The position numbers and the translations under genes were made by a program. A DNA stretch of 38,277 nt from Planctomycetia bacterium (lineage in GTDB: Bacteria; Planctomycetota; Phycisphaerae; Phycisphaerales; SM1A02). This document shows positions 1 through 38,277 of this stretch, piece after piece. Position 1 is the first letter of the stretch. Each line of letters begins with the position of its first letter. The stretch covers positions 1 through 38,277 of the forward strand of contig SXUJ01000013.1 of NCBI GenBank assembly GCA_005790565.1, given 5' to 3'. A model generated the notes under the pieces. That model did no database searches. It had not been told where the DNA came from and saw only the letters and a program-made list of their open reading frames with translations.

Positions 1-473
1 AGATGAAGGAGAAGAAGGCTCGGGTGGAGGACGCGCTCCACGCATGCCGCGCCGCGGTCGAGGAAGGCATCCTTCCTGGTGGCGGTGTCTCTGTCCTGCG
101 CGCACGCAAGGCCCTTGAGAAGTTGAAGAAGACGCTCTCCGACGATGAGGCGGTGGGCGTGGACATCGTGCTTCGCGCACTTTCAGCACCGGCCAAGCAG
201 ATCGCCGCCAATGGCGGACTCGATGGCTCGGTCGTGGCTCAGCGCATCGAAGATTCCACGGAAACCAACTTCGGTTTCAACGCGGCAACCGGTGAGTATT
301 GCGATCTCGTCAAGGCCGGCATCATCGTGCCGACCAAGGTGGAGCGCGTGGCGCTGCAGAACGCGGCAAGCATCGCAGGACTCTTGCTGACGACGGATTG
401 CGCAATCACCGAAGTGAAGGAGAAGAAGGCGAAGGCGCCAGCTGGCGGTGGCGGCGACGATATGGACTATTGA
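1..473 (+). CDS. groEL: Chaperonin GroEL, C-terminal part (5' end outside window)
   Basis: This is the last ~157 codons of the 60-kDa chaperonin, the ATP-driven folding cage that works with GroES in the cytoplasm. The reading frame is open to the window edge, so the start lies upstream; the ATG at 3 is the conserved internal Met of the [12 protein letters not shown] segment, not a start. Further matches to the family are the PGGG turn, the NAATGEY segment, DPTKV-like '[13 protein letters not shown]' and the final helix with TTDCAITE. The tail is [12 protein letters not shown], not the Gly-Gly-Met repeat of the E. coli protein; a short GG...MDY tail is common in other phyla. A strong intrinsic terminator follows 62 bp downstream, so transcription of the groEL unit should end here. 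Identity is certain; paralogue number in the genome cannot be told. Confidence 0.97.
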
Positions 474-535
474 TCGGAGCCGTGCATACATGACTTCACG
501 CGCGACTGGGCAATCCGGTTGCGCTGACGAAACGA

Positions 536-577
536 ACAGGGCCCAAGCGAATCGCTTGGGCCCTGTGATTTTTGTTT
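536..577 (+). terminator. Rho-independent terminator of groEL
   Basis: A perfect inverted repeat joins 536-550 to 552-566 (acagggcccaagcga and its complement), allowing a 13-14 bp GC-rich stem with a 3-nt loop. It is followed by a T-rich run, gatttttgttt (567-577). The T tract is on the plus side only; the opposite flank is not T-rich, so it should act mainly on groEL transcripts and less on the convergent lipoprotein gene. Confidence 0.9.
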
Positions 578-601
578 CGGCTGTGCCGCGCCGCGCTCGA
601 C

Positions 602-1003
602 TCACTTCGGGGGGCTGGGATCTTCTTCGGCGGGGTTTGCTTCCCACCAGCGGATCACGATGTGGTCCTTGATTTCAAACCACCACGACCGCCGTTCGAT
701 CGAGTTCGACGCATGCGCAATGAGGAGGAAAACATAGTACCCCGCCGTGGTTCGCCGATCGGCGTCGTAGCGAAGGATGTCAACGCCCTCTGTTTCTACT
801 CGCACACGCTTGGTCGGCGTCCCAAAGGTGGCGATGAGCCATGCTTCACTCGTGATGCCAAGTTGGACCTCGGCGAGGCTTGACGCTGTGATGCGAGGAC
901 CTACATCACGGGTCGTGTTGGTGGAGGTCACGATGCAGCCCGGCGCGAAGACAGCCAACAAGACGGCTGTTGTGGCTCGCAGAAGAAATCGTGCATCTGG
1001 CAT
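602..1003 (-). CDS. Small BamE/SmpA-like lipoprotein
   Basis: A 133-residue predicted lipoprotein. The N-terminus has a basic start (MPDARFLLR), a hydrophobic stretch and a lipobox ending in APGC at about residues 20-23, so signal peptidase II cleavage and lipidation are expected. The mature part has the pattern of the BamE/SmpA fold: a helix with 'LAEVQLGIT', then 'FGTPTKR', then strands with W and Y residues up to 'WWFEIKDHIVIRWW'. BamE-type proteins usually sit at the inner face of the outer membrane. The family call is inference from pattern and needs a profile search. The ATG at 1003 was chosen because a longer frame to 1129 would put 42 unrelated residues before the signal peptide and run over the neighbouring gene's start. 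It diverges from the adenosyltransferase with 54 bp between starts. Confidence 0.72.
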   Translation of the reverse strand: MPDARFLLRATTAVLLAVFAPGCIVTSTNTTRDVGPRITASSLAEVQLGITSEAWLIATFGTPTKRVRVETEGVDILRYDADRRTTAGYYVFLLIAHASNSIERRSWWFEIKDHIVIRWWEANPAEEDPSPPK

Positions 1004-1057
1004 ACGCTGAGAGTATAAGAATTGTTGACGGGTACTCTGAGGCGCACGACTACTCCC

Positions 1058-1630
1058 ATGAAACTCTACACACGCAGTGGTGACGACGGCACGACGGGAC
1101 TCTTCTCCGGCGCAAGGGTGCACAAGCATGATCCGCGCATTGAGGCGTACGGCACGGTCGATGAAGCAAACGCCTGCATCGGACTTGTGATGGCTGCATG
1201 CGACCCCTCGCGTCCGGTCGAGGCGCGCATGCTCGCAGTCTTTGCGCAGATGCAGTCAAGGCTCTTCGATCTCGGCGCGGATCTTGCGACACCATCTGCG
1301 GGGAAACAGAGTGATCGCGTGATGCGCATCGTAGGCACGCATGTGATGGAGGCGGAGCACTGGATCGACGAGTTTGACGCGATGAACGTTCCGCTCCGCG
1401 CGTTTGTGATGCCGAGTGGATGCGAACTCGCGGCGCGACTCCACCTTGCCAGAACGGTGGTTCGGCGCGCCGAGCGATTGATGGTCGCGTTGTCCATGAC
1501 CGAAGAAGTCGGCGCGGGGGCGATTGGCTATATGAACCGCCTCAGTGATTTACTCTTTGCGATGTCGCGTGTGGCGAACAAAGTGCACGGCGTTGCAGAT
1601 GTTCCGTGGGTGCCGTCGACAAACGGTTGA
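1058..1630 (+). CDS. Cob(I)alamin adenosyltransferase, PduO type
   Basis: Encodes a 190-residue ATP:cob(I)alamin adenosyltransferase, which transfers the adenosyl group of ATP to reduced cobalamin to make coenzyme B12. The N-terminal ATP-binding motif is clear (YTRSGDDGTTGLFSG at residues 4-18), followed by 'DPRIEAYGTVDEANACIG', the arginine-rich 'RTVVRRAERLM' helix and 'YMNRLSDLLFAMSRVAN'. These are the signatures of the PduO/MMAB family, active as a trimer in the cytoplasm. ATG 1058 is used because the protein begins right at the family's usual start; an in-frame TTG at 1022 is possible but adds 12 unlikely residues. The stop lies 2 bp from the stop of the convergent upp gene, leaving no room for a terminator. 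No B12 riboswitch is visible in the 54 bp upstream. Confidence 0.95.
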   Translation: MKLYTRSGDDGTTGLFSGARVHKHDPRIEAYGTVDEANACIGLVMAACDPSRPVEARMLAVFAQMQSRLFDLGADLATPSAGKQSDRVMRIVGTHVMEAEHWIDEFDAMNVPLRAFVMPSGCELAARLHLARTVVRRAERLMVALSMTEEVGAGAIGYMNRLSDLLFAMSRVANKVHGVADVPWVPSTNG

Positions 1631-1632
1631 GG

Positions 1633-2280
1633 TTAGTGCGTGCCGAAGATGCGGTCCCCCGCGTCGCCAAGGCCCGGCACGATGTAGCAGTGCTCATTGA
1701 GGCGGTCGTCAATCGCGGCCGTGTGCACCATGACCTCTGGGTGATGTGCGTGCATGTGGATGAGTCCTTCGGGCGCGGCAACGAGGCAAACGAGTTGAAT
1801 GTCTCGCACTCCGCGAGCTTGCAGAATATCGACAGCGTGCGCGGCACTTCCGCCTGTCGCGAGCATAGGATCCACCAGAATCGCAGGTCCATCGGCGATG
1901 CCATCTGGGAACTTTGCGTAGTAAGTGATCGGCGTCGCGGTTGCTTCGTCGCGGTAGATCCCGATGTGACCCACTCGCGCCTCAGGGAAAAGCCCAAGGA
2001 GTCCATCGGTCATGCCCAAGCCCGCGCGCAGGATGGGAACGATCGTGACGGGCGTTGCGAGGACTCGCCCATTCGCTCGCGCAACTGGAGTTTCAATCGA
2101 GATCTCCCTCGTTGGAAGCGCGCGACAAACTTCATAGGCCATGAGTCCGGCGAGTTCATTCAGGAGTCGCCGGAAATCCGCGTGTTTCGTTTTGCGATCG
2201 CGCAGGTGACTCAACTTGTGTTGCACTAACGGATGGTCGTAGACGAGCGCGTTGGCATGTCGTGGGTCACGGGCGGTCAT
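1633..2280 (-). CDS. upp: Uracil phosphoribosyltransferase
   Basis: A 215-residue pyrimidine salvage enzyme making UMP from uracil and PRPP. Motifs seen: N-terminal 'VYDHPLVQHKLSHLRD', the 'TREISIETP' segment, 'VPILRAGLGM', the PRPP-binding loop 'AILVDPMLATGGSA', and the uracil-binding C-terminus 'YIVPGLGDAGDRIFGT'. Length matches the family (about 208-215). ATG 2280 gives the normal family start; the frame stays open much further upstream, into the region antisense to the GYF_2 gene, but those residues are not Upp-like. The gene is divergent from the GYF_2 membrane protein with 58 bp between starts and convergent with the adenosyltransferase. Confidence 0.97.
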   Translation of the reverse strand: MTARDPRHANALVYDHPLVQHKLSHLRDRKTKHADFRRLLNELAGLMAYEVCRALPTREISIETPVARANGRVLATPVTIVPILRAGLGMTDGLLGLFPEARVGHIGIYRDEATATPITYYAKFPDGIADGPAILVDPMLATGGSAAHAVDILQARGVRDIQLVCLVAAPEGLIHMHAHHPEVMVHTAAIDDRLNEHCYIVPGLGDAGDRIFGTH

Positions 2281-2338
2281 GCACGCGAAGTGTACGGACT
2301 TCGAAGTGAAGTACGATTTACCCCAACTGGAGGTCAGC
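2281..2338. promoter_or_regulatory. Divergent upp / GYF_2 intergenic region with 10-bp palindrome
   Basis: The 58 bp between two divergent start codons must hold both promoters. In its middle is the perfect palindrome acttcgaagt (2298-2307), with related cgaagtg words either side (from 2286 and 2302). It could be an operator for a dimeric regulator, but no conserved promoter hexamers stand out. A ggaggt Shine-Dalgarno (2330-2335) precedes the plus-strand gene. Confidence 0.25.
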
Positions 2339-3370
2339 ATGCACTGGTACTTCGTTGAAAATGGCGCGGCGGTGGGCCCACTTGACTTGGCGCAGATGCA
2401 AGCCGCGCATGCGGGCGGGCGACTTGTCGAGAAGACGCAAGTCTGCCGCATGGGCGAGAGCGCGTGGATGGACGCACAAACCGACGAGATCCTCGCCGCG
2501 TTCTTTGCGACAGATCCCGTCCCGGCGACAAGCGCTGCGCCGTGGATTGCGCCCTCGATCGTGGCCACGACGGAACAGGCTGAGTTCAGTTTCCGCAGCG
2601 CGTTCACCCTCGCGACCGCCACATTCAAGAAGCACTGGGCAATGTTGGTCGCGATGGGCGCTGTGTACTTCGTCGTCGCGGGCGCACTCGGTGTTCCCGG
2701 CCAGATTGGAAACTTCGCGATGCGATTGTCGGAAGATCGGCAAGGGGCTGGGGTGATAGCGGGATTGTTCGGGTGCTGCGGTGGACTGCTGCAAGTCTTC
2801 GTCGGAGTTCCGCTGGCTGCTGGCATGTACATCGCCGGCGCGGGCGCGATTGCGGGAACACCAAAGATTGGCGATTTGTTCGCGGGCTTCCGCCGCTATT
2901 GGGTCACCTTGGGAACGGGACTTGTTGCGGGGCTTCTGGTCTGCGCGGCAGCGATCGCAGCACTGCTTCCGGGCGGCGCGTGCCTTGCACTTGGCCTCGG
3001 TCTGGGCGGGGGGCTCGAGTGGATCTTTGTCCCGCTGGGGATTGTTCTCTTGACCGCCGGATTCATCTGCACGATGGTGTTTGTCGGAGTTCGACTCGTC
3101 GCTGCAAGCGCGATTGCATGCGATCCTCAGCTCCCGCCCATGAGTGTTGGACAAGCGCTCAGACTGTCGTGGGATGGATCGCGCGGGAAAATGTGGCCGC
3201 TCTTCGGATTCGGCATCGTGGTGGGCTTGGCTGCCTACGCGACGATTCTCCTCTTGTGCATTGGCCTCGTGTTGATCGGCATCCCATTCGCTTTCGCCGC
3301 AACCGGTGCTGCGTACACGCTGCTGTATCGGCGTGGAAACACCGGCGTTTCTACGGCGCCGAGTGCGTAG
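2339..3370 (+). CDS. GYF_2-domain multi-spanning membrane protein
   Basis: A 343-residue membrane protein of unknown function. Residues 1-50 form a GYF_2 (DUF4339) domain, recognisable by 'WYFVENGAAVGPL', 'GGRLVEKTQVCRMGES-AW'; such domains are thought to bind short peptides. A Pro/Ala-rich linker (about 58-75) follows. Then there are about five to six hydrophobic segments, near 100-117, 129-156, 170-190, 207-235 and 276-320, with Gly-rich helices. The layout resembles bacterial proteins in which a cytosolic GYF_2 domain precedes a DUF975-like or glycerophosphodiesterase-type membrane domain. ATG 2339 is chosen because it starts exactly at the domain and has a good GGAGGT site. It ends 24 bp before the convergent argS stop. 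Function cannot be deduced from the neighbours. Confidence 0.85.
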   Translation: MHWYFVENGAAVGPLDLAQMQAAHAGGRLVEKTQVCRMGESAWMDAQTDEILAAFFATDPVPATSAAPWIAPSIVATTEQAEFSFRSAFTLATATFKKHWAMLVAMGAVYFVVAGALGVPGQIGNFAMRLSEDRQGAGVIAGLFGCCGGLLQVFVGVPLAAGMYIAGAGAIAGTPKIGDLFAGFRRYWVTLGTGLVAGLLVCAAAIAALLPGGACLALGLGLGGGLEWIFVPLGIVLLTAGFICTMVFVGVRLVAASAIACDPQLPPMSVGQALRLSWDGSRGKMWPLFGFGIVVGLAAYATILLLCIGLVLIGIPFAFAATGAAYTLLYRRGNTGVSTAPSA

Positions 3371-3394
3371 GCGAACGACAGCGCGAGATGCAAT

Positions 3395-5242
3395 TCACAT
3401 GCGCTCAGGCGCGTCTATGCCGTAGAGCGAGAGGCCGTCCTGCAGCACGCGTCGCGCGAGTGCGCAGAGACGAAGTCGTGATTGTCGCACGCTCGCGTCC
3501 TCGCTCTTGAGCACTGGGCAACTCTGATAGAACGCGTTGAAGCACTCCGCAAGCGTGCGAAGATACGCCCCGATGCGATGCGTCTCAAGCGTGCGCGCGA
3601 CATCGAGCACCATCTGCGGGTACCGAAGCAAGTGCAATGCGAGCGCGCGTTCCGCCGGCTCGTGCACGGCGTGTGCGGCGGAAGCGATCTGCGCCGCACT
3701 ATCCATCGCCTTCGCGAGAATATTCGCGATACGCGCATGCGCGTACTGCAGATACGGCCCCGTATCGCCCTCGAACGCAACCATGCGATCGAGATCAAAG
3801 ACATAGTCCTTTGTGAGATCGTTGGAAAGGTCTGCGTACTTGATCGCCGCGATCCCGACCGCGCGACCAACCCATTCGAGTTCGGCATGTCTCATCCCGT
3901 GCGTTGGCGCATTGGGATCTTGTGCGCGGCGCGTCACTTCCGCGACCCCGCGTTCCATTGCTTCGTCGAGCAAATCCTTGAGCGTGAAGTTCTCGCCAGA
4001 GCGCGTCTTCAGTGGTCGTTTGTCTTTGCCGAGCACAGTGCCGAAACCAAGGTGCGTGATCTCCGACTTGTTGCCATCCCTCGTGCGGTCCCATCCGATC
4101 ATCGCGGCCGCATCGAAGACATCCTTGAAGTGGTCGCGTTGTCGAGCATCGACGACATAGATCACGCGACTGCCGTCAAGATCGTGCGTACGGAAACGAA
4201 GCGCCGCAAGGTCGGTCGTCGCGTAGAGGAAACCTCCGTCGCTCTTGCGAATGAGCAGGGGTCGCTCGCGATCCGCGAATGGAACGACGATCGCGCCTTG
4301 GTCTTCCTTCGCGAGCCCCGCCGACTGAAAGGCCTCCACGACAGGCGCGAGTCGATCGCGGAAAAAGCTTTCGCCACGATTATGTTCCGCGCCGACCTTG
4401 GCGTTCAGTGTGGAAGTCGATGCGTAGACCTCGCGCATCGTGCAGTCAATGATCTTCTGCCACGCCGCGACGACTTCAGGATCTCCACCCTGCAATCGAA
4501 GCAGCGTCGCCTTCGCATCTTGAATGGCTTCCCCAGCACTTTCCGCTTGCGCTTGGAGTTCCGCGAGTCGATGTGCGCCCACGCCAGTCGCGCGCGCAGC
4601 GGCGAGTCCTGCGTCATCCGACCGTCCTTCGAGTTGCGCGCGGCGATAGGCATCGTTGAGATCAGTCAAGGAGAGTCGGTCAAGATCCACGCGCGATCGG
4701 CGCAGTGCCGCGAGCGTCATCGCGATCGGAAGTCCCCAGTCGCCGAGATGATTCTCGCGCCATACCTTGCGACCGAGACGCTCGAATACACGCGCGATCG
4801 TGTCGCCAATAATCGTTGCGCGAAGGTGACCGACATGCATCTGCTTGGCGACATTCACGCCACACAGATCCACGACTGCCGCGTGCGTTTCCTTCGTTGG
4901 TTCAACGCCGAGCGATGCATTGTCCATCGCTTGAAGCATGGCGCTGATGAACGAGCGTTCGAGCCGGATGTTCAGAAACCCCGGGCCCGCAATGACGGGG
5001 GTTTCCGCGATGCCCGCAAGGTCGACCTTCGCGGCCAGCGCGCCGGCGAGATCGCGCGGGTTGCCTTTGGTTTCCTTGGCAAGCGACATCGCGGCGTTCG
5101 CCTGATAGTCACCGAAGTTTGGATTGGTGGACAGGCGGATTTGCGGATCTGCATCGAGAGCGGAAACCGCATGAATCGCCGCGCGGAAACGCGCATCGAG
5201 GATGGTCGTTGGGTCGGTGGGTGGTCGCGAGTCGGTGGACAT
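3395..5242 (-). CDS. argS: Arginyl-tRNA synthetase
   Basis: A 615-residue class I aminoacyl-tRNA synthetase charging tRNA-Arg. The N-terminal additional domain (1-about 110) contains 'NFGDYQANAAMSLAK'. The HIGH-type motif is HVGH at residues 136-139. Downstream come 'ENHLGDWGLP', 'VYVVDARQ-RDHF'-like sequence and the 'GKDKRPLKTRSGENFTL' segment standing in for KMSKS, as in most ArgRS. The C-terminal DALR anticodon-binding domain starts at 'FEGDTGPYLQYAHARI' and ends in the expected 'RLCALARRVLQDGLSLYGI' helix. The protein is some 40 residues longer than the E. coli enzyme, mainly from an Ala/Arg-rich connective insertion after the HIGH domain. It lies 32 bp downstream of the peptidase gene on the same strand, so the two are probably co-transcribed. 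Confidence 0.97.
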   Translation of the reverse strand: MSTDSRPPTDPTTILDARFRAAIHAVSALDADPQIRLSTNPNFGDYQANAAMSLAKETKGNPRDLAGALAAKVDLAGIAETPVIAGPGFLNIRLERSFISAMLQAMDNASLGVEPTKETHAAVVDLCGVNVAKQMHVGHLRATIIGDTIARVFERLGRKVWRENHLGDWGLPIAMTLAALRRSRVDLDRLSLTDLNDAYRRAQLEGRSDDAGLAAARATGVGAHRLAELQAQAESAGEAIQDAKATLLRLQGGDPEVVAAWQKIIDCTMREVYASTSTLNAKVGAEHNRGESFFRDRLAPVVEAFQSAGLAKEDQGAIVVPFADRERPLLIRKSDGGFLYATTDLAALRFRTHDLDGSRVIYVVDARQRDHFKDVFDAAAMIGWDRTRDGNKSEITHLGFGTVLGKDKRPLKTRSGENFTLKDLLDEAMERGVAEVTRRAQDPNAPTHGMRHAELEWVGRAVGIAAIKYADLSNDLTKDYVFDLDRMVAFEGDTGPYLQYAHARIANILAKAMDSAAQIASAAHAVHEPAERALALHLLRYPQMVLDVARTLETHRIGAYLRTLAECFNAFYQSCPVLKSEDASVRQSRLRLCALARRVLQDGLSLYGIDAPERM

Positions 5243-5274
5243 TGTGAAACAGGGGAAAGATCAGTTCTGGTCGG

Positions 5275-6528
5275 TCATCCACCAACGATGGCGTGATGGG
5301 TGGCCCACAGTCGCTCCATGAGGGCGTGGACAGGGTCAGCGAGTTCGCCCGCGAGCGGCTTGGCGTCAATGCGCCGTGCGATCTCATTGATGAGACGAAT
5401 GAGTCCGTGGAAATCACTGAGCGCGATATGCTCGCTTCCGACGCGGGCCGGTCGCTTACCAGCAGCAACACCGTCGATGTCTTGCATGTTGTGGTAGTTC
5501 CCGAGCGGCAAGCACAGACAAGTGGAAAGGAAGCCGTAGCTCGCAAACGCGCTCGCCTCACACGCGCCTCCAGGCATCAACTTGCGCTGAAACTTGAAGG
5601 ATGGATCTTCCTTCACAACTTCGCTGGCGATGTGGGAGATCCGATTCGTGAGCGCGGGGCTAAAGACGGTGATTCGGTCACCGACGCGAACGATCGGTCC
5701 TGCGCCGATGGGACTGTCATGCGGGAAACTTCTGGAATTCTCGAGACAAACAAGGCGAGCTTCCTTCGGCACGAGTCCGTCGCGCGCAACCCCAAGCGTC
5801 CCAATGAAGCCGATCTCTTCACTGCGTGTGAAGAGCAGTCGAAGGTTGCTTCGTTCGGGGTGGATCAAAGATTCTTCGAACGCGCACATCGCGGCAGCGA
5901 CAGCGGCGAGATCGTCGCAGGCATGGGTGTAGAAGATTCCGCGCGCAATGCGCGGTTTAGGAAGCAGCCAACGGGCGACATCACCAGCCGCCACCGAAGT
6001 TGCTCGCCGCGCGAGCGTCGCGGTGACCGTCTTGAATGGTTTCGCGGTGGCGTCAAGCACAGTGATGCGCGCACGATGCGCGCGTCCTTTGGCGTCAATG
6101 ACCTCGATTCGCGCACGATCGAAGTAGGGATCATTGACTCCGCCGCGAAACTCGAGCGCGATGCAGCGAGCGTCTTTCACCTCGCGAACCACGAACGCGG
6201 GATGGTCGAGATGTGCGGTGAGGTAAAGCGCAGGGTGCGGCGCGGTCGCATCCTTCGTCGCGTCAGCGCGATGAATGTGGAGATTCCCATACGCGTCCCG
6301 TGCCAAGGTTGCCTTCGCGCCGAGCGATTGGACCCACGCCTCGACGTACTGCATGACTCGCGCTTCGCGACCAGCGGCAGTGGGGAGGGCGGTTGTTTCA
6401 CGCAGCAGTTTTTCGCGCCGAGCACGAACGCGCGCCGGGACCGTGGTGGGCGCCCCAACGGCCCTCGCCGTGGACTGGCGCCGAACGGATTTGGGTGCGT
6501 TGATCTTCCTTTTCTTTGGGGCGGGCAT
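5275..6528 (-). CDS. M42/M28-like zinc aminopeptidase
   Basis: A 417-residue co-catalytic metallopeptidase resembling the M42 glutamyl-aminopeptidase/cellulase-M family, which trims peptides in the cytoplasm. Likely metal and catalytic residues: H106 and D108 in 'TAHLDHP', D205 in 'THACDDLAAV', the E237-E238 pair in 'RSEEIGFIG', E263 in 'CLENSRS' and H346 in 'LGNYHNM'. The third ligand is Glu, where M42 enzymes usually have Asp, which is closer to some M28 members. The first ~40 residues are very basic and Ala-rich and lie outside the family core. ATG 6528 is preferred over a GTG at 6537. No signal peptide. It diverges from ribBA and leads into argS. Confidence 0.85.
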   Translation of the reverse strand: MPAPKKRKINAPKSVRRQSTARAVGAPTTVPARVRARREKLLRETTALPTAAGREARVMQYVEAWVQSLGAKATLARDAYGNLHIHRADATKDATAPHPALYLTAHLDHPAFVVREVKDARCIALEFRGGVNDPYFDRARIEVIDAKGRAHRARITVLDATAKPFKTVTATLARRATSVAAGDVARWLLPKPRIARGIFYTHACDDLAAVAAAMCAFEESLIHPERSNLRLLFTRSEEIGFIGTLGVARDGLVPKEARLVCLENSRSFPHDSPIGAGPIVRVGDRITVFSPALTNRISHIASEVVKEDPSFKFQRKLMPGGACEASAFASYGFLSTCLCLPLGNYHNMQDIDGVAAGKRPARVGSEHIALSDFHGLIRLINEIARRIDAKPLAGELADPVHALMERLWATHHAIVGG

Positions 6529-6577
6529 TGGGCGCACATCCTACGCAATGCGGCGGTGTCCTACACTTCTCCCCCCC

Positions 6578-7774
6578 ATGCCTTTCGCGCCGATTCCTGA
6601 AGTCTTGCACGCCATCGCCCAAGGGCAGATCGTTGTGATGGTCGATGATGAGAGTCGTGAGAACGAAGGCGACTTCGTGATCGCAGCGGAGAAGCTCTCG
6701 GTCGAGTCGCTCAATTTCATGACGCGTATCGGGAATGGCTACCTGTGCGTTGCGATGGACGCGGATGATTGTTCGCGTCTTGAACTTGGACCCCAGACCG
6801 GTGTGAACACGAGTCTGCGGGGCACGGGTTTCACCGTCACGGTGGATGGGCATCCCAAGCATGGCGTGGGGACTGGAATCAGTGCGCGCGATCGAGTGAA
6901 GACGATCCACCTCCTCGCGTCGCACAACAGCACGCCGGATGACTTCGTTCGTCCTGGTCACATCAATCCATTGCGGGCGCGGCGTGGCGGGGTGTTAGTG
7001 CGAACCGGACAAACCGAAGGGTCGGTCGATCTGTGTCGGCTTGCCGGACTGCGCCCTGCTTCAGCGATCATTGAGGTTGTCCGCGAGGACGGCGAGATGG
7101 CGCGCGTCCCTGATCTGGAGATCTTGTGTGAGCGGTACGGGCTGCTGCTCTGTTCCGTTGAGCAGGTCATCGAGTATCGACTCGAACGCGAAACCCTGGT
7201 GCATCGCCTCGATCCCGTGTGTGGAACGCGCATTGAGACCCCGGAGGGAGCATTCACGCTTTTCGCTTACCACAGCGCGGTGGATCCAACTCCCCACCTA
7301 GTGCTCACCTGCGGCGACATTGGGACGCTGCACGCCTCGAGTGCGCCCGCGATCGTCCGGATGCATCGGCGGGATCTCTTGGGCGACATCTTCGGCGTGA
7401 TCGGCGATGGAGTCACGCGCTCGACCGGTGATTCACTTCGCGCGTCGATGCGCGCGATTCAGGCGGCGGGCCGCGGTGCGATCGTGTATCTGCGACCGGA
7501 GGGCGCGGGCGACGGACTTGCTTCGCGATTGCAGAGGATTCAGCGTTCGGGTGAGGATGTAAACGCGCCCGACCTCACCCGTCCCGAAGGCGTCTCTGGC
7601 CGTGCTCAACCGATGGATGGTCGAACCTTCGGCATTGGTGGGCAGATTCTTCGTGACCTCGGCATTCGACAGATTCGGCTACTCACGAATCGACCAAACG
7701 CGCACACGCCAATGCCTGGCCTGCATGGCTTTGGGCTCGATATCGTCGAAGAGATCGATCTCTCGGCGTACTGA
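6578..7774 (+). CDS. RibBA-like protein with degenerate active sites
   Basis: A 398-residue homologue of the bifunctional riboflavin enzyme 3,4-dihydroxy-2-butanone-4-phosphate (DHBP) synthase / GTP cyclohydrolase II. Residues 1-205 match the RibB domain well: 'DDESRENEGDF' (23-33), 'GTGFTVTVD', 'TGISARDRVKTI', 'RPGHINPLRAR'. But the GHTEA motif, whose His binds the catalytic metal, reads GQTEG, with Gln145 (codon 7010-7012). Residues 208-398 align with RibA, yet all three zinc cysteines are gone (expected near 266, 277 and 279, where D, D and V are found). The RQEGR motif is RPEGA. The 'QILRDLGIRQIRLLTNRP' end is preserved. So the RibA half is probably not a GTP cyclohydrolase. ATG 6578 matches the family start; ATG 6548 is an in-frame alternative. 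The gene may still make DHBP, or be a divergent paralogue. Confidence 0.85.
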   Translation: MPFAPIPEVLHAIAQGQIVVMVDDESRENEGDFVIAAEKLSVESLNFMTRIGNGYLCVAMDADDCSRLELGPQTGVNTSLRGTGFTVTVDGHPKHGVGTGISARDRVKTIHLLASHNSTPDDFVRPGHINPLRARRGGVLVRTGQTEGSVDLCRLAGLRPASAIIEVVREDGEMARVPDLEILCERYGLLLCSVEQVIEYRLERETLVHRLDPVCGTRIETPEGAFTLFAYHSAVDPTPHLVLTCGDIGTLHASSAPAIVRMHRRDLLGDIFGVIGDGVTRSTGDSLRASMRAIQAAGRGAIVYLRPEGAGDGLASRLQRIQRSGEDVNAPDLTRPEGVSGRAQPMDGRTFGIGGQILRDLGIRQIRLLTNRPNAHTPMPGLHGFGLDIVEEIDLSAY

Positions 7775-7835
7775 ACGACACCGGCACGGAATGCGCGCGT
7801 TCGCTCGCGCGTCCAGACTTGGGAGTTTGCACACA

Positions 7836-8645
7836 ATGCCCTCATTACTCCTTCCCCTCACGATTGCGGCGATGCTTCAGGCCGCGCCTGTGACCCCGCA
7901 GGACGAGGCAGTCACGCAGTTGCTCGATCGACTTGAAGTCGCCGGGAAAGCGCTGACCACACTGGTGGGTCGCGTGGCCCTAGAACGCCAGGACGCCCTT
8001 GTCGGTGACAATGAGTTGCGTCGTGGGCGTCTTGTGCTCGAGCAGCAGAATGGCGCGCGGAGTTTCGCCTTTCGCTTCGAAGAGTTCATCGACGTGAACG
8101 GCAGAAGTGACCGGCATCTCGACCACTGGATTTACTCTGACGGTTGGTTGTGCGAACTTGATGCGCGCAATAAGTCGTTCACGAAACGACAGATCGTTGC
8201 TCCCGGACAACAATTGGATCCGTTGAAACTGGGCGAGGGACCGTTTCCCATTCCAACGGGACAGCCGAAGTCTGAAGTGCTCGCCCGATTTGAGGTGTGC
8301 TTAGCGTCGCTGCCATCGGATGTTCCGCTTTGGAAGAACTTGGCGGGAGTGGACGGACTGCGTCTGACGCCGAAGTCTGGCAGCGGCATGGAATCTGAGT
8401 TCAAGACTGTCGAAGTGTTCTACGATCACGAAACCCTTGCGCCGCTCGGCGTCCGTCTGACGAAGCCGAACCTCGATACAACGATCGTTCGCGTCTCTGC
8501 GTTCACCGTCAATGCGCCGTTGAGTGAGGAGGATCGCGCGTCGCTCAAGATTCCGGATCCTGATCCAAAGCTGTGGGCGATTGATGTGAGACCTTGGAAG
8601 CCCGCGCTGGACGCGCCGACGGCTCCGACCAAGCCCGCGAACTGA
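7836..8645 (+). CDS. Secreted LolA-like protein
   Basis: A protein of 269 residues (284 if the in-frame ATG at 7791 is used). The N-terminus is hydrophobic (PSLLLPLTIAAMLQAA) and looks like a signal peptide. The longer start adds arginines that would give a better n-region, while the 7836 start has a GGAG site 10 nt upstream, so the start is uncertain. The mature part begins with a helix containing 'LLDRLEVAGKALTTLVGRVALER', then alternating strands such as 'RRGRLVLEQQ', 'RSFAFRFEEFID' and 'HWIYSDGWLCELDARNKSFTKRQI'. This pattern is like LolA/LppX half-barrel proteins that carry lipids or lipoproteins through the periplasm. The assignment is by pattern only. It follows ribBA by 61 bp and precedes the TPR-peptidase by 56 bp, all on the same strand. 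Confidence 0.65.
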   Translation: MPSLLLPLTIAAMLQAAPVTPQDEAVTQLLDRLEVAGKALTTLVGRVALERQDALVGDNELRRGRLVLEQQNGARSFAFRFEEFIDVNGRSDRHLDHWIYSDGWLCELDARNKSFTKRQIVAPGQQLDPLKLGEGPFPIPTGQPKSEVLARFEVCLASLPSDVPLWKNLAGVDGLRLTPKSGSGMESEFKTVEVFYDHETLAPLGVRLTKPNLDTTIVRVSAFTVNAPLSEEDRASLKIPDPDPKLWAIDVRPWKPALDAPTAPTKPAN

Positions 8646-8701
8646 GTACGCGGGTACCGTACGACGCTGTTGTGGCGTTCACGCGATGTATCCACCCCCT
8701 G

Positions 8702-11389
8702 ATGGCGCGCGCCGTGCTCCTCGCATTCGCGTGGAGTTCGACACTGCTCGCGCAGACATTCGTGCCCGAGGTCGCGCCCCTCGTCGAGCAACTCGTCGAA
8801 GCAGAGCAAGCCTCGCATCTTTCGAAGGAAGAGCGCAAGGACTTCCGCGTTGCGCATGGGATCTATGACGACGCGGATCTTGATTCCCCGACGCGCACAG
8901 CGATCGCGGCGCTCCATGCGTGGCGGCTTGAGGACCCAGTCTTCGACGACGACACGCTTGCAGTGGAACTTCGCGCAGAGCCGCGCATGCGCCAAGGTCG
9001 TTTGACGGAGGTTCTCACGATACTGCAAGGCGCACCGAGCGCGCTTGCGGCAGCGATGCGAGCGGAGGCACTCGTGGGGCTCGACCGAGATGACGACGCG
9101 CGAGAAGAGATTCGCAGGAGCGCCGATGCGATGGCTCCCGCCGCGAGCGCGTCGGATCTCATCGCGCGTGCTCGCCTCATTGCCTTAGGCATTCGGCTCG
9201 GTGCCGACGGTTCCGACGGCGAACGAGCGATTCTTGGCCTCCTCGCACGCGCTCGCCAAGAGTTTGATCGATTCGATGCTGCGCCGCGCTTGATGGAAGG
9301 GGAACGGCTCGCGGCTCGAGGTGCGTTTGAACTCGCCGTCACTGCGCTGCTCGAAGCGCTCGCTCGGAATCCGCGCGATGCGGCCGCGTGGAAATCGCTC
9401 GGCGACCTTGCGATTGAGCGGTTTGATTTCGAGGGCGCGGAGCGCGCTGCGCATGCATTGCGACGCATTGCTCCGCAGCATCCGCTTGCGCTGCTCCTGG
9501 ATGCGCGCGCGGCGCTCCTTCGTGAGGACGTTCGCGCTGCGCAGGTCGCGCTCACGCCACTCGTCGAGTGTGCGAATCCGATTCCCGAGGCGCTTGCGTT
9601 GCGCGCGGCGCTCGACGCTGCACGCTATGACCTTGAGGGAGCGCGTCGCTGGCTGACGAAGATTGATGCGCTCATGCCAGGCAGCGCACTCGGACTGTCG
9701 ATTCTCGGTCGACAACTTTCGCTCGATCGCCAGTACGCGGATGCGCGCATCGTGCTCGAAGCCGCGGTCGCGCGTGAACCCTGCTGGCATGTCAGCGCGG
9801 TCGAACTCGGACTGATGCTGTTGCAGGCAGGCGAAGACGACGCCGGAATCGCGGCGCTCGATCGGGCGATTGCCCTCGATCCCTTCAACGAGCGCGCGCT
9901 CTTCAGCGCGAAACTAGCGCGGGAGATCGTGGGTTGGCCGCGCATCGAGACTGCGCACTTCATCATTCGCGCGCCCTTGGGCGAAGCGTCACTCGTCGCG
10001 GCGCTGATGGCGACAAGTCTTGAAGAGATGCACGAACGCGTCGTGGCGCGATTTGGGTACACGCCGAAGCGCAAGACGATTATCGATGTCATGCCAGACC
10101 ATCGGAGTTTTGGTGTGCGGATCACAGGCATGCCGCGGATTCACACGATCGCTGCAAGCACGGGTCCCGTCATCGCCATTGAGATCCCGAAAGAAGGCGC
10201 GCTCCCCAAGCACCTCGGACTGTTCGATTGGTTCACCGTCCTCACGCATGAGTACACGCACACGGTCACGCTCGAGCAGACACTCAATCGGTTGCCCCAC
10301 TGGTTCACCGAAGCATTGGCGGTTCGCATGGAGGAACTTCCGCGAGCCTACGAAACATGCCAGAAACTTGCGATCGCAGTGCAGCGGGGAACGCTGTTTG
10401 ATCTTGACAGCATCAATTGGGCGTTCATCCGACCCAAGCGAATGGGCGACCGCGAGATGGCGTACGCGCAAGGCGCGTGGATGGTCGAGTGCATGGAGGA
10501 GTTGTTTGGGCGAGAGGCGGTTCGGACGCTTCTGTTGCAGTACGCGCTCGGCGCGAAGGAAGATGAAGCAATGCGCACCGCGTTTGGAGTGTCGCGTGCA
10601 GAGTTCCTCGCTCAGTTTCGCCTATGGGCGCGCGCGCAGGTTTCGAGTTGGGGTCTTGCGCCGTCGCCTTCCGTGGCTGCGTTGACCCAGAGCTTGTCCG
10701 AAGGTGATGAAGAAGCAGAGCGGCACGCGGCCCTTGCCGAGGCGAAGCGATTGAATGCCGTCGTGGATCGATGGCATCGTGCGATTGGAGAGGCGGCGAA
10801 TGCGCACCTTCGATTCGACGCGTCGGCATGGCCTGCGCGTGAAGGTCCCGCGGTTGAGCTCGACGACGCGACGCTCCTTGCCTTCCTCGAGCGTCATCCG
10901 GATCATCCAGATCTTCTTGAAGCGGTGATCCGCCGTCGCCTCTCGAGTGGCTCGACCGCGCTCGATGCGCAGACGGCTGCGCTTCTTCATCGTTACTCGA
11001 TCGCGCGACCGGTGGACCCGTTTCCGCATCGTGAGTTCGCGAAGGCGTTGCGTGGAACACCGCATGCGGACGATGCCCTCGCACATCTTCGGGAGGTCGA
11101 TCTTCGCACCGACAAGGACCCGTCGATCCCCGCGGAGTGCGCGCGATTACAGAGTGTCGCGCTCGATCATGCAGGCGCAGCAGCGAGCGCGCAGCGCGCC
11201 GTTCGAATGAACCCATTCGATCCCGCGTTGCGCGAACTCGCGGCCAAGTGTTGGATCGAAGCTGGGGAGTTGGAACGCGCGCGCGCGCATCTGATGGCGT
11301 TGTTGGAACTCGAACCGGGACGCGCGATCCATCAGAGGCGGCTCGAACGGCTCCAAGAACTCATGGATGGCGGGACGCCTGCCGAATAA
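8702..11389 (+). CDS. Large TPR protein with embedded gluzincin (Peptidase_MA-like) motif
   Basis: An 895-residue predicted secreted or periplasmic protein. A signal peptide (about 1-18, ending LLAQ) is followed by an alpha-helical TPR superhelix covering roughly 80-400; repeats such as 'LLEALARNPRDAAAWKSLGDLA' type units and 'ALDPFNERALFSAK' are visible. A zinc-peptidase domain follows, with HEYTH at 516-520 and a candidate third ligand E537 in 'WFTEALA', the spacing (HExxH + 17 + E) of gluzincins. More TPR-like helices fill 680-895, ending in 'HLMALLELEPGRAIHQRRL'. The whole looks like a protein-interaction scaffold with a built-in peptidase, a design I associate with planctomycetes and acidobacteria. 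The substrate is unknown. ATG 8702 starts the signal peptide directly; the frame extends upstream without sense. It is Arg/Ala-rich, like its neighbours. Confidence 0.8.
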   Translation: MARAVLLAFAWSSTLLAQTFVPEVAPLVEQLVEAEQASHLSKEERKDFRVAHGIYDDADLDSPTRTAIAALHAWRLEDPVFDDDTLAVELRAEPRMRQGRLTEVLTILQGAPSALAAAMRAEALVGLDRDDDAREEIRRSADAMAPAASASDLIARARLIALGIRLGADGSDGERAILGLLARARQEFDRFDAAPRLMEGERLAARGAFELAVTALLEALARNPRDAAAWKSLGDLAIERFDFEGAERAAHALRRIAPQHPLALLLDARAALLREDVRAAQVALTPLVECANPIPEALALRAALDAARYDLEGARRWLTKIDALMPGSALGLSILGRQLSLDRQYADARIVLEAAVAREPCWHVSAVELGLMLLQAGEDDAGIAALDRAIALDPFNERALFSAKLAREIVGWPRIETAHFIIRAPLGEASLVAALMATSLEEMHERVVARFGYTPKRKTIIDVMPDHRSFGVRITGMPRIHTIAASTGPVIAIEIPKEGALPKHLGLFDWFTVLTHEYTHTVTLEQTLNRLPHWFTEALAVRMEELPRAYETCQKLAIAVQRGTLFDLDSINWAFIRPKRMGDREMAYAQGAWMVECMEELFGREAVRTLLLQYALGAKEDEAMRTAFGVSRAEFLAQFRLWARAQVSSWGLAPSPSVAALTQSLSEGDEEAERHAALAEAKRLNAVVDRWHRAIGEAANAHLRFDASAWPAREGPAVELDDATLLAFLERHPDHPDLLEAVIRRRLSSGSTALDAQTAALLHRYSIARPVDPFPHREFAKALRGTPHADDALAHLREVDLRTDKDPSIPAECARLQSVALDHAGAAASAQRAVRMNPFDPALRELAAKCWIEAGELERARAHLMALLELEPGRAIHQRRLERLQELMDGGTPAE

Positions 11390-11522
11390 TTCTTCAGGGT
11401 AGCGCCCGAATTGGCGAACTTCACCAATCTCAAGGGGGTAGACGACATTCCTTCCTTGTTTGTGGATGGATTCGAAGTACTCTTCGTGAGCCATTCCTCA
11501 GTTCTCTCGACGAACCCTTGCC
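11390..11522. other. Intergenic stretch with a protein-like minus-strand ORF
   Basis: This 133-bp gap is the leader of the three-gene surface-protein cluster. On the minus strand an ORF beginning with ATG at 11494 reads MAHEEYFESIHKQGRN and on to 'GRYPEEL' near 11390, with ordinary amino-acid composition, before running into the antisense of the TPR gene until 11147. The intergenic part looks more like real protein than the antisense part does. It may be a decayed gene remnant or chance. No clear terminator hairpin or promoter hexamers were found. Confidence 0.3.
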
Positions 11523-12557
11523 ATGAAATTCACCGCACTAACTGTCGGGCTGCTCTCTGTCTCGCCGGCGTTTGCCGCAGAGATCTATGACTGCACATTT
11601 TCCCCTACGAGCAATCTCGTAACGACCTTGTCGATGGATGTGCCGTTTACGGGGACACTCATCGGGAATTACGACGCAACCACGATGCCAACGGGGACTC
11701 GGACGATTCCGGGCCTGTTCGGTGGCTCGGGCAACAATCCAATTCCATACACGGCATCGTTCGGCGTCGATGGTGGGACGAACTCGACGCCCGCGGGCGC
11801 GTTCCAGTTCAGCTTCGAGCACGTTGGCAAGCAAGCGGCTGGCGCGATTAGCGGTCTCGCGATTGATGTGCTTGATGGATCGGTCGGCAGCGCCGATCTC
11901 GCGCTCACGATCAACTACTCGACCTTCCACACGGTCGCGCCGAATTCAATCTACCCTGGAGGTATTCCGATCACGCTTCCGTTCGGAACTGCGAATGTCA
12001 CGGTCTTGACGCTCGTCCAGTCCGGTCCCGCGCCGGTTATGTTGACGATGGCGAAGGGCGGTGGGTACACCTTCACGGCCGCGGTTCCGGTGCTGATGAC
12101 GATGTCCGCGGACGCCGCGGGGCAAGTACTCGATGTCCCCCCGACGCCCGGGATTCTCCCGCTGACCGGCTCGTTGTCATTCAAGGGTGGCCTCGTCACA
12201 CTGGTCGCAACCACCTCGCAAGAATCGAGCGGTACACAGCCATCCACCGCGCCGCCGTTTGTCGATCAGCCGATTGCGATGCCCACGGTTCTTCCGGCCG
12301 GCGGCACCGCCAACCTGCTGATGAGTGGGCAGGTTACCGAGGTGACATCCTCGCAATCGACCAATGGCACGCTTTACGCTTCAGGGACGCAGATCATCGT
12401 TTGCCCTGAAGATCTCAATCATGATGGCATCGTTGATGCGGAAGACCTTTCGATCCTTCTCAATGGCTGGAATACGGCGAGTGCGGACATCGATGGCGAT
12501 GGAACTTCCAACGCGCAAGATCTTGCAGCGCTCCTCAATGCATGGGGCGCTTGCTAG
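11523..12557 (+). CDS. Secreted protein with C-terminal dockerin-like repeat pair
   Basis: A 344-residue exported protein of unknown function. The signal peptide is clear (MKFTALTVGLLSVSPAFAAE, cleavage after about residue 19). Residues 20-285 are Gly/Thr/Ser-rich and beta-strand-like, with few charges, suggesting an extracellular beta-sandwich; I do not recognise the family. Residues 291-344 form a dockerin-like tail. Loop one is DLNHDGIVDAEDLSILLNGW and loop two DIDGDGTSNAQDLAALLNAW, each with the Asp/Asn ligands of an EF-hand calcium loop. It ends GAC, pairing with the Cys of 'VCPEDL'. The final NAW codons overlap the start codon of the next gene by 20 nt, so the two are translationally coupled. 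First gene of a three-gene unit. Confidence 0.82.
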   Translation: MKFTALTVGLLSVSPAFAAEIYDCTFSPTSNLVTTLSMDVPFTGTLIGNYDATTMPTGTRTIPGLFGGSGNNPIPYTASFGVDGGTNSTPAGAFQFSFEHVGKQAAGAISGLAIDVLDGSVGSADLALTINYSTFHTVAPNSIYPGGIPITLPFGTANVTVLTLVQSGPAPVMLTMAKGGGYTFTAAVPVLMTMSADAAGQVLDVPPTPGILPLTGSLSFKGGLVTLVATTSQESSGTQPSTAPPFVDQPIAMPTVLPAGGTANLLMSGQVTEVTSSQSTNGTLYASGTQIIVCPEDLNHDGIVDAEDLSILLNGWNTASADIDGDGTSNAQDLAALLNAWGAC

Positions 12558-13893
12558 GCTCCTCGTTACCCTCAGCCTCTTGTTCACGCTCGTCACCGTC
12601 GCGCATGCCGACGAGCCACTTGTGTTCGCACAGCCTGTGTTTGACTTGATGCCCGCGGGCGTTGGCCCAGCGATGTTGCGCGCGCGCGACCTTGATGGCG
12701 ATGGCTTCCTCGACCTCGTCGTGCCTGCGCGGAGCGTCGATGGAACATCGGTGGTCCTGCGTGGCGTGGGTGATGGCCACTTCGTGATCTGGCAGGAGTT
12801 GGCGGTCGGAAACTTCAGTGACTGGGCGGAACTTGAAGACTTCGATGGCGATGCGATCGTTGACATTCTCTTTGGCGTACGGGGCGACCCATCGCAACTC
12901 GCCTTGTTCAAGGGAGGCGAGGGCGGCATTTTTAGGGACACTTCGATTCGGGTCGAGCTGGGTCGCGACAACTCCTCCCTTACCTCCGGCGACTTCGACG
13001 GAGATGGAGATCGCGACGTTGCTGCGACGAACTACTTGGGCGCGAGCGTGGATGTCCTGTGGAATTCGGGGGATGGGCACTTCACGCGCTCCGCGCGCTT
13101 GGATGTTGCGAGGTGGACCGGAGCGATTGCGTATCCACGACAGATTGAAGCGTGTGATGTCGATGGAGATAAGGACCTCGACCTGCTCGTCGTACTGACG
13201 GGAAGCGGTCGACTGGCGCTCTTGCGCAATGACGGAAGTGGTTCATTTGCGAAGAGCCGTGAATGGCAGGTGCCCCAGATTGGCGATGAGCGACCTGGGT
13301 TTGCGACGATGGCACTCGCGGACCTTGACGCCGACGGCGACATGGATGTCCTCGGCACCGCGCTCCTTCTTGCAACCGTCCAGAAGAGCATCGCATTCAT
13401 GAATGACGGAACGGGAGAGTTCGCACGGCGCATCGTGCTCGAAGGAACACCGCTCGGTTACGCCTTTAGCGTGTGCCTCGGCGACTTTGATCATGATGGG
13501 GATCTCGATGCAGCGCAAGGCGCCGCGCTGCCAGGTCTCGTCGTGCCGCTTCGCAACACTGGAGGAAGCGCAACGCCGATCCTGCTCGCTGATCAGTTTC
13601 TTGGTATCGGGCAATTGCCTCGTTACCTCATTGCGATTGATGTCGACAATGATTGCGATCTCGACATCGTCGGCTGCGACGCGCCCGTGCAGGCCGTGTT
13701 TACGGCAATCAATCTCACGCCGCAGTTGGATGGATGTTCACCACGAACGGGATTGCTCCCTCCGGTTGGGGTGAAGGCTCGTACCGCGAACGCTCGTGCG
13801 CAAACGGCGATCTCCGCGATCGACCACAACGAGGACGGCGTGCGGAGTGCGGCCGACATTGCACTCGAGTTGCAGGCGGAGAGGAAGCGATGA
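12538..13893 (+). CDS. Secreted FG-GAP/VCBS seven-bladed beta-propeller protein
   Basis: A 451-residue exported protein. The signal peptide runs to about 'VTVAHADEP' (1-24). Seven calcium-loop motifs of the D-x-D-x-DG-x-x-D type start at residues 51, 101, 152, 207, 262, 316 and 368, spaced 50-55 apart, matching an integrin-alpha-like seven-bladed FG-GAP propeller. Such propellers bind ligands or partner proteins on the cell surface. The C-terminus has a single, degenerate EF-hand, DHNEDGVRSAADI, resembling half of a dockerin-like pair. ATG 12538 lies inside the last codons of the upstream gene; the frame before it gives no signal peptide. The stop overlaps the next start as ATGA (13890-13893). 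The function is unknown; export and propeller fold are well supported. Confidence 0.85.
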   Translation: MHGALARLLVTLSLLFTLVTVAHADEPLVFAQPVFDLMPAGVGPAMLRARDLDGDGFLDLVVPARSVDGTSVVLRGVGDGHFVIWQELAVGNFSDWAELEDFDGDAIVDILFGVRGDPSQLALFKGGEGGIFRDTSIRVELGRDNSSLTSGDFDGDGDRDVAATNYLGASVDVLWNSGDGHFTRSARLDVARWTGAIAYPRQIEACDVDGDKDLDLLVVLTGSGRLALLRNDGSGSFAKSREWQVPQIGDERPGFATMALADLDADGDMDVLGTALLLATVQKSIAFMNDGTGEFARRIVLEGTPLGYAFSVCLGDFDHDGDLDAAQGAALPGLVVPLRNTGGSATPILLADQFLGIGQLPRYLIAIDVDNDCDLDIVGCDAPVQAVFTAINLTPQLDGCSPRTGLLPPVGVKARTANARAQTAISAIDHNEDGVRSAADIALELQAERKR

Positions 13894-14921
13894 CGGGTTG
13901 TTGCGCCGCGGTTTCACTCCTGCTTTGTGCCTCGACGACGATGGCGCAGCAGTGCCCCGGCGTGGGCGATTGCCGCAAGCCACATGCCGAGCCTGGATGC
14001 GTGATGCCTGAGTGTTGCACTTTGGTCTGCGAGGCAAATCCACTTTGCTGCGATTTCTCTTGGGATCAGGCGTGCGCAGATCTCGCGCTCAAACTTTGTG
14101 AAGGGATCAACTGCCCAGCAGAAGGCGAGTGCGGCGCGTCGCACGCATCCCCAGGCTGCGATCAGTTTCCTTGTTGCGACTTCATTTGCGCGATTGACGG
14201 TTGGTGCTGTTCCGTGACTTGGGACGAGGCGTGTGCGAATGAAGCGGCTCGGATGTGTGGAGTGAGTGCATGCACGATTGCGATTCCCTCGGACGCGATC
14301 GCTGAACTTGAGCCGTGCTACGAGCATTTCAATGATGGCTGTAGCAAAGCACCCTTCGCAACGCGCGCGGTGCTCTTTGGAAACGCATACGCGGGTAAGT
14401 TCGCAACCGACGCTCCGCGCGACACCGATTGGATGTCCTTGGGCGGCGGGAACGCGGGAGACGAAGTTCGAGTGCAACTCGCGAGTGAGTTTCCGTGGGA
14501 GTTTCAAATCGTGAAGGGCTCTTGTGAAGGTCCGCTTGAGGTTCCGATTCTTGCGCACGGCGGCCCGTGTGGTGACGCGGTCACGCTCGTGTTCACGGTG
14601 CCGACCGGCGAGTGGTACGCCGTCTTGACAGGTGGGGTGGAGACGCGGACATTTCGCGAAGCATTCACTTGCGACGAGGTGGACCCGCTCGCACCTCCTC
14701 CGAAAGAGCCGCCCGAGCCAAGCCCGTACGGATTGCGCTACTGGTTGCGTTTCACCCACCACCTCGCAGCAGATCTTGATGGAGATGGGCGCGTCGATGC
14801 GGCGGATCTGTCCATCCTGCTCAATGCGTGGGGTTCCAATGGCCGTTTGGGTGACCTTGACGGGAATGGGTGGGTGGATGCAGCCGATCTGACTGCGCTC
14901 TTGAACGCTTGGTCTCTGTGA
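13890..14921 (+). CDS. Secreted protein with two ten-cysteine modules and dockerin-like tail
   Basis: A 343-residue exported protein. The signal peptide (1-20) ends at 'STTMAQ'. Residues 22-70 and 75-123 are two copies of a module with ten cysteines each, in identical spacing (see repeat entry), including the conserved 'C-CDxxWDxxCAxxA' core. A middle domain (about 128-285) starts with 'DGCSKAPF' and contains 'RDTDWMSL' and several cysteines; it looks like the beta-rich domain often found beside such modules. After a Pro-rich linker (PPPKEPPEPSP) the tail carries two calcium-loop repeats, DLDGDGRVDAADLSILLNAW and DLDGNGWVDAADLTALLNAW. It is coupled to the propeller gene by an ATGA overlap. 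The likely location is the cell surface or outside; its role is not known. Confidence 0.82.
   Translation: MTGCCAAVSLLLCASTTMAQQCPGVGDCRKPHAEPGCVMPECCTLVCEANPLCCDFSWDQACADLALKLCEGINCPAEGECGASHASPGCDQFPCCDFICAIDGWCCSVTWDEACANEAARMCGVSACTIAIPSDAIAELEPCYEHFNDGCSKAPFATRAVLFGNAYAGKFATDAPRDTDWMSLGGGNAGDEVRVQLASEFPWEFQIVKGSCEGPLEVPILAHGGPCGDAVTLVFTVPTGEWYAVLTGGVETRTFREAFTCDEVDPLAPPPKEPPEPSPYGLRYWLRFTHHLAADLDGDGRVDAADLSILLNAWGSNGRLGDLDGNGWVDAADLTALLNAWSL
13953..14258 (+). repeat. Tandem ten-cysteine protein module (53-residue period)
   Basis: Two coding repeats, 13953-14099 and 14112-14258. Both have the exact pattern C-x5-C-x8-C-x4-CC-x3-C-x5-CC-x7-C-x7-C. Every cysteine of copy two lies 53 residues after its partner. 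Other shared positions include PGC, CCDF or CCTL, SWDQACA/TWDEACA and the final MC/LC. The residues in between have diverged, so the duplication is old and the cysteines are under selection, probably as disulphides. Confidence 0.9.
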
Positions 14922-14988
14922 AGATTTTTCGAACTTCTGCCTCTGGTTCTCGCATCCGCAGCGAGAGATTTGCACTACAAGTCGCCCT

Positions 14989-16167
14989 ATGGTGCCTCTT
15001 CATCACATCCTCGATTCGCGACTTCTCGCAATGACGCTTCTGCTTGGGACCTCCGTAGGGACGACCAATGCCTGTCAGTCCGCCGACACGAAACAAACGC
15101 GTGTCGAGCGTGTCGTGACACGCGTTGCGAACCAAGACGGCGAGCGGAGGATTGAGCTTCGAATCGAGAATGGCGTGGTCAGCGCGTCTGTGGATGGCAA
15201 GCCGATTGATGCATCGCGTGTTCGCAAGATGGACTCTGGATACGAGATTCTTGCCGAGGAGGGCGGCGTGATGCACGCCATTGCGCTCCAAGCGGACGCG
15301 CGTGCTGCGGGTTCGAAGAAGCAGCGCGCCGTGGTCATCGCGAGGTGCGGCGATGAAGAGGCGGCCGAAAACAAGACCGAGGCCGAATTGCAGGTCGAGC
15401 TGGCACATGCGGCGTGTCCAGTGATGATCGGTGTGCAACTTGGAGCCGTCGACGAGGCGCTCGGTGCGCACCTTTCGATTGACCCCGCGAAGTCCACAAT
15501 GCTCATAGGTGTGATGGAAGGACTTCCGGCCGCGAAGGCTGGCGTGCAGAAGTTCGACATCGTCGTTGGAGTCGGTGATGGCAAGGACGGAAGCATTGAG
15601 GCGATTCACGCAGCGCTTGTCACGATGGAGCCAGGCGAGCAGGTGCAATTGTCCATTCGTCGCGGTGCGGAATCGTTGACGAAATCAATCGAGGTCGCGG
15701 CGATGGACGCAACCGTCATGGGTGTGCCAGTTGAGCGCTGCTTTGAAATCGCGATGGATGGTGAGGATGGCGAGAACGGGGAAGACGGTGAGAATGCCGA
15801 TGCCCAAGCGCTCGCGATTTTCATTGGGCCCGATGGCAAGCCGATCGAGATGAAGATGCCACAGGGCATGAAGTTCAGACAAGGCATGCGCTTGCCTCAA
15901 GGGATGCAACCCCCACAGGGAATGCAGTGCATGCCGATGCCGGGCGGGGCGGCGGCCGGTTTCGCGATCGACCCCAAGGAAATGCAAGAACTCGAGATTC
16001 TCATGAAGTCGGTCGCAGGCCGACTGGAGAATGACGAATTCGACAACGCGATGGAGAGTTCAGCCATGAGCTTCAATCTCTCCAAGGCACTTGCCCGCAT
16101 TGAGAAACTCGAAGCAGCCATCGAGCGGCTCACCGCGGAACTCGCGAAGCGCGACGCCGCGCGCTAG
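14989..16167 (+). CDS. Exported PDZ-domain protein with Met-rich segment
   Basis: A 392-residue protein with a hydrophobic N-terminus ending near 'GTSVGTTNAC' (signal peptide, possibly lipidated, although TNAC is a poor lipobox). Residues about 140-240 form a PDZ domain: 'MIGVQLGAV', 'LIGVMEGLPAAKAGVQKFDIVVGVGDGKDG', then 'VTMEPGEQVQLSIRRG'. It is followed by an acidic Gly/Asn stretch (DGEDGENGEDGEN) and by a Met/Gln/Pro-rich segment (about 288-322) with four QGM units. The C-terminal 25 residues predict a coiled coil (IEKLEAAIERLTAEL). No protease triad is present, so this is an adaptor or binding protein and not a DegP protease. The stop is shared with the convergent gene in the CTAG at 16164-16167. 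It follows the surface-protein trio by 67 bp. Confidence 0.8.
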   Translation: MVPLHHILDSRLLAMTLLLGTSVGTTNACQSADTKQTRVERVVTRVANQDGERRIELRIENGVVSASVDGKPIDASRVRKMDSGYEILAEEGGVMHAIALQADARAAGSKKQRAVVIARCGDEEAAENKTEAELQVELAHAACPVMIGVQLGAVDEALGAHLSIDPAKSTMLIGVMEGLPAAKAGVQKFDIVVGVGDGKDGSIEAIHAALVTMEPGEQVQLSIRRGAESLTKSIEVAAMDATVMGVPVERCFEIAMDGEDGENGEDGENADAQALAIFIGPDGKPIEMKMPQGMKFRQGMRLPQGMQPPQGMQCMPMPGGAAAGFAIDPKEMQELEILMKSVAGRLENDEFDNAMESSAMSFNLSKALARIEKLEAAIERLTAELAKRDAAR

Positions 16168-17156
16168 CGCCACGCCTGATCAAGGTCGACATTGCCGCCA
16201 CACAACACTACGCCGACGCGTTGTGGAAGTGTGGCGGCTCCACATCCACAAGCGACGGCAACTCCGACCGCCGCACTCGGTTCGATCGTGATCTTCATGC
16301 GTTCCCAGATCACGCGCATGTGATGTCGGATTTCATCTTCGCTGACCAGTGCGATTTCGTCCACAAGGTCGCGTACGACTGGGAATGTCAACGCTCCAAG
16401 TGCGGTGCGTAATCCATCGGCAATGGTGAGTGGTTGCATCGGCGGTTGGATCGCTCCATGCGCTTTTGAGAGCATCGCGTCACCTGCGAGGGCGGGCTCT
16501 GCGCCAATGATGCGAATCGATGGATTGATTCCCTTCGCGGCGATCGTGACGCCGGAAATCAAACCGCCTCCCCCGACCGGCACGATGATCGCTTCGAGAT
16601 CACGGCACTGCTCAAGTAGTTCAAGGGCAATGGTGCCCTGACCGGCAATGACATTCGAATGGTTGTAGGGAGGGATCATGGTGCCGCCGGTTTCCGCGAG
16701 GACTTGCGCCGCGGTTGATTCCCGCGCTTCGAGAGTCGGGGCGCATTCAATGATGCGCGCGCCATAGTCACGCACAGCGGCCTTTTTGATCTCGGCGGAG
16801 TTGGAAGGCATGACAACATGCGCCTGGATTCCGCGCATCGAGGCTGCAAGCGCGAGGGCCTGCGCATGATTCCCTGACGAGTGCGTCACGACACCACGAG
16901 CTGCGACTGCGTCGTCGAGCATGCGCACGGCGTTGGTCGCGCCGCGGAACTTGAACGAACCGGTACGCTGAAAAGTCTCACACTTGAAGTGGAGCGATCG
17001 CCCACTCAGTCGATCGAGCGTGGCACTCGTCAGTAAGGGCGTGCGGTGAATGAACGGCGCGATGCGCGTCTGTGCCTCGCGTATGAGGTCTAGATTCGAG
17101 GCGTAGCCCACGGCGTTGGAAGTGGCGTTCACACGCGAAAGAGTAACGCTGCGCAT
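16164..17156 (-). CDS. PLP-dependent threonine dehydratase / serine racemase homologue
   Basis: A 330-residue fold-type II PLP enzyme. The Schiff-base lysine is K69 in 'RTGSFKFRGA'; other signatures are 'SSGNHAQA' (93-100), the phosphate-binding GGGGL loop (195-199) and the terminal 'VVLCGGNVD'. It has no C-terminal ACT-like regulatory domain, so it is the short form: catabolic threonine dehydratase, serine racemase or serine dehydratase. Sequence alone does not separate these. The reaction would be the deamination of Thr or Ser to a 2-oxo acid, or Ser racemisation, in the cytoplasm. It is divergent from the thiC riboswitch region (24 bp to the aptamer), so its promoter must overlap that of thiC. 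The 3' end overlaps the PDZ gene by 4 bp. Confidence 0.92.
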   Translation of the reverse strand: MRSVTLSRVNATSNAVGYASNLDLIREAQTRIAPFIHRTPLLTSATLDRLSGRSLHFKCETFQRTGSFKFRGATNAVRMLDDAVAARGVVTHSSGNHAQALALAASMRGIQAHVVMPSNSAEIKKAAVRDYGARIIECAPTLEARESTAAQVLAETGGTMIPPYNHSNVIAGQGTIALELLEQCRDLEAIIVPVGGGGLISGVTIAAKGINPSIRIIGAEPALAGDAMLSKAHGAIQPPMQPLTIADGLRTALGALTFPVVRDLVDEIALVSEDEIRHHMRVIWERMKITIEPSAAVGVAVACGCGAATLPQRVGVVLCGGNVDLDQAWR

Positions 17157-17180
17157 TCGCGCGAGCCTCCGCCTACACTG

Positions 17181-17258
17181 TGCTTCGCTCGGGGCGTCCT
17201 CCGTGGACTGAGAAGCACCCGTTGAACCTGATCCGGATCATCCCGGCGTAGGGAAGCA
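17181..17258 (+). ncRNA. TPP riboswitch (THI element) of thiC
   Basis: The region carries the conserved thiamine-pyrophosphate aptamer. Helix P1 pairs 17181-17186 (tgcttc) with 17253-17258 (gaagca). GGGGCG comes next, then the P3 stem gtcc/ggac, CTGAGA (17208-17213), ACCC, then GAACCTGATCCGGATCA (P4/P5) and CGTAGGGAA before P1 closes. The aptamer sits 56 bp before the thiC ATG, which fits control of translation initiation or of early termination. No obvious terminator hairpin with a U tract lies between, so occlusion of the gagag ribosome site seems more likely. Confidence 0.95.
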
Positions 17259-17314
17259 GCCACCGTCGCGTCTTGCACGGCTTGCTCCCCGCTCCGAGAG
17301 TCGAGAGAGCACTC

Positions 17315-19222
17315 ATGATGCAGACAATCGATATCGCGCAACCTGGCTACGAACTTCCGCTGCACGGCGCTTGCGATCCATCATCGTCGGCGGCGGGCAC
17401 CACGCCCGGTTCCTTCGCGCGTCGCGCGGACATTGGCGGCGCGTATGCATTCAGCTCTCCCAATACCCCCGGAATGCCCGCGGCGAGTGAGAAGACGGCT
17501 TGGGACTTTCTTCCAGGCGAATGGTCGTGTGCACAATTCAGCGAACCGCCATCCGCAGCCACGGTGGGTGCCGCAGACACGCACTGCGTGACCGACTTTC
17601 AGACCGCGCGCGGAGTTTGGATGCGCGTGCGATCGCCTAAGGGATTTGTCGCGCTGACGCAGTTGGAGCACGCTCGGTTGGGCGCTGTGACTCGCGAGAT
17701 GGAGCGCGTCGCGGCGCGCGAGCCACATCTCACCGCGATCCAAGTGCGCGATGAAGTCGCGGCTGGTCGTATGGTCATTCCTGCGAATCGCGTGCACCTT
17801 CAGCACAAACTCGATCCGATGGCGATCGGTCGCGCGTCGAAGACCAAGATCAACGCGAACATGGGCGCATCACCGATCTCATCCGGCACGCATGAGGAGG
17901 TGGAGAAGTTGCAGTGGGCGGAGAAGTGGGGCGCCGACACTGTGATGGACCTCTCTACCGGCGGCAATCTCGATGAATGCCGCGACGCGCTCTGTCGCAA
18001 CTCCACCGTTCCCATTGGCACGGTGCCGATTTACTCGATGATCATCGGGAAAAAACTCGAAGATCTCAACGAAGCCGTCATCCTCGCGACGCTTGAGCAT
18101 CAGGCTGCGCAGGGAGTGGATTACTTCACGATTCACGCCGGAGTGTTGAAGGAGCACCTTCCGTTCATCAAGAAGCGACTGATCGGCATCGTCTCGCGCG
18201 GTGGAGCATTGCTTGCGAAGTGGATGCTGGTGCACAACAAGCAGAACCCGATGTACACGGGATGGGAGAAGATCTGCGAGGTCATGCGTCGATACGATGT
18301 GACATTCTCCATTGGCGATGGACTTCGACCGGGCGGACTTGCGGACGCGACTGACCGCGCGCAACTCGCTGAACTCACGACGATCGGTGAACTCACAGAG
18401 CGCGCGTGGCGCATGGGCGTCCAAGTCATGGTCGAGGGACCTGGCCATGTTCCATTCGATCAGATTGAGTTCAACATGAAGTTGCAGCGGACGCTCTGTC
18501 ACGGCGCGCCGTTCTATGTGCTTGGTCCGCTCGTCACCGACATGTTCCCCGGGTATGACCACATCACGAGTTGCATCGGCGCAACCGCGGCGGGATATCA
18601 CGGCGCGAGCATGCTCTGCTATGTGACGCCAAAGGAGCATCTTGGTCTTCCAAAGAAGGACGATGTAAAGCAAGGGTGCATTGCGTACAAGATTGCCGCA
18701 CACGCCGCGGATGTCGCTCTTGGCATTCCCACCTCGCGTGATCGTGACGACGAACTCACGAAGGCACGCGCCGCACTCAACTGGGAGAAGCATTTTGAAT
18801 TGAGTTTCGATCCGGATACCGCTCGCGCCTATCACGACGAGGATCTCGATGTAGACACGGACTTCTGCGCGATGTGCGGGCACGATTGGTGCAGCGTGCG
18901 AATCTCGAAAGAGATTCAGGAGTTCGCGAGTGGCAAAGAGGAGGAGTATCAACGCGGCAAGCCCGTGAAGAGCGGCGCGCTGACCGAGGAGCAACGGGAG
19001 ATTCTCGCCAAGCGCGGCGTCCTTTCGCCAGAGGAGATTCACAAGCTTGCTTCGAAAACCAAGAAAGCCGTCGGTGCAGAGACAGGGCAGAAAGCGTCTT
19101 GTCACTCGGACTTCGTGAATCCTGACGCGGCGCAGTCGCTTCAAGGCGAGAGGCTCGAAACACTGGTGCAAGTCAATCTCGCGCCCGTTTTCAATCTCCC
19201 ACACGAAGATCGCGTGATCTGA
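17315..19222 (+). CDS. thiC: Phosphomethylpyrimidine synthase (HMP-P synthase)
   Basis: A 635-residue radical-SAM enzyme converting aminoimidazole ribotide to HMP phosphate in thiamine synthesis. The core is highly conserved: '[15 protein letters not shown]', '[13 protein letters not shown]', '[10 protein letters not shown]', '[12 protein letters not shown]', '[11 protein letters not shown]', 'GDGLRPG', '[14 protein letters not shown]', '[12 protein letters not shown]', '[14 protein letters not shown]'. The iron-sulphur motif CX2CX4C is C518, C521, C526 (CAMCGHDWC). The N-terminal domain is divergent, and about 109 residues follow the last cluster cysteine, versus about 45 in E. coli; this tail includes '[20 protein letters not shown]'. 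ATG 17315 follows gagagagc and avoids the aptamer; an upstream TTG at 17273 is rejected. Expression is very likely thiamine-repressed through the riboswitch. Confidence 0.97.
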
Positions 19223-19439
19223 TTCCCGGCGTGACCGAATGTTGGGCGTTGTGGAAGTACGCCGATGCGCACGCGATTCAGAGTCGCGTGGGTTTCTCCG
19301 AGCAGTCCGCGAAGTACCACAGGGCTAGCGCGCGGCGCGCGCGAGAGCGTGGAACGCGCGCCCGAGTGCTGCATGCGGTCTCTGGTTGTTGGTGCTCAGT
19401 TGCGCACTGGTGCAATGACACGCGATAGTACCTACCTCA
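19223..19439. other. 217-bp intergenic region, no clear content
   Basis: This is the longest gap in the window. A plus-strand ORF (19231-19428) has an odd composition, rich in Arg, Trp and Cys, and is not believable as a gene. There is a direct repeat of gaagtac near 19253 and 19311, and a GC-rich stretch (gcgcgcggcgcgcgc, about 19328-19342). The region should contain the thiC 3' end and the promoter of the DUF5658 gene, but no U-tailed hairpin or promoter hexamers are convincing. Confidence 0.4.
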
Positions 19440-20534
19440 ATGCACCGAAGACTCCTGAGCCTCGGCAGTCTCCGTCGAATCACACCCTTCGTGATAGCGG
19501 GTGCGTCGATGTCGCTCTTCATGGTGTGGTGTTTGCCGACACTGCTCGCGATGCGAGGCATTGATTCGAGTCGACAACCAATCGTGATTTGGGAACGGTC
19601 GGGCGGCGATCCACTTCGGCGACTTGGTGAAGGCAGTGCGCGGCTTGAGGTTCGCCGTGGTGTGTTCAGCGACACTTATAGTGCGCTTCGGGCGACATCG
19701 GGCGCGAGCAGCACCGATCGGTGGCCGACTGGGGAACTTCTGCGATTGGATACCGCTCCACTCCGACTTCATCATCCCCCGCGCGCAGTCGTCACCGCGC
19801 CAAGCGAAGACAAGGTCGATGCATTTGTGCGGATCGAAACCACACTCGCGGGATGGCCGTTTCGCGCATTCGCGAGTGAAGCGTGGTACTCGGTGGCGGC
19901 CACCGCGAGCGATGCTCCGCCCGAGATTCGCAGCGCAGCAAACTTCGGAGTGCTTGAGGGGCACGCGTTGCTCGTTCCACTCCGACCAATCGTCGGTGGA
20001 GTCGTAGGCGATGTCCTTGTGTGGACGAGCGTTTCGTGGATCGCCGTCGCGCTTCCGCTTGCACTGCGACGGCGAAAGCGCGAGAAGTATGGCAGCTGCC
20101 TTGGGTGCGGTCACTCGCTCGACCCGCATGCCGTGCACCGCGTCGCGCTCTGCCCTGCATGCGGCGCGGCACTTCCGCGCGACGCGTTGTCCTTCGCGCG
20201 AAGTCCGGAGATGCACTTCCAGAATTCTTATGTCTGGTTCATCTTCATCTCAAGCCTCGACATCATGCTCACTTGGAAGATTCTGGACATCAATGGCGTC
20301 GAAGTGAATCCTGTCGCGGCTGTCATCATCGACGCGTGGGGAATGCAGGGCGCGGTCGCGTTCAAGTTCGCGCTTGTCATGTGGGTGATCGTGATGTGCG
20401 AATTGCTCGCTCGACTTCGGATGAGCGCGGGTAAGTTCCTCGCGATCGCGGCTATCTGCATCAGCGCGCTCCCAGTGGTCTGGTCCCTTGGACTGCTCAC
20501 GCTGCACACCTTCTTCCCGCGTGCGTTGGAGTAG
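19440..20534 (+). CDS. Membrane protein with zinc ribbon and DUF5658-like domain
   Basis: A 364-residue membrane protein of unknown role. One transmembrane segment lies near residues 14-38, followed by an extracytoplasmic domain to about 185 containing 'RLEVRRGVFSDTYSALR', and a second helix near 190-210. Then comes a basic loop (RRRKREK) and a zinc ribbon with C220, C223, C238 and C241 (CLGCGHSLDP...LCPACGAALP). The C-terminal part (262-364) has about three helices and fits DUF5658: 'SSLDIMLTWKILDINGVEVNPVA' and 'FKFALVMWVIVMCELLAR'. Cytosolic zinc ribbons next to membrane helices are common in Phycisphaerae proteins. It stands alone; its stop is 19 bp from the convergent pepP stop. Confidence 0.8.
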   Translation: MHRRLLSLGSLRRITPFVIAGASMSLFMVWCLPTLLAMRGIDSSRQPIVIWERSGGDPLRRLGEGSARLEVRRGVFSDTYSALRATSGASSTDRWPTGELLRLDTAPLRLHHPPRAVVTAPSEDKVDAFVRIETTLAGWPFRAFASEAWYSVAATASDAPPEIRSAANFGVLEGHALLVPLRPIVGGVVGDVLVWTSVSWIAVALPLALRRRKREKYGSCLGCGHSLDPHAVHRVALCPACGAALPRDALSFARSPEMHFQNSYVWFIFISSLDIMLTWKILDINGVEVNPVAAVIIDAWGMQGAVAFKFALVMWVIVMCELLARLRMSAGKFLAIAAICISALPVVWSLGLLTLHTFFPRALE

Positions 20535-20553
20535 TGCTGCGCCTCCGAATCGC

Positions 20554-21777
20554 TTAGTTCGCCCGCATAGCGCGCTCGATCGCTTCCATTGTCTTCGGAA
20601 TCGCCGCCGTGAGATTCACGCCGCCTGCTTTCTTCGTGACGAGAATGTCATCTTCAATGCGTATCCCAAAGTTTTCGTTGGGCAGATAGATTCCAGGTTC
20701 AATCGTGATGACAGCGTTCTCGGGGATGACGCCATCAGGCGTGATGTCATGCACTTCGAGTCCGAGGTGATGACCGGTGCCGTGGAAGAATGCGTCTGCG
20801 TATCCCGCCTTCGTGATGACATCGCGTGCGGCCTTGTCAATGCTCGCGAAAGTCGCGCCCGCCTTGGTTGCGGCGATGGCCGCCAGTTGCGCGTCGAGCA
20901 CGATCGAATAGATCTCGCGTTGGCGCTTCGTGAACTTCCCGTTGACGGGGAATGTTCGCGTGACATCGCATGCATATCCGTTGAACTCCGCGCCTGAGTC
21001 AATCAAGATGAGATCCCCGCTCGCGAGCGGCGCGCGATTGCCGTGGTAGTGCAGCACTGTTGCGTTGAATCCGCCTCCTGCGATGGTGTGATATGCCGTG
21101 CGGCGTGCACCGTTTGATCGATATCCGTGCTCGATGATTTCCTGCACATCAAACTCGTTGAGACCGGGCTTCAATTGCTTGAGTACTGCGCTGTATCCCG
21201 CCGTCGTGATGTCGGCTGCGCGCTGCATGAGTTTGATTTCTGCCGCGGACTTTGACGCTCGCATGATGGCGAGGAGTTGCGACTGATCAACAATGCTTGA
21301 GCCAGGAATGCGCTCCGCACACTTACGGAACACCTCGAGATCGGGCGACACGGCCGCAGTATGCGCCGCGAGTGGATGCAACAGGGAGAAGCGCTTGGCG
21401 CGCTTGGTTGCCTCGAGGAGGAAGCGCGCAAACGCTGTCGTACGCATCACGGTCTTCATGCCGTACTGCGCCTTTAGTGCAGCTGAAATCTCCATGCGGA
21501 AGCCGTCCCACTTTTCGAGCTCGGGATTGAGCGGCTTCAGAAAGAGGATGACCCTCCGGTCCTCGATGGGATGCTGCGGATCAAGCAGCAGGATTGCGCC
21601 TGCTTCATTGCTGACGCCAGTGAGATACTCAAAGTTGGCGTTCGCGCGAAACTCGCCGTGGATGGACGCATCCATGTCTCCCGCGAAGACGAGCCCGACC
21701 GAGTCCTTGAGTTGCTTCAGGAGTTTCGTACGGCGACTGGCGAATGCATCGAGCGTGATGGATGGCGAATCACTCAT
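20554..21777 (-). CDS. pepP: Xaa-Pro aminopeptidase, M24B
   Basis: A 407-residue aminopeptidase P that removes N-terminal residues before proline. An N-terminal creatinase-type domain (1-about 175; 'FRANANFEYLTGV') precedes the pita-bread catalytic domain. All five dinuclear metal ligands are present: D260, D271, H336 (GTGHH), E360 (TIEPG) and E375 (RIEDD). Proton-shuttle histidines also appear in 'LHYHGNR' and 'LEVHD'. ATG 21777 was chosen; a TTG at 21795 gives six extra residues. It lies 67 bp downstream of the RND pump on the same strand and may be the last gene of that transcript or have its own promoter. Identity is secure; cytoplasmic, since no signal peptide is seen. Confidence 0.95.
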   Translation of the reverse strand: MSDSPSITLDAFASRRTKLLKQLKDSVGLVFAGDMDASIHGEFRANANFEYLTGVSNEAGAILLLDPQHPIEDRRVILFLKPLNPELEKWDGFRMEISAALKAQYGMKTVMRTTAFARFLLEATKRAKRFSLLHPLAAHTAAVSPDLEVFRKCAERIPGSSIVDQSQLLAIMRASKSAAEIKLMQRAADITTAGYSAVLKQLKPGLNEFDVQEIIEHGYRSNGARRTAYHTIAGGGFNATVLHYHGNRAPLASGDLILIDSGAEFNGYACDVTRTFPVNGKFTKRQREIYSIVLDAQLAAIAATKAGATFASIDKAARDVITKAGYADAFFHGTGHHLGLEVHDITPDGVIPENAVITIEPGIYLPNENFGIRIEDDILVTKKAGGVNLTAAIPKTMEAIERAMRAN

Positions 21778-21844
21778 GCGCGGAGCGTAGCGCAAGGGTG
21801 AGGCGCCGTCGGGGGAGCACTCGCGCGGGGGAACGATGCCGTAA

Positions 21845-24800
21845 CTATCCTTCGCGGCTTATTGATGCGCTTGCCGGCGATTCAGGCACGCCCATACCTA
21901 ACCTGCGTCGCAGTGAATAGAACATGTAGAAGAAACTTGGCACAACGAGTTGGTCCATGATTGTTGATCCCAACATTCCGCCGAGCACTGTGATGCCAAT
22001 GGAGTGGCGAGCCTGCGCACCTGCTCCGGTGGCGACGACGAGTGGGAGGATGCCAAGGATGAACGCGAAACTCGTCATCATGATTGGGCGCAGTCGCAAC
22101 CGGGATGCTTCGCTCGCGGCGTCAATGACCTTTTCGCCAGTGTCGGCGCGCACCTTCGCAAACTCAACGATGAGGATGGCGTTCTTCGCGGCAAGCCCGA
22201 CGAGCATCACCAAGCCGATTTGTGCGTAGACATCGAGTGCGCGGCCGGCGAAGTGCAGCGCGAGGAGCGCCCCGAGCACGGCGAAACTGACCGCGAGAAG
22301 GACATTGAAGGGCAACAGCCAACTTTCATAGAGCGCAGCGAGGAGAAGAAAGATCGCAATGATCGCCATGCCAAAGACCAGTGGCGCCAGACTTCCTGCT
22401 TCGATCTCCTGAAAGGTCGTGCCGGTCCATTCATAGGAGAACCCTTCGGGAAGGGCGGTGTTCGCGACTGACGCGATGGCGCGAATCGAATCGCCCGAGC
22501 CATATCCCGCTGCGGTCTGCCCGTTCACTTGGACGGTGTTGTAGAGGTTGTAGTGTGTTGCGTTGTCCGTGCCGGTCCGAATGGATGGCTTCGCGAAGGA
22601 TGCAAAGGGAACTTCTTCGCCGTGCGAGTTTCGGACGCGGAGATCCATGATCTCACTGACTTGCATGCGCGAGGCCGCCTCCGCTTGCACCATCACATTG
22701 TAAACCTGCCCGAAGTCGTTGTAGTTGTTGATGAACGACTGCCCAAAGTTTTGACCGAGCGCACTAAAGACATCGTCCAGCTCTAACCCCAACGCGTACA
22801 CACGAGTGCGATCGATCTCAAGATGCACCATGGGAACCGAGTCAGAGAATGGACTGGTGAGCCCAGCGAGTTCCGGCTGCCTCATGGCTTCGGCGAGAAA
22901 CGCTTCACTCACTTGGGCGAGTTCTTCGAAGCTTTGTCCTTCAAGCGCTTCGAGTTGCAGCTGCCAGCCGCCAACATTGCCGAGCCCAGGAATGGGCGGC
23001 GGCGGCACGGGCATCACGAACGCATCGGCGATCGCGTGCATCTTCGGATAGGCGCGCGTGATGATTGCGCGGAGATTCTCCGTCTGAATATCGCGCTCGT
23101 CCCAATCCTTGAGGACGCAAATGAGTAGTCCGGCGTTCGTCTGCAGTGCGCTTGTGAGGAAGTTCAATCCGTTGACCTGCACCACATCGGTGACCGCCGG
23201 ATCTTCGCGGGCAATCGCTTGGAGTTCGTTCGAAACTTCCTGCGTGCGAAGCAGGTTCGATGCGGGCGGCAGTTGGAAGACGATGAAGTAGTAACCCTGA
23301 TCCTCGTTGGGAATGAATGCGGTGGGCGTCGCGCGTAGGTAATGCACAACGCCCAAACAGCCAATGATGAAGACGGCGACCATCCCGTACCAATGCCGAC
23401 ACAGGAATCGCACAAGCAATGCGTAGTGCGTTGAAACCCACTCGAATCCGCGATTGAAGAGGACGAACGGAAGGAACTTCGTGGGATGCTCTTTGCGCAG
23501 AAAAACGCCGCACAATGCGGGGGAGAGCGTGAGGGAGTTCACCGCGCTGAACGCAACCGAGAACGCAATGGTGAGCGCGAACTGGTTGTACAACTGTCCC
23601 GTGATACCAGGCATCAGTGCGGCGGGGATGAAGACCGCAAGCAGCACCGCGCTCGTGGCGACGATCGGCCCGCCGACCTGCTCCATCGCCTTCTGCGCCG
23701 CGAGTTTCGGATCGTCGATGCCGCTTTCGAGTTGCCGATAGACATTCTCCACCACGATGATCGAGTCATCGACGACCAGTCCGATGGCGAGGACGAGACC
23801 GAGCAGTGTCAGCGTATTGATCGAAAATCCGAAGATGGCCATCATCGCAAAGGTTCCAATGATCGACACGGGAATCGCGATCATCGGAATGAGCGTCGCG
23901 CGGAAGGACTGCAAGAAGACGAAGATGGTGATGAGCACCAGGATGCCCGCCTCGATCAGCGTCTTGATGAGGTCATCGAGCGACGCCTTCACGAACTTTG
24001 TCGTGTCGTAGGCGATCTTGTACTCGAGGTCCGGAGGAAACTGGGAACGAAGGCGCTCCATCACCTGTTCGGTCTCTTTCACCACATCAAAGGCGTTGGC
24101 GGTAGGCAGTTGGTAGAGCGCAACGGTTGCGGTTGGACTTGCGTTGAGCGAGGACGAACTGGAGTACTGGTAGCTCCCTAGGTCGACGCGGCCAATGTCC
24201 TTCAACCGAACGATTGCGCCGTTGCTCTCGCTGCGAAGGATGATGTCCCCGAAGTCATCCGCCTTTGTCAGGCGACCCTTTGTCTGAATGGACAGCGTCG
24301 TCGCAGGTTTTCCAACCGACGGCTCGCCACCAACCGACCCAAGCGACGCCTGATTGTTCTGCGCCCGAACAGCGGCAAGCACATCGGTTGGCGTGAGCTT
24401 CATTTGCGAGAGCTTGTCGGGATCAAGCCACACGCGCATGGCGTACTGCTCGAGCCCGAAGACAGTGGTGGTCCCCACTCCGTCGACGCGCGAAACGACT
24501 GGCTCGACGGTGATGTTCGCGTAGTTGGAAAGGAACGAGCTGTCGTAGGTCCCCTTGGGTGAATAGAGGCTAATGACCGCTGTCATGTTGCTCGACTGTT
24601 TCGCGATGTTCACGCCGACGCGTTGCACCGCGTCAGGAAGTTGCGGCATCGCCTGATTCACCCGGGTCAGCACATCCACCGCCGCGATGTCGAGGTCGTA
24701 GCCAATCTCGAAGGTAATCGTGATGGTGGAGACGCCCGCGCTGGTGGAAGTCGAGGACATGTACAACATGCCCTCGACCCCATTGATTTGCTGCTCGAGT

Positions 24801-24994
24801 GGAAGCGTGACTACTTGCGCGACGGTGCTCGCATCCGCGCCGTTGTAGGTCGCGGAGACTTGCACGGTCGGCGGCACGATGTTGGGGTATTGCGCGATCG
24901 GGAGGATGACGGCGCACATGACTCCCGAGAGCGTCATCACGAGTGCGATGACGGTGGCGAAAATCGGTCGATCAATGAAGAAGCGGAAGAACAT
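21845..24994 (-). CDS. RND multidrug efflux pump, HAE1 family (AcrB-like)
   Basis: A 1049-residue inner-membrane proton-driven exporter of the hydrophobic/amphiphilic efflux family. The N-terminus is typical (MFFRFFIDRPIFATVIALV), with twelve expected transmembrane helices and two large periplasmic loops. The proton-relay aspartates are in 'LAIGLVVDDSIIVVENV' (TM4) and the lysine in 'LVGLAAKNAILIVEFAKV' (TM10). 'QYPNIVPPTVQVSATYNGADA' type porter sequence and 'PNEDQGYYFIVFQLP' are also HAE1 features. The length equals that of AcrB (1049). The gene is third in an outer-membrane factor, fusion protein, pump order, 7 bp after the fusion-protein gene. Substrates cannot be told from sequence. No regulator gene (TetR, MarR) is adjacent. 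Confidence 0.96.
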   Translation of the reverse strand: MFFRFFIDRPIFATVIALVMTLSGVMCAVILPIAQYPNIVPPTVQVSATYNGADASTVAQVVTLPLEQQINGVEGMLYMSSTSTSAGVSTITITFEIGYDLDIAAVDVLTRVNQAMPQLPDAVQRVGVNIAKQSSNMTAVISLYSPKGTYDSSFLSNYANITVEPVVSRVDGVGTTTVFGLEQYAMRVWLDPDKLSQMKLTPTDVLAAVRAQNNQASLGSVGGEPSVGKPATTLSIQTKGRLTKADDFGDIILRSESNGAIVRLKDIGRVDLGSYQYSSSSSLNASPTATVALYQLPTANAFDVVKETEQVMERLRSQFPPDLEYKIAYDTTKFVKASLDDLIKTLIEAGILVLITIFVFLQSFRATLIPMIAIPVSIIGTFAMMAIFGFSINTLTLLGLVLAIGLVVDDSIIVVENVYRQLESGIDDPKLAAQKAMEQVGGPIVATSAVLLAVFIPAALMPGITGQLYNQFALTIAFSVAFSAVNSLTLSPALCGVFLRKEHPTKFLPFVLFNRGFEWVSTHYALLVRFLCRHWYGMVAVFIIGCLGVVHYLRATPTAFIPNEDQGYYFIVFQLPPASNLLRTQEVSNELQAIAREDPAVTDVVQVNGLNFLTSALQTNAGLLICVLKDWDERDIQTENLRAIITRAYPKMHAIADAFVMPVPPPPIPGLGNVGGWQLQLEALEGQSFEELAQVSEAFLAEAMRQPELAGLTSPFSDSVPMVHLEIDRTRVYALGLELDDVFSALGQNFGQSFINNYNDFGQVYNVMVQAEAASRMQVSEIMDLRVRNSHGEEVPFASFAKPSIRTGTDNATHYNLYNTVQVNGQTAAGYGSGDSIRAIASVANTALPEGFSYEWTGTTFQEIEAGSLAPLVFGMAIIAIFLLLAALYESWLLPFNVLLAVSFAVLGALLALHFAGRALDVYAQIGLVMLVGLAAKNAILIVEFAKVRADTGEKVIDAASEASRLRLRPIMMTSFAFILGILPLVVATGAGAQARHSIGITVLGGMLGSTIMDQLVVPSFFYMFYSLRRRLGMGVPESPASASISREG

Positions 24995-25001
24995 CGTGCG
25001 A

Positions 25002-26306
25002 TCAGCCCTTGGGTCCGGAGGTGGTTGCTGGCGTCGTCGGTTTGGAAGCAGCGTCCATCACTTTCATTCCGGCGCGGAGTTTGTTCACGCCCTCGGAAAC
25101 GATCTTCGTCCCAGGGGTCACGCCGCCTGCGAGCACGAGATCTTGTTCGTAGGCCGAGATGACTTCGACGGCGAGGCTCTCGACCGTCGTGTCGTCATTC
25201 ACCTTCCACACAAACAACTCAGTCTGCCGCGCAAAGACTGCGGTGCGCGGTACGACGATGGCGTCCTTGCGCACGCCGAGATTGAGCGTGACGGTGGCGT
25301 ACGCGCCCGGCCGGAAGAGTTGCGCGGCGTTGGGGAACTCGACGCGCATGAGAATGGTGTCGGAGGTTCCGGTGATCTGGTTGTTCACCATCACAAGATG
25401 CCCTTCGACAGTTGGCGCATTGCTGCCCAGCGACACGGCGGTGCCCGGCGGGGGCGCGGTTGTGGCCCCGGTGAGCGTCACGGTCGCGGGTAGTTTCCCG
25501 GTGCCCTGCTTCGCCAGCACAATGGGAAGGTAGTTTGCGCTCGGGCTGAAACTCGCCCACATCGGGTCCATTTGGACCACGGTGTTGAGGAGTTGTTTGC
25601 CAGCGTCTCCGACGAGTGAACCTTCGAAGTAACTGGAGGCGCCCATCATTCCATCAAGCGGACTCGTGATTGTGCACCAGGCAAGGTTCAACTTGGCAGA
25701 CTCGATGGAGGCGTTCGCACTGAGCGCGCTTGCCTGCGCGATGGCGATGTTGCCGTTCGCTTGTTCGACACTCGCCTTGGCCTCTGCGAGGTTCGCGGTG
25801 ATCTGATCCCACTGCTCCTGACTTACCGCCCCCGCGGCGACGAGCGGTTGATTGCGATCATAAATCGCCTGTGCCAACACATTCTGCGCCGTCGCAGCAT
25901 CCCGCTGCCCGACCGCTGCTTCGAGTTGCGCTTTCGCCTGCGCGAGTTGTGCGTTGGCCGCGTCGAGCTGAATCTGATACTGCGACGGATCGACGCGGTA
26001 GAGCAATTGGTCCTTCTTTACGAAGGCGCCGTCTGGGGTGTTCTGTTCGAGGAGCCATCCGCTTACTCGTGCGTTGATGTCAACATCTTGCGGGGAGGTG
26101 ATCGTCGCAGGAAAGTCGTGCGTGATCGGAATGTCACGCGTGCCGACAACCACCGTTTCGACTTCAGGCGAGAGTTGCGGAAGGCCGGCCGCCGGCGGCT
26201 TCTCGCATCCGGTCAATGACACGATGAATACGCAGAGCGTGGTTGTGGTCGTCGCGACGAGAGGCTTGCGAGATGGCTCCGCGGTTGATTCATTCTTCAT
26301 CTTCAT
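25002..26306 (-). CDS. RND efflux periplasmic adaptor (membrane fusion lipoprotein)
   Basis: A 434-residue AcrA/MexA-type adaptor that joins the RND pump to the outer-membrane channel. The N-terminus has a basic region, a hydrophobic run and a lipobox VSLTGC, with Cys34 as lipidation site. Domains follow the family order: beta strand and lipoyl half ('INARVSGWLLEQNTPDGAFVKKGQ'-type, here VKKDQLLYRVDPS), an Ala/Gln-rich alpha hairpin (about 110-200), the second lipoyl half ('AWCTITSPLDGMMG'), a beta-barrel with 'LFRPGAYATVTL' and a membrane-proximal domain ending 'VSEGVNKLRAGMKV'. The start codon overlaps the upstream stop as ATGA (26303-26306), showing translational coupling to the outer-membrane factor. 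The C-terminal tail is Thr/Pro-rich. Confidence 0.95.
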   Translation of the reverse strand: MKMKNESTAEPSRKPLVATTTTTLCVFIVSLTGCEKPPAAGLPQLSPEVETVVVGTRDIPITHDFPATITSPQDVDINARVSGWLLEQNTPDGAFVKKDQLLYRVDPSQYQIQLDAANAQLAQAKAQLEAAVGQRDAATAQNVLAQAIYDRNQPLVAAGAVSQEQWDQITANLAEAKASVEQANGNIAIAQASALSANASIESAKLNLAWCTITSPLDGMMGASSYFEGSLVGDAGKQLLNTVVQMDPMWASFSPSANYLPIVLAKQGTGKLPATVTLTGATTAPPPGTAVSLGSNAPTVEGHLVMVNNQITGTSDTILMRVEFPNAAQLFRPGAYATVTLNLGVRKDAIVVPRTAVFARQTELFVWKVNDDTTVESLAVEVISAYEQDLVLAGGVTPGTKIVSEGVNKLRAGMKVMDAASKPTTPATTSGPKG

Positions 26307-27919
26307 TCCTTACTCTCGAGCGCTGCTTTCGCGATTGGACTCAAAGAGGCAGCATGGGCGGGGGACGATGCGATCGCGTCCTTTGCGTCGGTCTTCTTGT
26401 TGTCCCGAGTTGGGACAACATCACTCCAGCCCCCGCCGAGTGACTTGTAGAGCTCGACGATCGACTGCGCGGCGAGACCTTGTGCCTGCGCCTGCGAATC
26501 TTGCGCGCCGAGAAGATTGTTCTGCACATCGAGCAGGTTTTCGAGCGTGGTGGTTCCTGCCTGATATTGCATGGTGGCGAGCCGCGTTGTGTCTTTCGCG
26601 CTCGTCACCGCTTTCTGGTAACGCGTGTCCGCCTCGCGGGCGAATGCGACCGCCGCTATCGACGAATCGACCTCACTGATCGCACGAATGAGTGTGCCGC
26701 GCCACGCGTTGAACGCAAGTTCCGCACGCGCCTTCGCGCCGACGATTTCCGCAGAGATGCGCCACCCGGTGAAGAGTGGAAGCGAAAGGGATGGACCGAA
26801 CGAGTACGCCTTATTCGAAATGTCCCCCAGACCGGAGAACTCCGTCGCTGAAATGCTGAAACTTCCGTTCAATGAAAGCGCGGGGTAGTTCATTGCCTCC
26901 GCAGCTCCGATTTGTGCGACCGCTGACTCGTAGCTCATTTCTGCGGAGCGCAAGTCGGGTCTTCGTGCAAGGAGGGACGCGGGAATGCCCACGCTTACGC
27001 TTGCGGGTCCGATGGGAATCGGCGCGGCGCTTCCAAGGATCGCCGTGACTTCCGTGGTACTCGTGCCGCACAGCACAGCAAGTTGGCCGATTGTTTTCGC
27101 GAGAGAATCGCGCAAGGAGGGGACCTGCGCAGACTTCAAATCAAGATTCGTCCCTGCCTGACTCACGGAGAGCATCGTGGTGGTGCCGGCGTCAAACTTC
27201 TGCTGCGTGAGCGAGAGCGTCTGCGTGAGATTCGCGATGGTCGCGTTGAGTGCATCAAGCCGAGATTGCAGTGTCCGCACCTGAATGTAACTCGTCGCCA
27301 CCTGTGCGCGAACAGAGACCATGGCGCCGCGAAGGTCATCGACGCTCGCTTCAAGGTCCGCCGTCGAGGCTTCAATCGTCTTGGCGATGCGACCCCAAAG
27401 ATCAATCTCCCATGAGGGCATGTTGAGTCCATAGCTCCATGAGTCGTACGGCTCGATGTCGACGCCAAGCGCGCCGAGTTGGGAGAAATTCTGTTGCACG
27501 CGGGCATAGCCGGCGCCTCCGGAAATGGTCGGCCAGAGCTCCGACTCACTCACCCCCAGACTCGCTTGCTTCATTCGAATGCGCGAGAGCGATTCCGCAA
27601 TACTGGAGTTGAGGAGATCCGCCTTCACGATTAACGCGTCGAGGACAGGATCATGGAATTGCTTCCACCAGAGATCGACCTCGACAGCGGCCTCGGTGAT
27701 GCTCGCGGTTCGTGCGGTTGCGTCCGCGGCAATCTCTGCGGCGGTCATTTCTGGCGGGGAAAACGCGGCGACGGGCGCGACACCGCCGTCTTGCGGCACA
27801 AGCGGAATCACCTTCGGACCGACGGAGCATGCAGCGAGGGTCACCAAAAGTGTCGTGCCGCACAGAAGCAAGAGCGGCTGCGGTTTGGCAGTAGACTTTT
27901 CAGTAGGTACGAGGCGCAT
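26303..27919 (-). CDS. RND outer-membrane efflux lipoprotein, NodT/OprM family
   Basis: A 538-residue TolC-like outer-membrane factor. The signal sequence ends in a lipobox LAAC, with Cys31 and then 'SVGPKV', as in OprM-type proteins ('CSLAPxY'). The two homologous OEP halves contain the usual signatures 'WWKQFHDPVLDALI', 'LWPTISGGAGYA', 'WEIDLWGRI', 'IPASLLARRPDLRSAE' and 'LPLFTGWR'. The C-terminal residues after about 505 are an Ala/Lys/Ser tail with no homology seen. ATG 27919 is preferred over a GTG at 27949, because it places the basic n-region next to the hydrophobic core. It is the first gene of the RND trio, 65 bp after phhA. The placement of the outer-membrane factor first, before adaptor and pump, is less usual than adaptor-pump-channel. 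Confidence 0.93.
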   Translation of the reverse strand: MRLVPTEKSTAKPQPLLLLCGTTLLVTLAACSVGPKVIPLVPQDGGVAPVAAFSPPEMTAAEIAADATARTASITEAAVEVDLWWKQFHDPVLDALIVKADLLNSSIAESLSRIRMKQASLGVSESELWPTISGGAGYARVQQNFSQLGALGVDIEPYDSWSYGLNMPSWEIDLWGRIAKTIEASTADLEASVDDLRGAMVSVRAQVATSYIQVRTLQSRLDALNATIANLTQTLSLTQQKFDAGTTTMLSVSQAGTNLDLKSAQVPSLRDSLAKTIGQLAVLCGTSTTEVTAILGSAAPIPIGPASVSVGIPASLLARRPDLRSAEMSYESAVAQIGAAEAMNYPALSLNGSFSISATEFSGLGDISNKAYSFGPSLSLPLFTGWRISAEIVGAKARAELAFNAWRGTLIRAISEVDSSIAAVAFAREADTRYQKAVTSAKDTTRLATMQYQAGTTTLENLLDVQNNLLGAQDSQAQAQGLAAQSIVELYKSLGGGWSDVVPTRDNKKTDAKDAIASSPAHAASLSPIAKAALESKE

Positions 27920-27984
27920 CAGATCGCTGAAATATACGCGAATGCGCACTCGCTGCGCGGAGGACTCCGTCGCCGCGCTCGTTG

Positions 27985-28869
27985 CTATGGCGCTGAAACT
28001 GGCGTTTGCCCTGCTTCGGTCATGAGCCGGTTGGCGTAACTATTCATCGCGTCGCGGAGCTGCGCGAAGCTGTCGAGCACGTAGAGAATAGGCTGATAGT
28101 GATCGATCTCGAACGAGGTGTTACAGACGGTATCGAGATCAAACGGTCGGCGTTCCACTTCAGGGCTCGTGAGCGCGTGCACCGACTCGCCCGGACTTGA
28201 GATCAGACCGGAACCGTAGAGTTTGATTTCGCCATCTTCGCGGATGAGCCCAAACTCGACGGTAAACCAAAAGAGCCTCGCAAGGCGTTCGGTGTGATAT
28301 GGATCGTTGGTGAGCAGCGCCGCTTTGCCGTAGGTTTGCAAAAAGTCTGCAAAGACCGGGTCGGCATGGAGCGGCACATGTCCGAAGATGTCGTGGAAAA
28401 TGTCCGGCTCGGGTAGGTAGTGCAACGATTCCTTCGGACGGATCACGACCGTGGTCGGGAACTCACGCCGCGCAAGGCACGCGAAGAATGCTTTCGCCGG
28501 GAGGTAGCCAGGGACAGCACGGCTCTGCCAACCCGTGAGCGTTTGCAGAAACTGGTTGACGCTCTTGGGCCCTTCGAGATACGGGATGTAGTCACGCACG
28601 AGATTGATCGAGCGCGCTCCACTGAGGTACACACTCGACGCATGGGTACGCAAGTACGCCATCTGCTTGTCGTAGAGCGTTCGCCAGCTTTCTTGATTTT
28701 CTTCGGTGTAGCCCTCGTAGCGCTGCGCGATGTAGACCTTCGTGATGTCGGTGAACCCGGGCTCGCCGAACTGATTCGCGCACGCTTGCGCTGCGCGACC
28801 CTCCGGTCCGTCGATCATCGCGCTATTGAGGCTGCCGGCATACTTTTGATCGCGTTCAGTCGTCGCCAT
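27985..28869 (-). CDS. phhA: Phenylalanine 4-monooxygenase
   Basis: A 294-residue tetrahydrobiopterin-dependent, non-haem iron enzyme converting phenylalanine to tyrosine. The iron ligands are H159 and H164 in 'HDIFGHVPL' and E205 in 'WFTVEFGL'. Flanking signatures are 'VPGYLPAKAFFACLARREFP', 'YLPEPDIFHD', 'LYGSGLISSPGE' and 'YQPILYVLDSF'. Length is that of bacterial PhhA; the regulatory ACT domain of animal enzymes is absent. ATG 28869 starts the protein at 'MATTERDQKYAG'; upstream codons are Arg/Pro-rich and overlap the preceding gene. It lies 11 bp after the HugZ-like gene and near aroDE, consistent with a role in aromatic amino-acid balance. No pterin-carbinolamine dehydratase (phhB) is seen in the window. 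Confidence 0.96.
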   Translation of the reverse strand: MATTERDQKYAGSLNSAMIDGPEGRAAQACANQFGEPGFTDITKVYIAQRYEGYTEENQESWRTLYDKQMAYLRTHASSVYLSGARSINLVRDYIPYLEGPKSVNQFLQTLTGWQSRAVPGYLPAKAFFACLARREFPTTVVIRPKESLHYLPEPDIFHDIFGHVPLHADPVFADFLQTYGKAALLTNDPYHTERLARLFWFTVEFGLIREDGEIKLYGSGLISSPGESVHALTSPEVERRPFDLDTVCNTSFEIDHYQPILYVLDSFAQLRDAMNSYANRLMTEAGQTPVSAP

Positions 28870-28880
28870 AGGGATGGAGT

Positions 28881-29504
28881 TTACCCTCCTTCGAGGGAGA
28901 ACCCGCGACGGCGTAGTTCCTCGCACAGATCTGCCTCATTCTCAAGCAATTCTTCGCTCTCGACGCGGACGATGTCGAACGCTCGGCGCACATCGAATCC
29001 AAACGGATCGACACCCACAAGGACTGGGTCGGCAATCTCAAAGCCAGCACCCTCCGCGCAGAATCGGCGCAGTGCCTGCCGATTCGCGTTGACCGCCCGA
29101 ATCACGTGATTCGAACACGCCGCGAGCGGATTGACGCGCATCATCGCCGCGCCATCAATGAAGATCGTGTCGAACCGTGCTGCATCGATCGACATACGCG
29201 CCCATCGGACATCCGGCGGCTCGCCGTGATAGATCTGCCATCTGTCGCAGCGATGCGCGTTTGCGCCGTTGGGTTGAAACTCTTCGAGCGAAACGCCGAG
29301 GTGCAGACCGCTCTCATTTTCATCGGGCAAGTACAGCGTCGTGTCGAAGGACTCCAACATGGCGGCCATGACCGATGCAATGAGGCTTCCATCCTGATCG
29401 ACGACGACCTTGATGGGAAGGAAGTCGCTCTCGAATCGAAGCGTTCCACAGAGGTTTGCGCGCAGGAACGCAATCGCGTCATCAACAGTAGGCTCTTGTT
29501 GCAC
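28881..29504 (-). CDS. HugZ/DUF2470-like protein
   Basis: A 207-residue protein of uncertain function. The N-terminal two-thirds has a predicted split-barrel feel ('LCGTLRFES', 'PIKVVVDQDGSLIASVM', 'TTLYLPDE', then 'RWARMSIDAARF'), as in pyridoxamine-phosphate-oxidase-like FMN or haem-binding proteins. The C-terminal part, about 130-185, fits the DUF2470 pattern: 'HVIRAVNANRQALRRFC', then 'ADPVLVGVDPFGFDVR'. The HugZ family pairs these two domains and binds or degrades haem. However, the usual 'MNxDHxxA' is here 'VNANRQA', so the His is missing and haem binding is doubtful. The gene sits between aroDE (23 bp) and phhA (11 bp) on the same strand. This call is inference from pattern; a structural prediction would test it. 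Confidence 0.55.
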   Translation of the reverse strand: MQQEPTVDDAIAFLRANLCGTLRFESDFLPIKVVVDQDGSLIASVMAAMLESFDTTLYLPDENESGLHLGVSLEEFQPNGANAHRCDRWQIYHGEPPDVRWARMSIDAARFDTIFIDGAAMMRVNPLAACSNHVIRAVNANRQALRRFCAEGAGFEIADPVLVGVDPFGFDVRRAFDIVRVESEELLENEADLCEELRRRGFSLEGG

Positions 29505-29527
29505 GCCGAGAGTTTAGGCCTTCGCGA

Positions 29528-31087
29528 CTACCTGCACTCGAGCCAGAGTTTGGATTGCAACTCGGCTTGCCTCGTGAACATGGTCATCCCATCCACACAG
29601 CGAGCGCCGCGAGCGCGCGCCAATCGGAGGAGTGGTGTTTCCCTTGGCGCGTACACCGTGTCAAAGACAACCGTGTCGGTGTCGAGGGGCGCGCTGTCGG
29701 GAAGGATGAAGCCATCTGGATCAGGCCCACCCGTCATGCCCACCGGGGTGGCGTTGACGAAGCAGTCGAAGCGCTCGCAACCCGTCGGATTGCACGCGAT
29801 GGCATCTTCCCGCATTGCGGTCACCACGCCACGACCCGCACTGGAGAGTTCTTTGGCGAGTTGCGCGGCCCTTTCATGCGTTCGATTGATGATCGAAACT
29901 CGCGCGCCTTCCTCTGCGAGTCCGCCGGCGATCGCGCGCGCGACGCCACCTGCGCCAAACACGGCGATGCGCTTTCCGCGCAACGGAGCAGCAAACGCGT
30001 CCGCGAGGACGCTGCACGCCGCGGGCAGGTCGGTGTTTGTGGCGAAAAGCGATCCATCGCTGCGCACGACGAGCGTGTTTGCCGCGCCGATCCATGCGGT
30101 CGTCGTGTCCACTTCTCCTCCGCGCTCCTGCACGAATCGCACGAGGTGCTCCTTGTGTGGGATCGTCACGCTTGCGCCACGGAAGGAAAGTGCGACATCA
30201 TCGAGGAGCATCGTGAGTGTTGCCTTGAAGCTCTCCCAATCACTGCGCACGGGCAGCGGAAGGTAGACGGCATCGCGCGCACACTCTGCGAATCTCGCAT
30301 TGTGAAAGGCTGGCGATTGTGAGTGTGCCACGGGGAACCCAAGCACGCCAAAGACTTCCGTGGCGCGATTGATTGCGCTGCACCGATACTGTCGCTTCAG
30401 CAGGTCGATGGTTGGTTGACCAGGTGCGCTTTCAAGTCCATCGCCCTCAGAGGCAAAGGTGAGGAACGCGCCGAACTTGCGCGCGAGCACTCTCGTTGCG
30501 AGTCCCTCTTCGCCCATACAGAGCAGAATGGATGGCTTGGCGCGTAGTGCAAGGAGTTCGAAGGCGTCGTGACAGTCTCGAACGCTTCGTGCGCGGTACG
30601 CGATTTTCGCGACGGCGCATCGATCATCCTCCACCATTCGCTGATAGATTCGAGCCAACGACGATGGAGGTCCTTGCATGTCATGCGCGCTATAGAGCAG
30701 CGACGCTCCACCCGAGCGCACGCATGGAACGCGGCCGAGTCTTTCAATGATCGCCAACTCGACATCGATGAACCGAGGCGGGAATTGCAGCGAACCGATC
30801 TCTCCGAGCAATGCAAAGAGATCATCGGGGGCGAGCGCGCACTGTCCGCCCTCCGCGACAGAGCGGGCCGTCACGAGAGACGGCAGCACACAGTCGCGAA
30901 TGAGTTGCGCGAGCGCGTCGAGAGTTTCTTCGTGCAAGGCAGCATCGACGGACGACTCGGCGAGCAGCGGATCAATTCGCCACTCGATGATTTCCGCGCC
31001 TCGCTCGGCCACTCGTGATGCCCGTGCGAGCAACGAGGGGATTTCGTCGAGAGCGTGCACGGGTAACGGGACGCATACAAGAGTCAT
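29528..31087 (-). CDS. AroD-AroE fusion: 3-dehydroquinate dehydratase / shikimate dehydrogenase
   Basis: A 519-residue bifunctional enzyme for steps three and four of the shikimate pathway. Residues 1-about 235 are type I dehydroquinase: 'EIIEWRIDPL' (33-41), 'VTARSVAEGG', catalytic H135 (SAHDMQG) and the Schiff-base K161 (AVAKIAYRA). Residues 245-519 are AroE: 'GVLGFPVAHSQSPAFHN', K312 in 'SVTIPHKEHL', D353 in 'TNTDLPAA' and the NADP-binding 'VFGAGGVARAIAGGL' (376-390). Both sets of catalytic residues are intact. This order is also found in plants, chlamydiae and several planctomycetes. ATG 31087 is the only start in frame; two identical ATGs lie 11 and 22 bp upstream in a tandem repeat. It follows the SDR gene by 37 bp. 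Confidence 0.95.
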   Translation of the reverse strand: MTLVCVPLPVHALDEIPSLLARASRVAERGAEIIEWRIDPLLAESSVDAALHEETLDALAQLIRDCVLPSLVTARSVAEGGQCALAPDDLFALLGEIGSLQFPPRFIDVELAIIERLGRVPCVRSGGASLLYSAHDMQGPPSSLARIYQRMVEDDRCAVAKIAYRARSVRDCHDAFELLALRAKPSILLCMGEEGLATRVLARKFGAFLTFASEGDGLESAPGQPTIDLLKRQYRCSAINRATEVFGVLGFPVAHSQSPAFHNARFAECARDAVYLPLPVRSDWESFKATLTMLLDDVALSFRGASVTIPHKEHLVRFVQERGGEVDTTTAWIGAANTLVVRSDGSLFATNTDLPAACSVLADAFAAPLRGKRIAVFGAGGVARAIAGGLAEEGARVSIINRTHERAAQLAKELSSAGRGVVTAMREDAIACNPTGCERFDCFVNATPVGMTGGPDPDGFILPDSAPLDTDTVVFDTVYAPRETPLLRLARARGARCVDGMTMFTRQAELQSKLWLECR

Positions 31088-31113
31088 GGGAGAGTCATGG
31101 GAGAGTCATGTGT
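31081..31113 (-). repeat. Tandem 11-bp repeat containing the aroDE start codon
   Basis: On the minus strand the sequence atgactctccc occurs twice in a row, followed by the third copy atgactcttgt, which begins aroDE. The ATGs are at 31109, 31098 and 31087. Because 11 is not a multiple of three, each of the first two ATGs opens a four-codon ORF, Met-Thr-Leu-Pro-stop. Its TGA overlaps the next ATG as ATGA. Ribosomes could be handed from one to the next. Confidence 0.85.
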
Positions 31114-31124
31114 ACGGGCACGAG

Positions 31125-31973
31125 CTAGCGAACCGCGTCATGCTCTCGGAGCACCGCATCGGGAATGAGTTTGCTCGTGAGTGCGTAGGGAAGCAGTTTG
31201 CACATGCAGGCGGCGAACTTGTTGAAGGCACCGGGAACGACCAGCACGCGATTCTCTTCGACGCCGCGCAATCCGGCTTCCACAACCGCGCGCGAGTCCA
31301 TCCACATGTACTTCGGAAGTTTGTTCATTTGCGCTCTGCAGCCGAGCGCGTCGTGGAACTCCGTGTGCGTGAATCCGGGGCAGAGTGCCGTACAATGCAC
31401 ACCGGTCTTGAGCAGATTCAAGCGCAGCGCACGACTCGCGCTCGTCATCATGGACTTGGTGGGCGAGTACAAACTGCCGGGCGGCTCCGGTCCGAGTGAA
31501 GCAAGACTCGACACATGGAGCAATCGACCGTAACCGCGAGCGCGCATCGCGGGAAGGAAGAGATGCGTGAGATGCAGCCACGCACTCACCATGACTTGCA
31601 AGAAATCGGCGTGCGCCGACCACGGGACATCGAGGAATCTGCCGCGAAGTCCATAGCCGGCGTTGTTCACGAGGAAACTGACTTCAAGTCCAGATCCCTC
31701 CACGATGGAGTAGATCTCGCGCGGCGCGGTCGGCACCGCGAGATCCATCGCAATCACCATCGCGCGGGCTGCGTACTTGCTCGCGACTTCTCGCTTGAGG
31801 GCGATCAATCGATCTTCGCGCCGCGCAACCACAACCAGGTCGAAGCCGCGTTGCGCGAGCGCAATCGCGAAATCACGGCCAAGGCCGCTCGACGCGCCTG
31901 TCACGAGCGCAACGGGGCGTGGCGTAGCCACCGCAGTTGGCGTGAGATCCGTTTGAATGACTTCACTTTGCAT
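31125..31973 (-). CDS. Short-chain dehydrogenase/reductase
   Basis: A 282-residue classical SDR oxidoreductase. The cofactor motif TGASSGLG is at residues 25-32, after a hydrophobic strand (RPVALVT). 'ARREDRLIALK' supplies a basic residue pair typical of NADP preference. NNAG is present (FLVNNAGYG). The active site has 'HVSSLAS' and Y-x3-K (LYSPTKS). The C-terminal region after 'ALCPGFTHTEFHD' is longer than in short SDRs and carries 'LVVPGAFNKFAACMCKLLP', as in the DltE/YqjQ-type subgroup that acts on lipids or fatty-acyl chains. Substrate unknown. ATG 31973 gives a 20-residue lead before the Rossmann fold; the frame upstream is not protein-like. It is the first gene of the co-directional run and diverges from the subtilisin gene across 127 bp. 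Confidence 0.9.
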   Translation of the reverse strand: MQSEVIQTDLTPTAVATPRPVALVTGASSGLGRDFAIALAQRGFDLVVVARREDRLIALKREVASKYAARAMVIAMDLAVPTAPREIYSIVEGSGLEVSFLVNNAGYGLRGRFLDVPWSAHADFLQVMVSAWLHLTHLFLPAMRARGYGRLLHVSSLASLGPEPPGSLYSPTKSMMTSASRALRLNLLKTGVHCTALCPGFTHTEFHDALGCRAQMNKLPKYMWMDSRAVVEAGLRGVEENRVLVVPGAFNKFAACMCKLLPYALTSKLIPDAVLREHDAVR

Positions 31974-32100
31974 CCAAGGGATGGTGTACCACGGTTCGCG
32001 CAAGGACGGGGGATCGCGCGTCGTCTTGAGAAAAGTGAATGAATCGGGGTTGCGTCGGCATTTCCATGATTCACACTCTGCTGCACGAGGATCATCCATC
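31974..32100. promoter_or_regulatory. Divergent promoter region of the SDR and subtilisin genes
   Basis: The 127 bp between two divergent starts must contain both promoters. I see no convincing -35/-10 pair or operator palindrome. A gagga site 10-15 bp before 32101 could be the ribosome site of the protease gene. Confidence 0.3.
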
Positions 32101-33705
32101 ATGAACTCAACGCCCGCAATATGCATCCTGCGCCTACCGACCGCCGTCCCCGCAATTCTTGCTGCCGTGATCGCCGTCCTGTTTGCGTCAAGTGCGAGTG
32201 CGGCTGAGGCCGCGCTGGCACCCGACCGCGATGCGTGGTGGATCATGCTTGCGCCAAAGGAACTTCCCAAGCGCGCGCTCCGACTCTCCGATACTCCGCT
32301 CACCCAACGAGCGGTCGATCGCCGCGCCGCGCGAGGTTCGATGCGGGAGCTCATTTCTTCCGCGGACCTCCCGATCGCCCAAGCGCGAATCGACTGCGTG
32401 ACGGCAACGGGCGCGTCGCTTCGAACAGTGAGTCGATGGCTCAACCTTGCGAGCGTGAACGCAACGCCAGCCGAGCTCCGCAGCATTGTCAGGTTGCCCT
32501 TCGTGCGGGGCGCATTTCCAGTGCATCACTCACAGCGCGTCGAACTCGTGGAGTCTGGCGAGGCAGTTGAGGGTGGTATCGCGGGAAGCGGCGCTTGGAG
32601 CGACGCCCAACTGACGCAGATCGGCGTGGATGGAATGCATGCGCGTGGTTTCTTCGGAGCAGGGCAGATCATCGGCGTCCTTGACACAGGCTTTCACCGA
32701 TCGCACGCCGGATTTTCGTCGGTTGCGCATCCGCTCGATGTGATTGCTGAGTGGGACTTCATCAACAACGATGGCAACACGGGCATCGAACCTGGTGACC
32801 CTGGCAATCAGCATTGGCACGGAAGTGCGGTGCTCGGGTTCATGGGCGCGTATCTACCCGGACAAATGATTGGAGCCGCGTACGAGGCGCAGTTCATCCT
32901 CGCGAAGACGGAAGATGTTTCGAGCGAGACGCCCATCGAAGAGGATTACTATGTGGCTGGGTTGGAGTTCATTGAAGCCAATGGCGCGGATATCGCAACG
33001 AGTTCGCTCGGCTACATCGATTGGTACACGCCGGAGCAACTTGACGGTGTGACGGCGGTTACTTCTCGTGGTGTCAACATCGCCACCGCGCTGGGCATGA
33101 TCTGCTGCACCGCTGCGGGAAATCAGGGCAACGACGGCAATCCAGCAACCAATCACCTGCTCGCGCCTGCGGATGCACTCCAAGTGATATCTTGCGGGGC
33201 GGTTGAATTCGATGGCGCGACCGCGTGGTTTACGAGCGATGGCCCGAGCGCCGACGGCCGCGTGAAGCCCGAGGTTTGCGCGCGCGGCGTGAATTGCTAC
33301 ACGATCGATCCAAACAACCCCGCCGCGATCACTTCCGGAAGTGGGACGAGCTTCGCGACGCCACTCGTCGCGGGCGCAGTGGCGACCGTGCTGCAAGCGC
33401 GCGCGGAGTACAGCGTGAACGCAATGCGCAACGCACTCTTCACGACCGCAAGTGACATGCTGGCGAATGGAACCTTCGATTCGTTGTACCGGCGCGGATA
33501 CGGCATCATGGATGCATTGGGTGCGGCATCGATCAATCGTGATCTCGAAGACATCAACCTAGATGGATTTGTCGGCGCTGCGGATCTCGCGATTCTGCTC
33601 AACGCATGGGGACCGTGCGCGGATATCTGTCCGACGGACTTCAACAACGATGGAGTTGTTGATGCCGCTGACCTCGCGACGCTTCTCGCCTCATGGGGCA
33701 GCTAG
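32101..33705 (+). CDS. Secreted subtilisin-like S8 protease with dockerin-like tail
   Basis: A 534-residue exported serine protease. The signal peptide covers about 1-35 (ending 'SASAAEA'). Residues 44-150 are a propeptide-like region with 'LTQRAVDRRAARG', 'DLPIAQARIDCVTATGASLRTVSRWLN'-type sequence and 'LPFVRGAFPV', known from other secreted S8 enzymes. The triad is D195 (GVLDTGF), H240 (HGSAVLG) and S417 (GTSFATP), with oxyanion Asn341 (AAGNQG). Residues 483-534 are two EF-hand dockerin-like loops: DINLDGFVGAADLAILLNAW and DFNNDGVVDAADLATLLASW. The second loop follows a Cys pair. The protease should act outside the cell and may be docked or stabilised by calcium. The stop shares CTAG (33702-33705) with the convergent gene. 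Confidence 0.93.
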   Translation: MNSTPAICILRLPTAVPAILAAVIAVLFASSASAAEAALAPDRDAWWIMLAPKELPKRALRLSDTPLTQRAVDRRAARGSMRELISSADLPIAQARIDCVTATGASLRTVSRWLNLASVNATPAELRSIVRLPFVRGAFPVHHSQRVELVESGEAVEGGIAGSGAWSDAQLTQIGVDGMHARGFFGAGQIIGVLDTGFHRSHAGFSSVAHPLDVIAEWDFINNDGNTGIEPGDPGNQHWHGSAVLGFMGAYLPGQMIGAAYEAQFILAKTEDVSSETPIEEDYYVAGLEFIEANGADIATSSLGYIDWYTPEQLDGVTAVTSRGVNIATALGMICCTAAGNQGNDGNPATNHLLAPADALQVISCGAVEFDGATAWFTSDGPSADGRVKPEVCARGVNCYTIDPNNPAAITSGSGTSFATPLVAGAVATVLQARAEYSVNAMRNALFTTASDMLANGTFDSLYRRGYGIMDALGAASINRDLEDINLDGFVGAADLAILLNAWGPCADICPTDFNNDGVVDAADLATLLASWGS

Positions 33706-34688
33706 AAGACAGTCGAAAGAAACACGCCGAGGAATGGCTGCGCATCAACATCCGTTGAGGTGAGTCCATTGCCATCTTGGTCGTAAAGATGGAACTCGCT
33801 TCCAACACGGACGCCGCCGAGGAGATCGAGCCGCACCGAGTCGTTGATGTGCCAAGTGCCGCGAACCCAGAGCGGAAGGCCCTCATCTTGTCCGACGCCA
33901 TCAGGATTGGATGCATCGTCATCGAGACGGAAACGGTCAATCTCCCATCGCCCGCCGAATGCGAGTTCGAAGGACGCGTTCATGCGCCACGCGAGTTCCA
34001 CGCCGTTGCCGGTTGGGTACGCGGCAGGCCCCGCCACATTCGTCAGTCGGAGATCGTCGTAGATTTCCCAGTCGACGATGAGGAGGGGGATGACCAAGAT
34101 GTTGTCCTCAATCTGACTCGACGCGAGCACGCCGAGGCCAAGCGTGAAGTCTTTGTTGAAGGAGTAGCTCGCGCCCACGGCACCGCCGCCGGTCGCGCTG
34201 TCCCAGACATCGGCGGCGTTCTCGCCACTGAAACCGACGAACACGCGAGCAAAGGCATTCCAATGCGCGTCGCACTTCACATTCATCGATGGACTGACAA
34301 GTAGGGAGGTGACCGCACCCCAAGGAGTCGCACCCGGCGTGGGATCGAGAGGAGAAGATCCCTCAAAGTCGTACCAAGTGCCGGAGTAGTTGAAACTGAT
34401 CCCAAACTTGGTCGTGTCCGCGCCGGCTTCTTCGATCGCGTACGTCGCGTAACTGCGATTCTCACTCACGCTCCCAGTGGTGCCGGCGCCAAACGAGGCA
34501 TCGAAGAGGTGCGCATAGCCAATGGCGAGCGTGGCGTCGTACGGCGTCATCGCAGGCTCAGTCGGTGCTGCTTCGATTGGTGGCGCATCAAGCACCGCGG
34601 GCAGACTTTCCTGCGCATGAGCGAGCATGGACGAACTTGCAACCACGGCGAGTGATGTGAGGAGGGTGCGTTGCATAGGAAGTCTCAT
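33702..34688 (-). CDS. DUF6268-like outer-membrane beta-barrel protein
   Basis: A 328-residue exported protein. The signal peptide (about 1-26) ends at 'SSMLAHAQE', followed by a Pro/Ala-rich linker (27-45). The rest alternates short amphipathic strands such as 'TLAIGYAHLF', 'KFGISFNYSGTWYDF', 'WNAFARVFVGFSGE', 'FTLGLGVLASSQ', 'SFELAFGGRWEIDRFRL' and 'SVRLDLLGGVRVGSEFHLYD', and ends in Phe (FLSTVF), the usual outer-membrane insertion signal. This fits DUF6268, frequent in planctomycetes. Role unknown; perhaps a porin-like or structural barrel. ATG 34688 is chosen; ATG 34676 is possible. It lies 6 bp after moxR, so the two are probably co-transcribed. Confidence 0.78.
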   Translation of the reverse strand: MRLPMQRTLLTSLAVVASSSMLAHAQESLPAVLDAPPIEAAPTEPAMTPYDATLAIGYAHLFDASFGAGTTGSVSENRSYATYAIEEAGADTTKFGISFNYSGTWYDFEGSSPLDPTPGATPWGAVTSLLVSPSMNVKCDAHWNAFARVFVGFSGENAADVWDSATGGGAVGASYSFNKDFTLGLGVLASSQIEDNILVIPLLIVDWEIYDDLRLTNVAGPAAYPTGNGVELAWRMNASFELAFGGRWEIDRFRLDDDASNPDGVGQDEGLPLWVRGTWHINDSVRLDLLGGVRVGSEFHLYDQDGNGLTSTDVDAQPFLGVFLSTVF

Positions 34689-34694
34689 GGGGAT

Positions 34695-35687
34695 TCAAGC
34701 GCGAGCGTCAAGGACAAGCGTGTCGACGATGTTCTGAATGATCTCCTCACTGGTCCGACCTTCCGCTTCCGCTTCGAAATTGAGGAGAATGCGATGGCGC
34801 AGCGCGGGAAGGGCGTTCGCCTTGATGTCGTCGAAACTCACGGCAGTGCGGTCCGCGAGGAGCGCCTTCACTTTGCCCGCAAGCACGAGCGTCTGCGCCG
34901 CGCGTGGGCTCGCGCCAAAGCGCAAAAACTGATTGGTCATCGGCGTTGCAAACTGCCCCTGTGGATGCGTCGCGAGAACGAGTCGCACCGCGTAGTCCTG
35001 CACATGCGGCGCGATGGCGACCTGTCGAACCAGTTTCTGATGCGCGATGATGCGCGATGCGTCGAGGACGCGCGTGAGGACCGGTTCCGTGCCGGTGGTC
35101 GTGCGATCGAGAATTGCTGAAAGTTCACTGCGCGTCGAGTAGCCGACCACGAGCTTGAAGAAGAAGCGATCGAGTTGCGCCTCGGGAAGTGGATATGTGC
35201 CCTCCTGTTCGATCGGATTCTGTGTGGCCATCACGAAAAACGGGCGATCGAGTTGGTGGGTGACGCCGCCAATCGTCACGCTTCGCTCCTGCATCGCTTC
35301 AAGAAGTGAGGATTGCGTCTTGGGCGTCGCGCGGTTGATTTCGTCGGCAAGCACGATTTGCGCGAAGATCGGCCCCCTTCGAAACTGAAAGTCGCGACCG
35401 TGTTCAGTCTCGACCACGATCGTCGTGCCTGTGACATCGGCGGGCATCAAGTCAGGCGTGAACTGCACGCGGCTGAATTGCAGATCGAGTGCTTGCGCGA
35501 GCGAGCGAATGAGCAGTGTCTTCCCAAGTCCTGGCACGCCTTCGAGCAGGCAGTGACCGCCCGCGAAGAGACAGGTGAGTACTCCATCGACAGTCTCTTC
35601 GTGTCCAACGATGGCCTTCGCGATTTCCGCGCGTGTTCGCGCGTAGTCCTCGCGGAATGATTTCACATGTGATTCGATCTCCGTCAT
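34695..35687 (-). CDS. MoxR-family AAA+ ATPase
   Basis: A 330-residue ATPase of the MoxR/RavA clade, thought to act as a chaperone for maturing complexes or metal-cofactor insertion. Walker A is GVPGLGKT at 50-57 and Walker B 'IVLADEINRA' with D115 and E116. Sensor and family motifs follow: 'KTQSSLLEAMQERSVT', 'FVMATQNPIEQEGTYPLPEAQLDRF' and 'GASPRAAQTLVLAGKV'. ATG 35687 aligns with the family; the frame continues upstream into the neighbour's leader but without conserved residues. Usually moxR is followed by a DUF58 gene and von Willebrand A genes; here the next gene is the DUF6268 barrel and no DUF58 is present in the window. It diverges from the hydrolase with only 17 bp between starts. 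Confidence 0.95.
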   Translation of the reverse strand: MTEIESHVKSFREDYARTRAEIAKAIVGHEETVDGVLTCLFAGGHCLLEGVPGLGKTLLIRSLAQALDLQFSRVQFTPDLMPADVTGTTIVVETEHGRDFQFRRGPIFAQIVLADEINRATPKTQSSLLEAMQERSVTIGGVTHQLDRPFFVMATQNPIEQEGTYPLPEAQLDRFFFKLVVGYSTRSELSAILDRTTTGTEPVLTRVLDASRIIAHQKLVRQVAIAPHVQDYAVRLVLATHPQGQFATPMTNQFLRFGASPRAAQTLVLAGKVKALLADRTAVSFDDIKANALPALRHRILLNFEAEAEGRTSEEIIQNIVDTLVLDARA

Positions 35688-35704
35688 AGAGGGGAATACT
35701 ACCG

Positions 35705-36724
35705 ATGATTCACGGCCGAGCGTATCCTTCACGCATGACTGTGCGAACACATTCACGATTGCGCATTTGCGTGCGTCGCGCGCTCTGGTGTCTCGCATGG
35801 TGCGCGGTGGGACTGCTCGTGCTCGTCGTTTGGCTTTGGAATGACCCGCCCTTGCTCTATCGCTGCATCGTGCGCGCGGGGCAGTGGCGCGCAGGATTGT
35901 CCGAACGCCAAGTGGAAGTGGATGGGTTTACATGGCGCGTCCTCGACTCGCATCCCGAATCCTCCGGCGGCGCAACACAACGCACCGCGATCGTGTTGCA
36001 CGGACTCGGGACGAGCGCGGAGGCCATGCTTCCGATTGCCGCGATGTTCCCTCCGAACACGCGTGTTTTGATTCCGGACTTGCCTGGATTTGGCGAACAT
36101 GTTTCACACGGCGACATCGCGCACGACGCGGCGTTCTATCTCGACGCCGTTCACGAGTTCCACCTCGCGCAGGACCTTGGCAAAGTGGACTTGGTCGGGA
36201 CTTCGATGGGAGGCGCGCTCGCTGCAGCCTATGCCGCGCGCTATCCCGACCTTGTTCGTTCGCTCGTGTTGCTCTCGCCTGCGGGCGTTCGGGCGCCGGT
36301 GCTCAATCCGTTCATGGAGCGAGTGATTGCGGGAGAGATTCCGCTCGACATCAAGGATGAAGCGAGTCTGCTCGAAGTGCTGCGACTCAACTTTGTTCAC
36401 CAACCACCGATGCCGCCTCCGATTCGCACAGCCTTCATTCAGCGGGCCCTCGATCGGCGCGCGGAGTACTTGCGCATCGTCGAGGATCTGCGACCCTTCC
36501 TCACAACAGGACTCGAAGCAGACCTCTCGAGGATTCAGACCCCGACGCTCGTGCTCTATGGCGCGAGCGATCAGCTCACCGATCCGTCAATGCTCGGGGT
36601 GTTTCTGCATGCGATGCCCAACGCGCGCGGCGCGGTCATCGCCGACGCTGGTCATGTCCTCTCGTACGACGCGCCGGATGCAGTCGCCGCGCAGATGCGC
36701 GATTTCTATCGCGCGCTCGAGTGA
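35705..36724 (+). CDS. Membrane-anchored alpha/beta hydrolase
   Basis: A 339-residue alpha/beta-fold hydrolase. One N-terminal transmembrane helix (about 26-45; LWCLAWCAVGLLVLVVWLW) follows a basic cytosolic tail, so the enzyme domain probably faces the periplasm. The catalytic triad is S167 (GTSMGG), D289 (YGASDQ) and H317 (DAGHVLSYD); the oxyanion HG is in 'IVLHGLGTS'. A cap domain lies between about 195 and 275. It could be an esterase, lipase or carbon-carbon hydrolase; substrate cannot be told. ATG 35705 has a gagggg site 9 nt before it; ATG 35735 is a second option without one. The stop is 2 bp from the stop of the convergent DUF72 gene. Confidence 0.9.
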   Translation: MIHGRAYPSRMTVRTHSRLRICVRRALWCLAWCAVGLLVLVVWLWNDPPLLYRCIVRAGQWRAGLSERQVEVDGFTWRVLDSHPESSGGATQRTAIVLHGLGTSAEAMLPIAAMFPPNTRVLIPDLPGFGEHVSHGDIAHDAAFYLDAVHEFHLAQDLGKVDLVGTSMGGALAAAYAARYPDLVRSLVLLSPAGVRAPVLNPFMERVIAGEIPLDIKDEASLLEVLRLNFVHQPPMPPPIRTAFIQRALDRRAEYLRIVEDLRPFLTTGLEADLSRIQTPTLVLYGASDQLTDPSMLGVFLHAMPNARGAVIADAGHVLSYDAPDAVAAQMRDFYRALE

Positions 36725-36726
36725 GT

Positions 36727-37737
36727 TCACTTCTCAAGTCGCGCCGCGAGGCAGCGCGCCACGCGTTCGACCGACAGCGGCGCGCATCCCTCAGCCTTGT
36801 TGTTCACCACGATCCACGCTCCGAGTCCTGCTTGGAGCGCAGCGGCCGCGAGCATGGCGAGATCGTCACGACTTGGATCATCGGCTTCGACGAGTTTGTC
36901 AAACGGTGCGTACAAGTCCTTTGCTTCCGAGTAGGCGAGATTGCCGCGGAGCATCCACCGCATGACGAGTGGTCGCATGGGATCGAGTGCGAGTACTTGT
37001 GATTGCTCTCGCAGTGTCGGCATCGACGGATGCACGGTGAGGCAGGGGGTGACGCGATGCCTGGCGAGCAGTTCGCCGAACTCGGCTTCGACGAGATTTC
37101 GATCACGCACTTCGATGGCGTAGAACGCGCTCCCGTTCGCATCGAGCGTTGGGAGCGCGCCAAGAAACGCATCGAGTCGTTGGAAGAAGTTCGCGCGTGC
37201 CCGTGGGTTGGCGTAGTTCGACGGAGAAAACTGGAAGAGCAGCGGCCCAGCCTTCCTGCCGAGTCCCTCGATTGCTGGGAGTATGCAATCGATGGTTGCA
37301 ACTCGCGCGTCGAGCGCGGTACTGGGAGTGTTCGCGTTCGAACTCGTGCGCGCGTCGTCCTCCATCGCGCCGCGCCACATCTTGGTCAGGAAGCGAAAAC
37401 CATCAGGCACTTGACTCGCGAGTCGTTCGAATTCCGCGCGCGGTGCTGGTCGGTAGTAGGTCTTGTCGATGCCGACGGTGCGAAAGAGCGGATGCGTTCC
37501 ATACGCTCGTAATCCCTCGCGCGAAAGCGTTGTTTCGCTGGCTTCCGCGTCCCACACAAGTCCTCGCCATCCTGGGAAACTCCAGCTTGAGGTGCCGAGG
37601 TGCAACCCACGCGGGAGTTTCGACGCGAGCGAACTCAGTTCGCGCGCGCGAGGTGACAGTGATGGCCGTGCGCGTCTTGATGGACGCGGGGATTGGTCGC
37701 CCTCAGGCCCGAAGAGACTTGGGGTGTCTTCTGGCAT
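36727..37737 (-). CDS. DUF72 (YecE-like) TIM-barrel protein
   Basis: A 336-residue member of the DUF72 family, a TIM-barrel protein whose biochemical role is not settled. Family signatures: 'LHLGTSSWSFPGWRGLVW' near residue 45, 'RTVGIDKTYYRPA', 'DGFRFLTKMWR', 'PLLFQFSPSNY', 'FYAIEVRDRNLV' and, near the end, 'IVVNNKAEG-CAPLSV', which matches the 'FNNHxxG' substrate pocket motif. The first ~40 residues are Pro/Arg/Ser-rich and look disordered. ATG 37737 is the first codon of the frame with a sensible start. It lies 22 bp downstream of clpP on the same strand, so the two may be co-transcribed. Confidence 0.9.
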   Translation of the reverse strand: MPEDTPSLFGPEGDQSPRPSRRARPSLSPRARELSSLASKLPRGLHLGTSSWSFPGWRGLVWDAEASETTLSREGLRAYGTHPLFRTVGIDKTYYRPAPRAEFERLASQVPDGFRFLTKMWRGAMEDDARTSSNANTPSTALDARVATIDCILPAIEGLGRKAGPLLFQFSPSNYANPRARANFFQRLDAFLGALPTLDANGSAFYAIEVRDRNLVEAEFGELLARHRVTPCLTVHPSMPTLREQSQVLALDPMRPLVMRWMLRGNLAYSEAKDLYAPFDKLVEADDPSRDDLAMLAAAALQAGLGAWIVVNNKAEGCAPLSVERVARCLAARLEK

Positions 37738-37759
37738 GCATGACTACTTGGTGACGGCG

Positions 37760-38277
37760 TTAGGACTGCTTGGGCGAAAGCTTCTCGAGGATCTTGTCGA
37801 CGAGTCCATACTCAAGCATTTGTTGCGAGGAGAGCCAGAGGTTGCGTTCGCAATCCTCCGCGATGCGCTCCTTCGTTTGTCCGGTGACTTCCGCATAGAG
37901 CGCGTAGATCTGATCGCGCAGTCGAAGGATGTGGCGTGCTTCGATTTCGAGGTCGGTGGCTTGGCCTTCGAGCCAACCACTCAAGAGCGGTTGGTGCATG
38001 AGGTTTTCTGCATTCGGCAGCGCGTAACGCTTGCCCTTGGTACCGGCGCAGGCGATGACCGATCCCATGCTCGCGGCTTGGCCGATGACATAGGTGGCGA
38101 CATCACAGGGGACGAAGCGCATCGTGTCGACGATGCCCAATCCGGCAGTCACGCTGCCACCCGGACTATTCACATAGACCGAAATGTCCGCCTTCGGATC
38201 TTCGTTGGCGAGAAAGAGCAACTGTGCGACGACGAGATTCGCCATGCCGTCGCCGACGGGTCCGGTGACGAAGATGA
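37760..38277 (-). CDS. clpP: ATP-dependent Clp protease proteolytic subunit, 5' end outside window
   Basis: The C-terminal 172 codons of ClpP, the barrel-shaped serine protease served by ClpX, ClpA or ClpC. The frame is open to the window edge ('IFVTGPVGDG' before the Met at 38245), so the start lies beyond. Conserved: 'YVNSPGGSVTAGLGIVDTM', catalytic Ser (codon 38069-38071, in AASMGS), catalytic His (37994-37996, in LMHQPL) and 'GQATDLEIEARHILRLRD'. The third triad member is changed: E. coli has Asp185 in 'ERDRFLS', and here the sequence is 'ERNLWLS', with Asn (37841-37843). The C-terminus ends 'EYGLVDKILEKLSPKQS'. Planctomycetes often have several clpP genes, and this may be a paralogue that works in a mixed ring. 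Confidence 0.95.
   Translation of the reverse strand, partial: IFVTGPVGDGMANLVVAQLLFLANEDPKADISVYVNSPGGSVTAGLGIVDTMRFVPCDVATYVIGQAASMGSVIACAGTKGKRYALPNAENLMHQPLLSGWLEGQATDLEIEARHILRLRDQIYALYAEVTGQTKERIAEDCERNLWLSSQQMLEYGLVDKILEKLSPKQS

What the first reader, a model, noticed from the sequence alone, without database searches (positions are those of the whole stretch)
11523..14921. Translationally coupled trio of surface proteins: dockerin-like, seven-bladed propeller, ten-Cys modules
Three exported proteins with different folds are linked by a 20-nt overlap and an ATGA. All carry calcium-loop tails (one reduced to a single degenerate loop). Tight coupling suggests a stoichiometric extracellular complex. 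This is the best candidate in the window for an undescribed system.
Basis: partly seen in the sequence, partly recalled or inferred. Interest (0 to 1): 0.55.

Follow-up and report, generated by a model that had tools for sequence, protein, structure and literature searches.

The report
Coupled propeller and cysteine-rich protein pair
In a planctomycete that probably lives in lakes, two neighbouring genes for exported proteins behave like one protein cut in two (in several relatives they are fused), while a third gene beside them looks like a separate protein that stays nearby mainly because that stretch of chromosome is conserved.

Summary
The three genes are real and placed as described: A 11523-12557, B 12538-13893, C 13890-14921. 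The trio should be split. B and C are one unit: in the 52 best of 101 family genomes C lies beside B or fused to it wherever the contig allows a check (50 of 50). Eighteen are single fused ORFs; the fused/unfused state changed at least 3 times on a quick tree. The other pairs keep a 4-nt NTGA overlap in 30 of 32 loci. B's calcium tail is usually cut to one loop or none while C keeps a full dockerin. A is loosely tied: its linkage to B-C is no better than that of neighbouring housekeeping-type genes, genus-level co-occurrence is not significant, and A occurs without B-C, also outside the class with a different tail. Folds: A beta-barrel; B seven FG-GAP repeats; C two ten-Cys modules, a PPC-like domain, a dockerin. 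Dockerins occur in 98 of 101 family genomes; cohesins in 14, and in none of the 4 of this genus. Most likely B-C is a two-chain surface-displayed binding protein; ligand and tail receptor are unknown.

The parts
11523..12557 (+). Gene A, 344 aa: signal-peptide-like start, beta-barrel body, two-loop dockerin tail
11580..12395 (+). A body (residues 20-291), antiparallel beta-barrel with a conserved GTLIGNYDAxTNPxGTxTxPGLFGGSGNxPI stretch; no Pfam or NCBIfam family
12402..12554 (+). A dockerin tail (residues 294-344; loops at 297 and 322)
12538..12557 (+). A/B overlap of 20 nt; absent in at least 4 of the 8 other A-B-C loci
12538..13893 (+). Gene B, 451 aa: signal-peptide-like start, seven FG-GAP repeats, reduced tail
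12625..13737 (+). B FG-GAP repeats (about residues 30-400) with seven calcium-loop motifs
13822..13857 (+). B residual half-dockerin: one degenerate calcium loop (residues 429-440); a single loop, or only the helix-like part after it, ends most unfused B relatives
13890..13893 (+). B/C stop-start overlap ATGA, kept as NTGA in 30 of 32 unfused family loci
13890..14921 (+). Gene C, 343 aa: signal-peptide-like start, two ten-Cys modules, PPC-like domain, two-loop dockerin tail
13953..14099 (+). C ten-Cys module 1 (residues 22-70)
14112..14258 (+). C ten-Cys module 2 (residues 75-123)
14292..14762 (+). C PPC-like / collagenase collagen-binding-domain fold (about residues 135-291)
14763..14918 (+). 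C dockerin tail (residues 292-343; loops at 295 and 322)

Best explanation
B and C are the two halves of one secreted, surface-displayed binding protein. B is a calcium-loaded seven-repeat FG-GAP propeller (the binding head). C is a disulfide-rich segment (two ten-Cys modules) plus a PPC-like beta-sandwich and a dockerin-type tail that serves as the display anchor for the pair. The two chains are made together by stop/start coupling, exported separately, and assemble outside the inner membrane; B's own tail has decayed to a half-dockerin or a linker. In several lineages the two are a single chain. A is a separate exported beta-barrel protein with the same kind of tail; it shares the locus mostly because a longer stretch of chromosome is conserved, and is not shown to be a partner. 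The tail is a lineage-wide tag, replaced on the A body by an unrelated tail domain outside the class. Shown: gene structure, domains, overlap, fusions, tail decay, tail exchange. Inferred: translational coupling, a physical B-C complex, cell-surface location, a binding role, that the tail is an anchor. Unknown: ligand and tail receptor.
For: The 52 genomes with the best match to the C body (E <= 1.6e-33) of 101 family genomes give 32 unfused B-C pairs, 18 fused ORFs and 2 loci where a contig end hides B (window included). NTGA overlap in 30 of 32 unfused family loci and 25 of 25 loci of the named set, which overlaps the first set. Fused ORFs show no second signal peptide at the junction (by eye). 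On a quick tree the fused label needs 4 changes (two-state count) or 5 (against all other groups), 3 forced by starred branches. Loop counts in the family loci: C tails two loops in 48 of 52; unfused B one loop in 20 of 32, none in 8, two in 4; fused junction none in 14 of 18, one in 4. Named set: B one loop in 17 of 26, none in 9; C two or three in 35 of 35; fused junction none in 9 of 9. PPC fold for C's middle: Z 10.6, 108 of 111 residues, rmsd 2.6. The A body carries a different 132-aa tail in family f36, where that tail matches 50-65 places in each of 4 genomes and none in the window's genome. Dockerin in 98 of 101 genomes.
Against: No interaction was tested, and no complex was predicted (single-chain folds of A and C only; B was not folded). 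The binding role rests on domain types alone. In one search the C start codon nearest B's stop was taken, which favours finding an overlap; starts are not verified. The B loop count is patchy: about a quarter of B tails show no loop by the pattern, and in 4 divergent loci B keeps a full dockerin, so 'one anchor per pair' is not universal. Surface location was not tested.
Confidence: 0.62

Rival explanations
1. A, B and C together form one stoichiometric extracellular complex.
For: A is near B-C in 29 of 41 family genomes with both, in two orders, A-B-C (9) and B-C-A (20, one with B cut off by a contig end). Genome-level co-occurrence 41/24/11/25, Fisher p = 0.002.
Against: That test ignores relatedness; at genus level p = 0.35. 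Neighbouring housekeeping-type genes are linked to B-C about as often. A occurs without B-C in 24 of 101 family genomes, and in the phylum sample in families f2 and f36, where the C-body profile finds nothing at E <= 1e-15. In the named set, of 47 loci with at least 6 kb on both sides of A, 26 have no B-C there. The A/B overlap is not conserved. No fusion of A to B or C was seen in the loci examined.
Confidence: 0.18
2. The tails plug into cohesins: the proteins are parts of a cohesin/dockerin scaffold, as in the 'planctosome' proposed for lacustrine Phycisphaerae (PMC6461901).
For: A and C tails are dockerins by Pfam score and by fold (Z 8.2 and 9.4 to 2y3n_B). The paper reports cohesin/dockerin modules in Nemodlikiaceae (passages seen).
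Against: PF00963 finds no cohesin in the window's genome, in 0 of 4 genomes of its genus, and in 14 of 101 family genomes, 10 over the cut-off, while dockerins occur in 98 of 101. A diverged cohesin could be missed, and the paper's own finding of cohesins in this lineage speaks against a clean absence.
Confidence: 0.12
3. A is an outer-membrane beta-barrel (OmpA/NspA-like) that holds the tail and its partners at the outer membrane.
For: The best fold matches are 8-stranded outer-membrane barrels: NspA Z 15.7, 153 residues aligned of 155; OmpA 15.4.
Against: Soluble barrels also match, less well (1wub Z 9.7, BcnB 10.2). The A body has no Trp, 7% aromatics and 24 Pro in 273 residues, unlike the aromatic-girdled membrane barrels I recall. 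Foldseek TM-scores are low. Which face of the strands points inward could not be computed.
Confidence: 0.1

Closest known systems
GC-type dockerin domain-anchored proteins (NCBIfam NF041540) / Dockerin_1 (PF00404)
   Same: Tails of A and C: two calcium loops at the extreme C-terminus; dozens of such tails in the genome
   Different: No cohesin found in this genus; B keeps only half a dockerin, or a linker in the fused forms
FG-GAP repeat proteins (PF13517, PF01839; the likeness to integrin-alpha propellers is recalled)
   Same: B has seven repeats with calcium loops
   Different: B is coupled or fused to a Cys-module/PPC-like/dockerin chain
PPC domain (PF04151) / clostridial collagenase collagen-binding domain
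   Same: Fold of C residues 135-291, Z 10.6
   Different: No Pfam match in the window protein; sits between Cys modules and a dockerin (that PPC usually follows a peptidase is recalled)
'Planctosome' hypothesis (PMC6461901, passages seen)
   Same: Related lake lineage: A of MAG ZH-13MAY13-plancto70 is 70% identical, and the paper names that MAG while discussing Nemodlikiaceae; dockerin modules
   Different: That model uses cohesin-bearing scaffold proteins and peptidases; none is among the three proteins here

Membership tests
Dockerin_1 (PF00404) | Sequence score over the curated cut-off | tested here: met
   A 34.5, C 27.2 bits against 22.9; B no match
Dockerin_1 (PF00404) | Duplicated calcium loop | tested here: met
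   A and C two loops; B only one
Cohesin-dockerin scaffold / planctosome | Cohesin domain in the same genome | tested here: not met
   PF00963: 0 in own genome; 0 of 4 in the genus, 14 of 101 in the family; a diverged cohesin could be missed
GC-type dockerin (NF041540) | Score over the cut-off of 29 bits | tested here: inconclusive
   A 28.6, C 26.7 by hmmscan; 32.2 and 31.7 in the six-frame search
FG-GAP_3 (PF13517) | Score over the cut-off | tested here: met
   B 129 bits against 26.9, five stretches
Seven-bladed beta-propeller | Seven repeats closing a propeller | tested here: inconclusive
   Seven loop motifs; B was not folded
PPC (PF04151) | Sequence match over the cut-off | tested here: not met
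   Window protein none; 2 of 35 relatives match at E <= 1, best 0.0018
PPC (PF04151) | Collagenase-CBD type fold | tested here: met
   Predicted model: Z 10.6, rmsd 2.6, 108 of 111 residues
OmpA/NspA outer-membrane barrel | Membrane-inserted barrel | not testable with these tools
   Fold similarity only
YceI / lipocalin-like soluble barrel | Family sequence match | tested here: inconclusive
   No such Pfam match at E <= 1 for A or 45 aligned A bodies; fold Z 9.7-10.2 to two such barrels

The most novel reading that the evidence does not exclude
These planctomycetes display dozens of exported proteins through a cohesin-independent dockerin system in which the tail is an exchangeable tag (dockerin in this family; an unannotated ~132-aa domain, found at 50-65 places per genome, in a family of another class). 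B-C is a split-chain receptor or adhesin whose half-dockerin on B completes or packs against C, so that one anchor serves two chains.
Probability: 0.22. Interest if true: 0.65.

Novelty: new variant of a known kind. Interest (0 to 1): 0.42.

Why it matters
The conserved overlap and repeated fusion make a definite, testable prediction of a two-chain surface protein in uncultured aquatic bacteria. The tail exchange on A makes a wider open question testable: what holds dockerin-tailed proteins in genomes in which no cohesin is detected.

Tried and rejected
Three-part complex as the main reading: set down to a rival after the neighbour-gene control and the genus-level test. Cohesin scaffold: no cohesin detected in the genus. 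A as part of a known sequence family: none over a cut-off in Pfam or NCBIfam; a PDB sequence search hit the tail only. Foldseek alone gave A only low TM-scores to secretins and barrels, so I used the second aligner. The fold of the ten-Cys module alone was not tested: the rows for C are filled by the PPC and dockerin parts. Long N-terminal extensions of A in L141 and L160 and of B-C in L095 and L125 show no Pfam domain before the known ones at E <= 0.1; I take them for upstream frame extensions and claim no further fusions. My first regular expression for dockerin loops was wrong (tail counts near zero) and was replaced. The conserved-neighbour clustering mixed real and shadow frames, so I use only its flank count. 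Neither B nor a complex was predicted: both prediction jobs went to A and C. Paper searches: GC-type dockerin (0 papers), planctosome (4), FG-GAP with dockerin and cohesin (0), dockerin with Phycisphaer (4), dockerin with Planctomycet, C-terminal and surface (7); by title and start of abstract none describes this gene pair. One search was too broad to be of use. Only passages of PMC6461901 were read.
Full report
WHAT IS THERE. The window is contig C129 of a 2.66 Mb genome in 177 contigs. B's ATG at 12538, which has a signal-peptide-like start behind it (by eye), lies inside the end of A; C's ATG shares four bases with B's TGA. A and C score as Dockerin_1, B as FG-GAP. B has seven calcium-loop repeats and one further degenerate loop near its end. 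C has two ten-Cys modules.

THE TAILS ARE GENOME-WIDE. The tail of C matches dozens of places in the genome and the GC-dockerin model 51, 23 of them over its cut-off. In a sample of 101 genomes of the family (drawn from a larger group), Dockerin_1 is found in 98. So tails on neighbouring genes are no evidence of a shared complex. Cohesin (PF00963) is not found in this genome, in 0 of 4 genomes of the genus, and in 14 of 101 of the family, 10 over the cut-off.

RELATIVES. In the 101 family genomes A is found in 65. The B (75) and C (70) searches are unspecific, since FG-GAP repeats and Cys modules are common. I therefore took the places that match the whole C body: 52 genomes at E <= 1.6e-33, before the first paralogue at 5e-30. 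Fetched stretches and a domain table gave 32 unfused B-C pairs, 18 fused ORFs and 2 loci (L129, L130) cut by a contig end (window included). A scan of a named genome collection found 120 relatives of A, of which the best 80 were kept: 11 A-B-C, 14 B-C-A, 9 B-C-A with B and C fused, 1 A-B, 1 C-A, 44 A alone. Among the 47 of these with at least 6 kb on both sides, 26 are A alone. Most record titles say Planctomycet- or Phycisphaer-; a few bear other names (Kuenenia, Limnohabitans, Chitinophaga and the like). L164 is MAG ZH-13MAY13-plancto70 from Lake Zurich, with A 70% identical; PMC6461901 names it while discussing replication in the lake clade Nemodlikiaceae (passage), though the passage does not state its family outright. 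That the window's organism lives in lakes is inferred from such relatives.

B AND C ARE ONE UNIT. The stop/start overlap NTGA is kept in 30 of 32 unfused family loci; the two exceptions (L110, L111, one genus) start C 25 nt after the stop. It is kept in 25 of 25 named loci. The start codon nearest B's stop was taken, which favours overlap; starts are not verified. Fused ORFs have a plain linker at the junction without a second hydrophobic start (by eye). On a quick tree of 52 C bodies the fused label needs 4 changes (two states, cut loci left out) or 5 (against all other groups), at least 3 forced by starred branches. B's tail decays in step: two loops in 4 divergent loci, one in 20 of 32 by a strict pattern, none in 8; in the fused forms the linker has one loop in 4 of 18 and none in 14; C keeps two loops in 48 of 52. 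One of the 20 (L112) is a propeller loop, and two of the 8 (L082, L083) carry a near-loop that the pattern misses. Several loop-less B tails and fused linkers keep a short helix-like motif of the WLxxx type (by eye). I read this as one anchor for two chains; that is an inference from sequence, not a measured complex.

A IS A NEIGHBOUR. Of 41 family genomes with A and B-C, 29 have them within a few kb (A-B-C in 9, B-C-A in 20, one of the latter, G089, with B cut off by the contig end) and 12 apart; in one of the 12 (G038) both lie at contig ends and cannot be judged. But the block is syntenic. Outside the genus, 48 B-C loci hold A in 25, the threonine-dehydratase-like gene in 22, the TPR-peptidase and its upstream neighbour in 20 each, the ThiC-like gene in 18, the PDZ gene in 2 (the dehydratase and ThiC names are mine from the sequence, not from a family search). 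Stretch lengths differ, so genes farther away are undercounted. Genome-level co-occurrence is 41 both, 24 A only, 11 B-C only, 25 neither (p = 0.002, relatedness ignored); at genus level 18/11/7/9, p = 0.35. Some absences may be gaps in incomplete genomes. In 4 of the 8 other A-B-C loci the longest B frame begins after A's stop, so the A/B overlap is not conserved. In a phylum sample of 294 genomes the A profile matches 11: 2 of the window's family, 2 of family f2 (same order) and 7 of family f36 (outside the class). The C-body profile at E <= 1e-15 matches only the 2 of the window's family.

TAIL EXCHANGE. The one f2 protein scanned ends in a GC-dockerin (40.1 bits). In f36 the A body ends in another domain, with no Pfam or NCBIfam match at E <= 1 in the three proteins scanned. 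That domain matches 51, 59, 65 and 50 places in four f36 genomes and none in the window's genome. Among the 80 named A loci, 5 carry it. The tail is thus an exchangeable, lineage-wide module. That it is a display anchor is the simplest reading and is not shown.

FOLDS. A (74 aligned sequences, pLDDT 91.6) is an antiparallel beta-barrel, closest to NspA (Z 15.7) and OmpA (15.4), with soluble barrels (1wub, BcnB) at 9.7-10.2. Composition (no Trp, 7% aromatic) makes me favour a soluble barrel; the fold ranking alone would favour a membrane one. C (35 sequences, pLDDT 86) has a PPC/collagenase-CBD domain (Z 10.6) and a dockerin (Z 9.4). This agrees with weak profile hits to the same collagenase domains (E 0.2-0.9) and PPC hits in 2 of 35 relatives.

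VERDICT. Function as a binding or adhesion protein is my best guess from the domains.

Noticed in passing
L255:6944-7339 (-), L250:7120-8385, L256:7410-8690, and four f36 genomes: A ~132-aa C-terminal domain without Pfam or NCBIfam match occurs at 50-65 places per genome in family f36 and replaces the dockerin on the A body.
   Followed up: partly
own genome contig C19, about 26.5-29.4 kb (-) (L002): A frame with nine of the ten-Cys modules by pattern; further module proteins on C97 and other contigs.
   Followed up: partly
L088:1136-2938, L106:11048-12865, L114:9803-11515, L131:4050-5759, L118:12902-14764: A second FG-GAP protein with a dockerin tail lies near B-C in five loci, on the opposite strand to B-C in four of them and on the same strand in L118.
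   Followed up: no
L089-L092: A second, diverged A paralogue sits between C and A in four genomes of one genus.
   Followed up: no
window 8594-11389: TPR protein with a Peptidase_MA-type domain and an HEYTH motif (by eye), found in 20 of 48 B-C loci outside the genus.
   Followed up: partly
L159:2856-3895 (-): A is split over two overlapping ORFs in this genome, a possible frameshift.
   Followed up: no
window 31957-33705: Another protein of the same window ends in a dockerin tail (match at 33547-33699).
   Followed up: no
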